Of a DNA stretch of 64,000 bases, positions 1-64,000 are shown piece after piece. Under the pieces are notes generated by a model. The model had not been told where the DNA came from. It made no database searches and saw nothing but the letters and a program-made list of their open reading frames with translations. The translations under genes and the position numbers were made by a program. Position 1 is the first letter of the stretch, and each line of letters begins with the position of its first letter. Source of the stretch: Alcaligenes sp. SDU_A2 (GTDB taxonomy: Bacteria > Pseudomonadota > Gammaproteobacteria > Burkholderiales > Burkholderiaceae_B). The DNA lies in NCBI RefSeq assembly GCF_038237375.1, contig NZ_CP151273.1:496001-560000 (forward strand). The letters are read 5' to 3'.

Positions 1-1350
1 TTGGCTGCGGCCTTGCTGGCCAAGAAAGCGGTAGAAAAAGGCCTGAATCGCAAACCGTGGGTAAAAACCAGTCTGGCTCCCGGATCGCGCGTGGTTACCG
101 ACTACTACGAACACGCCGGCCTGACGCCGTATCTGAATAAATTGGGCTTCGATCTGGTGGGCTACGGCTGCACCACCTGCATCGGCAATTCCGGCCCGCT
201 GATTCCCGAAGTCAGCCAGGCCGTCAACCAGAACGATCTGGCCGTGGTGTCGGTGCTGTCGGGCAATCGCAACTTTGAGGGGCGCATCCACCCCGAAGTC
301 AAGATGAACTACCTGATGTCCCCGCCGCTGGTTGTGGCATATGCGCTGGCCGGCACGATGGATATCGATCTGTACAAAGAGCCGCTGGGCAAGGGCTCGG
401 ATGGGCAGGATGTGTACCTGAAGGATATCTGGCCTTCCGAAGCCGAGGTACAGGCCACCATTGCTCAAGCCATTGCCGCCGATATGTACCGCGACGGCTA
501 TGCCGATGTCTTTGCGGGCGACCAGCGCTGGCAGTCTTTGCCTACCCCAAAGGGCGATCTGTTCCATTGGCAAGACAGTTCTACTTATGTGCGCAAGCCG
601 CCGTATTTTATTGACCTGCAGCGCGAGCCCAGTCCGGTCCGGGATATCCACGGCGCGCGCGTGCTAGCCAAGCTGGGTGACTCGGTCACAACCGACCACA
701 TCAGCCCGGCCGGTTCCATCTCGCGTACATCGCCGGCAGCGACCTACCTGATGGGGCATGGCGTGGAGCAAGCGGACTTCAACTCCTACGGTTCGCGTCG
801 GGGCAATCACGAAGTCATGATTCGCGGCACCTTCGCCAATGTGCGTCTGCGTAATCAATTGGCTCCGGGCACCGAGGGCGGTTATACCCGCGATTTCACC
901 CAGGATGGCGCGCCGGTGGCGACCATTTACGATGCGTCGCGTAACTATCTGGAGAGCGGCACGCCGCTGGTTATTCTGGCGGGCAAGGAATATGGCTCAG
1001 GCTCCTCGCGTGACTGGGCGGCCAAGGGCACGGTGCTGCTGGGCGTGCGCGCGGTCATCGCCGAGTCCTACGAGCGCATCCACCGCAGCAATTTGCTGGG
1101 CATGGGGGTGTTGCCGCTACAGTTCCCCGAAGGGGAAAATGCCCAGACACTGGGACTGATGGGAGACGAAGTCTTTGACATCGTGGGCATCACGGCGCTC
1201 AACCAGGATCAGATTCCCGCCACAGTAACGGTACGCGCCGGCAATACGCAGTTCGAGGCCCGCGTGCGCATCGATACGCCCAGCGAAGCACATTACTATC
1301 GCCACGGCGGCATCATGCAGTATGTCTTGCGAGGTTTGCTGAAGTCTTAA
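1..1350 (+). CDS. acnA: Aconitate hydratase, C-terminal part (truncated by window edge)
   Basis: This is the 3' portion of a monomeric aconitase that interconverts citrate and isocitrate in the TCA cycle. The visible 449 residues include two of the three 4Fe-4S cysteines in [12 protein letters not shown] near residue 60, and the swivel domain with [12 protein letters not shown] and [12 protein letters not shown], which form the substrate pocket. A full AcnA is about 890-900 residues, so roughly half the gene lies left of the window and the TTG at base 1 is not a real start. The frame is intact to the TAA stop. AcnA is preferred over AcnB because AcnB has the swivel domain at its N-terminus. 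Confidence 0.95.
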
Positions 1351-1390
1351 GCCGGTTTTTGTACACTGTCGGCACGGCAAGATTTCGCCT

Positions 1391-1417
1391 GTGTCAGTGG
1401 CTCAGCGCCACTGACAC
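1391..1417. other. Hairpin at the 3' end of the DUF2061 gene, between convergent genes
   Basis: A perfect 10-bp inverted repeat (arms 1391-1400 and 1408-1417, 7-nt loop) overlaps the last codons of the minus-strand DUF2061 gene and lies about 40 bp past the aconitase stop. There is no T-run on either side, so it would be only a weak terminator or RNA-end stabiliser. Confidence 0.4.
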
Positions 1418-1627
1418 ACTTGTACGTCCCTCGTTCCGGTGCTCGCGCCGGTTTTTGAGGCGCTTCCAGAGTTTGTCATGCAGCGGCATCAAGGTGACGT
1501 TGCAGATGGGTTCGATCACGGCGGCCACACCGCCCGTGGCCAGCGAACCGGTAAAGGCATAGGTCACGGCGAAAGCTACGGACATGTGCAGGGCAACCTG
1601 GCTGGTCTTGAAAGCGAGAAGAAGCAT
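1394..1627 (-). CDS. DUF2061 family small membrane protein
   Basis: A 77-residue protein with one or two hydrophobic segments in its first 50 residues and a basic tail. The pattern (KTSQ near the start, a glycine-rich turn, then a P-H-D-K-x-W stretch near residue 50) fits the DUF2061 family, whose function is unknown. It is convergent with acnA. A palindrome resembling a Fur box lies about 30-45 bp upstream of its ATG at 1627, which suggests iron-linked control, though this is inference. The family call rests on remembered patterns and not on a search. Confidence 0.7.
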   Translation of the reverse strand: MLLLAFKTSQVALHMSVAFAVTYAFTGSLATGGVAAVIEPICNVTLMPLHDKLWKRLKNRREHRNEGRTSVSVALSH

Positions 1628-1651
1628 GATGAATCCACCGATAGTATTTTC

Positions 1652-1672
1652 TAAATGATAATTACTATCAAT
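1652..1672. promoter_or_regulatory. Candidate Fur box
   Basis: The stretch contains TGATAATTACTATCA (1656-1670), a 15-bp palindrome with 5-bp arms TGATA/TATCA that resembles half of the classical GATAATGATAATCATTATC iron box. It sits about 29 bp upstream of the minus-strand DUF2061 ATG and about 170 bp upstream of the MFS gene on the other strand, so it could act on either. Confidence 0.4.
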
Positions 1673-1720
1673 GGCGCGAACCAGTTTGTATTTTTCATCG
1701 AGCTTATCAATTTTGTATAT

Positions 1721-1750
1721 CGGCCCGACGCGCAGGCGCTCGGGCCGGTG
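1721..1750 (+). terminator. Hairpin in the leader of the MFS gene
   Basis: An 8-bp GC-rich stem (CGGCCCGA at 1721-1728, TCGGGCCG at 1740-1747) is followed by GTGTTTCTTTATT. It could be a weak terminator or part of the 5' untranslated leader of the transporter gene that starts about 90 bp downstream. Confidence 0.35.
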
Positions 1751-1836
1751 TTTCTTTATTGATTGCGCACCTTTGCGCAGGTCCGCAGCCGTGGGCCGGG
1801 CAGGGGCCAGATCGATGCAGCGTCATTGACGCGTTT

Positions 1837-3258
1837 ATGGAAAGAAAAATGCACGCTGTTCAAGAAGCTTCCTGGTCGGAGCTGTTGTGGGGCCGTAACG
1901 GCCTGCGGTCGCTGGCACTGGCTGGTGGGGTGGCGGTCCATGCCATCAATGTATATGTGGCTACGACGATTTTGCCGTCGGTCGTGCAAGACATCGGTGG
2001 CCTGGAGTATTACGCCTGGAATACCACCTTGTTTGTGGTCGCCTCCATTTTAGGTTCGGCCTTATCGCCCCAGTTTCTGGAAAAAATGGGTTTGCGACAA
2101 GGATTTCTGGTGTCTTTGCTGGTGTTTGCCTTAGGCACGGCCTTGTGCGCGCTGGCCTCTTCCATGACGTTTCTGCTGTTTGCCCGTACGCTGCAAGGCT
2201 TGGGAGGCGGCTTGCTGCTGGGCTTGAGCTATTCGTCCATCCGGCTGGTTTTCGAGGAGCGGCTCTGGCCCAGAGCGATGGCGCTGGTCTCCAGCATGTG
2301 GGGCGTGGCAACGCTGTCCGGACCGGCCATCGGCGGTATTTTTGCCCAGATGGGCGAATGGCGTCTGGCTTTTTGGAGCGTGTTGCCCTGCGCCGCAGGG
2401 CTGGCCGTGCTGGTCTGGACGCAATTGCGCGATGCGCGCCGCCCCGACACACCCCGATCCGGGTCTACGCTGGGCAGGGTACTGCTGCTGACGGCATCCG
2501 TGCTGGTGATTTCGGCGGGCAGCTTGTCCAGTTCGTGGCTAATTAACCTGGCGGGCGTATTGGGTGGCGGCGTGCTGATTGTATTGATGGCGCTGTCCGA
2601 CCGAGCATCGTCCAGTCGCTTGTTTCCACAGGGCACTTATTCGTTGCACACGGCGCTGGGCAGCCTGTATGCGGGTATCGGTCTGGTCAGCGTGGCGGTG
2701 GCCACGGAAATCTTCATTCCCTACTTTTTGCAGATCATCCACCATATGAGTCCGCTCAAGGCGGGCTACCTGACCGCCTTGATGTCGGGTGGTTGGACGC
2801 TGGGCTCGATTGCCAGTTCCAGTCGCAGCATGAAGACGGCCGATGCCCTGATTATTGCCGGTCCGCTCTTGTCGGGTCTGTCGCTGGCCGCGCTGGGCGT
2901 GCTGATACCTTGGCAGGGCCTGAGCAGCGGCCCCGGCTATTCCTGGCTGCTGTATGTGGCCTTGCTGGGGGTGGGGGTAGGCATAGGGCTGGCCTGGCCG
3001 CATTTGTTGACGCGGGTGTTTCATTCCGCGCCCAAGGGGCAGGAAAATATTGCCTCGGCGGCGATTACCACGCTGCAGCTTTTCACGATGGCGCTGGGGG
3101 CGGCGATGGCCGGCATTATCACTACGGCAACCGGTTTTGTAGAGCCGGGCGGCCTGACCGGCGCACGGCAATCGGCTCAGGCCTTACTGCTGATCTTTGC
3201 CCTGGCTCCCGTGCTCGCGGCCCTCTTGTCGGGGCCGGCGCGCCGGGTGCGTCCCTGA
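1837..3258 (+). CDS. MFS transporter, DHA2/EmrB-like
   Basis: A 473-residue major facilitator protein with about 12-14 hydrophobic segments along its length. The first helix region contains the drug:H+ antiporter style VNVYVATTILPSVVQDIG-like pattern near residue 40, and RTLQGLGGGLLLG near residue 120 matches the helix 4 to 5 region of DHA exporters. It probably exports a small molecule from the inner membrane using the proton gradient. The in-frame ATG at 1837 is chosen because upstream residues are hydrophilic and atypical; 1849 is an alternative. It ends 7 bp from the convergent aldo/keto reductase. Substrate is unknown; the Fur-like box upstream makes a siderophore conceivable but unproven. 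Confidence 0.85.
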   Translation: MERKMHAVQEASWSELLWGRNGLRSLALAGGVAVHAINVYVATTILPSVVQDIGGLEYYAWNTTLFVVASILGSALSPQFLEKMGLRQGFLVSLLVFALGTALCALASSMTFLLFARTLQGLGGGLLLGLSYSSIRLVFEERLWPRAMALVSSMWGVATLSGPAIGGIFAQMGEWRLAFWSVLPCAAGLAVLVWTQLRDARRPDTPRSGSTLGRVLLLTASVLVISAGSLSSSWLINLAGVLGGGVLIVLMALSDRASSSRLFPQGTYSLHTALGSLYAGIGLVSVAVATEIFIPYFLQIIHHMSPLKAGYLTALMSGGWTLGSIASSSRSMKTADALIIAGPLLSGLSLAALGVLIPWQGLSSGPGYSWLLYVALLGVGVGIGLAWPHLLTRVFHSAPKGQENIASAAITTLQLFTMALGAAMAGIITTATGFVEPGGLTGARQSAQALLLIFALAPVLAALLSGPARRVRP

Positions 3259-3265
3259 TAGGGGA

Positions 3266-4111
3266 TCAGGCCGCTTTGGGCAGGCGGAACAGTTCCGGGT
3301 CCGGGCCCAGGCGTCCATCGGCTTGATCCAGGGCGGCGATGTCCGCCATGTCCTGGGCGTTCAGTTCAAAACTGAAGATATCGAAGTTTTCGCGCTGGCG
3401 CTCGGGCGAGTTCGACTTGGTAATGACCATATTGCCCAACTGGACCTGCCAGCGCAGCACGATCTGCGCAAGGGAGCGGCCATGTTCGGCGGCGATGCGC
3501 TGCAGCACCGGATTGTTCCATAACGTACCCAATCCCAACGGGCTCCATGCCTGGGTCTGCATGCCGTGGTCGTGATGGTAGTGGCGCAGTTCGGCTTGCT
3601 GAAAGCCCGGGTGCAGTTCGATCTGGTTCAGTACCGGCAGCACGCCGGTCTTGTCCAGCAGGGTCTGCAGGTGGTGCGGCTGGAAATTGCACACGCCGAT
3701 GGATTTGATCAGGCCTTCGCTGCGCAGATGGGTCAGCATTTCCCACGACTGCACGAATTGTCCGACCTTGGGCACGGGCCAATGAATCAGGTACAGGTCC
3801 ACATAATCCAATTGCAGCTTGTCCAGGCTTTCCTTGAAGGCCTTCTGGGTGTTGTCGTGGCCATGCATGTCGTTCCACAGCTTGGTGGTCACGAACAGCT
3901 CGTCGCGGCGCAGTCCCGATTGCCGGATGCCCTGGCCGACTTCGGCTTCGTTGCCATAGATGGCGGCCGTGTCGATCAGGCGGTAGCCCGTTTCGATGGC
4001 GCTGCACACAACGTCGGCCGTACGGTCGGCTGGAACCTGCCAGACGCCCAAGCCAAGCTGCGGAGCGGTATTGCCGTCGTGGAAGGTGATTATCGGGGGT
4101 GTAGCGGACAT
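3266..4111 (-). CDS. Aldo/keto reductase, DkgA/DkgB-like
   Basis: A 281-residue NADPH-dependent aldo/keto reductase with a TIM-barrel fold. The catalytic tetrad is visible: Asp and Tyr in LIDTAAIYGNEAEVG, Lys in VTTKLWND and His in DLYLIHWPVP. The cofactor loop ITKSNSPERQRENFDIF near the C-terminus is also present. Relatives reduce 2,5-diketo-gluconate and a wide range of aldehydes such as methylglyoxal. It is a single gene on the minus strand, divergent from panB across about 290 bp. The exact substrate cannot be read from sequence. Confidence 0.92.
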   Translation of the reverse strand: MSATPPIITFHDGNTAPQLGLGVWQVPADRTADVVCSAIETGYRLIDTAAIYGNEAEVGQGIRQSGLRRDELFVTTKLWNDMHGHDNTQKAFKESLDKLQLDYVDLYLIHWPVPKVGQFVQSWEMLTHLRSEGLIKSIGVCNFQPHHLQTLLDKTGVLPVLNQIELHPGFQQAELRHYHHDHGMQTQAWSPLGLGTLWNNPVLQRIAAEHGRSLAQIVLRWQVQLGNMVITKSNSPERQRENFDIFSFELNAQDMADIAALDQADGRLGPDPELFRLPKAA

Positions 4112-4404
4112 AGGTTTCTCCTAGGTTCTGCGCGGCAGACCGGCTGGTGGGCAGCCGGCGCGAATGCCGGGCGGCAAGGCACTGCGCAATCCGTGCACTG
4201 GCGTGCGCAGGTGCATAAAGCGATAAAAGACGAGAATCCCGTAGGGATCGGACACACGGAACTTGTGTGTGGGCAGGAAGTTGGCTTATTGTTTTTTTTC
4301 CTGCGTCGATTATATAGGCGCAATCCGGATTTTTTTCGATCGTTTTGCAATTTGCATCATTCATATTCCCATTTTTCGATAAATGGGGCTAAGTTGGAGT
4401 AAGT
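4112..4404. promoter_or_regulatory. Divergent promoter region between aldo/keto reductase and panB
   Basis: A 293-bp non-coding stretch, AT-rich in the half nearest panB. It must hold the promoters for both divergent genes. A Shine-Dalgarno-like GGAGTAAGT precedes the panB ATG by a few bases. No clear operator or hairpin was seen. Confidence 0.5.
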
Positions 4405-5226
4405 ATGAGCGTACACAGCACTCAGGCGCGCTTGAGCGTACCTGCCTTGATGGCCTACAAGGGCAAGCAGAAAATCGCCTCGCTGACTGCCTACATAGCG
4501 CCGATCGCGCGCATGCTGGACGAGCATATGGACATGATCCTGGTGGGGGACTCCACGGCGATGGTGGGGTATGCCATGCCCGATACCCTGAGCATCACCG
4601 TGGATATGTTGGCTGCCCATGCCGCTGCCGTGGTGCGCGCCACGCACCATGCCTGCATCGTGGTGGATATGCCATTCGGCAGTTACCAGCAGTCGCCCCA
4701 ACAGGCGTTTGCCAATGCTTCGCGTATGTTGGCGGCCAGTGGTGCCCAGGCAGTCAAGCTCGAAGGCGGGCAGGTCATGGCCGAAACCACGCGCTTTCTG
4801 GTCGAGCGCGGCGTGCCGGTGCTGGCCCACGTTGGACTGATGCCCCAGTACGTCAACACGATGGGCGGTTACAAAGCCCAGGGCATGAGCGATGCGGCCG
4901 CCCAGCGCGTGCTGGAAGACGCCGTGGCCCACGCGCAGGCCGGTGCCTGGGGCGTGGTGCTGGAAGGGGTGGCCGAAGGCTTGGGCCGCCGCATTACCGA
5001 ATCCATCGCCATTCCTACCATCGGCATCGGGGCCTCTCCGGACTGCGACGGGCAAGTGCTGGTCACCGAAGATATTTTGGGCCTGACCAGTGGCAAGATC
5101 CCCAAATTCGCCAAACCTTATGCCGATGTGGGTGCAGTCATCTCCCAGGCGGCGGCGCAATACGCTGCCGAAGTGCGCGATGGCTCTTTTCCGACACTGG
5201 AGCACTGTTTCGGTGTAAAGCGCTAG
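4405..5226 (+). CDS. panB: 3-methyl-2-oxobutanoate hydroxymethyltransferase
   Basis: PanB (273 residues, usual length about 265-275) transfers a hydroxymethyl group from 5,10-methylene-THF to alpha-ketoisovalerate, giving ketopantoate for pantothenate and CoA synthesis. Diagnostic blocks are present: LVGDSTAMVGYAMPDT near residue 50 (Mg-binding Asp), VVDMPFGSYQQSP, AVKLEGGQ with the active-site region, and AHVGLMPQYVN. It sits alone; panC is not adjacent, unlike in many bacteria. The start is supported by the upstream GGAGTAAGT. Confidence 0.96.
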   Translation: MSVHSTQARLSVPALMAYKGKQKIASLTAYIAPIARMLDEHMDMILVGDSTAMVGYAMPDTLSITVDMLAAHAAAVVRATHHACIVVDMPFGSYQQSPQQAFANASRMLAASGAQAVKLEGGQVMAETTRFLVERGVPVLAHVGLMPQYVNTMGGYKAQGMSDAAAQRVLEDAVAHAQAGAWGVVLEGVAEGLGRRITESIAIPTIGIGASPDCDGQVLVTEDILGLTSGKIPKFAKPYADVGAVISQAAAQYAAEVRDGSFPTLEHCFGVKR

Positions 5227-5290
5227 TGCGCTGATTTATTCCGCATTAGAATATTCCGTGTTAATAAATGCAGTATCAACATACAAAGAC

Positions 5291-6256
5291 ATGGAAATTC
5301 GACAGCTTGAGGCCTTCGCGGCCGTGATGTCCGCCGGCAGCGTCACCGCTGCTGGCCGTTTGCTGGACCGCTCGCAGCCCGTGGTCAGCCGTCAGATCCA
5401 GGAACTGGAGCAGGAACTGGGTTTTCGGCTGTTTACCCGCACAAGGCCCCAGGTGACCCTGACCGAGCAAGGGCGTGAGTTCTATCTGGAAGCGCGCCCG
5501 GTTCTGATGAACCTGGAAGTGCTGCACAGCCGCTCCCTGGAAATCGCCCGCGGCGGTCTGCGCCCCTTGCGCATCGTGGCCACGCGCGCCTTGGCGGTCG
5601 GTTTGTTGCCGCAGGTGCTGGGCGTCATGGAGCAGCATGATCCGGCTTTCAAGCAAAAGCTCATCATCGATACCGTCAATGCCGAAGAAGTGGTGCAGGC
5701 CATCGACGAGGGCCGTGCCGATCTGGGCGTCACCAGCCTGCCGCTGGATATAGACAGTTGTACCTTGCATTGGTCGGGGCAAAGCCCCTGCCTGTTGGGC
5801 ATCCCCCAAGGGCATCCGCTGGCCAGACTGGAATCGGTGCGTCTGGGCGATATCCGTGGCGTACCGCTGATCGCCGTGCAAAATCGGCATCGTCTGCGTC
5901 ACACCTTGGCCACGGCGCTATTGCGCGCCAGTCCCGAGGCACCCGAGGACATACGCCATATCGAAGTCACCTCCTCGCTGGAAGGCCTGGCGCTGGTGGG
6001 TCAGGGTGTGGGCGTGGCCTTGGTTGATCCCTTTACCGCGCATGGCATGCCCATGAGCAATGTCGTGCTGCGCCCCATTGATATCCACGTACCCTACATG
6101 ATGGGCGTGGTGTCCCTGAAGTCGCGCGAATTGCGTCCCGACGCCCAGCGTTTGGTCGAGGCTTTGCGCCAGTACGTGCTGCAGAGCATCCCGCGCTTTG
6201 TCCTGGGTGACGATACCGGCCTGCCCAGCACGACCGACCCTTTTGATTCTCTTTGA
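5291..6256 (+). CDS. LysR family transcriptional regulator
   Basis: A 321-residue LysR-type regulator. The N-terminal winged helix-turn-helix is clear (MEIRQLEAFAAVMSAGSV and the recognition part SQPVVSRQIQELEQELG), followed by a periplasmic-binding-protein-like effector domain. The ATG at 5291 is chosen over an in-frame one 33 bp upstream because LysR proteins begin right at the helix-turn-helix. It lies 41 bp upstream of a flavoprotein gene in the same direction and probably controls that gene and the two AhpD-fold genes after it. The inducer is unknown. Confidence 0.92.
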   Translation: MEIRQLEAFAAVMSAGSVTAAGRLLDRSQPVVSRQIQELEQELGFRLFTRTRPQVTLTEQGREFYLEARPVLMNLEVLHSRSLEIARGGLRPLRIVATRALAVGLLPQVLGVMEQHDPAFKQKLIIDTVNAEEVVQAIDEGRADLGVTSLPLDIDSCTLHWSGQSPCLLGIPQGHPLARLESVRLGDIRGVPLIAVQNRHRLRHTLATALLRASPEAPEDIRHIEVTSSLEGLALVGQGVGVALVDPFTAHGMPMSNVVLRPIDIHVPYMMGVVSLKSRELRPDAQRLVEALRQYVLQSIPRFVLGDDTGLPSTTDPFDSL

Positions 6257-6297
6257 ACCGAATTTTTCCGGAAGGCGGCGTGCCGCCAGCAGACACC

Positions 6298-7734
6298 ATG
6301 ACAGCAGATTTCCCCATTCCCGCCGACCTGAATGCTCTGGAGGCGCGTGTTCGCCAGGACTATGCCTGGCTGGACTTGCCCGCCAAACCCTGGGTGCCTG
6401 ACACCACGATAGACGGCCAGACCGTATTGGACGTGCTTATCGTCGGCGGCGGCATGGCCGGTCTGGCCTTGGCCAACGCCATGAAGAACCTGGGTTTGCG
6501 GGCGCAGATTTACGATCAGGCACCGGCCGGTTTCGAGGGGCCTTGGGCTACCACCGCCCGCATGGAAACCCTGCGTTCGCCCAAACAGCTGACCGGTCCT
6601 GCGCTGGGCTTTCCCGCACTGACCTTTCGCGCCTGGTTCGAGGCCCAGTTCGGCGCACAAGCCTGGGAAGAGCTGGACAAGATTCCCCGCCTGCAGTGGA
6701 TGGACTATTTGCGTTGGTACCGTCAGGTCAACCAGATCGAGATTGCCAACGAGCACGAGGTGCTCGATATTGCGCCAGCTCCCGACCATGTGCGTGTACG
6801 CGTGCGAGGCCCTCAGGGCGAAGCGGATGTGTTGGCCCGGCATGTTGTATTGGCGACCGGCCGTGCCGGATTGGGCGGCCCCAGCCTGCCGGGCTGGGCG
6901 CAGGCCATTGCGCCAGAAGCACAGGCGCACTCGTCCGATGTCATGGACTATGCCCAACTGCGCGGCAAGCACGTGGCGGTCATCGGCGCGGGCGCGTCGG
7001 CGATGGACAGCGCGGCGACCGCTCTGGAAAACGGGGCTGCCGGCGTGGATCTGCTGATTCGCCGTGCCGACATTCCCCGCGTCAATAAGGGCAAGGGCTT
7101 GGGCAGCCCCGGTGCCGTGCATGGCACCTTGGCCTTGCCCGACCAATGGAAGTGGAAAATCCGCCATTACATTGAACAACAGCAAGTGCCGCCGCCGCGC
7201 GGCAGCGTGCTGCGCGTGTCGCGCCATGCCAATGCGCGCTTTTTTCTGGACGCCGGTGTGCAGGGCGCGACCATGGATGGCGCGCAGGTGGTGCTAGATA
7301 CCCGACGCGGCGAACGCCGCTACGATTTCGTCATTTTTGCCACCGGCTTCAAGGTGGATTGGCGTTCGCGCCCTGAATACCGCACAATTGCGCCCGCCAT
7401 CCGGATCTGGGCCGACCGTTTTGCCGAACCGGCGGATCAGAGCAGCCAGGAACTGCGCGAATCGCCTGACCTGGGCGATCTGTTCGAGTTCCAGCCGCGC
7501 GAGCCCGGTCAGATGCCCGGCCTGGAGCGTGTGCATTGTTTTTGCTATCCGGCGACCTTGACGCATGGTCAGGTCTCCGGCGACATACCGGCCATCAGCG
7601 ATGGCGCTTTGCGCCTGTCACAAGGGCTGTGCCGCCAACTGTTCGTGGAAGATGTGGATACCCATTTCGAGCGTTTGCAGGCTTACGACGAACCGGAAGT
7701 CTACGGCGACGAATGGGTGCCCGCCCAGGACTGA
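6298..7734 (+). CDS. FAD/NAD(P)-binding oxidoreductase, flavin monooxygenase-like
   Basis: A 478-residue flavoprotein with two Rossmann dinucleotide sites: VLIVGGGMAGLALA near residue 50 for FAD, and VAVIGAGASAMDSA near residue 230 for NAD(P)H. A third conserved patch, FVIFATGFKVDW near residue 350, is the ATG motif of class B flavin monooxygenases and related enzymes. The canonical Baeyer-Villiger fingerprint FxGxxxHxxxW is not evident, so N- or S-hydroxylation or another oxidation is possible. The ATG at 6298 follows the LysR stop by 41 bp. The two AhpD-fold genes downstream suggest a shared peroxide- or aromatic-linked pathway; substrate is unknown. Confidence 0.85.
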   Translation: MTADFPIPADLNALEARVRQDYAWLDLPAKPWVPDTTIDGQTVLDVLIVGGGMAGLALANAMKNLGLRAQIYDQAPAGFEGPWATTARMETLRSPKQLTGPALGFPALTFRAWFEAQFGAQAWEELDKIPRLQWMDYLRWYRQVNQIEIANEHEVLDIAPAPDHVRVRVRGPQGEADVLARHVVLATGRAGLGGPSLPGWAQAIAPEAQAHSSDVMDYAQLRGKHVAVIGAGASAMDSAATALENGAAGVDLLIRRADIPRVNKGKGLGSPGAVHGTLALPDQWKWKIRHYIEQQQVPPPRGSVLRVSRHANARFFLDAGVQGATMDGAQVVLDTRRGERRYDFVIFATGFKVDWRSRPEYRTIAPAIRIWADRFAEPADQSSQELRESPDLGDLFEFQPREPGQMPGLERVHCFCYPATLTHGQVSGDIPAISDGALRLSQGLCRQLFVEDVDTHFERLQAYDEPEVYGDEWVPAQD

Positions 7735-7831
7735 TGCCGCTCTTTCATGCAGACTGGCAGGGTCGGGCTGCGCTCTGGAGCGGCCCGGCAAGATATAAAA
7801 CCGCGCGGCGCAGGCCGCCACAGGAGAGACC

Positions 7832-8359
7832 ATGACAGAACACGATACGGCGGCCAACGCCGACTTGATCGATCGGTTGCTGGGCGTCGGCCCGGGCGAC
7901 GATCTGTACGCGTTGCGTCACGCCCGCGCCAAGGCCACCGATGCCATCCAGCGCAGTCAGGACTTGTTCTTCCAGCCGGAACTGGGGCAGGTGTCGCTAC
8001 AGGATCGCCTGAGCATCGCCGTGTACGCGTGCGCCTTGTCGCGGGCACAGGTACTGGGCGCGTACTACCGCGACCAGTTGGCGGCCCAGCACGGGGTGAC
8101 GCCACAATGGCTGGCGGCGCTGGAGAACGATGCGCTGGATGCGATTGCGGATGCGCGCCTGCGTGCCATGCTGGCCTTTACGCGCATTCTGATCTTGACG
8201 CCGGTGCAGGGCGACAAGGCGGCGCTGCAAGCCTTGCAGGCTGCCGGGCTGGCCACCGCCGATGTGGTGACGGTGGCGCAATTGATCGCCTACCTGTCGT
8301 ATCAGATCCGCATGCTGGCAGGTTTGCTGGCATTGCAACAGCGCAAGGAGCAGGCATGA
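7832..8359 (+). CDS. CMD/AhpD-fold domain protein without CxxC
   Basis: A 175-residue mostly helical protein that I assign to the carboxymuconolactone decarboxylase/AhpD superfamily because of its helical pattern (LSIAVYACALSRAQVLGAYY near residue 60) and its overlap with a clear AhpD-like gene. It lacks the CxxC-H redox motif, so it is either a degenerate partner or a non-redox member. Its stop overlaps the start of the next gene (ATGA), which strongly implies translational coupling and a stoichiometric pair. Confidence 0.7.
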   Translation: MTEHDTAANADLIDRLLGVGPGDDLYALRHARAKATDAIQRSQDLFFQPELGQVSLQDRLSIAVYACALSRAQVLGAYYRDQLAAQHGVTPQWLAALENDALDAIADARLRAMLAFTRILILTPVQGDKAALQALQAAGLATADVVTVAQLIAYLSYQIRMLAGLLALQQRKEQA

Positions 8360-8937
8360 GCGAGATCATCCGCAAGAACGGGTTTACCAACGAGAACCTG
8401 GACTGGGCCGCTTGGCTGGACGTGGTGGACTTGGAGAGCGCCACTCCCGAACAGATTGCCGTGCTGGAGATGAGCCACCCCAAGGCCAAGGAAATGGATT
8501 ACTACCGTTTTCTGGCGCATCAGCCCGCGATTTTGCAGCAGCGCTCCGAAGCCTATAACGCGATTATGTATGCGCCCGGCGGCTTGCCGCGCGCCGAGCG
8601 CGAACTGGCCGCGCTGACGGTGTCGCGCATCAATGGCTGCGCTTATTGCGCGTCCGTGCATGCGCAGCGTTTTGAACAATTGGCCAAGCGCAACGACACC
8701 GTGCATCAAGTGTTCGAGGACCCGCGCAGCGCCGGCACCACGGAACGCGAACGGGCCATTGCCGCTTTTTCGGTCAAACTGACCGAAGCGCCCGACCAAC
8801 TGGATGCGCAGGACATGGCCGCTTTGCACGCCCAAGGGCTGAGCGATGCGGACATTCTGGACCTGATCAATTCCGCCGCTATTTTTGGCTGGGCCAATCG
8901 CTTGATGCACAATCTGGGCGAATCCAAACCGCTTTAA
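8356..8937 (+). CDS. Peroxidase-related AhpD-like protein (CMD family)
   Basis: A 193-residue carboxymuconolactone decarboxylase-family protein. The redox motif INGCAYCASVHAQRF places Cys95, Cys98 and His102 as in AhpD alkylhydroperoxidases. The N-terminal MSEIIRKNGFTNENLDWAAW and the PGGLPRAERELAALTVSRI segment fit the uncharacterised peroxidase-related subfamily. The true start is the ATG at 8356, overlapping the upstream stop by 4 bp. Together with the LysR gene and the flavoprotein this makes a four-gene unit that probably handles a reactive organic substrate; this role is inferred. Confidence 0.85.
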   Translation: MSEIIRKNGFTNENLDWAAWLDVVDLESATPEQIAVLEMSHPKAKEMDYYRFLAHQPAILQQRSEAYNAIMYAPGGLPRAERELAALTVSRINGCAYCASVHAQRFEQLAKRNDTVHQVFEDPRSAGTTERERAIAAFSVKLTEAPDQLDAQDMAALHAQGLSDADILDLINSAAIFGWANRLMHNLGESKPL

Positions 8938-9027
8938 GCGATAGCGGCATGTAGTTTGGAAGCAAGGCATGTCGTCGCTGGCGGCCTTGCCCCAGCTGTG
9001 CTGCCCGCGATCAGGGGCTTGGAAAGG

Positions 9028-9061
9028 CGCTCGAACGAATCCGTTCGAGCGTTTTTCTTTT
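9028..9061 (+). terminator. Rho-independent terminator after the CMD genes
   Basis: A perfect 10-bp stem (CGCTCGAACG at 9028-9037, CGTTCGAGCG at 9042-9051) with a 4-nt loop is followed by TTTTTCTTTT. It closes the LysR-flavoprotein-CMD operon and separates it from the convergent Zorya operon. Confidence 0.9.
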
Positions 9062-9087
9062 AGGGCAGGGCAGCCTGGGACAGGCGA

Positions 9088-10188
9088 TCAGGCATATCTT
9101 TCCAGCGCCTGAGCCAGACCATCAATTTGCCAGCCCGGCACCTTCGGGTATGGGGCGGGGTCCAGGCTGACGCCGGTTTTCAAGCTCGGCCAGGCCAGGT
9201 CCAGCGTAAACATCGCATCCACGCCGGGCAGCGCATGGTTCAGCTCGGGCATGGGCAAGCGCTTGGCGCGCACCAAGCCCAGCAAGCCGTGCAAGGCGGG
9301 GTCGGTAAAGCGGGTCAGATCGTCCCAATTGGAATGGGAGGGACGCGCCAGAGCGCGCTTGCGCGTAATCAACTGCATATCGGCGCGTTTGATGAACATG
9401 CTGGAGTGACCGGGCTGATCCCGATGGCAGGCAATGCACAGCGGTCGCAGATTGCTGGCCAGATTGTTGCCTTTATTGCTGTCTACATGGTGTACATGCA
9501 GCAGATGCCGGTGGTCCGCCAGCGTGATCCGGCATTCATCGCATTGCCAGTCGTGCTGTTGCCGGACGCGTTCCGAGATGTCTTTCCAGTCGTCGGTATA
9601 GCTGCCGCGCCCTATGTCCGTCTCCGTCCGGTTGGGCAGGTAGGTAAAGCAGGAGTTATAGGTCTTAAAGAACTCGGCAATATCAAAGCGGTTCCGGATC
9701 TGTTCACGGATATGGCGGTTTGATACCGCCGCTTGCTGGAAATTAAGCTTGTTCAGGCACAGTTTGCAGACCAATAAGTGTGCGTTGCCGGTGACTTCTG
9801 CCTTGGTAAAGGGGTTGAAACCGGTGATGGGGAAACTGCCGCTGAGGTTTTTGGTGGCAATGTAGCGCTCGAACCGTTTTTCCTTGCGCATGGTCTCTAG
9901 CCGCGAACAGTGGGCAATATGGAATTTATTGCCTTCTGCCCGGCCGGCCAGAACTTCGGCGGCATTGCGGTTGTGGTCTGGGATATATAACAGCACCTGC
10001 CTGCCCTGGTAGGACAGCAGACCGCCGATGTCCCCCAACTCGTCCAGGGCGACTTCCAGGCCCCGGGTTTCCAGAATCAGGTCGATGGGCTGGATTTTTT
10101 GGCTGGCTCCAACGCTAAATGGCTCCCGCGTCGATGTCAGCCGTTCGACCTGCCCCCACAGAGCCGCAAAATTAAAATGAAGGTTCAT
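9088..10188 (-). CDS. zorE: ZorE-like HNH endonuclease, type II Zorya effector
   Basis: A 366-residue protein whose middle carries a clear HNH nuclease: QCDECR (Cys216, Cys219), HVHHVDSNKGNNLASNLRPL (His231, His233, His234, Asn242) and CIACH (Cys251, Cys254). The four cysteines should bind structural zinc. A further CKLC pair at 141-144 may form a second site. The first 200 residues match nothing I recognise. It follows the MotB-like gene by 2 bp and is the last gene of the operon. In type II Zorya the nuclease ZorE is thought to degrade or nick phage DNA once ZorAB senses infection at the cell envelope. Identification rests on gene order plus the HNH motif. Confidence 0.85.
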   Translation of the reverse strand: MNLHFNFAALWGQVERLTSTREPFSVGASQKIQPIDLILETRGLEVALDELGDIGGLLSYQGRQVLLYIPDHNRNAAEVLAGRAEGNKFHIAHCSRLETMRKEKRFERYIATKNLSGSFPITGFNPFTKAEVTGNAHLLVCKLCLNKLNFQQAAVSNRHIREQIRNRFDIAEFFKTYNSCFTYLPNRTETDIGRGSYTDDWKDISERVRQQHDWQCDECRITLADHRHLLHVHHVDSNKGNNLASNLRPLCIACHRDQPGHSSMFIKRADMQLITRKRALARPSHSNWDDLTRFTDPALHGLLGLVRAKRLPMPELNHALPGVDAMFTLDLAWPSLKTGVSLDPAPYPKVPGWQIDGLAQALERYA

Positions 10189-10190
10189 GG

Positions 10191-10895
10191 CTAGTCTTGC
10201 AGGATTTTCCGGATCTGTGTTTCGGCATTCGTCATTACCCGGAAGCTGACCCGGCGCGAACGCTCCGCATCTTCATGGCCGTGCTCGTCCAGCACCAGGC
10301 GGCTGGACGAAAAACCGACCGCCGCCATGTTCTGTCTGATCCACTCTTTTTCGCTTTTGACGGCATCCATATTCTGTATGTACAGCAGTACCGAACGGGT
10401 TCGTTCCTGCGACAGGGCCATATTGCGGAAATAGGCTTCTTCGGGCGGTGTCTGCTGGTTCCACTGCGAACTGGTGTGGCCTTCGATGCGGATCTCGTTC
10501 AAGGAATGGCGGAACTGGCTCAGCACCTTCAGGTAGCGTGGAAAAAAATCGTCCAGTATGTGCCGGAACGCCGGTTTGATAATGGCCGAGCCGGTCTGGA
10601 ACAAGACATCGGGGGACTTGAACTCGAACGCCAGCGTCAAGGGATCGATGTCGGCGTTCCAGGCGTCCAGATCGTTCTGGAACTCCTTTTTCAGGTTCTC
10701 GTACAGCGCCACCTGGTTGTTCTGGTAGGTAACGGCCACTTCCTTGATCTTGTCGCGTTCGCCCAGGGCGTTGCGCATCAGCAAAATACTGATGAACAGA
10801 AACACGATCATCAAGCCCGACATCAGGTCCGACACACTCATCCAGTGGTCCGCATCTTCGGCCGCTTTTTTAGGCCCGCTTTTGCTCTGAAACAT
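10191..10895 (-). CDS. zorB: ZorB-like MotB/OmpA-domain protein
   Basis: A 234-residue inner-membrane protein with a single helix (about residues 24-41, SDLMSGLMIVFLFISILLM) that contains the MotB-type proton-carrying Asp at position 23. The C-terminal half is an OmpA-like peptidoglycan-binding domain (LFQTGSAIIKPAF near residue 100, IRIEGHTSSQW near 140, RSRRVSFRVM near 220). In Zorya it anchors the ZorA5B2 ion-driven motor to the cell wall. It is 2 bp from both neighbours, so the three genes are one transcript. Flagellar MotB is rejected because no motility genes are nearby and an HNH nuclease follows. Confidence 0.9.
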   Translation of the reverse strand: MFQSKSGPKKAAEDADHWMSVSDLMSGLMIVFLFISILLMRNALGERDKIKEVAVTYQNNQVALYENLKKEFQNDLDAWNADIDPLTLAFEFKSPDVLFQTGSAIIKPAFRHILDDFFPRYLKVLSQFRHSLNEIRIEGHTSSQWNQQTPPEEAYFRNMALSQERTRSVLLYIQNMDAVKSEKEWIRQNMAAVGFSSSRLVLDEHGHEDAERSRRVSFRVMTNAETQIRKILQD

Positions 10896-10897
10896 GC

Positions 10898-12415
10898 TTA
10901 GTTCTGCCCTGCGTGCGCATCCAGCTCTCGGGTCTGACGGCTGTAGGTGTCAAGCAAGTGCTTGGCAATCGTGGCCAAGGCACTGCCCAACTGATCCAGT
11001 GCCGCGTTCAGTTGGGTTTCCAGGGCCTTGTCCACCCCCTTTAACTGCACGTTGACGGCTTCGCCCGTTTGGCTGACGACGTCGGTAATCTGGCGCTCCA
11101 GGCCGTTCAGGCCCCGTTCCACGGTCTGGCGCATGGTGTTCACCGTCTGCTCCACCGACTGGTTCAGCGCATTGGCGGACTGGCTGACATTGGCCTCGAT
11201 ATGCCCCATGGCCGTTTGCACGGCCTGGCTGATGCCGTTGCTGATCAGGTCGGTGTTTTGCTCGACCTTGGTCATGGAACTGGTCAGCTCCTGCGAAATG
11301 GCTTCGCTCATGCCGGCGATCTCGTGGGCGGTCTTGATCAGGGACTGGTTGGTGCCCGTTACGCTGTCGCCAAACTCCGCTGCGCCTTCCAGAATGATCT
11401 TGGTCATGGCATCCGCACCTTCGCGGATCTTGGAGCCGACCTCTTCCAGCTTGCGTTGGATTTCCGGCATGGCTTGTGTGGCCTGCGCACGCATTTCTAT
11501 AAAGGCGTCCAGATGGCGGGCCAGTTCCTGGATCTGGTGCTGATTCACGCTGAGCACGCCGGACAGCGCCTGCATGTCCTGCGGAATGCGGCCGGTTTCG
11601 ACCTTGATCGCTTCCACCGCCACGCGGGTTCCGTCTATGGATTTCACACCGAGATCAAACAGCTCGGTCATTTTTTCCATCTGGCCCTTGTATTCAACCT
11701 GCCAGTCCACCAGTTTCTTGACCGATTCGTCCAGGCGCTTGAAGTTATCGCCGAACTGCTCCGTCAGATTTTGATTGAACTCCGTAATGACCCGGCTTAA
11801 TGCTTCGATGACCTGTTCGGTGGCCGATTTGGAGAGTAGATCGCCGAAGGTTTGCAGTTGCGTCCACAGCTTTTCTTCAAAATTACGGTGTTGATTATTC
11901 TGGCTGCTCTTAAAGTCGGATAACTCGGTGCGCAGCAGCTTTAACTGGCCGACTAACGAACCTTCTTCTTTGCCGCCAATCGAGCTGACCAACGTAGACA
12001 GCAAAATCTGCTGGTTATTCATGACCGCATATATTTCGCGTGGGCCCACGTCGTCCGGAATATCGTCCTGCTTGGATTCGGGCTTTACCTGTTTGGACTC
12101 CCACCATTTGAACAACATGGCGCAGAACATGCCGACCACGCTGGTCACAAAAGCGGTTCTCAGGCCACCGAGCAGCCCGCGGATGCTGTCATCGATATTA
12201 GCCGGGTCAAAGACAAACAGCCCCCAAACGATGCCGGAAAATGTGCCCAGGATGCCGCAAGAGGTCATCATGGTGGGGGCAATCTCCACCAGCTTCGGGT
12301 TCGTGCCGGTTTTGACCGCGTGCCTGGCCTTGACGAATATCCAGCCTGTGATTGCGGCGAAAAAAAGAATGATTGCTATTTCTAGTTGATTTTCTTCTTT
12401 TAAAAAATCCATCAT
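10898..12415 (-). CDS. zorA: ZorA-like MotA/TolQ/ExbB-domain protein with long coiled-coil tail
   Basis: A 505-residue protein with three predicted helices in its first 105 residues (about 10-28, 46-69 and 84-105). The segments PTMMTSCGILGTFSGIVWGL and GLRTAFVTSVVGM are the hallmark of MotA/TolQ/ExbB proton channels. The remaining 400 residues are soluble, rich in Glu, Gln, Val and Ala, with heptad-like repeats expected to form the long cytoplasmic tail known from ZorA. Its length suits type II Zorya better than the larger type I protein. Two ATG codons (12415 and 12412) are possible starts. It leads the operon zorA-zorB-zorE. Confidence 0.9.
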   Translation of the reverse strand: MMDFLKEENQLEIAIILFFAAITGWIFVKARHAVKTGTNPKLVEIAPTMMTSCGILGTFSGIVWGLFVFDPANIDDSIRGLLGGLRTAFVTSVVGMFCAMLFKWWESKQVKPESKQDDIPDDVGPREIYAVMNNQQILLSTLVSSIGGKEEGSLVGQLKLLRTELSDFKSSQNNQHRNFEEKLWTQLQTFGDLLSKSATEQVIEALSRVITEFNQNLTEQFGDNFKRLDESVKKLVDWQVEYKGQMEKMTELFDLGVKSIDGTRVAVEAIKVETGRIPQDMQALSGVLSVNQHQIQELARHLDAFIEMRAQATQAMPEIQRKLEEVGSKIREGADAMTKIILEGAAEFGDSVTGTNQSLIKTAHEIAGMSEAISQELTSSMTKVEQNTDLISNGISQAVQTAMGHIEANVSQSANALNQSVEQTVNTMRQTVERGLNGLERQITDVVSQTGEAVNVQLKGVDKALETQLNAALDQLGSALATIAKHLLDTYSRQTRELDAHAGQN

Positions 12416-12933
12416 GGCAAACGTAATCCGATGCTGTGCAAATGAGCGAGAAGACAGAGAAAAGGGGAGGGCGTAGCTGCCGAATTTTCACTGTGTTAAA
12501 TGTTAGTGAAAATTACAGTTTTTAGGGAATGCTGGAAATATACCCTAATCCTTATTTGGATTGTTGATTTCATTGGTTTTTTCTGAAATTCCGTCTTTTA
12601 TTGTGTTGCTTTTTATAGTGGTTTTTTGAATTGGGTTTTTCTTGTAAAGCTGTGCTGTCGTTTGCGTTTGTGTTGGCGATGGTCTTGGCTCTTGTCTGCG
12701 GGATATGATCGCGTGCCGGTGCATCTGTTCTTTATGCAGCAAGCAATTCAAAGTTGCGGTGGCTCCGCCGGGGAGGGTTTGCTAGCGGACGGAGCGGCTG
12801 TCGGTCCAGTGGCAGGCTGTCCGGGTAGAAAACAGGATTTATCAGCACCGTCGTTTCACTATATGCTTTAGGTTTAAATAATTAGAATGACAGCCTGCAG
12901 TGGGCCGTTAAGCATATAAAGAGTGGCGACGAC
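12416..12933. promoter_or_regulatory. Intergenic region upstream of zorA and the hydroxyacid dehydrogenase
   Basis: A 518-bp stretch with no supported gene. Bases 12480-12665 are markedly AT-rich and T-rich on the plus strand, unlike the surrounding coding DNA, and presumably hold the Zorya promoter reading left. The right part is GC-rich up to about 12830, and then AT-rich again (TATGCTTTAGGTTTAAATAATT near 12860) before the dehydrogenase gene. No clear operator was found. Confidence 0.5.
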
Positions 12934-14070
12934 ATGATGGTGAATCTTGACGATTTCAGGCAGGCGGCGCAGCGTGTGCTGCCCCGGTTTGTCTATGACT
13001 ATGTAGCAGGTGGGGCCGACGATGAACTGTGTCTGCAGCGCAATCGTAGCGATCTGGAGTCGATGACCTTGATGCCGCGTAGCTTGCGCGATACCACCGC
13101 GGCCAGTACGCACATCCAGGTGTTCGGTCGTACCTGGAGCGCGCCTTTCGGCGTCGCGCCGGTCGGGCTGATCGATGTGGTACGGCCCCAAGGCGATAAG
13201 TTGGCGGCCCGCGCGGCAGGCAAGGCCGGATTGCCGTATATCTTGTCCACGGCATCCAATAGTTGTCTGGAAGAGGTGCGTCAGGCTACCGACGGCCCAT
13301 GTTGGATGCAACTGTATGTCATGCAGGACAGAAGCATGGCGGACACTATTCTGGCGCGGGCGCGAGAAGCCGGTTTCGAGGCCCTGGTGCTGACGGTCGA
13401 CGTGCCGGTCGGCGGCTATCGGGAAAAAGATCTGCGCCATGGCTTCAAACTGCCTTTCCGGCCTGGACCGCGTGTCCTGCTGGATATGGCGCTGCATCCT
13501 AATTGGCTGCGGCGACAAGCCTGGGCGGGGGCACCGCAATTCGTCAACCTGGTGCCGGCTGGCGGCGCGGGCTCGGCCCAGGCGCAGGCGGCCTTACTGT
13601 CCCGTACGATGGATCGCGCCCTGGTCTGGGAAGATCTGAACTGGTTGCGCTCGAAGTGGGACGGCCCTGTGCTGATCAAGGGCGTTTTGCACCCGGAGGA
13701 TGCGCGGCTGGCGCTGCATGCCGGCGTGGATGGGCTGATCGTGTCCAATCATGGCGGGCGTCAGTTGGACGTGGCACCATCCAGTATGGCAGTGCTGCCG
13801 TCCATTCTGGACGTGGTGCAAAGCCGCTTGCCGGTGTTTGTGGACAGTGGCTTCAGGCGGGGCAGCGATGTGGCCAAGGCCCTGGCCCTGGGAGCGCAGG
13901 GCGTGTTTATGGGTCGGCCCGTGGCCTATGGCTTGGCGCAAGGCGGCGAACAAGGTGTGGCGCAGGTGCTGGATTTGGTTCGCCAGGAGTTGCTGCGCGC
14001 CATGATTCTGTTGGGCGCAAATCGGCCCGAAACATTGGCCGATTGCCTGCCCGTGCCGATGAGGGGGTAG
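12934..14070 (+). CDS. FMN-dependent alpha-hydroxy acid dehydrogenase (L-lactate/mandelate type)
   Basis: A 378-residue TIM-barrel flavoenzyme of the glycolate oxidase/LldD/MdlB family that oxidises an L-2-hydroxyacid to the 2-oxoacid. Signature segments: FVYDYVAGGADDE near residue 20, CWMQLYVMQDRS near 125 (FMN-contacting Gln and Tyr), LTVDVPVGGYREKDLRHGF near 155, VLIKGVLHPEDA with the FMN Lys near 245, and the active-site SNHGGRQLD with catalytic His and Arg near 272. Length and the MdlB-like DVPV(G)GYREKD loop make lactate or mandelate likely substrates. It stands alone between the Zorya operon and a gene-poor region. Confidence 0.9.
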   Translation: MMVNLDDFRQAAQRVLPRFVYDYVAGGADDELCLQRNRSDLESMTLMPRSLRDTTAASTHIQVFGRTWSAPFGVAPVGLIDVVRPQGDKLAARAAGKAGLPYILSTASNSCLEEVRQATDGPCWMQLYVMQDRSMADTILARAREAGFEALVLTVDVPVGGYREKDLRHGFKLPFRPGPRVLLDMALHPNWLRRQAWAGAPQFVNLVPAGGAGSAQAQAALLSRTMDRALVWEDLNWLRSKWDGPVLIKGVLHPEDARLALHAGVDGLIVSNHGGRQLDVAPSSMAVLPSILDVVQSRLPVFVDSGFRRGSDVAKALALGAQGVFMGRPVAYGLAQGGEQGVAQVLDLVRQELLRAMILLGANRPETLADCLPVPMRG

Positions 14071-14149
14071 GGCGCTTAAAAACATCGATAGCCGTCAGCA
14101 GGCCGTGCTATTTCGATTTTTTTATGGTTCTTCGCTAAATACCGGGGAT

Positions 14150-14455
14150 TCCTTCGTATTGGGTGGGCCGTTCAGGCCAAGCAGAGAAAACCTCGGGTTC
14201 CCGCCAGACCGACCCTAGCAGGCCGGCTTGGCTGGGTCCTTCGCCCGCGCTATGCGCGGGTTCCCTGGTCAGGATGCCAGGGCGGGCGGGGCGTGAACTT
14301 GCAGGGTGATTCGTCAACTGGACGAATCACAAGCGTCCTGCTCGAACAGCACGCCCCTTGCCTCCCGCCCCGGCATCCTGCCTGCAGCGAAGGCCCTGAC
14401 TCGCCCGCCATTCTGCTATGGTCGGCCTGGCGAGCACAGCACCGCTGTGCTCGAC
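14150..14455 (+). ncRNA. Candidate large structured RNA (possible orphan IscB omega/HEARO RNA)
   Basis: This gene-free stretch is packed with compensating stems: CCCGCGC/GCGCGGG (14244-14250 with 14254-14260); a long stem of CAGGATGCC (14270-14278) with GGCATCCTG (14372-14380) that continues with GGGCGGG/CCCGCCC and GGGGCGTG (14288-14295)/CACGCCCC (14350-14357); a perfect 10-bp hairpin inside it (14306-14315 with 14321-14330); and a 10-bp hairpin at 14431-14440/14444-14453. Right after it an open frame reads VLDPNGK, like the N-terminus of IscB. Known: HEARO RNAs sit just upstream of iscB. Inferred: this may be a stand-alone copy. Direction plus is assumed from that match. Confidence 0.4.
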
Positions 14456-14638
14456 CCAAACGGCAAGGCGTCCGCGTACGCCGTACAAGGTATCAGCCAT
14501 CCACATAATTTCTTGTTCGGCATGAAGGTGTATAGCCGGGGCTATGTCATCGGTGCTTTGAGCCGTTCACGGCGCAGCAAGATCAAAAGGGGCGGGTCGG
14601 ATGGCTTGCCGCAGGCGGGGCGCGGGGACGGGGTGTAA
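14447..14638 (+). pseudogene. Possible collapsed iscB remnant
   Basis: A short open frame starting at a GTG gives VLDPNGKASAYAVQGISH and runs to a TAA at 14636-14638 (about 63 residues). VLDxNGK is typical of the start of IscB proteins and VQGISH resembles their C-terminal end, so the piece looks like an iscB gene with nearly all of its RuvC-HNH body deleted. The matches are short and could be chance; no nuclease motif remains. Confidence 0.25.
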
Positions 14639-14775
14639 GCGTCGTTCTGTGTGACGGCGGCGCTTGTTGCTTGTCCGGCGGACAAGCAACCCGCCGGAGT
14701 TAAGGACGCGTCCGGCCATACGCCCCGACCAAGGTACCGGCGCGCCGCGCTGGCAAGCCATCAGCCCCGTCCGAG
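14588..14775. repeat. Imperfect large inverted repeat with nested hairpin
   Basis: GATGGCTTGCC at 14600-14610 is exactly complementary to GGCAAGCCATC at 14752-14762, with further partial pairing on both sides. Nested inside is a perfect 11-bp hairpin (GTTGCTTGTCC at 14666-14676, GGACAAGCAAC at 14680-14690, 3-nt loop) flanked by GGCGG/CCGCC. It may be a mobile-element end, a MITE-like element or another folded RNA domain. Confidence 0.6.
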
Positions 14776-15094
14776 CGTGCTGCGCCTTGAATGGCGTCTT
14801 CAAAAAACCAGTTCCTCATCGACTGGGTAAATTGGCTCCTGGAATTCTTCAAAGAACCTTTTTGAGTTATTGTTTTCTTTTTGTTTATTGCCTGTTTGCT
14901 TGGTGCAGGTGATTGCCGGAGTTAATCGGTTTTTATATCCATTCTGTTGTCATGCTGCTTGCAGGGTGACGGGCTGTGTATTTTCCTTGATCGGGGCGTT
15001 TTTTGGTGAATCCGAAAAATAGCTGGTAGTAACCCGAACGGGGTAAGCACCAATAGTTATCGAAATAGCGCACTTCTACTATGTGGGCGTCGAT
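14776..15094. other. Gene-free stretch between the structured segment and the riboswitch
   Basis: No supported gene. The left part is GC-rich; from about 14860 on it becomes T-rich. The segment just before 15095 probably contains the promoter of the riboswitch-controlled transcript, but I cannot point to a convincing -35/-10 pair. Confidence 0.4.
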
Positions 15095-15292
15095 CGCTAC
15101 GTTACGAAAGAGATCTTGCGCTACAGCAAGACGCCGAAGGAGCAACCACCCCGGAAACTCTCAGGCAAAAGAATCCTAACGTCAGGACAATCTGGAGAGA
15201 GGCATTCAATTGCCCGCCGAAGGGGACCGTGCAGGGCCTGCCACGCAGCGTCGCTCATGGATAAAGCTCTCAGGTCAAAGGACAGATGGGGT
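15095..15292 (+). ncRNA. Tandem glycine riboswitch (gcvT element)
   Basis: Two consecutive aptamers show the family's conserved core. First: GCCGAAGGAGCAA at 15133-15145 and AACTCTCAGGCAAAA about 10 bases on. Second: TCTGGAGAGA near 15191, GCCGAAGGGG near 15217 and AGCTCTCAGGTCAAAGGACAGA ending near 15286. Binding of glycine to both cooperatively normally turns on genes for glycine use or export. The next gene on the same strand is an AGCS-family sodium:alanine/glycine symporter, a known riboswitch target, but it begins about 430 bp downstream. Boundaries are approximate. Confidence 0.92.
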
Positions 15293-15719
15293 GCCAATGC
15301 CGGCCGGCATTGCGCTCCTTTGCCGTGTGCCTTCATTATGAGAACTTCGATAGCGTCACTCTTGCCCCTATTTGTTTCCGATAGCATCTCTCTTGCGCCG
15401 CATTCTGACGGCGATACGCAGGTGTAAGCTTTTACCGTCGATACGGCGATGGGCTCATCGCTGATCGCGTCGGGGACGGCATCGATGCGTATTTTTTTCT
15501 TCCTGCCTCGCGCCATTCACGGATATTCCTGTTTTTATTAGATTGTTTGTTAATCGTTCATTGGACGGTCCTGTCTCTAAAATGGGGACCTTCCTGGGCG
15601 CAGCTTCGCCTTGAAAGAGGCTGTTGATTATTCTGTATGGTTATGAGATATTTCCTGCCCTAATTGGGGGCGACATTCTGGTTCATTGAAAATAAGCATT
15701 AAACGCAAGGATAATTTAT
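15293..15719 (+). other. Long leader between glycine riboswitch and symporter gene
   Basis: A 427-bp stretch with no clear gene. It opens with a perfect 18-bp palindrome CAATGCCGGCCGGCATTG (15294-15311), placed directly after the second aptamer, which could be part of the expression platform although no T-run follows. An AAGGAT Shine-Dalgarno-like stretch lies before the ATG at 15720. An antisense open frame covers part of it but also covers the riboswitch and is not accepted as a gene. Confidence 0.45.
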
Positions 15720-17084
15720 ATGGACAAGCTCATAGAATTCATTGATCAGATTAATGCGGTGGCGTGGGGGCCGCCTATGCTGTTGCTGCTGACGGGTACT
15801 GGCCTGTTCCTTAGTCTAGGTCTGCGTTTCATACCACAGCGCAATCTGGTATATGGGTTCAAAATGCTTTGGAAAGGGCGTAAAAGCACCGAAAAAGGCG
15901 ATATCAGCCCCTTCAATGCCTTGATGACCGCCTTGTCCGCCACCATCGGTACCGGCAATATCGCCGGCGTGGCCACGGCCATCTACTTCGGCGGGCCCGG
16001 TGCCATGTTCTGGATGTGGGTCATCGCCCTGGTCGGCATGGCCACCAAGTTCACCGAAGCCGTTTTGGCCGTGCACTTTCGGGAAGTGGATGACAAGGGC
16101 CGCTATGTAGGTGGCCCTATGTACTACATCAAAAATGGCCTGGGCAGCAATTGGAAATGGTTGGGTATTGTGTTTGCCACCTTCGGCATGTTTGCCGGAT
16201 TCGGCATCGGCAATACCATCCAGTCCAATTCGGTGGCCGAAGTCCTTAAAACCACGTTCAGCATTCCCACGCTGGCCACCGGCAGTGTCATTGCCGTGTT
16301 GACTGCGCTGATTCTGGTCGGCGGCATCAAGCGTATCGGCGAAGTGGCCGGCAAGCTGGTGCCGTTCATGGCGCTGTTCTATGTGGGCGGCGGTCTGATC
16401 GTATTGGTCCTGAACGCCGACAAGATTCCTGATGCGTTCTCGTTGATTTTCTATCACGCCTTCAATCCTACGGCAGCCGGCGGCGGCTTCCTGGGTGCCA
16501 CGGTGTGGGCTGCCATGCGCTACGGCATTGCGCGCGGCATCTTCTCGAACGAAGCCGGCCTGGGCAGCGCCCCGATTGCGCACGCTACCGCTCAAACCGA
16601 CAATCCCATCCGTCAGGGCACGGTAGCCATGCTGGGCACCTTCCTGGATACCATTGTGGTGTGCAGCATTACCGGTCTGGTCATTCTGGTGACCGGTGCC
16701 TGGCAAAGCGGCGAGAACGGTGCATCCCTGTCGGCCTTCGCCTTTTCCCAGACACTGGGCGTGGCCGGCCAGTACATCGTCAGCATAGGTATCGCCATCT
16801 TCGCCTTCACCACCATCATTGGCTGGAGCTTTTACAGCGAAAAGTGCGCTCAGTTCCTGTTTGGCGAACGGTCTAACCTGCCGTTCCGCCTGCTGTGGAT
16901 TGTTGCCATCCCCATCGGCACCTACCCCGGCATGGACTTGGCCAGCCTCTGGCTGGTCGCCGACACCCTGAACGCCTTGATGGCCATCCCCAACCTGATC
17001 GCCCTGCTGTTGCTGAGCCCAGTCGTCTTTAAACTGACGCGCGACTACTTCGGCAATCCGCGCCTGGTGCATCAGGTCGGATAA
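15720..17084 (+). CDS. Sodium:alanine/glycine symporter, AGCS family
   Basis: A 454-residue inner-membrane carrier with about 11 hydrophobic segments. AGCS signatures are present: TGTGLFLSLGLRFIPQR near residue 25, ATIGTGNIAGVATAIYFGGP near residue 75, GGPMYYIKNGLG near 130 and FSNEAGLGSAPIAHA near 275. It takes up (or under some conditions balances) alanine or glycine with Na+. The tandem glycine riboswitch upstream argues for glycine as the physiological substrate. A strong terminator follows, so it is monocistronic. Confidence 0.94.
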   Translation: MDKLIEFIDQINAVAWGPPMLLLLTGTGLFLSLGLRFIPQRNLVYGFKMLWKGRKSTEKGDISPFNALMTALSATIGTGNIAGVATAIYFGGPGAMFWMWVIALVGMATKFTEAVLAVHFREVDDKGRYVGGPMYYIKNGLGSNWKWLGIVFATFGMFAGFGIGNTIQSNSVAEVLKTTFSIPTLATGSVIAVLTALILVGGIKRIGEVAGKLVPFMALFYVGGGLIVLVLNADKIPDAFSLIFYHAFNPTAAGGGFLGATVWAAMRYGIARGIFSNEAGLGSAPIAHATAQTDNPIRQGTVAMLGTFLDTIVVCSITGLVILVTGAWQSGENGASLSAFAFSQTLGVAGQYIVSIGIAIFAFTTIIGWSFYSEKCAQFLFGERSNLPFRLLWIVAIPIGTYPGMDLASLWLVADTLNALMAIPNLIALLLLSPVVFKLTRDYFGNPRLVHQVG

Positions 17085-17148
17085 AGCAAGATCGACTCTG
17101 CTGGGGAGGAACACATCCTTCCCGGACCAGATCGCGGATTAGCTGTGA

Positions 17149-17183
17149 CAAACGCCAACCCGAAAGGGTTGGCGTTTGTATTT
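17149..17183 (+). terminator. Terminator after the AGCS symporter
   Basis: A perfect 12-bp stem (CAAACGCCAACC at 17149-17160, GGTTGGCGTTTG at 17167-17178) with a 6-nt loop, followed by TATTTG. The A/T-containing stem base and weak T-run still make a good intrinsic terminator about 65 bp past the stop codon. Confidence 0.8.
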
Positions 17184-17531
17184 GAGGCATCCATTGTGAG
17201 CCTGTTGATTGGGAGGTAGGCTGCATGGACCGGCTCGGCCTAGCCCAAAGTGCGGACATTGCTCTGTCTGTATTGCCAGCCTTCAGGTCGCTGTTGTGTC
17301 AGACCAGACCGCTGTGCAGGTCTTACATGTTGCTGGTTTTCGCCTTATCAGCTCGGGGTACTGTTCAGCTGTCTGGTAATGCCCCCGTCAATCGCAGCAA
17401 ACCGATAGGTTGATACACCAAAGCGACAGAGGCTCTCAAGGTAGCTTCAAGTGGTCGTTGCAACACCTCAACAAAAGAGGGGTTATACAGAGCGACACGC
17501 TCAAACTGGTATCGAGTCTTTTGTAGGCCGT
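17184..17531. other. Gene-poor region with unidentified degenerate sequence
   Basis: No supported gene. A minus-strand open frame of 67 codons (17365-17568) overlaps the IS3 remnant and matches no family I know. The base composition and broken frames suggest debris from past insertions. Confidence 0.4.
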
Positions 17532-17659
17532 CGCGGAGAGAGTTACGACAACGCCTTACAGAAACCATCCATGCTCTTTATAAGGCAGAAGTGATTCATC
17601 GTCGTGGCCCCTGGAAAACCAAGGCATTTGTTGAATTGATGGCGCTCGAATGGGTTTAG
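17532..17659 (+). pseudogene. Remnant of an IS3-family transposase (orfB C-terminal part)
   Basis: The frame starting at 17535 reads GESYDNAL, the conserved block around the second Asp of the IS3 DDE domain. After a one-base deletion near 17559 the next frame reads ETIHALYKAEVIHRRGPW and continues into a FVELMALEWV block with the family's catalytic Glu region, ending at a TAG (17657-17659) where an intact protein would continue WFN. So it is a frameshifted, truncated fragment of about 40 codons with no visible terminal inverted repeats. Confidence 0.85.
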
Positions 17660-17809
17660 CAATGTTGAGAATCACCGTATGCGGGTCTTAGCCCAGTGCG
17701 GTCGGAATGGTGTAATCAACCGTGACTATTGAATGCCTATCCCCCGCTTATGGGGTAGAGCCGACTGCTTACGGCATTGACCGAATTTGGTTTTGCTTAC
17801 ACGGAACCC

Positions 17810-17842
17810 AAAAAGCAAAACGCCACCCGGTTAGGGGTGGCG
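17810..17842 (-). terminator. Terminator of the tRNA-Thr gene
   Basis: Read on the minus strand: CGCCACCC (complement of 17835-17842), a 6-nt loop, GGGTGGCG (complement of 17821-17828), then TTTTGCTTTTT. It lies about 18 bp beyond the tRNA 3' end. Confidence 0.88.
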
Positions 17843-17859
17843 TAGGTGCTTGATAACTT

Positions 17860-17935
17860 TGGTGCCGGCTAAAGGAGTTGAACCCTCGACCTTCGCATTA
17901 CAAGTGCGCTGCTCTACCAACTGAGCTAAGCCGGC
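17860..17935 (-). tRNA. tRNA-Thr (anticodon TGT)
   Basis: Read on the minus strand the 76-nt sequence begins GCCGGCTTAGCTCAGTTGG and ends AGCCGGCACCA. The acceptor stem is 7 bp (GCCGGCT/AGCCGGC), the D-arm GCTC..GAGC and T-arm GAGGGTTCAACTCCT are normal, and the anticodon loop CTTGTAA gives UGU for threonine ACA codons. The CCA end is encoded. A terminator follows. Confidence 0.95.
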
Positions 17936-17984
17936 GAATTTACGATTATAGCGGTGTTCCGGGCGGTGTGGCAATTATTGTGTT

Positions 17985-18016
17985 GCAGTCCAGCAGTCCA
18001 GCAGTCCAGCAGTCCA
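17985..18016. repeat. Four tandem copies of an 8-bp unit GCAGTCCA
   Basis: The unit GCAGTCCA is repeated four times without change between the tRNA-Thr gene and the sulfate-binding protein gene. Its length is not a multiple of three and no gene covers it; slippage could change the copy number. Confidence 0.95.
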
Positions 18017-18261
18017 ACCGGGCAGGGCTTAGTGGCTTGGTGGTTTTGTTCGACGCTTATTTTTTGGGTAATACATTTCTTTTAGTTATAAAAGAATGCC
18101 CAAAAGTTCGTTTTAAATGCCTTATCCCCTATCCATAATGAATTCCATCAAGGCTGCGGTTATATGCAGCTGTCGTGTGGGGCGGTGTGTGTCGGCGGTT
18201 GCAGGCCCCTGCCAACTTTATCCGGGATGTGACGGGCCTGTTCGGGCCCCAGGGGAAAATC
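18017..18261 (+). promoter_or_regulatory. Leader and promoter region of the sulfate importer operon
   Basis: A 245-bp non-coding stretch, AT-rich between 18055 and 18145, that must hold the sbp promoter. CTTTTAGTTATAAAAG (18079-18094) is a 6-bp inverted repeat that could be a binding site for a CysB-type regulator, and CATAAT at 18134-18139 could be a -10 box. AGGGGA at 18251-18256 is the Shine-Dalgarno site. The regulator assignment is inference. Confidence 0.45.
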
Positions 18262-19266
18262 ATGAAATTGAAGTCTGTGCTGGGTGCTGCCTTGTTGTTG
18301 TCGTCGTTGGTGGGCGGTGCGGCCAGTGCGCAAGTCACGTTGTTGAATGCCTCGTTCGATGTGGCGCGCGAGACCTTTGCGGCCATCAACCCCAAGTTCG
18401 TCGAGTACTGGAAGGCTAAGACCGGTCAGGACATCAAGATCGATCAGTCCTTCGCGGGCACATCCCGTCAGGCCCAGGACATTAGCCAGGGCAAGAAAGT
18501 GGACACGGTCACTTTCAATCAGGTCACAGATATCGAGTTTTTGGCCGAGCGCGGCGCAGTGGCCAAGGACTGGGCCAGCAAGTTTCCTAACAATAGCTCT
18601 CCTTACTACAGCACGATTGCGTTCTTGGTGCGCAAGGGCAATCCCAAGAACATCCAGTCCTGGGATGATCTGGCCCGCGACGACGTAAAGTTGGTGTTCC
18701 CTAATCCCAAGACCTCGGGCAATGCGCGTTATACCTATCTGGCTTCCTGGCTGTACGCGAATGATAAGTTCGGCGGTGACGAGGCCAAGACCAAGGAGTT
18801 TGTGCGCAAGATCCTGGGCAATGTCGAGAGCTTCCCTACGGGCGGGCGCGGCGCGACGGTGGCGTTTGCGCAGAACGGTCAGGGCGATGTGCTGCTGACG
18901 TTCGAGTCTGAAGTGATCAATATTGCCGGCAGCGACGAGTTCAAGGGCAGCGAGTTGCAGATTGTGGTGCCGCCGGTCAGTGTGTTGGCCGAATTCCCGG
19001 TGGCCGTGGTAGACAAGGTCGTGGATCAGAAGGGCACCCGCAAGGAAGCGACCGAGTACTTGCAGTTCCAGTACACGCCGGACATCCAGCGCCTGTTGGC
19101 CGGGTTTAACTACCGGGTGACGGACCCTGTCGTGGCTAAGGAATTTGCATCCAAGTATGCGCCGGTCAAGCTGATCAACCCGACCGATGTGTTGGGTAGC
19201 TGGAAAGACATTCAGGCTCGCCATTTTGTCGCCAACGGCATTCTGGATCAGTTGCTTGCGAAATAA
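18262..19266 (+). CDS. sbp: Sulfate ABC transporter periplasmic substrate-binding protein
   Basis: A 334-residue periplasmic binding protein with a clear signal peptide (about residues 1-23, cleavage after AASA). The mature start VTLLNASFDVARE, the FAGTSRQAQDI loop and the FPNPKTSGNARYTYL segment are typical of sulfate/thiosulfate binders (Sbp/CysP), which hold the oxyanion by hydrogen bonds. The ATG at 18262 is chosen because it begins the signal peptide and follows AGGGGA by 5 bases; in-frame codons upstream are not signal-like. The gene is followed 3 bp later by cysT. Sbp and CysP cannot be told apart with certainty by eye. Confidence 0.95.
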   Translation: MKLKSVLGAALLLSSLVGGAASAQVTLLNASFDVARETFAAINPKFVEYWKAKTGQDIKIDQSFAGTSRQAQDISQGKKVDTVTFNQVTDIEFLAERGAVAKDWASKFPNNSSPYYSTIAFLVRKGNPKNIQSWDDLARDDVKLVFPNPKTSGNARYTYLASWLYANDKFGGDEAKTKEFVRKILGNVESFPTGGRGATVAFAQNGQGDVLLTFESEVINIAGSDEFKGSELQIVVPPVSVLAEFPVAVVDKVVDQKGTRKEATEYLQFQYTPDIQRLLAGFNYRVTDPVVAKEFASKYAPVKLINPTDVLGSWKDIQARHFVANGILDQLLAK

Positions 19267-19269
19267 GTC

Positions 19270-20160
19270 ATGAGTCGTTCCATTCAGGATCAGACCGCAG
19301 GCATCCAAGCGGTGCCTGCGGTTAAACCCGTTTTTTTTCTGCGCCGTCCTGTTATACCGGGCTTTGGGCTGAGCTTTGGCTTCAGCGTCCTGTACCTGTC
19401 CATTATTGTGCTGCTGCCTTTGTCGGCGCTGTTCATGTATGTTGGCGACATGAGTCTGGCCGACTATTGGCGGGCGGTGACGGACAAGCGGGTTGTCAGC
19501 AGTTATCAGGTCACCATCAGCGCGGCTTTTTATTCCACGGTGATTGCCAGTGTGGTGGGTTTCATCATTGCCTGGATCATTACGCGTTTTGAGTTTCCGG
19601 GACGGCGCTTGATCGATGCGCTGGTGGATCTGCCCTTTGCCTTGCCTACATCGGTGGCCGGGCTGACGCTGGCGACTTTATTCGTGCCGGGCGGCTGGTT
19701 TGGCCAGTTTCTGCCCGAAGGCTGGAAGGTGGCGTATCAGTATCCGGGCATTGTGCTGGCCATGACCTTTACCAGTCTGCCGTTTGTGGTGCGCATTGTG
19801 CAGCCTGTCATCGAGGAGCTGGGCGAAGAATACGAGGAAGTGGCCCAGACCTTGGGTGCCACAGCCTGGCAGACGTTTTGCAAAGTGGTGTTCCCGCCTT
19901 TGATTCCGGCCATTGTCACCGGCGCTGCCCAGGCGTTCATCCGCAGCTTGGGTGAGTTCGGCGCGGTCATCATGATTGCCGGCAATATCCCCTATAAAAC
20001 CGAAGTGTCGTCCTTGATGATTTTTGTGCGTTTGCAGGAATTTAACTACCCGGCGGCGGCGGCGATTGCGTCTGTAATTCTGCTGGCCTCTTTGTTGCTG
20101 CTGTTTACCCTGCAACTGGTGCAGAGCCGTCTGCTGGGCTGGCAACGGAGGGGGGCATGA
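19270..20160 (+). CDS. cysT: Sulfate/thiosulfate ABC transporter permease CysT
   Basis: A 296-residue inner-membrane permease with about six helices. The ABC-contacting EAA loop is clear near residue 190 (EELGEEYEEVAQTLGATAWQ), and PFALPTSVAGLTLATLF is conserved in CysT (also called CysU). It forms the channel with CysW. It lies 3 bp after sbp and overlaps cysW by 4 bp, so the three genes are one operon. Confidence 0.95.
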   Translation: MSRSIQDQTAGIQAVPAVKPVFFLRRPVIPGFGLSFGFSVLYLSIIVLLPLSALFMYVGDMSLADYWRAVTDKRVVSSYQVTISAAFYSTVIASVVGFIIAWIITRFEFPGRRLIDALVDLPFALPTSVAGLTLATLFVPGGWFGQFLPEGWKVAYQYPGIVLAMTFTSLPFVVRIVQPVIEELGEEYEEVAQTLGATAWQTFCKVVFPPLIPAIVTGAAQAFIRSLGEFGAVIMIAGNIPYKTEVSSLMIFVRLQEFNYPAAAAIASVILLASLLLLFTLQLVQSRLLGWQRRGA

Positions 20161-21005
20161 GAAAAGCGCCTAAAAGTCTGGCGGATCGCTGCATTCTGGC
20201 GGCAGGTCTGGCCTTGGTCCTGGCCTTGCTGGTGGCCCCGTTGCTGCTGATTTTTTCCAAAGCCCTGGGCGATGGTTTGCCGGCGCTGTGGTCCAATCTG
20301 CAAGAGGACTTCATGCTGCATGCCATTGGGCTGACTTTGTTTATAGCGGTGCTGACGGTGCCGCTGAACATGCTGCTGGGTATCTTGCTGGCCTGGTGCC
20401 TGACGCATTATCAGTTCCGTGGTCGGCGCTTGCTCAGCACCTTGATCGATTTGCCCTATGCGGTGTCGCCGGTGGTGGCGGGTTTGTGCTATTTGGTGGT
20501 GTATGGGGTAGAGTCGTCCCTGGGGCAGTGGTTCAGTGACCGCAATATTCAGCTGATGTTTGCCTGGCCCGGCATGGTGCTGGTGACACTGTTCGTGACC
20601 ACGCCGTATGTGGCGCGTATTCTGATCCCGGTCATGCAGGAGCAAGGTTCGGATGCGCAGGCGGCGGCGCTTAGCCTGGGTGCCAGCGGCTGGCAGATTT
20701 TCTGGCACGTGACGCTTCCCGATATCAAGTGGGCGCTGATGTATGGCGTGGTGTTGACCAATGCCCGTGCCATCGGCGAATTTGGGGCCGTGTCGGTGGT
20801 GTCCGGGACCATCATGAATCAGACCCTGACCTTGTCCTTGCTGGTGGATCAGCTCAATAACGATAACAAGGCGGCCGCCGCGTTTACGGCAGCCGCCTTG
20901 CTGGCGACCTTTGCCATTGTGTCGGTCATGCTGAAAAGCATCTTGGAATGGCGGGTGGCCGCCGCCCGGCGGCGTAACCAAGCGGATGCCCTGTCGGGGA
21001 GTTAG
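20157..21005 (+). CDS. cysW: Sulfate/thiosulfate ABC transporter permease CysW
   Basis: A 282-residue permease partner of CysT. PYAVSPVVAGLCYLVVYG near residue 100 and the EAA loop DAQAAALSLGASGWQIFWHV near residue 165 identify it, followed by NARAIGEFGAVSVVSG. The start overlaps the cysT stop (ATGA). The ATPase gene cysA, which normally follows directly, is missing: cysW is followed by a bidirectional terminator and the convergent sspB gene. Confidence 0.95.
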   Translation: MRKAPKSLADRCILAAGLALVLALLVAPLLLIFSKALGDGLPALWSNLQEDFMLHAIGLTLFIAVLTVPLNMLLGILLAWCLTHYQFRGRRLLSTLIDLPYAVSPVVAGLCYLVVYGVESSLGQWFSDRNIQLMFAWPGMVLVTLFVTTPYVARILIPVMQEQGSDAQAAALSLGASGWQIFWHVTLPDIKWALMYGVVLTNARAIGEFGAVSVVSGTIMNQTLTLSLLVDQLNNDNKAAAAFTAAALLATFAIVSVMLKSILEWRVAAARRRNQADALSGS

Positions 21006-21080
21006 ACGGCGGTATGCCGCCAGGGTGTGACGGGTGTGCGACTTAGGGATGTAGGCAGAATAGGTCTGCTGCTGTGTCTA

Positions 21081-21116
21081 AAAAAAACAAGGCTCCCGAT
21101 CGGGAGCCTTGTTTTT
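21081..21116. terminator. Bidirectional terminator between cysW and sspB
   Basis: A perfect 24-bp palindrome (21088-21111, CAAGGCTCCCGA and its complement) has seven A on the left and five T on the right, so it can end transcription of both the cys operon and the convergent ssp operon. Confidence 0.93.
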
Positions 21117-21131
21117 GGGCGCTGCTGCGTG

Positions 21132-21557
21132 TTACTTGACGATCTTCAGATGCGAAACCTTGTCGCTGTCCTTGGTGCTTTCCGCAGTGGCGGGGGGGCT
21201 GTCGGGAGCGGCGTCGGCGGTATCGTCGCCCGGGTAGGGTTCGGATTCCACGACGTCAAAGCCCATGCCTGCGCCGGTTTCGCGGGCGTAGATGGCGGAC
21301 ACGGCGGCAACAGGTACGAAAATGTCTTCCGTGACGCCGCCAAAGCGGGTCTGGAATTCAATGTACTCGTTACCCAGGGTCAGGCGGTTGGTGGCCAGGT
21401 GCCCGATGTTCAGGGTGATCTGGCCGTCCTGGATGTGTCCGCGCGGCACGACGGTATTGGCATCCACGGTAACGACGATGTGTGGCGTGTAACCGTTATC
21501 GGTGCACCATTCGTGCAGGGCGCGCAGCAGGTAGGGCTTGGTCGAGGTTTCTTGCAT
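21132..21557 (-). CDS. sspB: ClpXP protease specificity-enhancing factor
   Basis: A 141-residue adaptor that binds ssrA-tagged and other substrates and hands them to ClpXP. The N-terminal folded domain (TKPYLLRALHEWCTDNGYTP at residue 6 onwards, then HIVVTVDA and RFGGVTEDIFVPVAAVSAIYAR) is typical. The acidic, flexible linker ends in a short basic/hydrophobic peptide (SHLKIVK) that docks on ClpX. It follows sspA by 7 bp, the usual sspAB arrangement. Confidence 0.95.
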   Translation of the reverse strand: MQETSTKPYLLRALHEWCTDNGYTPHIVVTVDANTVVPRGHIQDGQITLNIGHLATNRLTLGNEYIEFQTRFGGVTEDIFVPVAAVSAIYARETGAGMGFDVVESEPYPGDDTADAAPDSPPATAESTKDSDKVSHLKIVK

Positions 21558-21564
21558 GATGGGA

Positions 21565-22173
21565 TCAGCGACGCATGACTTTTTCGGACGGCGTCAGCGC
21601 TTCGATGTAGGCAGGACGCGAGAACACGCGTTCGGCGTACTTTTGCACGGGCGCGGCGCTCTTGGGCAGTTCGATGCCGTAGTGGTCCAGACGCCAGAGT
21701 AGTGGGGCAATGGCCACATCCAGCATGGAGAACTCTTCGCCCAGCATGTATTTGTTCTTGAGCAGGATAGGGGCCAGTTGGGCCAGGTGATTGCGGATCT
21801 GCTGGCGGGCCTGTTCCTGGACCTTGGCATCGGTGTTGCGGCGATCTTCCAAGGCGGTCACGTGCACGAACAGTTCCTTTTCGAAGTTGTACAGGAACAG
21901 ACGGGTACGGGCGCGCATGGTGGGGTCCGCCGGCATCAGTTGCGGGTGCGGAAAGCGCTCGTCGATGTATTCGTTGATGATGTTCGATTCGTACAGGATC
22001 AGGTCGCGTTCGACCAGGATGGGTACCTGTCCGTAGGGGTTCATGACGGCGATATCTTCAGGCTTGTTGTACAAGTCGATGTCGCGAATCTCGAAATCCA
22101 TGCCTTTTTCAAACAACACGAAACGGCAGCGTTGCGAGAAGGGGCAGGTCGTTCCAGAGTAGAGCACCATCAT
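21565..22173 (-). CDS. sspA: Stringent starvation protein A (GST-fold)
   Basis: A 202-residue glutathione-S-transferase-like protein that binds RNA polymerase and modulates transcription under starvation. The N-terminal thioredoxin fold (VLYSGTTCPFSQRCRFVLFE) and NPYGQVPILVERD with ESNIINEYIDERFP are diagnostic. The start MMVLYSG (22173; 22170 also possible) fits the family better than an in-frame ATG 42 bp upstream. It is the first gene of the sspAB operon and lies downstream of the pet operon in the same direction, as in other Burkholderiales. Confidence 0.94.
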   Translation of the reverse strand: MMVLYSGTTCPFSQRCRFVLFEKGMDFEIRDIDLYNKPEDIAVMNPYGQVPILVERDLILYESNIINEYIDERFPHPQLMPADPTMRARTRLFLYNFEKELFVHVTALEDRRNTDAKVQEQARQQIRNHLAQLAPILLKNKYMLGEEFSMLDVAIAPLLWRLDHYGIELPKSAAPVQKYAERVFSRPAYIEALTPSEKVMRR

Positions 22174-22300
22174 GGTATGGGATTCCAGTCGTAGAAATAA
22201 AAACAAGAGCCTCACGGCTCAAGGAGCTAGGCCGCACGGCTGGGCCTGGTCTAAAGGATAACCGGGCAGGCCAGGCGGCCCGCCCGTCTAGCATAGCGTG

Positions 22301-23155
22301 TTACTTGATGTCTTTCCAGAACACGCTGTTCAGGCGCCAGGCAACGGCGAAGAACAGCAGCAGGAACAGCATGACACCGACGCCGATTTTCTTGCGCACC
22401 AGTTGGACGGGTTCAGCCATCCAGTCCATGAAGTTGGCCAGATCGGCAACGTCGCTGTCGTATTTGGCGGACAGCTTGGCGTTGACTGGTTCCAGCTTGA
22501 CGGAGTCGGTGGCATGGCCGGTGTAGCTGGCCAGCGGCTCTTTGGTGATAGACGAGAAGCCGTACGGGTCGTAGGTGGCCGTGGTCTTGACCCACTGCTT
22601 GCTGCCGTCGTCCTTGGCTTCTTCGGCCACGGTCGTGCGGTGCAGCGTCATGCCGCCCTGGCGCTCCCACATGGCGTGGGGCATGCCCACGCTGGGGAAA
22701 ACGAGGTTATCCCAGCCGGTGGGGCGGGATGCGTCGCGGTAGAAGGTGCGTAGGTAGGTGTAGAGGTAATCGGCACCGCTGGGACCCAGGTTGGTGGATT
22801 TGGCGCGGGCGATTACGGACAGATCAGGCGGTGCGGCACCGAACCATTTCTTGCCCATTTCCGGCGTCATGGCGATCTTCATGAGATCGCCCACTTTGTC
22901 CGAGGTGAACAGCAGGTTTTTCTTGATTTCCTCGTCGGTCAGGCCGATTTCGGTGAGCTTGTTATAGCGCATGGAATTGGCGCTATGACAGTTCAGACAG
23001 TAGTTGACGAACAGCTTTGCGCCATTTTGCAACGCTGCCATATCGTTGATGCGGTCGGGGGCGCGCTCCAGAGCGTATCCGCCTTCGGCGGCCACCGCCA
23101 CCGTGCAGGTCAGGGACAGGGCCAGAGCGCCAAGCAATTTTTTAATCATGGTCAT
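22301..23155 (-). CDS. petC: Cytochrome c1 of the bc1 complex
   Basis: A 284-residue membrane-anchored c-type cytochrome of ubinquinol:cytochrome c reductase (complex III). A signal peptide (about residues 1-23) precedes the heme c motif CLNCH at 53-57. The conserved Met-ligand region lies in the TPEMGKKWFGAAPPDLSV area near residue 105, and a C-terminal anchor helix covers about residues 255-277. It is the last gene of petABC, 19 bp after the cytochrome b gene. Confidence 0.96.
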   Translation of the reverse strand: MTMIKKLLGALALSLTCTVAVAAEGGYALERAPDRINDMAALQNGAKLFVNYCLNCHSANSMRYNKLTEIGLTDEEIKKNLLFTSDKVGDLMKIAMTPEMGKKWFGAAPPDLSVIARAKSTNLGPSGADYLYTYLRTFYRDASRPTGWDNLVFPSVGMPHAMWERQGGMTLHRTTVAEEAKDDGSKQWVKTTATYDPYGFSSITKEPLASYTGHATDSVKLEPVNAKLSAKYDSDVADLANFMDWMAEPVQLVRKKIGVGVMLFLLLFFAVAWRLNSVFWKDIK

Positions 23156-23174
23156 TCCGTTACGTGTTGTGGGC

Positions 23175-24563
23175 CTAGTGAGGGCGGAAGGTCACGCGAT
23201 CAGGTTCGGGCTTGAAAGTGCCCAAACGGCTCCATACCGGCATCAGCAGGAAGAAGGCCAGGTAGATCACGGTGCCGATCTGGCTCAGCAGGTTGAACAG
23301 GTCGTTGGGGGCTTGCGTGCCCAGGTAACCCAGGATCAGGAAGTTGACGATGAAAATCGCGTACAGCACTTTGTGCCAGGTAGGACGGTAGCGGATCGAC
23401 TTGACCGGCGAGGCATCCAGCCAGGGCAGGAAGAACAGGATCACGACTGCGCCGCCCATGGCCACCACGCCCCAGAACTTGGCGTCGATGAGGCGGAACA
23501 GGATAGCGACGGCGATCAGGATGGCAGGCACGGCCAGGCGCCAGATGCCGGGCAGCTTGCCTTTGACGAACAGCACGGCGGCAGCGATGACGGAGGCACC
23601 AGCCAGAATCCAGGTGAAATCGGCCGTAGTAGCGCGCAGCATGGAGTAGAACGGCGTGAAGTACCAGACCGGGGCGATGTGCGGAGGCGTCTTCAGAGGG
23701 TCGGCCGGCGCGAAGTTGTTGAACTCCAGGAAGTAGCCACCCATTTCAGGCGCGAAGAACAGGATCGCTGCAAAAACTAGCAGAAAGCCTGCCACGCCCA
23801 GGATGTCGTGTACGGAGTAGTAGGGGTGGAAAGGAATGCCATCCAGGGGACGGCCTTGGGCGTCCTTGGGGCCTTGCTTGATTTCTACGCCGTCGGGGTT
23901 GTTGGAGCCGACTTCGTGCAGAGCGATCAGGTGTGCCACGACCAGGCCCAGCAGGACCAGCGGGATGGCGATGACGTGCAAGGCGAAGAAGCGGTTCAGG
24001 GTGGCGTCGGACACCACGTAGTCGCCGCGGATGAAGATGGCCAGGTCAGGACCGATGAAGGGGATGGCCGAGAACAGGTTCACAATAACCTGTGCGCCCC
24101 AATAGGACATCTGGCCCCAGGGCAGCAGGTAGCCCATGAAGGCTTCGCCCATCAGGCACAGGAAAATGGCCACGCCGAAGATCCAGACCAGTTCGCGGGG
24201 CTTGCGGTAGGAACCATAGAACAGGCCGCGCAGCATGTGCAGGTAGACCACCACGAAGAACATGGAGGCACCGGTGGAGTGCATGTAGCGGATCAGCCAG
24301 CCGCCCGGCACTTCACGCATGATGTACTCGACCGACTCGAAGGCCAGCTTGGCATCGGGTTTGTAGTTCATGACCAGGAAAATCCCGGTCACGATTTGGA
24401 TGACCAGCACCAGCAGTGCCAGGGAACCGAAGAAGTACCAGAAGTTGAAGTTCTTCGGAGCGTAGTATTCCGACATGTGCTCCTTGTACATGGATGTCAG
24501 GGGAAAGCGCCTGTCAATCCATCCCAAGAGTCCTGTCGTTTCGACGGTTTTCTCGCCAGCCAT
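23175..24563 (-). CDS. petB: Cytochrome b of the bc1 complex
   Basis: A 462-residue integral membrane subunit with eight core helices and a ninth or tenth at the C-terminus. It binds hemes bL and bH and forms the Qo and Qi sites. YMHSTGASMFFVVVYLHMLR and LFALHVIAIPLVLLGLVVAH-like stretches carry the heme-ligand histidines, and the Qo-site PEWY-type region is represented by APVWYFTPFYSMLRA. Located between petA and petC. Confidence 0.96.
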   Translation of the reverse strand: MAGEKTVETTGLLGWIDRRFPLTSMYKEHMSEYYAPKNFNFWYFFGSLALLVLVIQIVTGIFLVMNYKPDAKLAFESVEYIMREVPGGWLIRYMHSTGASMFFVVVYLHMLRGLFYGSYRKPRELVWIFGVAIFLCLMGEAFMGYLLPWGQMSYWGAQVIVNLFSAIPFIGPDLAIFIRGDYVVSDATLNRFFALHVIAIPLVLLGLVVAHLIALHEVGSNNPDGVEIKQGPKDAQGRPLDGIPFHPYYSVHDILGVAGFLLVFAAILFFAPEMGGYFLEFNNFAPADPLKTPPHIAPVWYFTPFYSMLRATTADFTWILAGASVIAAAVLFVKGKLPGIWRLAVPAILIAVAILFRLIDAKFWGVVAMGGAVVILFFLPWLDASPVKSIRYRPTWHKVLYAIFIVNFLILGYLGTQAPNDLFNLLSQIGTVIYLAFFLLMPVWSRLGTFKPEPDRVTFRPH

Positions 24564-24612
24564 GAAACGGCTCCTTTATCTTTTAATGAATACGTATGGG
24601 GTTACAGCCGCC

Positions 24613-25257
24613 TTAGGCCTTGTTGTCTTCGTCCACGCCAATCGTTACTTTCGCGCCATCGGCCGAGAACTGATAGGGTGGGATTTCGAGGTTGTCGGGC
24701 GCGGGCTTGTTGCTGTAGACGCGGCCGGCCAGGTCGAAGGTCGAACCGTGGCAGGGGCACAGGAAGCCGCCTTCCCAGCCGCTGGGCAGGCCTGGGCCGG
24801 CACCGGCAGCCAGGTGGGGGGTGGGCGAGCAACCCAGGTGGGTGCAGATACCGATACAAATAAAGATTTCGGGGCGACGCGAGCGGTATTCGTTCTTGGC
24901 GTAGGCAGGGGTGTAGCCGGGGCGATCCGAGTTTGGGTCGGCCAGTTGGCTATCCAGTTTGGGCAGATCGGCCAGTTGTTCCTTGGTGCGGTGCAAAATC
25001 CAGACCGGCTTGCCGCGCCATTCCACCGTGCGCATCTCGCCGGGCGCAATGCCGGAGATATCGACTTCCACGGGCGCGCCGGCGGCCTTGGCCTTTTCGG
25101 ACGGAGCAAAGGAGCTGACGAAAGGAACAGCAGTGGCCACACCAGCGACACCACCTAACGCACAGGCGGTGGCGACCCAGGTGCGGCGCGAAGGATCGGG
25201 CGGAAGGTTGGGGTCAACCGCGCCTATGTCATCGGGCTGTGTCGTAATCTGACTCAT
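24613..25257 (-). CDS. petA: Rieske iron-sulfur subunit of the bc1 complex
   Basis: A 214-residue Rieske protein exported through the Tat pathway: SRRTWVATACALGGVAGVA near residue 22 is a twin-arginine signal anchor, which fits with tatABC being encoded 3 kb away. The 2Fe-2S ligands lie in CTHLGC and CPCHG in the C-terminal domain. MSQITTQ at 25257 is the chosen start because Rieske proteins have short N-termini; an in-frame ATG 72 bp upstream overlaps the presumed promoter. First gene of petABC. Confidence 0.96.
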   Translation of the reverse strand: MSQITTQPDDIGAVDPNLPPDPSRRTWVATACALGGVAGVATAVPFVSSFAPSEKAKAAGAPVEVDISGIAPGEMRTVEWRGKPVWILHRTKEQLADLPKLDSQLADPNSDRPGYTPAYAKNEYRSRRPEIFICIGICTHLGCSPTPHLAAGAGPGLPSGWEGGFLCPCHGSTFDLAGRVYSNKPAPDNLEIPPYQFSADGAKVTIGVDEDNKA

Positions 25258-25381
25258 TCTAGTATCCTTATTCCTGCCCGATTCGGGCATACCACAATTT
25301 ACGGATTTGGGCCTGGGTATATTATTCAACCGCGTATTATAGCGTTACCCAGCACAGCATGACTTGAACAAAGGTGAACAT

Positions 25382-25831
25382 ATGAACAAGGCTCGAGGTT
25401 TTCTCCAGGAATTCCGGGAGTTTGCGGTTAAGGGCAACATGATAGACCTCGCGGTCGGGGTCATCATCGGTGCCGCATTCGGCAAAATCATCGATTCGCT
25501 GGTGAAGGACATCATCATGCCCGTCATCAGTTTCATTCTGGGCGGCGAAGTCGATTTTACCAATCGTTTCGCGGTCTTGCGTCTGCCCGAAGGCTATACC
25601 GGTCCAGAAACATTCGATGCCCTGAGCAAGGCAGGTGCCGTTATTTTGTCGTGGGGTAACTTCCTGACCATTCTGATCAACTTCGTCTTGTTGGCCTTTG
25701 TGGTGTTCTGCATGGTCAAGATGGTCAATCGCATGCGTGACTCGGTGGTCAAAAAGGAAGAAGCCGCCCCTGCGCCAACCCCCGAAGACGTGCTGTTGCT
25801 GCGCGAAATCCGGGATTCGCTGAAAAAATAA
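25382..25831 (+). CDS. mscL: Large-conductance mechanosensitive channel
   Basis: A 149-residue channel subunit that opens under high membrane tension to relieve osmotic downshock. The N-terminal amphipathic helix and first transmembrane helix ([20 protein letters not shown]) are classic, followed by the periplasmic loop, helix two ([18 protein letters not shown]) and the C-terminal bundle. The ATG at 25382 starts MNKARGF; an in-frame ATG 18 bp earlier lies in the Shine-Dalgarno region. It is divergent from petA across about 125 bp. Confidence 0.96.
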
Positions 25832-25858
25832 AGACCTTGTCTGTTCAAGGCGTACAAC

Positions 25859-25884
25859 AAGGGTGCCGCATGGCACCCTTTCTT
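25859..25884 (+). terminator. Terminator after mscL
   Basis: Stem GGGTGCC (25861-25867) and GGCACCC (25872-25878) with a GCAT loop, extended by A/T pairs to AAGGGTGCC/GGCACCCTT and followed by TTTCTTG. About 30 bp past the mscL stop. Confidence 0.85.
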
Positions 25885-26021
25885 GTTCGTGCATACCAGC
25901 CGGCAAGGCCAAGTCAGCCTTGGCCGGATGCCTGATTTTAGCCCTTTCTGGCCAGGGCTTGTCTAGCTGTCGGCCGCATCAAACCTTGTTTAACGTCATG
26001 CCGGTGGCGGTTTTCGGGTAT

Positions 26022-26798
26022 TTAGACAGGATTGTCCAGATCGATGAATTCCACCTCGATGCCAAAGTGACGGGCGATGTGCTCGCCCAAGGCCTTGGCA
26101 CCGTATCGTTCGGTGGCATGGTGGCCGGCCGCCATGAAAGCAATGCCGTTTTCCTGGGCGCTGTGGTAGGTTTGCTCGGAGGCTTCGCCGGTGATGTACA
26201 GGTCGGCCCCGGCTTGGATGGCGGCATCGATGAAGCCTTGGGCACCGCCGGTGCACCAGGCGATACGGCGTATGTTTTGTTGTAAATCCCCAACAACAAG
26301 TGGCTCGCGTTGTAAATTACTGCAAACTGTCAGGCGAAAGGTTTCGAGGGAAACGGGTTGGGGCAACTCACCCAGCCAGACCAGTCCATCCGGGCCGCAG
26401 GTTTGGGGTTGGCCTTGTTCGTTCAGCCACGGGGTGATGCCCAGCAGGCGTCCTAGCTGGGCGTTGTTGCCCAGTTCAGGGTGGGCGTCCAGGGGCAAGT
26501 GGTAGCCCAGCAGGTTAATCTGGTGTTGCAGGACGCGTTCCAGGCGTGTTTTCTTGGGGCCGCGCACACAGGGGTTCTCGTTTTTCCAGAACCAGCCGTG
26601 GTGCACCAGGATGGCGTCGGCCTGGCGTTCGATGGCGGCATCCACCAAGGCCAGCGAAGCGGTGACGCCGGTGACCAGCTTGCGGATGACAGGTTTGCCT
26701 TCGACCTGCAGGCCATTGGGGCAGTAGTCTTTGAAGCGGGCTGCATCCAAGGTGGTGTCCAGCCAGCGGGCCAGATCGGCAGTTGAAACCTGAGTCAT
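26022..26798 (-). CDS. Nif3-like dinuclear metal-centre protein (DUF34)
   Basis: A 258-residue member of the Nif3/YbgI family, forming toroidal hexamers with two metals per subunit. Metal-binding His residues are visible in ILVHHGWFW near residue 65 and in AAGHHATERYGAKALGEHI near residue 230. GTP cyclohydrolase I type 2 is the name often attached, but the true role is not established. It is divergent from the DegS-type protease gene, which starts 16 bp away, so their promoters must overlap the neighbouring coding ends. Confidence 0.92.
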   Translation of the reverse strand: MTQVSTADLARWLDTTLDAARFKDYCPNGLQVEGKPVIRKLVTGVTASLALVDAAIERQADAILVHHGWFWKNENPCVRGPKKTRLERVLQHQINLLGYHLPLDAHPELGNNAQLGRLLGITPWLNEQGQPQTCGPDGLVWLGELPQPVSLETFRLTVCSNLQREPLVVGDLQQNIRRIAWCTGGAQGFIDAAIQAGADLYITGEASEQTYHSAQENGIAFMAAGHHATERYGAKALGEHIARHFGIEVEFIDLDNPV

Positions 26799-26814
26799 GA
26801 AAATCCTTATCTGA

Positions 26815-27990
26815 ATGAGTGCTATGCGTCGATTGTGGCTGGTATTTGCTCAAGCGGTGACGGTCTGTTTGGCAGGCTTTTTTATTGTGGCAACTTTGCG
26901 GCCGCAGTGGCTGGGAGCGCCCCTGCCGGCCGTTCGCCCGGCTGCGCCAGTAGCAAGGCCGGTGCCGGCCAGCCCGCCGCCGGCGTTGCCAGCCCAGGCT
27001 CCGCTGTCATATGCGCAGGCGGTGGCCAGCGCCGCCCCGGCTGTGGTCAATGTGTACACCAGTAAGCATCTGGACGGCAATGTGTCGCCGTTTCAGGACC
27101 CCGAGCTTAATCGCCTGTTCCGGGAGTTGCCCGATCTGATCGAGCGCCGCCCCAATACGAATCTGGGTTCGGGGGTGATCGTACACGAGGACGGCTTTGT
27201 TCTGACCAATTACCACGTGATTGAAGCGGCGGATGCCATCGAGATTGCCTTGGCGGACGGGCGACAGTCCAGGGCGCGGCTGATCGGTGCCGATCCGGAA
27301 AGCGATCTGGCCGTGCTGAAGGTGGATTTACCCGACTTGACGGCCATTGCCGCCAGGAGCAGTGCCGATCTGCGGGTGGGCGATGTGGTGCTGGCCATCG
27401 GCAATCCGTTCGGCGTGGGCCAGACTACCACGATGGGCATCGTGTCCGGCCTGGGGCGCAATCGCCTGGGCATTAATATCTACGAAAACTTCATTCAGAC
27501 GGATGCGGCCATTAATCCGGGCAATTCAGGCGGCGCGCTGGTCGATGCCCTGGGACGTCTGGTGGGCATCAATACCGCCATTTACTCCGAGACAGGTGGA
27601 TCGCTGGGCATAGGTTTTGCGATTCCAGCCACGACCGCCTTGGCCATTATGGACGAGATCGTGCGGACAGGCGCAGTGACGCGGGGCTGGCTGGGCATGG
27701 AGCCGCAAGACATTACGCCCGATCTGCTGCAGGCGTTTGGCTTGAACAGCGAAGAAGGCGTCATTATCGCCAGCCTGCAGCACCAGGGGCCTGGCGATCA
27801 GGCTGGGATGCGGGTCGGGGATATCGTGCTGCGTTTTAATGGGCAGACGGTGACCGATTCTATTGGTTTGCTGAACCAGATTGCGCCGATCAAACCTGGT
27901 CAGGCGGTTACGCTGTCTGTGCTGCGCGACGGCAAGCCTTTGGAATTGACGGTCCGGGTCGGCGCCAGGCCAGTAGCGCGGCACCGTTAA
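26815..27990 (+). CDS. Periplasmic trypsin-like protease with one PDZ domain (DegS/AlgW type)
   Basis: A 391-residue HtrA-family protease with an N-terminal membrane anchor or signal (about residues 8-28) and a Pro/Ala linker. The catalytic triad is His134 (TNYHVIEA), Asp164 (DPESDLAVLKV) and Ser238 (NPGNSGGALV). A single PDZ domain follows (about 290-380, GVIIASLQHQGPGDQAGMRVGD). One PDZ plus a likely anchor points to DegS/AlgW, which cleaves RseA-like anti-sigma factors, rather than DegP with two. It is convergent with tatC (10 bp apart). Start 26815 or 26824. Confidence 0.92.
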   Translation: MSAMRRLWLVFAQAVTVCLAGFFIVATLRPQWLGAPLPAVRPAAPVARPVPASPPPALPAQAPLSYAQAVASAAPAVVNVYTSKHLDGNVSPFQDPELNRLFRELPDLIERRPNTNLGSGVIVHEDGFVLTNYHVIEAADAIEIALADGRQSRARLIGADPESDLAVLKVDLPDLTAIAARSSADLRVGDVVLAIGNPFGVGQTTTMGIVSGLGRNRLGINIYENFIQTDAAINPGNSGGALVDALGRLVGINTAIYSETGGSLGIGFAIPATTALAIMDEIVRTGAVTRGWLGMEPQDITPDLLQAFGLNSEEGVIIASLQHQGPGDQAGMRVGDIVLRFNGQTVTDSIGLLNQIAPIKPGQAVTLSVLRDGKPLELTVRVGARPVARHR

Positions 27991-27999
27991 CGCAGCAGC

Positions 28000-28767
28000 T
28001 TACAGTTCCAGTTCGCGGCCTTCGCTTTCCGGCGTTTCGCGCTTTTTGATGAGACTGGCGGCCAGTATGCCTAGTTCGTACAGCAGGCACAGGGGCGCGG
28101 CCAGCAGCAGTTGGCTGACCACATCGGGTGGGGTGACGATGGCGGCGATGACAAATGCGCCCACAATGACGTAGCCGCGGATTTCGCGCAGCTTGGCTAC
28201 GGTGACCACGCCGGTCTTGACCAGCAGAATGACTGCAATGGGGACTTCAAAGGTGATGCCGAAGGCCATGAACATGGTCATGACAAAGCCCAGGTAGGCT
28301 TCGATATCCGGTGCCGGTGTGATCGATTGCGGTGCAAAGGTGGCGATGAAGTGAAACACCGTGCGGAACACCACGAAGTAACAAAAAGCCATGCCCGCCA
28401 TGAACAGCAGTGTGCTGGTAAGGATCAGCGGCAGGGCCAGCTTTTTTTCGTGGTTGTACAGGCCGGGAGCAATGAAGGCCCAGGCCTGGTAGAGCACCAC
28501 GGGCAGAGCCAGCACGAAAGAGGCCATCAGGGTGACCTTGACGGGCACCATGAAGGGCGTGATGACGCCGGTGGCGATCATGCGGGTGCCTTCGGGCAAG
28601 GAGGCCATCATGGGTTGAGCCAGCACATCGTATATGGCCGATGCGCCTGGGTATATGAACAGCACCACGAAAATGCCCACGACAGCGCCAACGGCGCGTA
28701 ACAGGCGGGTGCGCAGCTCGACCAGGTGGGAGATGAAGGTGTCTTCCTGTGGGGCTTCGGTGCTCAT
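28000..28767 (-). CDS. tatC: Twin-arginine translocase subunit TatC
   Basis: A 255-residue six-helix protein that recognises twin-arginine signal peptides together with TatB. Conserved FISHLVELRTRLLRAV at the N-terminus, EGTRMIATGVITPFMVPVK near residue 60 and the FGITFEVPIAV segment near 165 identify it. The start overlaps the tatB stop by 4 bp. Last gene of hinT-tatA-tatB-tatC on the minus strand. Confidence 0.97.
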   Translation of the reverse strand: MSTEAPQEDTFISHLVELRTRLLRAVGAVVGIFVVLFIYPGASAIYDVLAQPMMASLPEGTRMIATGVITPFMVPVKVTLMASFVLALPVVLYQAWAFIAPGLYNHEKKLALPLILTSTLLFMAGMAFCYFVVFRTVFHFIATFAPQSITPAPDIEAYLGFVMTMFMAFGITFEVPIAVILLVKTGVVTVAKLREIRGYVIVGAFVIAAIVTPPDVVSQLLLAAPLCLLYELGILAASLIKKRETPESEGRELEL

Positions 28768-29291
28768 GCCGACGGTCCTTTGGAGATGTGGGCGGGAGCG
28801 TGCGCCGGCGTGTCCGAAGCCGCAGGGGCGGCCGATGGCGCGGATGTCGTCTGGGTCGCATCCACCGGGCTGTCTGCGGATGCGGCCTTATCTGTGACGT
28901 CGCTTGCCGGCGCGGGCGTTGTCGCGCCGGGCGTTTCCGGCTGTCCGGTGGCTTGGGCCGCCGGCTGAGTCGATAAGGCGCTACGGGCCGAATCGGACGC
29001 CTGCTGCAGCGCGTCGCGCGCCTGATCCAGTGGTTCGCTCAGGCTTTTGCCCGTGTCCTGGACGGAGGTGCGCACGGAACGGGCAGCCTCCTCCATCTGG
29101 TCCTTGAGCTTGTTGACCTCGTCCAGATTGATTTCGCGCTGAATGTCGGACTTGACCTCGCTGACATAGCGCTGCGCACGGCCGAGCAGGTGCCCCGCTG
29201 TGCGAGCCACCTTGGGCAGGCGTTCCGGACCGATGACGATCAGGGCGACCACGCCGATGATGATTAACTCGGTAAAGCTGACATCAAACAT
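28764..29291 (-). CDS. tatB: Sec-independent translocase subunit TatB
   Basis: A 175-residue single-helix protein (MFDVSFTELIIIGVVALIVIG at the N-terminus, GPERLPKVART hinge) followed by an amphipathic helix and a long Ala/Pro/Thr-rich tail. It acts with TatC in signal peptide binding. It lies 20 bp after tatA. The disordered tail, about 75 residues, is longer than the core but common in Burkholderiales. Confidence 0.95.
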   Translation of the reverse strand: MFDVSFTELIIIGVVALIVIGPERLPKVARTAGHLLGRAQRYVSEVKSDIQREINLDEVNKLKDQMEEAARSVRTSVQDTGKSLSEPLDQARDALQQASDSARSALSTQPAAQATGQPETPGATTPAPASDVTDKAASADSPVDATQTTSAPSAAPAASDTPAHAPAHISKGPSA

Positions 29292-29311
29292 TGAAGCTCA
29301 CACAGAAACGA

Positions 29312-29545
29312 TCAGGCGCGATCGGATTTTTCCTTGGCCTGCACGTCGATGGTCTGAGGGTCGGCAGCGCGTTGGCTGACCGATTCGGGCGTCTTGCCGT
29401 CGTCGTTGACGTCTTTCATGCCCTCTTTAAAGCCTTTGACCGCGCCGCCCAGGTCCGAGCCGATATTGCGCAGTTTCTTGGTGCCGAAAACGAGGGCGAC
29501 GATGACCAGGACGACCAGCCAGTGCCAAATGCTAAAGCTACCCAT
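29312..29545 (-). CDS. tatA: Sec-independent translocase subunit TatA
   Basis: A 77-residue protein with the TatA pattern: [20 protein letters not shown] helix, then [20 protein letters not shown] as the hinge and amphipathic helix, and a charged tail. It polymerises to form the translocation pore. It lies 12 bp after hinT. Confidence 0.96.
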
Positions 29546-29557
29546 AATGTATCTCCG

Positions 29558-29926
29558 TTATGCAGCTACGGCTGCGCGATCTGCCCATGGACGAGGACCG
29601 CCCAGAATGTGCATATGTAAATGATTGATTTCCTGCCCGCCGTCCAGGCCGTTGTTGAGCACGACGCGAAAGCCGCCTTCGGGGCCGGGACGACAACCTG
29701 CCTGCGCAGCCAAAGCCGGAGCCATGGCCAACATTTTACCTAACCATACACTGTCTTCGGGAGAAATCGTTTGCAGGGACTGCACGTGTTTCTTGGGAAT
29801 AAGCAGTATATGGACAGGGGCCGCCGGGTTGATGTCGTGAAAGGCCAGGAAATCGTCGTCTTCGAAGAGTTTCTTGGCGGGTATGGCACCTGCGGCGATT
29901 TTACAAAAGAGGCAATTTTCGCTCAT
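29558..29926 (-). CDS. hinT: Histidine triad (HIT) nucleotide-binding protein, HinT-like
   Basis: A 122-residue purine nucleoside phosphoramidase-like protein. The active-site triad HLHMH lies near residue 105, with the CLFCKI zinc-like start and FHDINPAAPVHILLIPK typical of HinT. It sits between hisE and tatA, a conserved betaproteobacterial position, and probably shares the his-tat transcript. Confidence 0.94.
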   Translation of the reverse strand: MSENCLFCKIAAGAIPAKKLFEDDDFLAFHDINPAAPVHILLIPKKHVQSLQTISPEDSVWLGKMLAMAPALAAQAGCRPGPEGGFRVVLNNGLDGGQEINHLHMHILGGPRPWADRAAVAA

Positions 29927-30011
29927 GGAAACCTCGGTGGCAGAAGGCCCGGCAGGAGGGCCTGTTTCAGGGCGGTATATCCGAACAGTGTAGCGCGATC
30001 AGATGACAGGA

Positions 30012-30365
30012 TTACAACTGGTCAGGCGTGCGGGCGGCTTTTTCGACCAGGCCGGACGTGCCTTCGCGGCGTACCAGCTCGGCCAGCACGTCGCGTGGCT
30101 CCAGACCATAATAGGTCAGGGCGACCAGGCTGTGAAACCACAGGTCGGCTGTTTCGCTGACAATGCGGTCGCGCTGTTCGTCCTTGGCGGCCATGACCAG
30201 TTCCGTGGCTTCTTCGCCGATTTTCTTCAGAAAGGCATCGGGACCCTTGGCGAACAGCTTGGCTGCGTAGGACGAGGCCGGGTCGCCGCCCTGGGCCGGC
30301 AGGCGCGATTTAAGGGTACGGCCCAGATGGTCCAGAATGGTGTCGGGATTGAGTGCTTGGCTCAT
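30012..30365 (-). CDS. hisE: Phosphoribosyl-ATP diphosphatase
   Basis: A 117-residue all-helical MazG-like enzyme that hydrolyses PR-ATP to PR-AMP, the second step of histidine synthesis. The metal-binding pattern [16 protein letters not shown] with a later [13 protein letters not shown] is clear. It begins at an ATG that overlaps the hisI stop (ATGA), so the two steps are translated together; in enteric bacteria they are fused. Confidence 0.96.
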
Positions 30366-30766
30366 CGGTAGATGTGCTCCGGATCTTTCAGGACCGGGTC
30401 GGTGATGACCCACTGCGCCTGTTCGTCCTGGCCTTGTAGCTGGCGGAAAAAGCAACTTTCGCGGCCAGTGTGGCAGGCGATATGGCCCACTTGCTCGACA
30501 GTCAGTAAAATGACATCGCCGTCGCAGTCCAGGCGGATGTCCGAGACGTGCTGGACATGGCCGGATTCTTCGCCTTTGCGCCACAGGCGCTGGCGCGAAC
30601 GCGACCAGTACACGGCGCGGCGCGTGCTGGCGGTTTCGTGCAGCGATTCCTGGTTCATCCAGGCAACCATCAGGATTTTTCCGCTGGCCTTGTCTTGGGC
30701 GATGGCGGGGATCAGGCCCTGCTCGTCGAATCGGACCTGGGCCAGCCAGGCGGGTAGGGTAGACAT
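30362..30766 (-). CDS. hisI: Phosphoribosyl-AMP cyclohydrolase
   Basis: A 134-residue enzyme opening the adenine ring of PR-AMP (third step). Signature [21 protein letters not shown] and [17 protein letters not shown], with the metal-binding [10 protein letters not shown] near the end. The ATG at 30766 overlaps the hisF stop by one base. Confidence 0.96.
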
Positions 30767-31557
30767 TAGCGGCGTACCTGTATGCCCTGGGCGGCCATGA
30801 AGTCTTTGGCCTGGGCGATGGTGTGTTGTCCGTAGTGGAAGATGCTGGCGGCCAGCACGGCGCTGGCACCGCCTTGAAGGACGCCGTCGGCCAGGTCCTG
30901 CAGTCCGCCTACACCGCCAGAAGCGATGACGGGCACGGATACGGCATTGGAGACCGCACGGGTCAGTTCCAGGTCGAAGCCGGACTTGGTGCCGTCGCGG
31001 TCCATGCTGGTCAGCAGCAGTTCGCCAGCACCGTAGTCGGCCATGCGCACAGCCCATTCCACCACATCCAGCCCGGTGGCGCGGCGTCCGCCGTGGGTAA
31101 AGACTTCCCAGCGGGCCGGTTCACCGTCGGCGCTGACCCGGCGTGCGTCGATGGCCACCACAATGCATTGATTGCCGTGGCGGTCGCTGGCGGCACGCAC
31201 CAGATCGGGATTGCTGATGGCGGCGCTGTTGATGGAGACTTTATCGGCACCGGCGTTGAGCAGACGCTGCACATCGGCCACTTCGCGCACGCCGCCACCC
31301 ACCGTCAAGGGGATGAATATCTGGCTGGCGACTTCCTCGATGATGGGCAGAATCAGGTCGCGGTTGTCCGAGGTGGCGGTGATGTCCAGAAAGGTCAGTT
31401 CGTCCGCGCCTTGTTCGTTGTACTGGCGGGCGATTTCGACGGGGTCGCCGGCATCGACCAGATCCACGAAGTTGACGCCCTTGACTACCCGCCCGGCGGT
31501 CACGTCCAGGCAGGGGATGATGCGGCAAGACAGTTCGCTGAGGGTATCCTGGCTCAT
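30766..31557 (-). CDS. hisF: Imidazole glycerol phosphate synthase, cyclase subunit
   Basis: A 263-residue beta/alpha barrel that joins ammonia from HisH to PRFAR, yielding IGP and AICAR. The catalytic Asp residues lie in [16 protein letters not shown] near residue 10 and [13 protein letters not shown] near 135. The true start is the ATG at 31557; the longer open frame upstream reads out of hisA sequence. Overlaps hisA by 4 bp. Confidence 0.97.
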
Positions 31558-32294
31558 GCCTGGTACTCGTCGGCGTATTCCTGGGCCTGGGCGAAGTCCA
31601 GCGTGCCCTCGTAGATGCTGCGGCCCAGAATGACGCCTTCTACCCCTTCGGACTCGACGGCGCACAAGGCTTCGATGTCTTTCAGGTCGGTGACGCCGCC
31701 CGAGGCGATGACGGGAATCTTGACGTGTTGGGACAGACGCACCGTGGCTTCGATATTGACGCCTGAGAGCATGCCGTCGCGGCCGATGTCGGTGTAGATG
31801 ATGGACTCGCAGCCGTAGTCTTCAAACTTTTTGGCCAGATCCAGCACGTCGTGGCGGGTCAGTTTGCTCCAGCCGTCGGTGGCGATTTTTCCGTCGCGCG
31901 CGTCCAGGCCAACGATGATGCTGCCGGGAAAGGCGCTGCAGGCGTCCTGCAGAAAGCCGGGGCTTTTTACAGCGGCGGTGCCGATGATGACGTAGGTCAG
32001 GCCGGCGTCCAGATAGCGCTCGATGGTGTCCAGATCGCGGATGCCGCCGCCGATCTGCACGGGAATTTCACCGTCGATGGCTTTCAGGATGGATTTGATG
32101 GCTTCTCCGTTCTTGGGTTTGCCGGCGAAGGCTCCGTTCAGGTCCACCAGATGCAGACGGCGGGCCCCTGATTCCAGCCATTGTGTCGCTATTTGGGCCG
32201 GATCATCGGAGAAAACAGTTGCATCGTCCAGGTCGCCCTGGCGAAGGCGCACGCAACGCCCGTCTTTGAGGTCGATGGCGGGGATCAAAAGCAT
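31554..32294 (-). CDS. hisA: ProFAR isomerase
   Basis: A 246-residue beta/alpha barrel that isomerises 5'-ProFAR to PRFAR (fourth step). [20 protein letters not shown] is the canonical N-terminus with the catalytic Asp, and [14 protein letters not shown] carries the second one. The ATG at 32294 is chosen since residues upstream do not belong to the fold. 73 bp separate it from hisH. Confidence 0.97.
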
Positions 32295-32367
32295 GGTCTT
32301 TAGCCGTAAAAACGTAAGAGATACAGGGTCTGATGAATGGAAAGACGCCGTGGAACGGTAATTGGTA

Positions 32368-33048
32368 TCAAGGTTTCCAGTGAGCGAAGTTCCGGAACAG
32401 TTGCAGGCCATTGTCCGCGCTTTTCTCGGGATGGCACTGCACCGCGAAAATATTAGCGGTTGCTACCGCCGAGGTAAAGCGTTGGCCGTATTGGCTGGTG
32501 CCGCATATTTGGTCTGGATCAGAAGGTTGGGCGAAATAGCTATGCACAAAATAGAAATAGGAACCATCGGGAATGCCGGCCCACAGTGGGTGGCTGCGGC
32601 TCTGGTGAACGCGATTCCAGCCTATATGGGGCACTTTCAGGGGGCCGGTCATTCGGGCGTTGGCTTGGAGACCGTCCTGCTGGTGGCTGTCGCTGGTCGT
32701 CTTGTAGCCTTCGCCTTGGAAATGACGCACGCGTCCGGGCATCAGGCCCAGGCAGGGCACGTTGCCTTCGTCGCTGGCCTCGAACAGCATTTGTTCGCCT
32801 ACGCAGATGCCCAGCAGCGGCTTGCTGCGGGCCGCTGTTATGAGCGCATCGCGCAGGCCCGATTCGTCCAGGTGGCGCATGCAATCGGGCATGGCTCCCT
32901 GGCCGGGCAGCACGACCCGGTCGGCATCCAGGATGGCCTGGGGGGTTTGGGCAAGAATGACGCGATCGTTGGGCGCGGCGGCGCTAAGTGCGCGGGCAAC
33001 GGAGAAAATGTTGCCCGAGCCGTAATCGACAATGGCGATGGTTGTCAC
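32368..33048 (-). CDS. hisH: Imidazole glycerol phosphate synthase, glutaminase subunit
   Basis: A 226-residue class I glutamine amidotransferase partner of HisF. The nucleophile Cys is in [13 protein letters not shown] near residue 80, and the His-Glu pair in [14 protein letters not shown] near residue 205. The N-terminus [16 protein letters not shown] is typical. The motif GICVGEQ has Glu where most members have Met (GICLGMQ), a mild deviation. It lies 20 bp after hisB. Confidence 0.96.
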
Positions 33049-33068
33049 GATGGATGGCCGAAGGAAGG

Positions 33069-33656
33069 TTACAGAACCCCTTTGGTCGAAGGCACTACGC
33101 CTTCGCTGCGTGGATCAAGCTCCAGCGCCATCCGCAATGCTCGGCCAAAGGCTTTGAACACGGTTTCGCACTGGTGATGTGCGTTTTCGCCGCGTAGGTT
33201 ATCGATGTGCAGAGTCACCAGGGCGTGGTTGACGAATCCCTGGAAAAACTCGCGAGTCAAGTCTACATCGAACTGGCCGATCCGTGCGCGGGTGAAGGGC
33301 AGAAAATAAAACAGACCGGGACGGCCGGAAAAGTCCACGACCACGCGCGACAAGGCTTCGTCCAGTGGCACGTAGGAATGACCGTAGCGGCGCAGGCCGG
33401 CTTTGCTGCCCACGGCTTTGGCAAAGGCCTGGCCCAGGGCGATGCCGATGTCCTCGACGGTGTGATGGTCGTCGATGTGGGTGTCGCCTTCACAGTGTAC
33501 GTCCAGGTCGATCAGGCCGTGGCGGGCGATCTGGTCCAGCATGTGGTCCAGAAAAGGCACGCCGCTGTTCAGGCTGTGGCGGCCGGTGCCGTCCAGGTTG
33601 ATGGCTACGCGGATGCGGGTTTCGTTGGTATTGCGGGTTATTTCGGCGGTACGCAT
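33069..33656 (-). CDS. hisB: Imidazoleglycerol-phosphate dehydratase
   Basis: A 195-residue monofunctional enzyme (no phosphatase domain) that dehydrates IGP to imidazole acetol phosphate. The manganese ligands appear in [13 protein letters not shown] and [20 protein letters not shown], and [15 protein letters not shown] and HVTLH-like [19 protein letters not shown] complete the pattern. It is directly preceded by hisD with only 24 bp between, leaving no room for hisC. Confidence 0.97.
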
Positions 33657-33680
33657 ATCAGGCCGGCGGCAAGGCCGGTA

Positions 33681-34985
33681 TCAGGATTGGTTCAGTCGGA
33701 ATTGCGCGCTGGCGGCGTGGGCATGAAGCCCTTCGCCTTGGGCCAGCGTGGCGGCGATGGGTCCCAGCGTCTGTGCGCCTGCTTCCGAAACCTGGATGAT
33801 GCTGCTGCGTTTCTGGAAATCGTAGACGCCCAGGGGCGAGGAGAAGCGCGCGGTGCGCGCCGTGGGCAGGACATGGTTCGGGCCCGCACAGTAATCGCCC
33901 AGCGATTCAGAGCTGTAAGGACCCAGGAAAATGGCACCGGCATGGCGCAGTTTGCCCAGAAGTTCCTGGGCATTGCGCGTGGACACTTCCAGGTGTTCCG
34001 GCGCGATGCGGTTGCTGATCTGACAGGCATGATCCAGATCGCGGACCTGGATCAGGGCACCCCGGCCCGACAGGCTGCGGCGGATGATGTCGGCACGCGG
34101 CATGGTGGGCAGCAGGCGTTCGATGGCGGCGTGAACCTGGTCCAGGTAGTCGGCGTGCGGACACAGCAAGATGGCCTGGGCCAGTTCGTCGTGTTCGGCT
34201 TGCGAGAACAGGTCCATGGCGACCCAGTCGGCCGGCGCGCTGCCGTCGCTGATGATCAGGATTTCGCTGGGGCCGGCGATCATGTCTATGCCCACCACGC
34301 CGAAGACGCGGCGCTTGGCCGAAGCGACATACGCATTGCCCGGGCCGACGATCTTGTCCACGGCGGGAATGGTGTCCGTGCCGTAAGCCAGCGCGCCCAC
34401 TGCCTGCGCGCCGCCGATGGTGAACACGCGGTCCACGCCGCCCAGGGCAGCGGCGGCCAGCACGATGGGGTTGCGTACGCCGTCGGGCGTGGGCGTGACC
34501 ATGATCAGCTCGGGAACGCCGGCCACCTTGGCCGGAATGGCGTTCATCAGTACCGACGATGGGTAGGCTGCCTTGCCGCCGGGCACATACAGGCCGACGC
34601 GATCCAGGGGGGTGACTTGCTGACCCAGCACCGTGCCGTCCGGCTCGGTATAGGTCCAGGTTTCGGCCCGCTGGTGTTCGTGGTAGCGGCGCACGCGTTC
34701 GGCGGCCTGCTCCAGCGCCTGCCGCTGATCGGCGGGCAGCCCGTTCAGCGCGGCCTGCAGTTCGGCTTGCGGGATTTCCAGCGCGGCTGCATGCGTGACG
34801 TCCAGACGGTCGAAACGGCGCGTGTAGTCCAGCAGCGCGGCATCGCCTTCGTGCTGGATGCGATGCAGGATATCGGTACAGGCCTGTTCGATGGATTCGT
34901 CTTCGGCGGCCTCGTAGGCCAGCAGCGAACGCAGTTCGGCATCGAACTGGGCGGATTCGGCATTCAGGCGATGGATCAGTGGCAT
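33681..34985 (-). CDS. hisD: Histidinol dehydrogenase
   Basis: A 434-residue zinc enzyme oxidising histidinol to histidine in two NAD-dependent steps. Key blocks: [26 protein letters not shown]-type segment near residue 130, [12 protein letters not shown] near 240 and [26 protein letters not shown] near 330, with zinc and catalytic His/Glu residues. It follows hisG. Confidence 0.97.
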
Positions 34986-35052
34986 GACGCTATAGAGAAA
35001 AACAAAGGTTTAACAGGCAGTGTATACCGTTTTGCCGGCGGCAGAGCCGACC

Positions 35053-35736
35053 TTAGGCGGACTCGTGCTCCACCGAGGCGCGCGAGAAGGCGTCGATCAG
35101 GGGTTGCAACTGCGGGCCACGGTTCTTCAGGGCGGCCTGATTGACGATCAGGCGCGAGGAGATCGTGGTGATCTCTTCCACTTCGACCAGCTTGTTGGCA
35201 CGCAGCGTGCCGCCGCTGGAGACCAGGTCCACGATGGCGTCAGCCAGCCCGACCAGCGGTGCCAGTTCCATCGAGCCATACAGCTTGATCAGGTCGACGT
35301 AGACTCCCTTGCTGGCGAAGTGCTCGCGCGCCGCGCGGGTGTATTTGGTAGCAATGCGCAGGCGCGAACCTTGCTTGACGGCAGAGTGGTAGTCAAAGCC
35401 TTCGGCCGTGGCCACGCACAGGCGGCAGCGGGCAATGTTCAGGTCCACCGGCTGGTACAGGCCGCCGGGGTGCTGTTCCATGTGCTCGTACAGCACGTCT
35501 TTGCCGGCAATGCCGATGTGCGCCGCGCCGTATTGCACATAGGTGGGCACGTCCGAGGCGCGCACGATGATCAGACGCAGGTTTGGATTGTTGGTGGGCA
35601 GGATCAGCTTGCGGGAGGTCTCCGGGCTTTCCAGCACTTTGATTCCCGCCTCTTCCAGCAAAGGCAGGGTTTCGTCGAAGATGCGGCCCTTGGACAGGGC
35701 CAGCGTCAGGGGGGCGTTAATGCTGGCGGGACTCAT
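35053..35736 (-). CDS. hisG: ATP phosphoribosyltransferase, short form
   Basis: A 227-residue catalytic subunit of the first step (ATP plus PRPP). The short form lacks the C-terminal regulatory domain and needs HisZ, which is not in the window. Markers: [22 protein letters not shown] near residue 10, [23 protein letters not shown] and [19 protein letters not shown] (PRPP-binding). The ATG at 35736 overlaps the murA stop by 4 bp; the open frame continues upstream only as out-of-frame reading of murA. Confidence 0.96.
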
Positions 35737-36995
35737 GCGGTTTCCTTGCTGCTGATGCGCTCGATCTGCGCGCCCACGGCCTGGAGCTTGGCTTCCATGC
35801 GGTCGTAGCCACGGTCCAGGTGGTAGATGCGCTCGACCGTGGTTTCGCCGCGTGCCGCCAGGCCGGCAATGACCAGGCTGGCCGAAGCCCGCAGGTCGGT
35901 TGCCATGACGGTGGCACCGGTCAGGTAGGGTACGCCTTTGACCACGGCCATGTGGCCGTCGATGTCGATATGCGCGCCCAGGCGGTTCAGTTCCTGGACG
36001 TGCATGTAGCGGTTTTCGAAAATGGTTTCCACGACGGACGATGTGCCATCGGCCATCGTGTTCAGGGCCATCAACTGGGCCTGCATGTCCGTGGGAAAAC
36101 CGGGGTATTCGCTGGTGCGGAAGTTGACCGGCTGGGGGCGGCCCTGCATGGAACCTTTGATCCAGTCTGGTCCGGTTTCGATGTGCAGGCCGGCTTCGCG
36201 CAGCTTGTCCAGTGTGGCACCCATGGCCTGGGCGTCGGTATTGCGCAGGACCAGTTCGCCGCCGGTTGCGCCTACGGCGCACAGAAAGGTGCCGGCTTCG
36301 ATGCGGTCCGGGCAGATGCGGTGTTCGGCCCCGTGCAGGCGTTCCACGCCGTCGATGACGATGCGGTCGGTGCCGTGGCCTTGAATGCGCGCGCCCATTT
36401 TGATGAGCAACTCGGCCAGATCGATGATTTCCGGTTCGCGGGCGGCGTTCTCCAGAATGGTCTGGCCCTCGGCCAGCACCGCCGCCATCATCAGGTTTTC
36501 CGTGCCGGTGACGGTGACCATGTCGGTGCGCACGACCGCCCCGCGCAGGCGCTTGGCGCGCGCGTTGACAAAGCCGTGCTCGACGTGGATTTCCGCGCCC
36601 ATGGCCGCCAGCCCTTTGATGTGCTGGTCGACCGGACGCTGGCCGATGGCGCAGCCTCCGGGCAGACTGACGCGCGCTTCTCCGAAGCGGGCCAGCAGCG
36701 GGCCCAGCACCAGAATGGAGGCGCGCATGGTTTTGACCAGTTCGTAGGGCGCTTCCAGGCTGGTGATGTTGGCTGCATTCAAGGCCAGGGTGCCGTTGCG
36801 CTCTTTCTTGACGCCCAGTTGGCCCAGCAGCTTCAGGGTGGTGTCGATGTCGCGCAGGCGTGGCACATTGTCCAGCACCACGGTATCGGCGGTCAGCAGG
36901 CTGGCGCACAGAATGGGCAGGGCGGCGTTTTTGGCGCCGGAGACGGAGATTTCGCCGTTCAGGCGTTGGCCGCCCAGGATGCGTAGTTTATCCAT
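35733..36995 (-). CDS. murA: UDP-N-acetylglucosamine 1-carboxyvinyltransferase
   Basis: A 420-residue enzyme that adds enolpyruvate to UDP-GlcNAc, the first committed step of peptidoglycan synthesis and the fosfomycin target. The catalytic Cys115 is present in [15 protein letters not shown], so the protein should be fosfomycin-sensitive. [21 protein letters not shown] is the typical N-terminus. Overlaps the BolA-family gene by 8 bp and hisG by 4 bp. Confidence 0.97.
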
Positions 36996-37236
36996 TCGGA
37001 TTGGCCTTGTATTCGTCGGGGGTCAGGGTGCGCATGGACAAGGCGTGGATCTCGGCCTTCATGCGATCGCCCAGTGCTTTGTAGACCAGTTGGTGGCGGG
37101 CGATCAGGCGCTTGCCTTCAAAGGCGGGGCTGACGATCAGGGCTTCGAAGTGTGAGCCGTCGCCGTCCACGTGCAGGTGTTCACAGGGCAGGTTGTCGGC
37201 AATGTATTGGCGTACTTGTTCGGGGGTCGGCAACAT
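36988..37236 (-). CDS. BolA/IbaG family protein
   Basis: An 82-residue protein with the BolA fold ([26 protein letters not shown] start and a conserved [13 protein letters not shown] segment). The linkage to mla genes and murA matches IbaG of enterics, a BolA paralogue that binds monothiol glutaredoxins and iron-sulfur clusters. It is encoded between an ABC-2 permease and murA and overlaps murA. Confidence 0.93.
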
Positions 37237-37241
37237 GGGGA

Positions 37242-38099
37242 TCAATTCCGTAATTTGTAGCCTGATGCGAGCAGGCGTAGCGAAATCAGGCACAGCACTG
37301 CAAAGACGCCGGCGACGACGGCAAAGCTGAACCAGGGGGAGACGTCCGAAGCGGCGAAAAAGCCGTAGCGGAAACCATCGATGGTATAGAAGAGCGGGTT
37401 CCAGTGCGAGACAGTCTGCCAGAAAGGCGGCAGGCTGTGGATGGAGTAGAACACGCCGGACAGAAAGGTGGCCGGCATGATCAGAAAGTTCTGGAAGGCG
37501 GCCAACTGGTCGAATTTCTCCGACCACAGGCCGGCGATCAGGCCCAGCGTGCCCATGATCCCGCAGGACATCACGGCAAAGACGAGAATCCACAGCGGAT
37601 TGGCGATGGGTAACTGTACAAAGAACAGCGAAATCGCCCAGACGCACAGCCCCACGCACAGGCCGCGCGCGATGGCGGCCAGCAGATAGGCCGAAAAAAT
37701 TTCGCGGTGCGAGAGCGGCGGCAGCAGGATGAACACCAGATTGCCGGTGATGCGGCTCTGGATCAGCGAGGAAGAGGGGTTGGCAAAGGCATTTTGCAAC
37801 ATGCTCATCATCATCAGGCCGGGTATCAGGAAGGCCGTATAGGGCACGGAATCGTATACCGTGACGCGGCCTTCGAGCACATGGGCAAAGATCAGCAGGT
37901 ACATCAGCGCCGTCAGCACCGGCGCGGCAATGGTCTGGAAGGCGACTTTCCAAAAGCGCAGCAGCTCTTTGCGCAGCAATGTGGGAAAGCCCGAGCCCAT
38001 CGCCGGCTGTGCGGGCGGGGTGATGGTGCCGGGGCGCGGCGCGGCGGCATCGGTGTGTTGGGGCACGCCCCAGTGCTTGGGGGAGGCGGGCTGGTTCAT
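37242..38099 (-). CDS. ABC-2 type exporter permease (YadH-like)
   Basis: A 285-residue permease with six hydrophobic segments and the ABC-2 pattern (TALMYLLIFAHVLEGRV, then FLIPGLMMMSMLQNAFANPS, and FLSGVFYSIHSLPPFWQ near residue 205). The N-terminal 45 residues are Pro/Ala-rich and cytosolic. It pairs with the ATPase gene just upstream (overlap 4 bp). Substrate unknown; the location beside mla genes hints at an envelope lipid or glycan, which is inference. Confidence 0.92.
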   Translation of the reverse strand: MNQPASPKHWGVPQHTDAAAPRPGTITPPAQPAMGSGFPTLLRKELLRFWKVAFQTIAAPVLTALMYLLIFAHVLEGRVTVYDSVPYTAFLIPGLMMMSMLQNAFANPSSSLIQSRITGNLVFILLPPLSHREIFSAYLLAAIARGLCVGLCVWAISLFFVQLPIANPLWILVFAVMSCGIMGTLGLIAGLWSEKFDQLAAFQNFLIMPATFLSGVFYSIHSLPPFWQTVSHWNPLFYTIDGFRYGFFAASDVSPWFSFAVVAGVFAVLCLISLRLLASGYKLRN

Positions 38100-38887
38100 A
38101 GGGCCACTCCCATTTTTCCTTCGTTGTGCATGATGCGCACGAATGCGTCCTCCAGGTCGGTGCCGCCGGCACGCTCCATAATGGCCTGGGTGGTGTCCAG
38201 GGCAACGATGTGGCCGCTTTTGAGCATGGCCAGACGCCCGCACAGGGCTTCGGCTTCTTCCAGGTAGTGCGTGGTCAGCAAAATGGTGTGGCCTTGCTGA
38301 TTCAGGCGGATGATGAATTCCCACAGCGTGCGGCGCAGGTCCACGTCCACGCCGGCGGTCGGTTCGTCCAGGATGATGACGGGCGGGCGGTGTACCAACG
38401 CCTGGGCAACCAGCACGCGGCGTTTCATGCCACCGGACAGCGCGCGCATATTGGCGTCGGCTTTGTCGGTCAGGGCCAGGTTGGCCAGGATTTCGTCGAT
38501 CCAGTCGTCGTTTTTTTTCAGGCCGAAGTAGCCCGATTGCAGACGCAATGTCTCGCGCACGGTGAAAAACGGATCGTAGACGATTTCTTGGGGGACCACG
38601 CCCAGCGAACGGCGCGCCTGCTGATACTGGGTGCGCACATCGTAGCCACAGACGCTGACCTGGCCGCTGCTCGGTTGGGTCAGACCGGCCAGCATGGAAA
38701 TCAGGGTGGTCTTGCCGGCACCGTTGGGGCCGAGCAGGCCGAAAAACTCGCCTTGCTCTATCGTCAGGCTGACCTGATCGACGGCCAGAAAGCCGGTGTC
38801 GGGATTGGGAGAGGAAAACAGGCTTTTCAAGCCCCGGGGCCGGGACGCAAAGCGTTTGCTGACGTTATCGAGTTTAAGGGCGGACAT
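38096..38887 (-). CDS. ABC exporter ATP-binding protein (YadG-like)
   Basis: A 263-residue ATPase: Walker A GPNGAGKTTLISMLAG near residue 50, signature LSGGMKRRVLVAQALVH near 150, Walker B VIILDEPTAGVD and the switch His in LLTTHYLEEAEALC. The start MSALKLDNVSKRF (38887) is preferred over an ATG 60 bp upstream. It partners the ABC-2 permease downstream. Confidence 0.95.
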   Translation of the reverse strand: MSALKLDNVSKRFASRPRGLKSLFSSPNPDTGFLAVDQVSLTIEQGEFFGLLGPNGAGKTTLISMLAGLTQPSSGQVSVCGYDVRTQYQQARRSLGVVPQEIVYDPFFTVRETLRLQSGYFGLKKNDDWIDEILANLALTDKADANMRALSGGMKRRVLVAQALVHRPPVIILDEPTAGVDVDLRRTLWEFIIRLNQQGHTILLTTHYLEEAEALCGRLAMLKSGHIVALDTTQAIMERAGGTDLEDAFVRIMHNEGKMGVAL

Positions 38888-39079
38888 GGCGTTTACGGTT
38901 GGCCTGACGCAAGTATGCAAAGCGCCGCCCAGGTGTTCCTGTGGCAAAAGCCGGGCTGGCGCAGATACGCCTGCCCGGTGGCGGCGGTGGTCAGGCTGTT
39001 TATTATAGGGTACGACTCTGGTCTGATTATAGGCTCATGACCAGAGTGTGCCTGTGGCAGCCGCCTGCCGTGCCGTCTG
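38888..39079 (-). other. Gap where mlaB would be expected
   Basis: A 192-bp stretch between the ABC ATPase gene and mlaC with no gene; it is too short for the roughly 90-residue STAS-domain protein MlaB often found here. No clear terminator seen. Confidence 0.5.
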
Positions 39080-39739
39080 TTACTGGTTTTGCTTGTTCAG
39101 CGCCTGGATCAGGCCATCGATGCCGGTCTGCTCGATTTGCTGAGAGAACTGGTTGCGGTAGTTCTGGATCAGCCAGATGCCTTCCACATTCAGGTCGTAG
39201 ATTTTCCAGCCGTCGGATGTTTTTTCCAGGCGGTAGTCCACGCCGACGGGCGCGCCGTTGGCCTGGGTCAGCGAGGAGCGCACGACCACGTCGTCGGCAT
39301 TGGCATCGCCACGGAAAGGCAGCATGTTCAGCAGGGTCTTGTCGTCCACGCGGGACAGTGCGCCGCTGTATGTGCGCACTAGCGTGCCCTTGAAGGCGTC
39401 GGTCAGTTGCTGGCGCTGTTCTGGGCTTGCCTGGCGCCAGTAGCGGCCGGCAGCCAGGCGCGTGGTTTTTTCCAGATTGACGTAAGGCAGAATGTATTGG
39501 TCGACGGCATGCATGATGGCGCTGCGATCGCCGTTGCGAATGGCATTGCTGTCCTTGACGACTTGCAGGGCTTTGTCGCCCACTGCTTGCACAAAGGCGT
39601 TGGGAGCGGCTTTGGGGTCCACGGACTGGGCCTGGGCGACGGTATGCAGGCACAGTGCCAGAACGGCGCATACGGCCAGAAGCCAGGTGAACATGCGGGA
39701 CTGCAAAGCAGTCCCGCCAGCGGCGGGACGTAGGTTCAT
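39080..39739 (-). CDS. mlaC: Periplasmic phospholipid-binding protein MlaC
   Basis: A 219-residue periplasmic shuttle of the Mla system carrying phospholipids between the outer membrane MlaA complex and the inner membrane MlaFEDB complex. A signal peptide covers about residues 16-38 (ends AQA). The family's YILPYVNLEKTTRLAAGRYW and QRQQLTDAFKGTLVRTYSGAL segments are clear. Two Met codons near the start are possible; ATG 39739 gives a long n-region, ATG at residue 16 gives a more ordinary signal. Follows mlaA. Confidence 0.94.
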   Translation of the reverse strand: MNLRPAAGGTALQSRMFTWLLAVCAVLALCLHTVAQAQSVDPKAAPNAFVQAVGDKALQVVKDSNAIRNGDRSAIMHAVDQYILPYVNLEKTTRLAAGRYWRQASPEQRQQLTDAFKGTLVRTYSGALSRVDDKTLLNMLPFRGDANADDVVVRSSLTQANGAPVGVDYRLEKTSDGWKIYDLNVEGIWLIQNYRNQFSQQIEQTGIDGLIQALNKQNQ

Positions 39740-39780
39740 GCAAAAAACTCCAGATTCAGGAAAAAGGGTCGGACCGTGTG

Positions 39781-40563
39781 TTATTCGTCGGCATCCGAGT
39801 AATCGGGCAGCGTCTGTTCGGCGCTGTCGCCGGCGCGACGCGACTGGACCATGCTGTTGCGACGTTGCAGGTAAGCGTCGCGGATGAAGCTGTAGCGGTC
39901 AAGGGCGATGTCGTTAACAAGTTTTTCTGCGTCCAGCAGTCCGGCGCGCGCGTCCACGGCCCACAAGCCCATGAGGCTGTTGCGCACAGGAACGTCGCGG
40001 ATGGCCATGATGGGGCCGGTGGACGAGAAGCCTTCAAAGAAGCTGGTGCCGCGCGCGGCGGCATCGCGAACCGTGCTGGGGCCAAGGAAAGGCACGACGA
40101 TGTATGGTCCGGGCTTGATGCCCCATACACCCAGGGTGACGCCGAAATCGTTTTCGATGCGGCGCGAACCGTTCATGGACGCGACGTCGATACAGCCTCC
40201 CAGCCCCATGGTGGAGTTGAACAGCACACGGCCCAGCGTGTTGAAGAAGTCGATGTGCTCGCCCTGCAAAAAGCTATTCACTGCGGACCAGGCATCGGCC
40301 ATATTGTTGAAAATATTGCTGACGCAGGTGCGCACAGGTTTAGGCGTAAGAGCCGTATAGCCTTCGGCGATGGGCTTGATGAGCGCGCCGTCCACATTGT
40401 CGTTAAAGGTCTGGATGCCGCGGTTCATGCCTTCCCAAGGATCGTTGGGGTTGGGGTGGGGCACGCTGGCGCAACCCACGGCCAGCACAGCTGTCGTGCT
40501 GATCAGGCCCAGGCGGGCAGCGCGGGGCAGCGCGAAGGAGCGGCGATTTGCAGTTGTAGTCAT
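39781..40563 (-). CDS. mlaA: Outer-membrane lipoprotein MlaA (VacJ)
   Basis: A 260-residue lipoprotein with a lipobox ending LAVGC (Cys31). NPNDPWEGMNRGIQTFNDNVD is the MlaA signature, followed by donut-forming helices. It removes misplaced phospholipids from the outer leaflet. Unlike in E. coli, where it is encoded elsewhere, it lies inside the mla operon between mlaD and mlaC, as in other Burkholderiales. Confidence 0.95.
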   Translation of the reverse strand: MTTTANRRSFALPRAARLGLISTTAVLAVGCASVPHPNPNDPWEGMNRGIQTFNDNVDGALIKPIAEGYTALTPKPVRTCVSNIFNNMADAWSAVNSFLQGEHIDFFNTLGRVLFNSTMGLGGCIDVASMNGSRRIENDFGVTLGVWGIKPGPYIVVPFLGPSTVRDAAARGTSFFEGFSSTGPIMAIRDVPVRNSLMGLWAVDARAGLLDAEKLVNDIALDRYSFIRDAYLQRRNSMVQSRRAGDSAEQTLPDYSDADE

Positions 40564-40598
40564 GATGTTAAGTCTTGTATTGAGCGGCGGGCGGCGCT

Positions 40599-41081
40599 TC
40601 AGTTCTTTGAGTCTTGGCCGCCTTCTTTGGCGGCGGAGCTGTAGAGGAACTTGCTGATCAGCTCTTCCAACACCACGGCACTTTGCGTATAGGCAATAGT
40701 ACCGCCGTTTTGAAGGTCTTTGTCGTCGCCGCCGGCCGTCAGCCCAATGTACTGTTCGCCCAGCAGGCCGGAGGTCAGGATCGAGGCCGATGTGTCGGCC
40801 GGGAATTTGTACTGATCGTTCATGTCCAGGGTGACGACGGCTTTGAAGTCCATATTGTCAAAGCTGATGGCACCGACACGTCCCACCACGACGCCGCTGG
40901 CCTTGATGGGCGCGCGCGGCTTCAGGCCGCCTATATTGTCGAATTTGGCCGAGACCTGGTAGGTCTGCTGGGTCAGCGAAAACGTGCTGAGGTTGCCGGC
41001 GCGCAGGGCCAGGAATGCCAGTGCGGCCAGGCCCAGAAAGACGAACAGGCCAACCCAGAAATCGGTTTTCTCGCGATTCAT
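40599..41081 (-). CDS. mlaD: MCE-domain protein MlaD
   Basis: A 160-residue inner-membrane protein with one N-terminal helix (FWVGLFVFLGLAALAFLALR) and an MCE domain (YQVSAKFDNIGGLKPRAPIK, then GVVVGRVGAI and LLGEQYIGLTAGG). It forms a hexameric ring on the MlaFE complex. Encoded between mlaE and mlaA. Confidence 0.96.
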   Translation of the reverse strand: MNREKTDFWVGLFVFLGLAALAFLALRAGNLSTFSLTQQTYQVSAKFDNIGGLKPRAPIKASGVVVGRVGAISFDNMDFKAVVTLDMNDQYKFPADTSASILTSGLLGEQYIGLTAGGDDKDLQNGGTIAYTQSAVVLEELISKFLYSSAAKEGGQDSKN

Positions 41082-41102
41082 AACTGAGCGTTTCCTAAAT
41101 AA

Positions 41103-41888
41103 TTAACTGAACATAAGGGCGGTTAGCAGGAAGTCCGTGCCCAGCACCGCCAGCGCGCCGCTGACGACCGTGCGGGTGGTGGCGCGCGAGACGCCTTCGG
41201 GGGTGGGCTTGGCGTTCCAGCCCATATACAGTGCAATCAGGGTCACGATAATGCCAAAGACCACGCTTTTGATGAAGCCGTTGAGCACATCGTCGATGAC
41301 ATCCACGCCGTTTTGCATCTGGGACCAGAACGAGCCGGCATCAATGCCTATCATGAGTACACCGACGACGTAGCCGCCCAGAATGCCCACCATGGAGAAA
41401 ACGGCGGCCAGAATAGGCATGGCAATAATGCCGCCCCACAGGCGCGGCACCAGTAGGCGGCGCAGCGGGTCCACGGCCATGACTTCCATGGCGGCGATCT
41501 GTTCGCCGGCTTTCATCAGGCCGATCTCGGCGGTCAGCGAGGTGCCGGCGCGGCCCGCAAACAGCAAGGCGGTGACCACCGGCCCCAGTTCGCGCACCAG
41601 CGACAGGGCCACCAGCAGGCCAAGCGCTTCTTCGGAACCATAGCGGTTCAGGGTGTAGTAGCCCTGCAGGCCCAATACGAAGCCGACGAACAGGCCGGAT
41701 ACGGCGATGATCAGCAGCGAATAGTTGCCAATGAAATGAATTTGTTGCGAAACCAGGCGTGGCCGCTGCCAGAGCAGCGAGGAGCGCGCCAGCAGGTTGA
41801 CCAGCAAGCGGCTGAAGGCACCCAAGCCGAAGATGCTGTCGCGTATGGCTGCCCCCATGGAGGCGATGGGACGGGTGAGCAGATTCAT
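41103..41888 (-). CDS. mlaE: Lipid ABC transporter permease MlaE
   Basis: A 261-residue permease of the MlaE family with five or six helices. LGLQGYYTLNRYGSEEALG near residue 75, LVRELGPVVTALLFAGRAGTS near residue 95 and EIGLMKAGEQIAAMEVMAVDP are diagnostic. Overlaps mlaF by 4 bp. Confidence 0.96.
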   Translation of the reverse strand: MNLLTRPIASMGAAIRDSIFGLGAFSRLLVNLLARSSLLWQRPRLVSQQIHFIGNYSLLIIAVSGLFVGFVLGLQGYYTLNRYGSEEALGLLVALSLVRELGPVVTALLFAGRAGTSLTAEIGLMKAGEQIAAMEVMAVDPLRRLLVPRLWGGIIAMPILAAVFSMVGILGGYVVGVLMIGIDAGSFWSQMQNGVDVIDDVLNGFIKSVVFGIIVTLIALYMGWNAKPTPEGVSRATTRTVVSGALAVLGTDFLLTALMFS

Positions 41889-42709
41889 GAGTGCGTCGTC
41901 CGGTTTTTGAGCCAGGCTTCGAAGGCCGGGGTGACGGGGTAGTTGAAGGCGATAGGGCCGTCCGGTTCGCCGTGCAGAAACTGCCGCACATACGGATCGG
42001 CGGATTCGCGCAGTTGGGCGGGTGCGCCCTGGGCGATAAGCCGCCCCTGGCCCACGATATAGACCTGGTCGGAGATGGAGAAGGACTCGGGTACATCGTG
42101 GGTGATCAGCACCGACGCGCAGTTCAGGCGGTCCGTCAGGTTGCGGATCAACTGCGCGGTAATACCCATGGAAATCGGGTCTAGCCCGGCGAAGGGCTCG
42201 TCGTACAGAATCAGTTCGGGTTCCAGCACAATGGCGCGCGCCAGGGCCACGCGGCGCGCCATGCCCCCGGATATTTCGCTGATGCCCAGGTGGGCAGCGG
42301 CGCGCAGGCCCACGGCATTTAATTTATCTAGAACGCGTTCTTGTATCTGTGCTTCGGAAATGCGGGTGAGTTCGCGCAAGGGAAAAGCGACGTTCTCGAA
42401 TACGTTCAGGTCGGTAAATAAGGCACCTTGCTGGAACAGCACGCCCATGCGCTGGCGGGTGCGACGTAATTGTTCGCCGCCCAGTTGGGCCATATCCTGG
42501 CCAAATGCCATGACCACGCCTTTCTGGGCTGTGATCTGGCCGGTTGCGGCGCGCAGCAGTGTTGTTTTTCCGGAACCCGAGCCGCCCATCATGGCAACGA
42601 CCTGCCCTTTGTGCACCGACATGGAGATGTCCGACAGCACAGTAAAGGACCCGTAGCCCAGCGAGGCGCAGTCCAGTTTTAGTACGGCTTGGTCAGTATT
42701 TTCGGCCAT
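41885..42709 (-). CDS. mlaF: Lipid ABC transporter ATP-binding protein MlaF
   Basis: A 274-residue ATPase energising lipid movement: Walker A GGSGSGKTTLL near residue 40, signature EISGGMARRVALARAIV near 150, Walker B LILYDEPFAGLD and the switch His in LITHDVPESF. It is the first gene of the operon mlaF-E-D-A-C. Confidence 0.96.
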   Translation of the reverse strand: MAENTDQAVLKLDCASLGYGSFTVLSDISMSVHKGQVVAMMGGSGSGKTTLLRAATGQITAQKGVVMAFGQDMAQLGGEQLRRTRQRMGVLFQQGALFTDLNVFENVAFPLRELTRISEAQIQERVLDKLNAVGLRAAAHLGISEISGGMARRVALARAIVLEPELILYDEPFAGLDPISMGITAQLIRNLTDRLNCASVLITHDVPESFSISDQVYIVGQGRLIAQGAPAQLRESADPYVRQFLHGEPDGPIAFNYPVTPAFEAWLKNRTTHS

Positions 42710-43247
42710 TGGGCGGGCAAGGTCGGGGAAATGGACCTGCCATTGTACCGTCTGCTGTCTGTTCAGCTCAATGTAAACGCGTTCAATCCATACTGTCAGG
42801 CACCCGCCAAGCGCGGCTTTCCAGTACCTTGTTTGAAATATCGGAGAATAAAAAAATAAATAGAAATTAAATAAAAAGCAGAAAAAAATAATTAGAAAAA
42901 AAAGATCGGGGCGTGTTTTTCATGGGGGGAGAAGAGTGTAAGGCTGGCTTGTAAAGGTAAACTCAAATGGGTGGAAAACGCTTTTAATTGATTGAAATAA
43001 AAGAAATTGAAACTATTGTTTGAATTTTCCGTGGCTTGCGATTAAGTAGGATTTTGAGATGAAAAGGCGCACGGCATGGCCATCGGATGGACAGCATTTG
43101 ATTTGAATCCAGCTTTGTTTAAAAATTAAAGAAACAAGATGCTTGAAAAGCGGATTCAGCGTGTACGATTATTGGGTTGCTGCGCAGCGCAGAGCGTCCG
43201 CTGTCGCGTTCCACGGCGCAGAGTCCTGGTTTTTTGGAGACGAAGCT
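42710..43247. promoter_or_regulatory. AT-rich divergent promoter region between mlaF and the beta-oxidation operon
   Basis: A 538-bp non-coding stretch. Bases 42835-43140 are strongly AT-rich (long runs of A on the plus strand near 42850-42905), in sharp contrast to the flanking genes. The region must hold promoters for both operons. No hairpin, gene or clear operator was found. A GGAGA Shine-Dalgarno-like site lies just before the ATG at 43248. Confidence 0.5.
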
Positions 43248-45680
43248 ATGACATCGAGTTCTTCCAGTGCGTTTACGGGCGCGGCCCGCGGCTTGCGCCG
43301 GGTGGCCGTTTGCGGTGCCGGCGTCATGGGGGCGCAGATTGCCGCCCATTGCGTGAATGCAGGCATACCGGTGGTACTTTTCGATCTGCCCGCCCGTGAG
43401 GGGCCCAAGAACGGCGTGGTCACGCGTGCCATCGCCCATTTGCGCAAGATGAATCCGTCACCTTTGGGCGCGCCGGAGCTGGCTGATCTGATCGAACCGG
43501 CCAACTACGAGGACGACCTGGAGCGGCTGGGTGATTGCGACCTGGTCATCGAGGCCATTGCCGAGCGCCTGGACTGGAAACAGGATCTGTACCGCAAGAT
43601 TGCTCCTGCGCTGCATCCGCAGGCCATCATTGCCAGCAATACGTCCGGGCTGTCCATTACGTCTTTGGCCGATGTGTTGCCCGAAGACTTGAGGCATCGT
43701 TTCTGCGGCGTGCACTTTTTCAATCCGCCGCGCTATATGAACCTGGTCGAGCTGATCGCCACCCGCTACACCCGGCCCGAACTGCTGGATACGTTGGAAA
43801 CCTTTTTGGTGTCGCAACTGGGCAAGGGTGTGGTGCGCGCCAAGGATACGCCTAACTTTATCGGCAACCGCATCGGTGTGTTCGGTATATTGTCTGTGTT
43901 TGAACAGGCGCGCCGCTTCGGGCTGAGCTACGAGCAGGTGGACGAGCTGACCGGCACGCGACTGGGTCGCGCCAAGTCCGGCACGTACCGCACGGCCGAT
44001 GTGGTGGGTCTGGATACCCTGGCCCATGTCATCCGCACCATGCAGGACCAATTGCCCGACGATAGTTTTCATGATTATTTCGGCTTGCCGCCCGAAGTCC
44101 AGGGCTTGATCGATGCCGGTGCCTTGGGCCAGAAGTCGGGGGCAGGTTTTTTCCGCAAGAAGGGCCGCGACATTCAGCGTTTCGACGTCCGGCAGCGCGA
44201 TTATGTGGCGGCCGACCAGGCGATAGATCCTGACGTCGCCGCCATCCTGGCGCAGCGCGATCCGACCGAGCGTCTGCGCCTGCTGCGCGAGTCCTCGCAT
44301 CCGCAGGCCCAATTTGTCTGGGCGGTGCTGCGTGACACCTTCCATTACAGCGCGGTGCATCTGCAGGACATTGCCGATAATGCCCGCCAGCTGGATCTGG
44401 CCCTGAAATGGGGCTTTGGCCACAAACAGGGGCCTTTCGAGATCTGGCAGTCGGCAGGCTGGCGTCAGGTAGCTCAGTGGATTGCCCAGGACATCGAGGA
44501 TGGCAAGGCCTTGAGCCGTCAGCCCTTGCCCGATTGGGCAACGCGCGGCCCGGTCTGGGAGGCGCAGGGCGTGCATACCGCGGCCGGTTCATGGAATCCG
44601 GCGCAAAGCCGTTTTGAAGGCCGCAGCCTGTTGTCGGTGTATGAACGTCAGATCGGCGCGCCGCTCTTGGTGGGCGAAGTGGATACGCTGGAGACACGCA
44701 CCGTGTTCGAGGACGAGTCCGTGCGTTGCTGGACCTTGCCCGCGCCCCATCCGCAGGATGTGCTGATTGTGTCGTTCAAGACCAAGATGCATACCTTGAG
44801 CCCGGGCGTGGTGCGCGGTCTGGTCAAGGCGGTGGAGCTGGCGCAGGCGTCTTTTCAGGCTCTGGTCATTGCCCAGTCCGGCGAGCCTTTTTCGGCCGGC
44901 GCGGATTTGAAAGCCATATTGCCGCTGTTCGAGCAGCGCGGTGTGGCGGCGGTTGAACCCATAGAACGCGAGATGCAGGACATGGTGCTGCGCCTGCGCT
45001 ACGCCCAGGTGCCGGTGGTCGCGGCGCTGGCCGGGCTGGCCTTGGGAGGCGGTTGTGAGCTGGCCGTCCATTGCGCGCACCGCGTGGCGCATTTTGAAAG
45101 TTATATCGGGCTGGTGGAAGTGGGCATAGGTCTGGTTCCGGGGGCCGGCGGGCTGGCCTATTGCGCGCGTCGTGCAGCCGAGTTGCAGGCGCAGGGTGCG
45201 CCGGATGCGCCTTTGCTGGCTTATCTGAAGCGTTTTGCCTTGGCGGTGGCGGGTGCCCAGGTGTCGCGTTCCGCTCTGGAGGCGCGCCAGATCGGCTATC
45301 TGCGCGAATCCGACACCATCGTCATGAATCGCCACGAACTGCTGTATGTGGCGGTGCGCCAGGCGCAGGCGCTGGCCTGCGCCGGATGGCGCGCGCCCCT
45401 GCCGTCCCGCTTTCCGGTGGCCGGGCGCGATGGCATTGCCACGCTCAAGGCGCAGTTGCTGAACATGCAGGTGGGCGGATTTATTTCCGATTACGACTTT
45501 CGCGTTGCCGAACAGGTTGCCACCGTGATCTGCGGGGGCGATGTCGATCCGGGTTCGCTGGTCGACGAGGCATGGATGCTGGCCCAGGAGCGGCAGGCCT
45601 TTCTGGAGCTGCTCAATTCGCCCAAGACGCAGGAACGGATTACCGGCATGTTGACCACCGGCAAGCCGGTGCGCAATTAA
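43248..45680 (+). CDS. 3-hydroxyacyl-CoA dehydrogenase / enoyl-CoA hydratase, FadN-like
   Basis: An 810-residue bifunctional beta-oxidation enzyme with the dehydrogenase at the N-terminus (NAD-binding VAVCGAGVMGAQIAAHCVNA near residue 20, GVHFFNPPRYMNLVELI near 155) and the enoyl-CoA hydratase at the C-terminus (FSAGADLKAILPL and ALGGGCELAVH near 600, LVEVGIGLVPGAGGL near 625). This order is that of FadN, the reverse of FadB. It catalyses hydration and oxidation of fatty acyl-CoA intermediates. The ATG at 43248 follows GGAGA; earlier in-frame codons give an atypical extension. Followed 19 bp later by a thiolase gene. Confidence 0.95.
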   Translation: MTSSSSSAFTGAARGLRRVAVCGAGVMGAQIAAHCVNAGIPVVLFDLPAREGPKNGVVTRAIAHLRKMNPSPLGAPELADLIEPANYEDDLERLGDCDLVIEAIAERLDWKQDLYRKIAPALHPQAIIASNTSGLSITSLADVLPEDLRHRFCGVHFFNPPRYMNLVELIATRYTRPELLDTLETFLVSQLGKGVVRAKDTPNFIGNRIGVFGILSVFEQARRFGLSYEQVDELTGTRLGRAKSGTYRTADVVGLDTLAHVIRTMQDQLPDDSFHDYFGLPPEVQGLIDAGALGQKSGAGFFRKKGRDIQRFDVRQRDYVAADQAIDPDVAAILAQRDPTERLRLLRESSHPQAQFVWAVLRDTFHYSAVHLQDIADNARQLDLALKWGFGHKQGPFEIWQSAGWRQVAQWIAQDIEDGKALSRQPLPDWATRGPVWEAQGVHTAAGSWNPAQSRFEGRSLLSVYERQIGAPLLVGEVDTLETRTVFEDESVRCWTLPAPHPQDVLIVSFKTKMHTLSPGVVRGLVKAVELAQASFQALVIAQSGEPFSAGADLKAILPLFEQRGVAAVEPIEREMQDMVLRLRYAQVPVVAALAGLALGGGCELAVHCAHRVAHFESYIGLVEVGIGLVPGAGGLAYCARRAAELQAQGAPDAPLLAYLKRFALAVAGAQVSRSALEARQIGYLRESDTIVMNRHELLYVAVRQAQALACAGWRAPLPSRFPVAGRDGIATLKAQLLNMQVGGFISDYDFRVAEQVATVICGGDVDPGSLVDEAWMLAQERQAFLELLNSPKTQERITGMLTTGKPVRN

Positions 45681-45699
45681 GCCCGATCAAGGAGCTGAT

Positions 45700-46893
45700 A
45701 TGACAGTGCAACAAGCATATATCGTGGCGGCCAAGCGCACGCCCATCGGCAAAGCGCCTCGCGGCGTGTTTTCGTCCTTGCGGCCTGACGAGCTGCTGGC
45801 CCATACGGTACAAGGTGTTCTGGCGCAGCAACCCGGGCTGGACCCGGCCGCCATCGAGGATCTGGTAGCCGGCTGCGCCTTGCCCGAAGGGCCGCAGGGT
45901 TTCAATGTGGCCCGTATTTCGGCCTTGTTGGCGGGGTTGCCGTATACCGTGCCGGGCATGACGGTGAACCGGTTCTGCGCATCGGGTCTGTCCGCCATTG
46001 CCATCGCCGCCGACCGGATTCGTTCCGGGCAGGCCGATGTCATCCTGGCGGCAGGGGTGGAGTCCATGAGTCAGGTGCCGGTCATGGGCGTCAGCACCAC
46101 GTTCAGCCCGGACATCTTCGCTTCCGAAGAAAATTACGGCATTGCGTATGGCATGGGCCTGACCGCCGAGGAAGTGGCGCGGGAATGGAAGGTGTCGCGC
46201 GAAGATCAAGATGCGTTTGCCTTGGCTTCCCATCAGAAGGCCATAAAGGCGTGGGAGTCGGGCGAGTTTTCGGACGAAATCCTGCCGGTCACCGTGACCC
46301 GGCGACAGCCCGACCTGGACAGCCTGGAAGTGGCCGAGCAGGTCAAGGTCATCAGCCGTGACGAAGGCCCGCGCTCGGACACCAGTCTGGACGCGCTGTC
46401 CCGATTGCGGCCGGTGTTCGCGGCTAAAGGGTCGGTCACGGCGGGGAACAGTTCTCAGACCTCGGATGGGGCGGGGGCTTTGCTGGTGGTGTCCGAGCGC
46501 GCACTGCGCACTCATAACCTGACTCCGTTGGCGCGGTTCGTGTCGTTTTCGGTACGTGGCGTGCCGCCGGAAATCATGGGCATAGGACCGAAAGAAGCGG
46601 TGCCGCATGCTCTGGCGTTGGCCGGCTTGAAGCAAGACCAAATGGGCTGGATCGAGCTGAACGAAGCCTTTGCCGCCCAGTCGCTGGCTGTGATCCGTGA
46701 TCTTGGGCTGGACCCGGCGCGCGTCAATCCGCTGGGCGGGGCTATTGCGATGGGGCATCCGCTGGGTGCGACCGGTGCCATGCGTGCCGCTACGGTGGTG
46801 CATGCCTTGCAACGCCGAAAACTGCAGTACGGTATGTTGACCATGTGCATAGGCACGGGCATGGGGGCGGCCGGTATTTTTGAACGTGCTTGA
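45700..46893 (+). CDS. Acetyl-CoA acyltransferase (3-ketoacyl-CoA thiolase)
   Basis: A 397-residue thiolase completing the beta-oxidation cycle. The nucleophile is Cys93 in NRFCASGLSAI, with His353 in AMGHPLGATGA and Cys383 in CIGTGMGAAG. Together with the upstream fusion enzyme it covers three of the four beta-oxidation steps; the acyl-CoA dehydrogenase is not in the window. FadA/FadI type rather than biosynthetic, judged from operon context. Confidence 0.95.
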   Translation: MTVQQAYIVAAKRTPIGKAPRGVFSSLRPDELLAHTVQGVLAQQPGLDPAAIEDLVAGCALPEGPQGFNVARISALLAGLPYTVPGMTVNRFCASGLSAIAIAADRIRSGQADVILAAGVESMSQVPVMGVSTTFSPDIFASEENYGIAYGMGLTAEEVAREWKVSREDQDAFALASHQKAIKAWESGEFSDEILPVTVTRRQPDLDSLEVAEQVKVISRDEGPRSDTSLDALSRLRPVFAAKGSVTAGNSSQTSDGAGALLVVSERALRTHNLTPLARFVSFSVRGVPPEIMGIGPKEAVPHALALAGLKQDQMGWIELNEAFAAQSLAVIRDLGLDPARVNPLGGAIAMGHPLGATGAMRAATVVHALQRRKLQYGMLTMCIGTGMGAAGIFERA

Positions 46894-46908
46894 TCCGGGC
46901 CCGGATGC

Positions 46909-46943
46909 GATCTGCGCGTGCGTGGCACTTGCACGCGCAGATC
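46909..46943. other. Perfect 13-bp inverted repeat after the thiolase gene
   Basis: GATCTGCGCGTGC (46909-46921) and its exact complement (46931-46943) with a 9-nt loop. No T-run follows, so it is not a standard terminator; it may be a Rho-independent-like RNA end or a protein site. Confidence 0.6.
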
Positions 46944-47163
46944 GCGCCCTGCCCGTCTGTGTGACAAGGGCATCGGAGTGGATATTCGCCCGGACCATGG
47001 CCGTATGACCGCGCGCCACGGCTGAGCCGGCCCGATAGTGTAAGTAAATTTGCTTAAAACCCGCTAAATGTCAAAAAAGTAAAGGTTTGTTGTTGTCATA
47101 GAGTCGACATAGGCGGCGGCCATAGTCCTTTCCATGTTTTGAACCGCTCTACATGGAGGATGT

Positions 47164-47760
47164 ATGGGATTGCCCGTACGCATGGTATCCGGCTTGCATG
47201 TTCCCCCTTTGTTCTGGCAGGCACGGGTGAAGGCCCGCTTGGAGTCGGGGCAATTCGAGGTGGACTGCGGCGAGCGTGCCTGGGTCGTGCCGGTGGCAGT
47301 CAGTTGCCTGGTGCAGCCGCAGGCCGGCGACAAAGTTTGGGTGGGCGGTGCAGATGGCGAACAGGCCTATGTGTTTGCCGTGCTCGAACGCCCGCAAGGC
47401 GGCGCTTTGCATCTGGTGGCCGAGCAGGGCCTGCACGTCCAGTCCAACCAGGGTGATATCCATATATCGTCGGCGGCGGATCTGTCGCTGCAATCGGCGG
47501 GCCATCTGCGGCAGTCGGGTCGGGAGTTGAGCCTGACCACAGGCACATTGCGCATCTTGGCCAAGATGCACGAGACGGTGGCCGACCGGCTCTCGCAGGT
47601 GTGCAACCATGTTTTCAGGCTGACCGAAAAAGAAGAATGCTGGCGGGGCGGACGCATGGATGTGCAGGCCCAGCACCAGTTACGCCTGCATGCACGGCAC
47701 ACCTTGATGACCGCGCGCGAACTGGTCAAGGTGGATGCCGACCAGATTCATATGGGATAA
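47164..47760 (+). CDS. DUF3540 domain-containing T6SS-associated protein
   Basis: A 198-residue protein of the DUF3540 family, found next to vgrG in type VI secretion clusters. The OB-like N-terminal part (QARVKARLESGQFEVDCGER, QAGDKVWVGGADGEQAYVFA) resembles the gp5 OB fold of VgrG, and the later half has repeating beta segments (HVQSNQGDIHISSAADLSL). It may cap or assist the spike; function is not known. Begins the cassette; GGAGGA lies 3 bases before the ATG, so the spacing is tight. Ends 9 bp before vgrG. Confidence 0.85.
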   Translation: MGLPVRMVSGLHVPPLFWQARVKARLESGQFEVDCGERAWVVPVAVSCLVQPQAGDKVWVGGADGEQAYVFAVLERPQGGALHLVAEQGLHVQSNQGDIHISSAADLSLQSAGHLRQSGRELSLTTGTLRILAKMHETVADRLSQVCNHVFRLTEKEECWRGGRMDVQAQHQLRLHARHTLMTARELVKVDADQIHMG

Positions 47761-47769
47761 GGACAGACC

Positions 47770-50121
47770 ATGCTGACAGAACGTCTTGTTCAAGTGCATA
47801 GTCCTTTGGGACCGGGCGCCTTGTTGTTTCACGCCTTGCAGGGCCGGGAAGGGTTGTCCCAGCCGTTTGAGTTGCAGGCCGATGTGCTGTGTACGACGCC
47901 CTTGTTGGATCTGCGCGGCCTGCTGGGCGAGTCCTTGAGTCTCGAGATCAAGACCGTCAGCGGATTGCCGCGTTTTCTGGATGGCCGCATCAGTGCATTT
48001 CGCTTGCTGGGCAAGACCGGGCGCAGCGACCGCTTCTACACCTATAGGGCAACGCTGCGTCCTTGGCTCTGGTTCTTGAGCCAGAACATGGACAGCCGCA
48101 TTTTCCAGGAAAAGACAGTACCCGAAGTGCTGCAGGAGGTGCTGGGCCGCTATTCTTTCGCGTGGGAAGTGCGTTTGACGCAGGACTATCCCCGCCAGAC
48201 GTACTGTGTCCAGTATCAGGAAAGCGATTTTCAGTTTGTCAGCCGCCTGATGGAGCGCGAAGGCATTTACTACTGGTTCGAGCACAGGCAAGGCGCGCAT
48301 ACCTTGGTCATGGCCGACGATGTAGGGCAGCATGCCGCCGCGCCGTGGCTGGCCGAGCTGCCCTTTGTGTCACCGGACCGGGTCGCGCATCCCGATGTGG
48401 AGCACATCCATGCCTGGCATCCTTACGAGCAGGTGACGCCGGGCCGATACGCCACCGCCGATTACGATTATTGCAAGCCGGGGGCCAGCCTGGATGCGGC
48501 CCGCAGCAATCCAGCCCAGCATGCATTGGGCGATCTGGAGGTCTACGAATGGGCAGGGGGCTATACCGAGCCCGAGCATGGCGAGCATTACTCGCGTCTG
48601 CGCCTGGAGGCCTTGCAGGCAGTGCGCAGTCAGGCGCAGGCCCAGACCAATGCCCGTGGCGTGGCCCCGGGCTATCTGCTGGCTGTGCGCAACCACCCGC
48701 GTCCCGAGGACAATCGTGACTACTTGGTGACCCAAGCTGATTACGACTTTCTGGATGCGGGACAGGTGGGCGATGCCAGGGTGGCCAGCCATTATTTCGT
48801 CGACTTTCTGGTCATGCCGGCCAGTCAGCCCTATCGTCCGGTACGTCGCACTCCCGTGCCGCGCACGTATGGTCCGCAGACGGCCCGCGTGGCGGGTAAA
48901 AGTGGCGAACAGTTGTGGACGGATCAGTACGGGCGCATCAAGGTTCAGTTCCTGTGGGATCGGTACGGTCAGGCGAACGAGAACAGTTCGTGCTGGCTGC
49001 GCGTGTCCAGTCCGTGGGCGGGGGGCGGCTTTGGGGGGATTCAGTTGCCGCGCGTCGGCGACGAGGTGATTGTGGATTTTCTGGGCGGCGACCCGGACCG
49101 CCCGATTGTAGTGGGCCGTGTCTATAACGCCAGCAATATGCCGCCGTGGAACCTGCCGGACAATGCGACGCAAAGCGGCTTTTTGAGTCGTTCCAAGGAT
49201 GGCGACCCCAGCAATGCCAATGCCTTCATGTTCGAGGACAGAGCCGGTCAGGAGCGTATCTGGCTGCATGCCGAGCGCAATCTGGATACCGAGATCGAAG
49301 GCGACGAAACGCATACCGTCGATGGCAATCGGACCACCACGGTCTTGGGGCACGACCAACTGACGGTGATGGCGACCCGTACCACGTCGGTGCAGGCGTT
49401 GGAGACGGAGACGTTCCACAGCGGCGTGCTGCGCAGCGTGGCCGGCGCGGTGGATGAAACCATCGAAGGCGAGCAGACGCTGACCCATACAGGGGATGTG
49501 ACGCGCACCGTTACCGGGAATGTGACCGACACGTTGACGGGTGAGCTGACCGAGACGATTACCGGCGATGTGACCCAGACCGTGACAGGCGAGGTGACCG
49601 ACTCCATTACCGGTACGTGCCATTCCACGCAGACCGGCGACTATACGCGCACGGTGACCGGCGCGGTCGATTACACCGTAACGGGTGACGTGAAGGAAAC
49701 GGTGACCGGTAATGTGGACGTGAGCACGACCGGTAACATCATCGATACCTTGACCGGGGATCTGACCAAAAGCATTTCCGGCCCGGTGAATATTACCGCC
49801 GCCACCGGCGTCAATATCACCACGCCTAGCTGGAAGGTCAATGTGACCAGTTCGGAGAAGTGGTGGATTCCGCATACAGAAAAAGTTACGGGGTTCCGTC
49901 TGAACGGCACGATGTCATCTTTGGATGCCTGGGGCGTGCGGGCGCAGGTGTATGGCATCAATTTCCAGGCGGCGGTGTTCAAAATGGATCATTCCAAGTT
50001 CAAGGACGAAGATGCCTACGTGAACCTGAAGAAAAGCGCGGTCTATCTGGGTAAGCAGGCTGTGCGTGTCGGCAGTTCGGCCTTGCGGCTGGCCAAGTCC
50101 GGCTTGCATGTTTTTTTCTGA
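47770..50121 (+). CDS. vgrG: T6SS spike protein VgrG
   Basis: A 783-residue trimeric spike protein. The gp27-like base covers about residues 1-370 (RLVQVHSPLGPGALLFHALQG start), followed by the gp5 OB fold (YGRIKVQFLWDRYGQ, then WAGGGFGGIQLPRVGDEVIVDF near residue 420). Residues about 570-680 are a long run of imperfect octad repeats of the type GxVTxTVT, expected to form a triple-stranded beta-helix needle. The last 80 residues are unlike the repeats (WWIPHTEKVTGFRLNG onwards) and probably bind the tip protein encoded downstream. No enzymatic domain seen. Confidence 0.95.
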   Translation: MLTERLVQVHSPLGPGALLFHALQGREGLSQPFELQADVLCTTPLLDLRGLLGESLSLEIKTVSGLPRFLDGRISAFRLLGKTGRSDRFYTYRATLRPWLWFLSQNMDSRIFQEKTVPEVLQEVLGRYSFAWEVRLTQDYPRQTYCVQYQESDFQFVSRLMEREGIYYWFEHRQGAHTLVMADDVGQHAAAPWLAELPFVSPDRVAHPDVEHIHAWHPYEQVTPGRYATADYDYCKPGASLDAARSNPAQHALGDLEVYEWAGGYTEPEHGEHYSRLRLEALQAVRSQAQAQTNARGVAPGYLLAVRNHPRPEDNRDYLVTQADYDFLDAGQVGDARVASHYFVDFLVMPASQPYRPVRRTPVPRTYGPQTARVAGKSGEQLWTDQYGRIKVQFLWDRYGQANENSSCWLRVSSPWAGGGFGGIQLPRVGDEVIVDFLGGDPDRPIVVGRVYNASNMPPWNLPDNATQSGFLSRSKDGDPSNANAFMFEDRAGQERIWLHAERNLDTEIEGDETHTVDGNRTTTVLGHDQLTVMATRTTSVQALETETFHSGVLRSVAGAVDETIEGEQTLTHTGDVTRTVTGNVTDTLTGELTETITGDVTQTVTGEVTDSITGTCHSTQTGDYTRTVTGAVDYTVTGDVKETVTGNVDVSTTGNIIDTLTGDLTKSISGPVNITAATGVNITTPSWKVNVTSSEKWWIPHTEKVTGFRLNGTMSSLDAWGVRAQVYGINFQAAVFKMDHSKFKDEDAYVNLKKSAVYLGKQAVRVGSSALRLAKSGLHVFF

Positions 50122-50135
50122 ATGCAGGGCCGGCC

Positions 50136-50624
50136 ATGATTGAACAGCTTTTATGGATGGTGTTCTGTGTTGTGATGGCCGCCATCATGATCTGGATCGG
50201 CGTGGCGCTGGAGTGGCGCGACTTTTTGCCGTATCTGGTGGTGGTGCCGCTATTGGTTGCGGCGGGTGGGTTTGTGTCCAGTTATCGGGGCTTTTTGCGC
50301 TATTGGCGTGCCTGGCCCGAGCAGCGCCTGTATCAGTCTTTGCACGCGCAAGGGGTGCAGTCCCAGCCAGCCGCGATTGTGCATCAAGAGGAACTGCTGC
50401 CGGGGGTGTTCAAGTCGGCGTATCCCTTGCTGCGCTTGAGCCTGGATGTGGCTGGGCGACAGACCCATGTTGATGTGCTGGTCCAGCCCGAGCTGTCTGC
50501 CCGGTTCCGGCCCGGCCGCGCCGTGGCCGTGCTGTGCGATCCCGATGTGCCGGAACGCTGCGCACTGGATCGCGAACATGTCGTGTTGCAACACAAACCC
50601 GCATCGAACTCCTATGGCGACTGA
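50136..50624 (+). CDS. Small membrane protein in T6SS cassette (DUF3592-like, tentative)
   Basis: A 162-residue protein with two N-terminal transmembrane segments (about 4-24 and 30-48) and a soluble C-terminal beta-rich domain (YPLLRLSLDVAGRQTHVDVLV). The layout reminds me of DUF3592 proteins but the match is not certain. Encoded 15 bp after vgrG and 88 bp before the DUF2169 gene; such genes in T6SS islands sometimes protect the producer or aid delivery. Function unknown. Confidence 0.6.
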   Translation: MIEQLLWMVFCVVMAAIMIWIGVALEWRDFLPYLVVVPLLVAAGGFVSSYRGFLRYWRAWPEQRLYQSLHAQGVQSQPAAIVHQEELLPGVFKSAYPLLRLSLDVAGRQTHVDVLVQPELSARFRPGRAVAVLCDPDVPERCALDREHVVLQHKPASNSYGD

Positions 50625-50711
50625 TTATGTGTTTGTTGCCCGTAGCGGCAGCAGTATGGACGCACCCTGGAAGGAAATGGTCTTGTCGGCAACGAAGAAG
50701 GGCAGGTTCGC

Positions 50712-53234
50712 ATGCGTATTGTGAAGCCGTTGCGTCTGGGCATATTGGCACGCCCCTGGAGTTGGCGCGGGCGGCATGCGTTGGGGCTGTCGGTGCAAGC
50801 CTGGTGTTCGATGGATGAGCCCCATTTGCTGGGTACGGATGCGCGGATGTGGCAGGGGGTGTCGGGCCTGATTTTGCCGGACGAAGTACTGGATCTGGGC
50901 TTGCCCAAGCCCTGCGCCGAGTTTCTGGTGTCTGGACACGCCTGTGCACCGTATGGTGAGCCGGTGTCTCAATTGGCCGTCAAGGCGCGTGTCGGCCCGA
51001 TAGAGAAAAAGCTGGCGGTGTTCGGGCAACGGGAATGGCGGCAGGCACAGCCAGGCGTAGCAGACGTGTTTACCCGTGTGCCATTGGATGGCACACGCAG
51101 TTGGGGCGGGCCGCAGGACCTTGAAAACCCGGCCGGCATGGGCATGATCGCCGCTGTGCCCGGCCAGCCGCTGTGCTTGCCGCAGGTGGAGGCGTGGGAA
51201 GGGCGTTTGCAACGGGCAGGCCAGACGGGTCAGGTGGCAGGTCTAGGGCCGGTGTCGCCCTTGCGGCCGCGTCGCTTTCGTCTGGCAGGTCAGTATGATC
51301 CGGCCTGGTTGCAGGGTGATCCGGGCACGATGCTGGACAGCCTTGACCCGCATTTTTTCAATGCGGCGGAGCCGGATCAATGGTGGCGTCAGCACAGCCA
51401 CTGGCCGGTGGATACCATGTGGGAGCTGCATCATTTGAATGCCCAGCGGCCCGAGTGGCGTGGCACATTGCCGCGCTGGCAGGCAGCCTGCTGGTATCAA
51501 GACCGTCGCGTGCCCGGTCTGCAAAAGCAGGATCTGGCGTTGACAACGGTTTGGTTTTTTCCCGACCTGGGTCATATGCTGCTGCTGTATCAGGGCAGCG
51601 TGCCGGTTCAGGACGCCCAGGCCCAGGATATACGCCTGTTGATGCCGGCGCTGGAGCCGCTGGGGCAGCCGCGTGCTCAGGCGCATTACGAACGTGTGCT
51701 GCGCCAGCGCAGCCAGGGCGATCAGGCTGGTTTGTTTGCGCTGCGCGACCAGGATCTGGTGCCGGGCGAGTCGTGCGCACCTGTGGATCTGTTGCCGTCG
51801 ACGGGGCCGGACCCCTTGGCCGTGACGATGCGCACGCGCCTGGAACGATGGGCGCAGGACGCGGCGGCAGGGCATCCCGAGTGGCAAGAGGGCTTGTCCA
51901 GCTTGGCGCAGGCCGGGCCCCACACGGCCGCCGATCTGGATCAGACCGACTGGGTACAGCAGGTACGCCAGGCCAATCGTCAGCAATGGGATGCGCGCGC
52001 CCGGATGGCGGCCGGTTTGGCGCAAGTGGAGCAGGGGCAGGGCGATTCACCTTTTCAGGACGCGGTGACTCGGCGTGTGTCGGTGCGCGAAACAAGCCGT
52101 TTGTTGCTGGATATGACGTCTATCGCTCCAGAGCAGGCATCGCTTGCTGCAACGCTGGGCAAGCCGATGGAGCAGGCGCAGCGCGCTTTGCAGGTCTATG
52201 CGCCGGCTCCGCCGCCGCCCTCATCCTTGCGCCAGCAGCGCATGCGCAGGCGCGTGGCGCTGATTCTGGCCGGGACGCGCAATCTGTCGGGCTTGGATCT
52301 AAGCGGCCTGGACCTGCGGGATTTTGATTTTTCCGGGGTGCGCTGCGTAGGCACCTGTTTCGATGATGCGGTCCTGGTGCGGGGACGGTTTGCGGGCGCG
52401 GATTGTTCGGGTGCTAGCTTTGTGCGGGCGCGGTTGGAGCAGGTCCAGTTCGAGGCGATTCAATTGGATGATGCCGATTTCAGTTCGGCGGTGTTGCAGT
52501 CGGTGCGCTTTCACGCCGTGCAGGCCGCACGCTGGCAGATGCGCCAGTCCAGTTGGCAGAATGCGAGTTTTACGGACTGTACCTTGCAAGAGCAGGAATG
52601 GCTGGACGTGGATGTGCAGCAGTGTGTGTTTCAGGCCTCGCATTTGCGGCAAGTGCAGTATTTGATGCGCTCTCGCCTGTCGGGCCTGTCGTATCACGAG
52701 TGCAGGTTGGAGCAGTGCATGTGGCTGGACTGTGACACGCGGAATCTGTCCTTGCGGGGCTCTACGCTGACCGAGTCGTCCTGGCTGTTGGGTGTGCTGG
52801 ATGGCCGTGTGGATTGCGCGCAGACGGTTTGGCGCACCAGCGTGGTGCATGGGCTGGGCCTGCCGGGTTCGGACTGGAGCGGGGCGCAGTTGGAAGAAAG
52901 CAATCTGCGGGACGTGGATTTGTCGCATGCTCTTTTCGAGGGTGCGAGCCTGGTGCGCTGCGACCTGTCCGGTGCGGATCTGCGCGGTTCCCGCTGGCAT
53001 CAGACGCGCATGAGCGACTGTCTGTTGCTGGACGCGGATTTAAGTCAGGCGATGCTCAGTCATGTGGATATGAGCCAGAGCCTGGCAGGCGGAGCCCGTT
53101 TGCAAGGCGCGCAGCTGGATACGGTTAATTTGTTTCGGGCCGACTTGGTGGGCGTTCAGACCGACTCCCGCACGCATAGCCGGCGAGTGTATCTGCGCGC
53201 GGCGCGTCGTGAGCCGTCGGGAGGGCAGGCGTGA
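50712..53234 (+). CDS. DUF2169-pentapeptide repeat fusion protein
   Basis: An 840-residue protein. The first 330 residues match DUF2169 (MRIVKPLRLGILARPW, then DEVLDLGLPKPCAEFLVSGH near residue 60 and FFNAAEPDQWW near 210). DUF2169 proteins are adaptors that load PAAR-like effectors onto VgrG, as Atu3641 does for Tde2 in Agrobacterium. After a helical linker, residues about 515-820 form a pentapeptide-repeat array (LSGLDLSGLDLRDFDFSG and so on) with many Cys, Trp and Arg in outward positions. The fusion suggests the adaptor also carries a rigid beta-helix arm. Overlaps the next gene by 4 bp. Confidence 0.88.
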   Translation: MRIVKPLRLGILARPWSWRGRHALGLSVQAWCSMDEPHLLGTDARMWQGVSGLILPDEVLDLGLPKPCAEFLVSGHACAPYGEPVSQLAVKARVGPIEKKLAVFGQREWRQAQPGVADVFTRVPLDGTRSWGGPQDLENPAGMGMIAAVPGQPLCLPQVEAWEGRLQRAGQTGQVAGLGPVSPLRPRRFRLAGQYDPAWLQGDPGTMLDSLDPHFFNAAEPDQWWRQHSHWPVDTMWELHHLNAQRPEWRGTLPRWQAACWYQDRRVPGLQKQDLALTTVWFFPDLGHMLLLYQGSVPVQDAQAQDIRLLMPALEPLGQPRAQAHYERVLRQRSQGDQAGLFALRDQDLVPGESCAPVDLLPSTGPDPLAVTMRTRLERWAQDAAAGHPEWQEGLSSLAQAGPHTAADLDQTDWVQQVRQANRQQWDARARMAAGLAQVEQGQGDSPFQDAVTRRVSVRETSRLLLDMTSIAPEQASLAATLGKPMEQAQRALQVYAPAPPPPSSLRQQRMRRRVALILAGTRNLSGLDLSGLDLRDFDFSGVRCVGTCFDDAVLVRGRFAGADCSGASFVRARLEQVQFEAIQLDDADFSSAVLQSVRFHAVQAARWQMRQSSWQNASFTDCTLQEQEWLDVDVQQCVFQASHLRQVQYLMRSRLSGLSYHECRLEQCMWLDCDTRNLSLRGSTLTESSWLLGVLDGRVDCAQTVWRTSVVHGLGLPGSDWSGAQLEESNLRDVDLSHALFEGASLVRCDLSGADLRGSRWHQTRMSDCLLLDADLSQAMLSHVDMSQSLAGGARLQGAQLDTVNLFRADLVGVQTDSRTHSRRVYLRAARREPSGGQA

Positions 53235-54295
53235 TGGATGCCCATACCCTGCGTTTGCGCATCCGCCAGGGGGAGCCGCTGACTGGCCTGGATCTGGTGC
53301 GGTTGCGATTGCCGCCGGGCGATTATTCCGGAGCTGTATTTGTGGCCTGCCGCTTGCCGAGCTTGCAGGCCTACGGAGTCAATCTGGCCGGCAGCCGCTT
53401 CCACCAGTGCGATCTGGAAGGGGCCATGCTGGATGGAGCCGCACTGGATGGTGCCGTGTTCATGGACTGTACGCTGTCCGGCGTGTCCTGGCGGCATGTG
53501 CGGGCCGATGAGCTGCTTTGGCAGGACTGCGACCTGACAGGCAGCGCCTGGCACGGCAGTGCCTTGCGGGATTCGCACTGGGTGCAGTGCGCGCTGACGC
53601 AGGGCTGTTTTGATCGGGCCTTGTTGCAGCGGTGCACCTGGACGGGCTGCCGGGCCGGGGGGCTGTCTTTGCTGGCCAGCCGATTGGAAGATGTCGTGGT
53701 GACGGATCTGGATTGGCACGGCAGTGTTCTGGCAGAAAGTCGTTGGGAGCGGGTGACGGCCACTGGCTGCAACTTTCAGGGCATGGACTTGGCGGGTCTG
53801 GATCTGAGCGGCAGTATTTTCATGGCGTCCGATTTCAGACAGGCCGATCTGAGCGCGGCTTGTCTGCGTCGCAGCAATTTCAAGTCCGCGTTGTTGGGGG
53901 GAGCGATTTTGGATGGCGCGCAGGCGCAGCAGGCGGTGTTTGTGCAGGCCCAGGCCCAGGGGTTGCGGGCGCGGGATGCCGATCTGTCCCAAAGTCTGTG
54001 GGCGCAGGCCGACGCGCCCGAGGCGGATTTTCGTCGTGCCTGTCTGCACCAGGCCTATTTTGCTCAGGCTGTGCTGACACAGGCGCGTTTTGAATGTAGC
54101 AATGTCTTGTATGCCGATTTTTCCTATGCAGACTGCAGGGGTGCGGTGTGGGATGAGACCCGGTTCGAGCGTACCCAGTTTCACCGGACTCTGCTCGATA
54201 AGCCGGGTCAGGAGCATGCGCCTGGCTGCCTGCCCCATGACCGGGCTTTGCATGAGTCCGAAAGCTGGACGGCGCGCTACATGAATCTTGACTAA
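53231..54295 (+). CDS. Pentapeptide repeat protein
   Basis: A 354-residue protein made almost entirely of pentapeptide repeats of the A(D/N)LxX type from about residue 15 to 320 (GSRFHQCDLEGAMLDGAALDG and similar), predicted to form a right-handed quadrilateral beta-helix. The N-terminus LRLRIRQGEPLTGLDLVRL leads into the repeats. The ATG overlaps the stop of the DUF2169 fusion, so the two are co-translated. Pentapeptide proteins near DUF2169/DUF4150 genes are common, but their role is unknown. Start 53231 or 53234. Confidence 0.9.
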   Translation: MMDAHTLRLRIRQGEPLTGLDLVRLRLPPGDYSGAVFVACRLPSLQAYGVNLAGSRFHQCDLEGAMLDGAALDGAVFMDCTLSGVSWRHVRADELLWQDCDLTGSAWHGSALRDSHWVQCALTQGCFDRALLQRCTWTGCRAGGLSLLASRLEDVVVTDLDWHGSVLAESRWERVTATGCNFQGMDLAGLDLSGSIFMASDFRQADLSAACLRRSNFKSALLGGAILDGAQAQQAVFVQAQAQGLRARDADLSQSLWAQADAPEADFRRACLHQAYFAQAVLTQARFECSNVLYADFSYADCRGAVWDETRFERTQFHRTLLDKPGQEHAPGCLPHDRALHESESWTARYMNLD

Positions 54296-54304
54296 GGAGA
54301 GCCG

Positions 54305-55114
54305 ATGTTCGCCAATTGCCAATTGGGGGGCATGGACATTGCCTTCCCGGATATCTGCAAGACGCCGCCGGCCCTGGTGCCTATTCCCTATCCGAATTTT
54401 GCGACCGGCTTCATGGGTATTCCCAATGCCTGGAATATCCTCTTGCAGGGTGGGCCGGCGCATAATCTGTTGACCACTATCCCGTTGAGCAATGGCGACA
54501 ATCCGGGCCTGGCACTGGGCTTGATCTCCCAGACGGTGATGTCGCGTTCGCGTTCTATTACCTGCGTGCCGAATGTGCTTTGGAAAGGGATTCCGGCCAC
54601 GCGCCTGACCAGCCTGAGCATGCAGAACTCCGTCAATACGGTCGGTATGCGCGTGGTGCCCAGCCAGTTCAAGGTGGTGTTGTTGGGCGGTGGCGGTGCG
54701 GGCGGTGGCGGCGGCAGGGCCGGCAAGGCCGCCGCTGGCAGTGGGCCGGATGCGGCGCGCAAGGCGGCGGCGCGCGAGGCCAAACGGGCCCAGCTCAAGC
54801 GCAATAAACGGCGTGGCGCGCAGCGTGAACGCGAGGTCGAGTCCGAGTTAAAGCAGGAAGGCCACGAGGTGATGGGCACCCAGGTGTCCGCAAAAACTCC
54901 ACTGACCCGCCGTGTCATCGATATACTGATCAAAGACAAGAACACGGGCAACATCCGGGCGGTCGAAGTCAAAAGCGGTGGGGCGCGTCGCTCCGCCACC
55001 CAATTGGCCAAGGACAAGGCCATGGCCCGCGACGGCGCGCAACTGATCGGCAAGAATGCGCCCCGGCAACCGCTTCCCAAGGACATACGTATACCTACGG
55101 AGGTACGACATTGA
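54305..55114 (+). CDS. PAAR-like DUF4150 protein with C-terminal nuclease-like toxin domain
   Basis: A 269-residue T6SS tip effector. Residues 1-125 form the PAAR-like DUF4150 domain that sharpens the VgrG tip (MFANCQLGGMDIAFPDICKT, PIPYPN, LTTIPLSNGDNPGLALG). A glycine-rich hinge (LLGGGGAGGGGG near 127-137) and a Lys/Arg-rich stretch lead to a C-terminal domain (about 172-262) with a PD-(D/E)xK-like core: Glu177 or Glu179 in a REREVESEL helix, Asp206 in RRVIDILI and Glu221-Val-Lys223 in AVEVKSGG. It should cut DNA or RNA in target cells. The last codons overlap the next gene, the likely immunity gene. Confidence 0.88.
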   Translation: MFANCQLGGMDIAFPDICKTPPALVPIPYPNFATGFMGIPNAWNILLQGGPAHNLLTTIPLSNGDNPGLALGLISQTVMSRSRSITCVPNVLWKGIPATRLTSLSMQNSVNTVGMRVVPSQFKVVLLGGGGAGGGGGRAGKAAAGSGPDAARKAAAREAKRAQLKRNKRRGAQREREVESELKQEGHEVMGTQVSAKTPLTRRVIDILIKDKNTGNIRAVEVKSGGARRSATQLAKDKAMARDGAQLIGKNAPRQPLPKDIRIPTEVRH

Positions 55115-55563
55115 ATACGCACTCTGATTCCGTTAAGTACGACGCTGTGGACTGGCATGTGGGCGGCGAGTATCCCGCTGATCTGGGACCGCAGGGTGGG
55201 CGTACGCACATCGGCATGTATCTGGCCTGGTTGGTGGAGCGTCGTTTGTTGTCGGACGCTTTCGTCGGCCGTTTCCCCAACCAGGTGCGCCAATGCCGCG
55301 ATCGCATGATGAAAGGTTCGCAATTGCTGCAGGAGTGTTGCGACGATGTGCTGGTCAGCGAGGACATGTCTGACGTGGGCAAGGCGTTCAGCGATTTTTA
55401 CTACGACGATTTTTATCTGGACGATTATGTGGATACGCTGGACGACGAGGCTTTGCCGTCCATCTACCATGTGCAGGACGACTGGGCTACGTTCAAAATA
55501 TTGCGCCCCGTGTTGGAAGAGCGCTACGCCCGCTGGCGCGAGGACCAGGGCCTGGATGAGTAA
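55111..55563 (+). CDS. Putative immunity protein to the DUF4150 toxin
   Basis: A 150-residue, strongly acidic protein (many Asp and Glu, e.g. DFYYDDFYLDDYVDTLDDE near residue 95), opposite in charge to the very basic toxin domain encoded directly upstream. The start KYDAVDWHVGGEYPADLG with THIGMYLAWLVERRL resembles a family of small THIGM(Y/F)LAW proteins often found next to toxins. Translation starts at TTG (55111) 6 bases after GGAGGT (55099-55104) and overlaps the toxin stop (TTGA), so the two are coupled. A strong terminator follows. Confidence 0.8.
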   Translation: MNTHSDSVKYDAVDWHVGGEYPADLGPQGGRTHIGMYLAWLVERRLLSDAFVGRFPNQVRQCRDRMMKGSQLLQECCDDVLVSEDMSDVGKAFSDFYYDDFYLDDYVDTLDDEALPSIYHVQDDWATFKILRPVLEERYARWREDQGLDE

Positions 55564-55594
55564 TTCGTATTTTGGCTGAATGCGGGTCGAGACG

Positions 55595-55622
55595 GCGCTG
55601 CCACAAGGCAGCGCTTTTTTAT
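55595..55622 (+). terminator. Terminator between effector cassette and tss operon
   Basis: Perfect 8-bp stem GCGCTGCC (55595-55602) and GGCAGCGC (55607-55614), ACAA loop, followed by TTTTTTATT. It ends the spike/effector transcript 30 bp past the immunity gene stop. Confidence 0.95.
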
Positions 55623-55754
55623 TGCGCTCATTTGCTTCAAAAAGAGCGTAATTACATCTATTTTGCAAAATAAGTAACTAAAAACTTTCGTCAAAGAGCT
55701 GTCATTTTCTATTTCTAGACTAGGTTTCGTGATTGGTTTTCCGAGACAGGCGAC
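55623..55754 (+). promoter_or_regulatory. Presumed promoter region of the tss operon
   Basis: A 132-bp AT-rich stretch between the terminator and tssA. It must contain the promoter for tssA-G; no clear sigma-54 or sigma-70 boxes stood out to me. Confidence 0.45.
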
Positions 55755-56813
55755 ATGCTCGATGCAACGCAGGACCGATGGCAACCGACCTGGTCCTTAG
55801 ATACCGGCCAATTGGCCTATGGCGAAAATCTGGAGTACGAACCGGATTTTCTGGCGCTGATGCAGGCCTTGCAGGTTCAAGGCGAACAACAGTTTGGTCA
55901 GACCATCATTCCGGCGCAGGTGCCGGACTGGGCGCGTATTACCCGGCTGGCGCAAGACTTGCTGGACCGCTCGGCCGATATACGGCTGCTGGTGGTGTTG
56001 GCGCAGGCGCGCTTGCAGACCGGCGGTTTGCCCGCGTTGGCGCAGATTGGCGCTTGGCTGGCCTTGGCTTTGGAGCAGGGGTGGGAACAGATCCATCCTC
56101 AGTTGCGCGATGATGGGGAATTTGACCCTTTGCCGCGTGTTAATGCCTTGGCGGGTCTGTCGGCGTCCGATGGACTGGGCCGCCTGATGCGCGAAGCGCC
56201 TGTCGTTAGCCTGGGCCACAGACAGTTGAACCTGCGCGAAGTGGGGCAGGTGCTCGATGGCAGTCAGCGCGACACCAGCCTGCCGGGTCGGGAGCATTTG
56301 GTGGAAGAACTGCGCCGGGCGTTTGCCGCCGGTGCCACGTCAGTGGCGGCGCTGTATCGCTTGCAGCAGATACGCCAGTCTCTGGAATCGGTCGTGCATC
56401 AGCACCTGGATGCGGAATGGTCGGTGCGTCTGGACGGAGCCTGGGAGACGGTGCAGGCCGTGTGCGCCGTGTTGGATCAGGCCAGCGGGCAGGCTGGGAC
56501 GCTAGCCCCGTCTGTTCAGGATGGTGTTGACGGCCAGGCGGCGCTGCCCGGTGGAACGCGTCCTGTGTTGGAGCTGGCCGATTGGCAGAGTCTGCATATC
56601 GCCTCTCGCGAACAGGTCATGCTGGTGCTGGACAAAGTGGTTGCCTATTTCGAGCAGCACGAACCCAGCCACCCCGCCCCTTTGCTGCTGCGTCGCGCCC
56701 AGCAATTGGTTCCTATGGGCTTTCATGAATTGATCCAGGACCTGGCACCCAGCGCCTGGGATCAGATTCAGGTCTTTATGCCCCGTCCGCCGTCGGCGGA
56801 TCTTGCCTCTTAA
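55755..56813 (+). CDS. tssA: T6SS baseplate/sheath-cap protein TssA
   Basis: A 352-residue ImpA_N-domain protein. The N-terminal segment GENLEYEPDFLALMQALQVQG and the later DWARITRLAQDLLDRSADIRL are the usual start of TssA. The C-terminal region (HPAPLLLRRAQQLVPMGFHELIQDLAP) is the short TssA type. It caps and guides sheath assembly. First gene of tssA-B-C-hcp-E-F-G. Confidence 0.94.
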   Translation: MLDATQDRWQPTWSLDTGQLAYGENLEYEPDFLALMQALQVQGEQQFGQTIIPAQVPDWARITRLAQDLLDRSADIRLLVVLAQARLQTGGLPALAQIGAWLALALEQGWEQIHPQLRDDGEFDPLPRVNALAGLSASDGLGRLMREAPVVSLGHRQLNLREVGQVLDGSQRDTSLPGREHLVEELRRAFAAGATSVAALYRLQQIRQSLESVVHQHLDAEWSVRLDGAWETVQAVCAVLDQASGQAGTLAPSVQDGVDGQAALPGGTRPVLELADWQSLHIASREQVMLVLDKVVAYFEQHEPSHPAPLLLRRAQQLVPMGFHELIQDLAPSAWDQIQVFMPRPPSADLAS

Positions 56814-56840
56814 TCCAATGAATCAAACGGAGAAGACCTG

Positions 56841-57398
56841 ATGTCTGCGAAATCCAATACTGGCAGCGGCCAGAAGTTTCTGGGCCGCAACCGCGCCCCG
56901 CGTGTGCAGATCGAATATGACGTAGAGCTGTATGGTGCCGAGCACCGTGTGCAGCTGCCTTTTGTAATGGGTGTGCTGGCCGATCTGGCTGGACACAACA
57001 CGGACAGCCAGCCGGAGCTGGGCGAGCGCAAGTTTCTGGAAATCGATGTCGACAATTTTGACGATCGCATGAAATCGATTGCGCCCCGCTTGAACCTGCA
57101 AGTTCCCAATAGCCTGAGCGGCCAGGGCGTGCTGGGCGTGGAAGTGGCGTTTGACTCTATGGACAGTTTTTCGCCGGCGCAGTTGGCTCGCCAGATCGAA
57201 CCGCTGGCCCATTTATTACAAGCACGCACTCAGTTGGCCAATTTGCTGACCTATATGGATGGCAAAAGCGGGGCGGAGGAACTGCTGTCCCGTTTGCTGC
57301 AACAACCCGAGCTGCTGCGTGCGTTGGCTGGCCGCCCACCGCAGGCCTTGCCCACGAGCGAACCACAGTCCGGTCAGGACAACGAAGCACAACAATAA
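56841..57398 (+). CDS. tssB: T6SS contractile sheath small subunit TssB
   Basis: A 185-residue VipA/ImpB homologue. The start KFLGRNRAPRVQIEYDVELYG and PFVMGVLADLAGH near residue 45 are signatures, and the C-terminal helix holds TssC. Located 27 bp after tssA and 11 bp before tssC. Confidence 0.97.
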   Translation: MSAKSNTGSGQKFLGRNRAPRVQIEYDVELYGAEHRVQLPFVMGVLADLAGHNTDSQPELGERKFLEIDVDNFDDRMKSIAPRLNLQVPNSLSGQGVLGVEVAFDSMDSFSPAQLARQIEPLAHLLQARTQLANLLTYMDGKSGAEELLSRLLQQPELLRALAGRPPQALPTSEPQSGQDNEAQQ

Positions 57399-57409
57399 GG
57401 AATACCGCG

Positions 57410-58903
57410 ATGACATCCACTCAGATATTGACCGCGACCGACGAGGACACCCGGCTGGACCAGCTTTCGGTACTGCTCCAGCAGCAGTTTCGCCCCAAGA
57501 CCGAGCAGGCCCAGCAGGCGGTGGAATATGCCGTGGCGACCTTGGCCGAACAGGCGCTGGAGCAGTCGGTCACGTTGAGCGACGATGCCTATCAGACGAT
57601 TCAGGCCGTCATCGCGCAGATCGACCGAAAGATGACCGAGCAGATCAACCACATCCTGCATCACCCGGAGTTTCAGCGCCTGGAAGGAGCCTGGCGGGGC
57701 CTGCATCATTTGGTCAGCAATACGGAGACCGACGAATTGTTGCGTATCCGGGTCATGCCGGCGTCCAAGAAGGAGCTGGCGCGTAATCTGAAGCGCTACA
57801 AAGGCGTGGCGTGGGATCAAAGTCCTTTGTTCAAGAAAGTGTATGAACAGGAATACGGACAGTTCGGTGGCGAACCTTTCGGCTGCCTGGTGGGCGATTA
57901 CCACTTTGACCATAGTCCGCCCGATGTGGAAATGCTGGGCGAGCTGGCGCGCATTGGCGCGGCCGCGCACAGCCCTTTTATCGCCGGTGCCGCGCCTTCG
58001 GTCATGCAGATGGAGTCTTGGCAGGAGCTGGCCAATCCGCGCGATCTGACCAAGATTTTTTCCAATACTGAATACGCGGCCTGGCAAAGCCTGCGCGAAT
58101 CGGATGATGCGCGGTATTTGGGGTTGGCCATGCCGCGTTTTCTGGCGCGCTTGCCTTATGGCGCGCGTACCAATCCGGTCGATGAGTTTGACTTCGAGGA
58201 AGACACCGACGGGGCCAACCACGACCGTTATACCTGGGCCAACTCAGCCTACGCGATGGCAGTCAATATCAATCGCTCCTTCAAGCACTTTGGCTGGTGC
58301 ACGGCGATTCGCGGCGTGGAGTCGGGCGGGGCTGTCGAGAACCTGCCTTGCCATACCTTTCCCACCGACGATGGTGGGGTGGATATCAAGTGTCCGACCG
58401 AAATCGCCATCAGCGATAGGCGCGAGGCCGAACTGGCCAAGAATGGCTTTATGCCGCTGGTGCATCGGAAAAATTCGGACTTTGCTGCATTTATCGGGGC
58501 GCAGTCTTTGCAAAAACCACAGGAATACTACGACGCCGACGCCACGGCCAATGCCCGTTTGGCGGCGCGCCTGCCGTATTTGTTTGCCTGCTGCCGTTTC
58601 GCGCACTACCTGAAGTGCATTGTGCGCGACAAGATCGGCTCGTTTCGTGAGCGCGACGATATGGAGCGGTGGCTCAATGGCTGGATCATGAATTATGTGG
58701 ATGGCGATCCGACCAACTCGTCCCAGGAAACCAAAGCCCGCAAACCGTTGGCGGCGGCCGAAGTGGCCGTGCAGGAGGTGCCGGACAACCCGGGCTATTA
58801 CGCCGCCAAATTCTTTTTGCGGCCGCATTATCAATTGGAAGGACTGACCGTGTCCTTGCGTCTGGTGTCCCGCCTGCCCTCGCTCAAGGGTGAGCAGAGC
58901 TGA
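57410..58903 (+). CDS. tssC: T6SS contractile sheath large subunit TssC
   Basis: A 497-residue VipB/ImpC homologue forming the outer sheath with TssB. LEGAWRGLHHLVSNTETDE near residue 90, GVAWDQSPLFKKVYEQEYGQ, and FGCLVGDYHFDHSP are classic. The C-terminal ELA...GFMPLVHRKNSDFAAFIGAQSL segment also fits. Length matches the family. Confidence 0.97.
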   Translation: MTSTQILTATDEDTRLDQLSVLLQQQFRPKTEQAQQAVEYAVATLAEQALEQSVTLSDDAYQTIQAVIAQIDRKMTEQINHILHHPEFQRLEGAWRGLHHLVSNTETDELLRIRVMPASKKELARNLKRYKGVAWDQSPLFKKVYEQEYGQFGGEPFGCLVGDYHFDHSPPDVEMLGELARIGAAAHSPFIAGAAPSVMQMESWQELANPRDLTKIFSNTEYAAWQSLRESDDARYLGLAMPRFLARLPYGARTNPVDEFDFEEDTDGANHDRYTWANSAYAMAVNINRSFKHFGWCTAIRGVESGGAVENLPCHTFPTDDGGVDIKCPTEIAISDRREAELAKNGFMPLVHRKNSDFAAFIGAQSLQKPQEYYDADATANARLAARLPYLFACCRFAHYLKCIVRDKIGSFRERDDMERWLNGWIMNYVDGDPTNSSQETKARKPLAAAEVAVQEVPDNPGYYAAKFFLRPHYQLEGLTVSLRLVSRLPSLKGEQS

Positions 58904-58953
58904 TTTGTATCCGGGCCAGCGACTGGCCTTATTTGACCTTCAAGGAGAAAAGC

Positions 58954-59436
58954 GTGGCTGTTGATATGTTCATGAAAATCGAGGGTGCCAGTGGTGAATC
59001 CAAGGATTCCAACCATAAGGATTGGACCGATATTCTGTCGTTTTCGTGGGGGGCTTCCCAGCCCGGCAGCATGAGCGCCGGGGGCGGCGGCGGCCAGGGC
59101 AAGGCAAATTTTAATGATTTGCATGTGCTGGCCCGCATCGATAAGGCTGCGCCGGCGGTAATGAAACATTGCGCCAGCGGCAAGCACCTGGGCAAGGTGG
59201 AGCTGTCGGTGTGCAAGGCCGGGGGCGAACAGGTGGAATATTCCAAAATTACCTTGGAAGATGTGCTGGTGACCTCGGTGCAACTGAATGCCGAGCGCGA
59301 GGTGGAAAGCGTGCTGGTCAACTATTCTTTCCAGGCTGCGCGCGTCAAGCAGCAGTACTGGGAGCAATCCGATCGGGGCACCAAGGGCGCGGAAACGCTC
59401 GTGGCCTGGGACATCAAGCAGAACAAAGAGGCCTGA
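58954..59436 (+). CDS. hcp: T6SS tube protein Hcp
   Basis: A 160-residue Hcp1-type protein that stacks as hexamers to form the inner tube. The start is GTG at 58954 (AVDMFMKIEGASGESKD), because AAGGAG lies 6-11 bases upstream and Hcp proteins begin at this point. The YSKITLEDVLVTSVQLN and NYSFQAARVKQQYWEQ blocks are conserved. Located between tssC and tssE. Confidence 0.96.
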   Translation: MAVDMFMKIEGASGESKDSNHKDWTDILSFSWGASQPGSMSAGGGGGQGKANFNDLHVLARIDKAAPAVMKHCASGKHLGKVELSVCKAGGEQVEYSKITLEDVLVTSVQLNAEREVESVLVNYSFQAARVKQQYWEQSDRGTKGAETLVAWDIKQNKEA

Positions 59437-59465
59437 GCCGAGCAGGCGACAGGAGCAGGAAGGCC

Positions 59466-60008
59466 ATGAATCGTTTCCGTCCTTCCGGCGGCCGCAACGC
59501 CGCGCCTGCGCGCGGCCAGGCGGACCGCCTGCAACCCTGCCTGCTGGACAGGTTGACCGACGAGCGGCCCGGCCATGTGTCGGAGCCGCCGCAACCGATG
59601 AGCCAGCGGCAGATGCGTCAGGCGGTCCTGCGCGATCTGGGGTATTTGCTTAATACGCCTAATCAGGGCAGCACGGTGCTGATGCAAGCGCTGACCCATG
59701 TGCGCCGGTCGTGTCTGAATTATGGCTTGAGCCCATTGGCCGGCAAGACCATGAGCGAGGTGCAATGGCTGGATGTGGAGCAGGCCTTGCGCACGGCCAT
59801 CTTGCATTTTGAGCCGCGTATCTTGCCCGATACCTTGCACGTGCATTGTCTGGATCAGGGCGAACAGCGCGATTTGCACAATGTGCTTAGCTTGCGCATT
59901 CAGGGCCATATCTGGTGCGAACCGTACCCGCAGGAGTTTTTGCTGCGCACGCGCATCGATCTGGAAAGTGGTCACCTAGACCTGGAAGAGAGTTACGCAT
60001 CGGCATGA
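59466..60008 (+). CDS. tssE: T6SS baseplate protein TssE (gp25-like)
   Basis: A 180-residue protein with the gp25 lysozyme-like fold. The conserved SVLNYGLSP-type block appears as CLNYGLSPLAGKT near residue 95, followed by EQALRTAILHFEPRI (the usual FEPRL region). The ATG at 59466 starts a short basic N-terminus. The stop overlaps the tssF start (ATGA). Confidence 0.94.
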   Translation: MNRFRPSGGRNAAPARGQADRLQPCLLDRLTDERPGHVSEPPQPMSQRQMRQAVLRDLGYLLNTPNQGSTVLMQALTHVRRSCLNYGLSPLAGKTMSEVQWLDVEQALRTAILHFEPRILPDTLHVHCLDQGEQRDLHNVLSLRIQGHIWCEPYPQEFLLRTRIDLESGHLDLEESYASA

Positions 60009-61891
60009 ATCCCGAGTTGCTGCAGTATTACAACCGCGAACTGGCTTACCTGCGCGAGCTGGGTGCCGAGTTTGCGCAGGCCTACCCTAAAGTGGCCGCC
60101 CGTCTGGGCTTGCAGGATACGGCGGTGGCCGATCCTTATGTGGAGCGATTGTTGGAAGGCTTTAGCTTTCTGACCGCACGCATCCAGATGAAGATGGACG
60201 CGGAGTTTCCCCGGCTAAGTCACCAGTTGCTTGATGCCATCCAGCCCTCTTGGCTGATGCCCACGCCCAGCATGGGCCTGGTGCAGTTTCATCCCAGCAT
60301 GAGCGAGGGGTCGCTGGCCAAGGGTTTTACCCTGGAGCGTCATACGGCGCTGCGCTCGCGTATTCCGGCAGGTGAACAGACGGCCTGTGAGTTTTCCACC
60401 TGCCATGCCGTGACGCTGTGGCCCATGCAATTGTCCGATGCGCGCTTGACTGATGTGCCGGGCAACGTGCCGTTGGCGGCCTTGGGCAGCCGGCAGGCAT
60501 TGTCGGCCCGCTCGACCCTGACGCTGGACTTTCAGGTGCAGGGTGGCTTGACCCTGGAGGAGCTGGCGGTCGATGAGCTGAGTCTGCATCTGGGCGGCCC
60601 CGAGTCCGACAGCAGCGTCTTGCTGGACGCCTTGTTGCGGCAGACCCTGGGTGTGTTTGTGCAGATGGGCCAGGAGCCGGCGCAGTTGCTTGGTACGGCC
60701 CAATGCCTGACGCATGACGGGCTGCAGGACGAGCAGTCGATCTTGCCGGTGGCGGCTCAGGAGTTTTCGGGACATCGTTTGTTGCGGGAGTATTTTTCCT
60801 TGCCGGGCCGTTTTTCTTTTGTGCGACTGCGCGGCGTGCAGGCGGCGATTGCCCGCAGCCGTGCGCTGGGCGGCAAGAGCCGGCGCTGGTCTGTGCATAT
60901 TGTGTTCGGGCAGGCCTGGCCCGATCTGGCGGCGCGGGTCGGGCCGGGCCATGTGCGTCTGTACTGCACCCCGGCCGTCAATCTGTTTCGTCGGCGCAGC
61001 GAACGCATGGCGTTGCGCGCGCAGGCTACCGACCATCATGTGGTTATGGACCGTACCCGGCCTATGGACTTCGAGGTGTGTTTGCTGGAGCAAGTGCGCG
61101 GACATGGTCACCAGGGGGTGGATGATGTCGTGTTCCGGCCCTTGTATGCGACCACGGCGCAGGATGCCGGCAATTTTGGGCGCTATTACACGGTGCGTCG
61201 CGAGTCGCGCGTGGCGTCGGACAGTCAGAAGCGATGGGGCGGGCGCAGTAGCTATGCGGGCAGCGAGTTGTATCTGTCTCTGGTCGATCAGCGTGAACGA
61301 CCTGATTGGTTTGGCATGCAACAGATCAGCGTGACGGCTTGGTGCAGCAACCGCGACCTGCCCTTGCTGTTGCCCCGTTCGTCTCAATCGGACTTCAGCC
61401 TGCGCGTGTCTGCGCCAGTCGCGGCGGTGACCTTGCTGGATGCGCCGACCCGTCCGCGTTCCATGTCGGCGGGCGGGCGGCAGGCCTGGGAATTGATTTC
61501 CCAACTGAGCCTGGCCCAGCTTGGCGTGGCGCAGACCGATCCGCTGGAAGCCGCAGGGCGTTGGCGCGCTTTGCTGGCCGCGCATGTAGACCCGGCCGAT
61601 GCCGGAGCGTTGCGCCAGATTGCGGCCATTGTCTCCGTTCAGGCCCGTCCGGTGCAACGGGCCATGCCGGGGCCAGGGCCGTTGGTGATGGGCAGGGGCG
61701 TGCACTTCGAGGTCACCCTGGATCAAAGCGGTTTTCCGGGTGGGCGCTCGTTCGCGCTGGCTGCCGTGCTGAGCCGTTATCTGACCCGTCATGTCAGCAT
61801 GAATAGTTTTGTGTCTACGCAGTTCCGCTCGCAGGCGGGCGTGGATCTGGGGGCCTGGGCCCCCAGTGCCGGTACCCGGCCTGTCGTATGA
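60005..61891 (+). CDS. tssF: T6SS baseplate protein TssF
   Basis: A 628-residue VasA/ImpG homologue. The canonical start MNPELLQYYNRELAYLRELG and YPKVAARLGLQ, then DPYVERLLEGFSFLTARIQ, leave no doubt. It binds TssG and TssE around the spike. Overlaps tssE and tssG by 4 bp each. Confidence 0.96.
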   Translation: MNPELLQYYNRELAYLRELGAEFAQAYPKVAARLGLQDTAVADPYVERLLEGFSFLTARIQMKMDAEFPRLSHQLLDAIQPSWLMPTPSMGLVQFHPSMSEGSLAKGFTLERHTALRSRIPAGEQTACEFSTCHAVTLWPMQLSDARLTDVPGNVPLAALGSRQALSARSTLTLDFQVQGGLTLEELAVDELSLHLGGPESDSSVLLDALLRQTLGVFVQMGQEPAQLLGTAQCLTHDGLQDEQSILPVAAQEFSGHRLLREYFSLPGRFSFVRLRGVQAAIARSRALGGKSRRWSVHIVFGQAWPDLAARVGPGHVRLYCTPAVNLFRRRSERMALRAQATDHHVVMDRTRPMDFEVCLLEQVRGHGHQGVDDVVFRPLYATTAQDAGNFGRYYTVRRESRVASDSQKRWGGRSSYAGSELYLSLVDQRERPDWFGMQQISVTAWCSNRDLPLLLPRSSQSDFSLRVSAPVAAVTLLDAPTRPRSMSAGGRQAWELISQLSLAQLGVAQTDPLEAAGRWRALLAAHVDPADAGALRQIAAIVSVQARPVQRAMPGPGPLVMGRGVHFEVTLDQSGFPGGRSFALAAVLSRYLTRHVSMNSFVSTQFRSQAGVDLGAWAPSAGTRPVV

Positions 61892-62934
61892 ACAGGCCTT
61901 CGGAGCCGACCTTAAGGTCGCAGGCATTGTTGCAGGAGCTGGGACGGCTGATCGAGCAGTGGCCTTTTGGGCACGACTTGTTTCGTGTGCTGCGCGCGGT
62001 CGATGCCTTGCAGGCGCAATGTGGCCGGCCCAGGCTGGGCACGGCCCCTACGCCACGCCAGGAATACATACGGGTCGGCCAGCCGCCGGCTCTGGCGTTT
62101 GCGGCCTCCAGCGTGCAGGGCGCGCAGTGGCAGGACGAGGTATTGCATTTGCAGGTGCAGGGGTTTGGCCTGTGGGGGCCCAATGGCCCTTTGCCGCTGC
62201 ACATGACCGAGTATTTTTTTCAGCGTAGCCGCAACTTTAATGACCATGCGGGCGTTGCTTTCCTGGACCAGTTTCATCATCGCCTGTTTCTGTTGTTTTT
62301 CCGGGCTTGGTCCCAGGCGCAGGCGGTGTGTGATCTGGAGCACGATCAAGATGGTTTTACCCGCTGGCTGGCCAGTCTGGCGGGCACAGGGCCAGTAGGG
62401 CAACAGGCCTCCTTGCCTGCGCATGCCGTGTGTTTTCAGGCACCGGTTATGGTTGCGCAGGCGAAAAGCGCACACGCTTTGCAGACTTTGTTGTCCAGTC
62501 ATTTTCAATTGCCGGTGACTATTCAGGAAAACGTCCCGGTTTGGGTGACGCTGGATGAGCAGGTGCAGGCCAGCCTGGGCGGGGTCTGCGGGCGTCTGGG
62601 TCAGGATACGGTGTTAGGGGCGCGGGTATTGGATGTACAGCAGACCATCCGCATCCGTATCGGCCCTCTGGGCCGCGAGGACTATGAGCATTTTTTGCCT
62701 GGGCGGACAGGCTGGTGGCAGTTGCGCTCGTGGCTGGCCTTGTATTTGGGCATGGAGTGGTCGGTGCAGTTGCAACTGGTATTACGAGCCTGCGACCAGC
62801 CGGGGTTGCAGCTTGGAGCTGGACTGGGTTTAGGTTTGCAGACTTGGGTGGGGGCGGGAGGGCGGCAAGACAAGGCGGATCTGTGCCTGTTTTTGGACAG
62901 CCGCCCCTGCCAACCGCCCCTGCCCCCCGATTAA
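61888..62934 (+). CDS. tssG: T6SS baseplate protein TssG
   Basis: A 348-residue VasB/ImpH homologue. WPFGHDLFRVLRAVDALQA near residue 20, VQGFGLWGPNGPLPLHMTEY near 85 and FLDQFHHRLFLLFFRAW near 125 are signatures. The stop overlaps that of the convergent FHA gene by 4 bp. Confidence 0.96.
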   Translation: MNRPSEPTLRSQALLQELGRLIEQWPFGHDLFRVLRAVDALQAQCGRPRLGTAPTPRQEYIRVGQPPALAFAASSVQGAQWQDEVLHLQVQGFGLWGPNGPLPLHMTEYFFQRSRNFNDHAGVAFLDQFHHRLFLLFFRAWSQAQAVCDLEHDQDGFTRWLASLAGTGPVGQQASLPAHAVCFQAPVMVAQAKSAHALQTLLSSHFQLPVTIQENVPVWVTLDEQVQASLGGVCGRLGQDTVLGARVLDVQQTIRIRIGPLGREDYEHFLPGRTGWWQLRSWLALYLGMEWSVQLQLVLRACDQPGLQLGAGLGLGLQTWVGAGGRQDKADLCLFLDSRPCQPPLPPD

Positions 62935-63512
62935 CGCAGTCGTGGATCGGCCAGTGGATCGTATTCCGTGTCGCTGCAGGGCAGGGTGCTGGTCCATTCC
63001 GGTGTCTGACCGAGTTCGGCCTGCCACGGCGTGCTGGCGCTTGGCAGTACTGGTGTGGAGGCGGTGGACGGACGGTCAAAAGGGTGGTGGTCGGCCGGGG
63101 CGGATACGGCCCCTCCCACAGGCACCAGGCCGGGGACATGCAGGTCGGCAAACGGATCGGCTGCGATGTCGGGCGTTGCTTTGTCTTGTGCAGGCTCAGC
63201 GGCTGGGCCGATGGCGACGACGTAGTGGGTATGGCCCAGCGCCAGCCGGTCCCCTGTGTGCAGGGTTTGGATTTGACGCAGCGGCAGTTCGGTGCCGTTG
63301 ACCTGGACATGGCCCGAGGCGCACGCGCGCTCGATCGTCAAGCCGTCATCCTGACGGCGCAGGTAAGCCTGCAACGGTGCGCTTTGCTCACCTGCGGGCA
63401 GTGGTAGATCGGCTAGCGGCCAGGACCCGCAGACCAGGCCGGGCGCACGGATGGCAATGGCTGTTCCCGCATCGGCGTGCAGGTGCCAGTCGGGTGCTTG
63501 CGGGGTGTTCAT
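62931..63512 (-). CDS. FHA-domain T6SS protein
   Basis: A 193-residue protein with an N-terminal FHA-like domain (WPLADLPLPAGEQ, then LTIERACASGHVQVNGTEL and LHTGDRLALGHTHYVV near residue 100) and a Pro/Ala-rich tail. FHA proteins bind phosphothreonine and often mediate post-translational T6SS activation with a Ser/Thr kinase, which is not in the window. Its start overlaps the tssQ stop (ATGA). Confidence 0.85.
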   Translation of the reverse strand: MNTPQAPDWHLHADAGTAIAIRAPGLVCGSWPLADLPLPAGEQSAPLQAYLRRQDDGLTIERACASGHVQVNGTELPLRQIQTLHTGDRLALGHTHYVVAIGPAAEPAQDKATPDIAADPFADLHVPGLVPVGGAVSAPADHHPFDRPSTASTPVLPSASTPWQAELGQTPEWTSTLPCSDTEYDPLADPRLR

Positions 63513-63898
63513 GGTTGCTCCTTTTGCAGACCTGCGTAGACCGGTCCCCAGGTGGGATGGCCTTGTTCGGCCTGGGCCAAGGCGAAGTCGGGGTCGACGG
63601 CCATCGCTTGTTTGAAGCGGTCTTCGCACAGAAAAACATGGTCGCGCACGCAGAAGCTGAAAGCTTGCAGTTTCAGGGCCTCGCTGTACTGAGACGGCGC
63701 GGCGGCGGGCAATGTGCTGGAGCGGGCGACCTGCCGGATGACGGCACCGTAATCGCCGTCGTGAAAGTGCGTGCGGATTTGCTCCAGTTCGGCTTGGGCA
63801 GCAGGGCTGAAGACGGCCACGGGCTTGTGCGCGGGCTGGGCGCAGGCGGCCAGCGACAGAAGCAGGGCGGAACGAGTCAGGCAAGCAGTCAAACGCAT
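63509..63898 (-). CDS. TssQ-type T6SS-associated lipoprotein
   Basis: A 129-residue lipoprotein: signal MRLTACLTRSALLLSLAAC with lipobox LAAC (Cys19). The rest is a short TPR-like helical domain (EQIRTHFHDGDYGAVIRQV, then CEDRFKQAMAVDPDFALAQ) as in proteins named TssQ. The ATG at 63898 gives a proper signal; a longer frame begins 99 bp upstream. It is co-transcribed with the FHA gene and reads away from the window edge. Confidence 0.8.
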   Translation of the reverse strand: MRLTACLTRSALLLSLAACAQPAHKPVAVFSPAAQAELEQIRTHFHDGDYGAVIRQVARSSTLPAAAPSQYSEALKLQAFSFCVRDHVFLCEDRFKQAMAVDPDFALAQAEQGHPTWGPVYAGLQKEQP

Positions 63899-64000
63899 GG
63901 TGAGAATCGGAAAAGTTGAACCTGTCAGCAAGACTAGGAAAGGAAAAAGACAGGCCGATGACACGATGCGATGGCGTCTGTAAGAGTTGTTGCCCAAGGG

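Follow-up and report, generated by a model that had tools for sequence, protein, structure and literature searches.

A type II Zorya operon in Alcaligenes sp. SDU_A2 whose ZorE shares a C-terminal module with ArmC

Defense by the type II Zorya system of Escherichia coli, including nicking by ZorE, has been demonstrated previously, and ZorAB of Sulfuricurvum kujiense was shown to be a 5:2 motor from which a rod extends into the cytoplasm (PMC11890865). Druantia type III (DruE-DruH) is a frequent neighbor of type II Zorya, and synergy of the two via ZorE has been reported. PMC12458937 describes a Zorya-Druantia-ARMADA array in E. coli and synergy between ARMADA and Druantia. According to a 2026 preprint (PMC13192584), the C-terminal region of ZorE is nuclease-like and "could not be confidently assigned" to a family.

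Here, we identify an intact zorA-zorB-zorE operon of type II Zorya at positions 9088 to 12415 of the window, by which we mean the whole 64-kb stretch of DNA that was analyzed. Considered as a Zorya system, it is an unremarkable addition to type II. It resembles the E. coli system (PMC11890865, PMC13192584) in gene content, gene order, close spacing, required ZorB and ZorE residues, and a ZorE with a C-terminal module. However, ZorE is only 34% identical to its E. coli counterpart, and neither Druantia III nor ARMADA II is adjacent. The explanation that best accounts for the observations together, which we hold with good confidence, is that of an intact type II Zorya in which the ZorE tail is a separate module that shares homology with the terminal domain of the ARMADA protein ArmC and is most likely a transferable tag.

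The zorABE operon and its genomic setting

The features of the operon are as follows.

10898..12415, minus strand: zorA, 505 aa, MotA/ExbB-like stator protein with a long cytoplasmic coiled-coil tail (PADLOC ZorA2; PDB 8VVI)
10191..10895, minus strand: zorB, 234 aa, one transmembrane helix with Asp23 and an OmpA/Pal-type peptidoglycan-binding domain (PADLOC ZorB2; Pfam OmpA)
9088..10188, minus strand: zorE, 366 aa, DUF8245-like N-terminal region, HNH nickase core, and C-terminal module (PADLOC ZorE2)
9403..9564, minus strand: HNH/zinc-ribbon core of ZorE, residues 209 to 262, with C216, C219, H234, K239, N242, N246, H255, and H261
9091..9339, minus strand: C-terminal module of ZorE, residues 284 to 366, [ED]-L-A-W-P-x2-[KR]-x-[AG] ... 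G-W-x-[IV] (hhalign to ArmC, joint alignment, surveys)
9028..9051, plus strand: perfect stem-loop (10-bp stem) with a T run behind it, between a convergent plus-strand gene and zorE (read in the sequence; not flagged by a scan)

The three minus-strand frames are all open, and the zorA/zorB and zorB/zorE gaps are exactly 2 bp each. The first-pass annotation had placed three genes 2 bp apart here and had proposed PADLOC and HMM searches for ZorA, ZorB, and ZorE; all three proteins matched over nearly their whole lengths, at levels that chance would not produce. Its description of a MotA/ExbB-like protein with a long coiled-coil tail agrees with the match to ZorA2 (E value of 5.7e-145, residues 5 to 504), and its MotB/OmpA-like protein with an Asp in the helix is borne out by the match to ZorB2 (6.2e-99), a Pfam OmpA match above cutoff, and the presence of D23. 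The zinc-ribbon HNH protein matched ZorE2 (1.1e-110), which counters the concern that it might show no similarity to ZorE. The closest solved structure in a PDB search was type II ZorAB of S. kujiense (8VVI; E values of 6.5e-52 for ZorB and 8.3e-31 for ZorA), which likewise has a long ZorA tail and the ZorB Asp. However, it is distant in sequence (111 bits for ZorA and 179 bits for ZorB), and its ZorA has 378 residues versus 505 in the window. The operon contains neither ZorC/D nor ZorF/G, and a family profile search detected one such ZorE in the single 3.65-Mb contig of the host genome.

The best NCBIfam families were ZorA2, ZorB2, and ZorE, with scores below the trusted cutoffs in all three cases (407 of 700, 296 of 400, and 287 of 600 bits for zorA, zorB, and zorE), so that automatic annotation would miss the names. 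These cutoffs are presumably annotation thresholds tuned to closer relatives and no defining biological feature. Other type II Zorya copies similar to this one, with all three proteins below the equivalog cutoffs, are likely underannotated in RefSeq.

The stem-loop at 9028 to 9051 is likely the terminator of the convergent plus-strand gene. A scan found no sigma-70-like promoter upstream of the operon, which is weak evidence. The surroundings showed no integrase, and the sole tRNA of the window is a tRNA-Thr at 17860 to 17935. The first-pass annotation had viewed the operon as an insert between two housekeeping units. This agrees with the lack of a ZorE match in nine other genomes of the genus and with the conservation of lldD and the nearby tRNA-Thr in seven of them, where the stretch beyond lldD differs. 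The other flank fits less well, as the LysR/panB side was found within 15 kb in only one genome; no clean empty site was found in the genus genomes searched.

A terminal domain common to ZorE and ArmC

The ZorE family profile gave another match in the host genome, to the C-terminal 90 residues of a helicase of 2,144 aa. Its gene is surrounded by those of ArmA, ArmB, and ArmD relatives, and the helicase represents ArmC in an ARMADA type II operon. The host encodes a complete ARMADA II (G000:C1:2524123-2541476), 1.6 to 2.0 Mb from the Zorya operon, in the order armA, armB, YprA-like armC with a C-terminal Vsr (by motif), and armD. Its ArmA, ArmB, and ArmD are 48%, 47 to 49%, and 45% identical to the E. 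coli proteins, respectively, and its ArmC is 70% identical to that of Giesbergeria. An extra 243-aa frame lies between armB and armC and has no relatives among the loci compared. The first-pass annotation was correct on the type II Zorya operon, but it had missed the C-terminal module of ZorE, its sharing with ARMADA II proteins, and this second operon.

Profile comparisons show that the last approximately 80 residues of ZorE and the terminal domain of ArmC, the YprA-like helicase of ARMADA II, are homologous. When 57 ZorE tails were combined into a profile and compared with full-length ArmC (10 sequences; hhalign), columns 2050 to 2131 matched with an E value of 3.9e-15, while the next best place among the 2,146 columns reached 0.16; the strong match is therefore a single one, at the C terminus. 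A smaller comparison gave 6e-13. The joint alignment has the pattern P-x-[VI]-G-x-[DE]-[LI] ... [ED]-L-A-W-P-x2-[KR] ... G-W-x-[IV]. AlphaFold2 models of both tails have the common order helix-strand-strand-strand-(helix)-strand; the ZorE model is confident (mean pLDDT of 90.2, pTM of 0.84), and the ArmC part is moderate (pLDDT of about 80). BLASTP of the host ZorE against the host ArmC did not detect this homology, so that profiles are needed to see it. The relationship covers ZorE residues 286 to 366; the remainders of the two proteins, an HNH nickase versus a 2,100-aa helicase-Vsr nuclease (PMC12458937), are unrelated. No mention of a shared module was found in the searched portions of the main texts of PMC12458937 and PMC13192584.

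The module was present in 31 of 32 frames longer than 2,000 aa assigned to ArmC (some genes being counted twice). It was absent from all five DruE sequences (one full and four partial) and from short ZorE proteins (252 to 302 aa). In a set of 72 ZorE loci, obtained by a contig search with a ZorE alignment after a single-protein query found none, 57 carried the module and 15 encoded a short ZorE without it; no ZorE relative was found in phage records. Several loci deserve separate mention. A 7.5-kb mobilizable Psychrobacter plasmid (L030) has a short-ZorE Zorya II as its main cargo and is a natural minimal clone. Another locus (L205:2044-3881, minus strand) encodes a ZorB relative followed by a ZorE relative with the N-terminal parts, a weak C-terminal module, and HNH histidines that seem lost, possibly a noncatalytic ZorE. 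Two ZorE contigs labeled Heimdallarchaeota (L040) and Anaerolineales (L066) are close in sequence to proteobacterial copies and are probably misbinned.

Module carriers and candidate partners

Surveys of 369 genomes from the class and 399 genomes from the phylum detected the module on ZorE-type frames and long frames only. The long frames were ArmC with one exception (G317), a TmtA-like protein encoded directly upstream of armD. A survey of 50 genomes with a module-bearing ZorE revealed further carriers.

Microbulbifer, between armB and armC: GmrSD-family protein, 741 aa
Colwellia, between armB and armC: TmtA-like sacsin/NO VEIN protein, 1,631 aa
Vibrio albus: second TmtA-like protein
Oceanospirillales genome, adjoining armB: NERD-UvrD helicase, 857 aa

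The idea that the module is confined to ZorE and ArmC was therefore rejected, as three more kinds of carrier exist, including one from the unbiased sample (G317). The GmrSD protein has plasmid relatives (51 to 53% identical) that stop at residue 637 to 666 of 741, and the NERD-UvrD protein has plasmid relatives (40 to 43% identical) that stop at 746 to 748 of 857. Both sets end before the module, which was thus most likely added to these two carriers; TmtA relatives on plasmids are too distant for such a comparison. The module is missing from some of the cargo genes located between armB and armC. V. albus also encodes a 107-aa frame comprising little beyond the module (L062:11447-11767), between zorE and the tmtA-like gene.

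Close ArmD relatives were detected in 20 of the 50 genomes with a module-bearing ZorE, always directly downstream of a module-encoding gene (20 of 20), namely, armC in 17 cases, zorE in 2, and tmtA in 1. Similarly, in the class sample, all eight close ArmD genes followed a module-encoding gene directly, while none of six distant ArmD-like genes (33 to 35% identity) did so. As armD stands behind zorE and tmtA as well as armC and the distant ArmD-like genes show no such position, adjacency follows the module and not the helicase. In two Pseudomonas loci, zorABE is followed directly by armD without armC (L074 and L075, 10001 to 13293); they perhaps represent a minimal Zorya-ArmD hybrid system. 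In an Oceanospirillales genome, the gene directly upstream of armC encodes another YprA helicase, DruE-like and about 1,970 aa long (L204:7378-13302, minus strand).

Arm or Dru genes occurred within 10 kb of 18 of 57 module-bearing ZorE loci versus 0 of 15 loci without the module (P = 0.015, uncorrected for relatedness). Seven loci had zorABE between armB and armC, and in several others zorABE adjoined armA. Genome-wide, ArmC was found in 17 of 57 genomes with a module-bearing ZorE, 0 of 15 with a short ZorE, and 7 of 369 background genomes. In a ZorE tree from which the module columns were excluded, linkage to ARMADA required 12 changes for 14 linked tips, indicating that the association recurs across the tree, by gains or losses; module presence or absence required two changes. 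We also considered the module as a feature of Druantia synergy and rejected this, as 39 of 57 module-bearing ZorE loci have no ARMADA or Druantia gene within 10 kb.

Taken as a tag, the ZorE C-terminal module would bring unrelated effectors to a partner, or to a DNA structure, that they have in common. The best candidate for this partner is ArmD, as armD lies directly behind a tagged gene in all islands examined. We tentatively propose, at somewhat less than an even chance, that this unrecognized module is an interchangeable tag feeding ZorE, ArmC, GmrSD-type, NERD-UvrD, and sacsin-like ATPase proteins into one machine, with ArmD (RelE-like plus UvrD helicase) as the common receiver. ArmD cannot be the sole reason for the module, since no ArmC was detected in 40 of 57 genomes with a module-bearing ZorE and no ArmD in 30 of 50 (some of these genomes being drafts). 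Such hosts would need a partner present in all of them, and PMC13192584 links Zorya II to RecBCD and to intermediates containing single-stranded DNA. These observations favor an alternative to which we also give a little under an even chance, that the binding partner of the module is a common DNA structure or host repair factor rather than ArmD and that adjacency to armD reflects shared operon history only. However, a history of the armC-armD pair gives no account of armD directly behind zorE or tmtA where armC is absent. Docking on ArmD thus fits the adjacency, and the many module-bearing ZorE proteins that stand alone are in line with a DNA structure or host factor.

The module could instead be a second, active PD-(D/E)xK-like nuclease domain of ZorE, a possibility hinted at in PMC13192584 that we regard as unlikely. 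The motif's acidic and basic residues are each retained in 29 of 31 sequences, and a nuclease-like pocket is described in PMC13192584. In contrast, the module lacks the second acid/DG and the H of the Vsr motif found in ArmC's active domain (RPDFVLWP...AVYLDGxxYH in ArmC versus AELAWP...K-x-A-V, with the DG lost, in the module). Moreover, PMC12458937 terms the extra terminal Vsr domains of ArmC inactivated, and the proteins to which the module is fused have nuclease domains of their own.

On our main reading, the module probably has a degenerate Vsr-like fold, because its motif resembles that of ArmC's active Vsr with the DG lost; this assignment is based on motif and modeled topology. A Pfam scan of 31 module sequences gave no match, Foldseek of the ZorE and ArmC models against the PDB returned nothing significant for the module, and hhalign gave no link to ArmC's own active Vsr domain.

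Residue conservation and possible cooperation with ARMADA II

Comparison with the E. coli type II Zorya sequence (NZ_CP127005.1) and other ZorE loci indicates that nearly all experimentally required residues are kept. ZorE in the window retains H90, Y109, Y197, H234, K239, N242, N246, L247, H255, and H261, equivalent to E. coli H90, Y109, Y189, H226, K231, N234, N238, L239, H247, and H253; with the exception of Y109, these E. coli positions are reported as mutated in PMC13192584. The listed core residues between 209 and 262 fall in invariant or nearly invariant columns of the family alignment and match required E. coli positions where tested (PMC13192584). In ZorB, D23, H140, S142, R214, and R229 correspond to E. 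coli D24, H141, S143, R215, and R230, mutants of the Asp and peptidoglycan-binding residues having been described (PMC11890865). In ZorA, T58, T87, T91, and S92 are conserved. Together with the family HMMs and 8VVI, this agreement with the mutated E. coli proteins supports the type II Zorya assignment of the first-pass annotation.

As the required ZorE and ZorB residues are retained, the system is likely active. A decayed copy that has lost protection appears quite improbable: the promoter scan was negative, and two E. coli residues required for synergy with Druantia against Bas37 are replaced in this copy (E99 by T99 and H235 by L243), but both columns vary widely across the family, all three frames are open, and all tested residues required for stand-alone defense are retained. 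That the motor pair is of a flagellar, Tol, or ExbBD type unrelated to defense is suggested by weak MotB/OmpA family matches and can practically be dismissed, as type II Zorya families lead by hundreds of bits, ZorE adjoins at 2 bp, and the neighboring genes look metabolic on inspection, with no motility or secretion genes among them, contrary to the flagellar or secretory origin that the first-pass annotation had raised as a counterexplanation.

By homology with the described systems, ZorA5-ZorB2 would form an ion-driven motor, with ZorB anchoring in peptidoglycan. Phage entry would disturb ZorAB, rotation or rearrangement would travel down the long ZorA tail, and ZorE, as an HNH nickase, would then nick the invading DNA. 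With a common tag on ZorE and ArmC, ZorE and the remote ARMADA II could cooperate in trans in this host, and we infer that the module acts as a C-terminal tag in such cooperation. The expected Zorya link would thereby shift from Druantia to ARMADA: DruE lacks the module, and the host genome had no match to E. coli DruH (one query).

The homology gives a label to a region of ZorE left unassigned in the literature. Clustering of Zorya II, Druantia III, and ARMADA II is established, as is synergy for two pairs of them, and a shared, swappable module of approximately 80 residues offers a specific hypothesis for a physical link. If this is true, Zorya II and ARMADA II would be modular parts of one defense network, even when encoded far apart.
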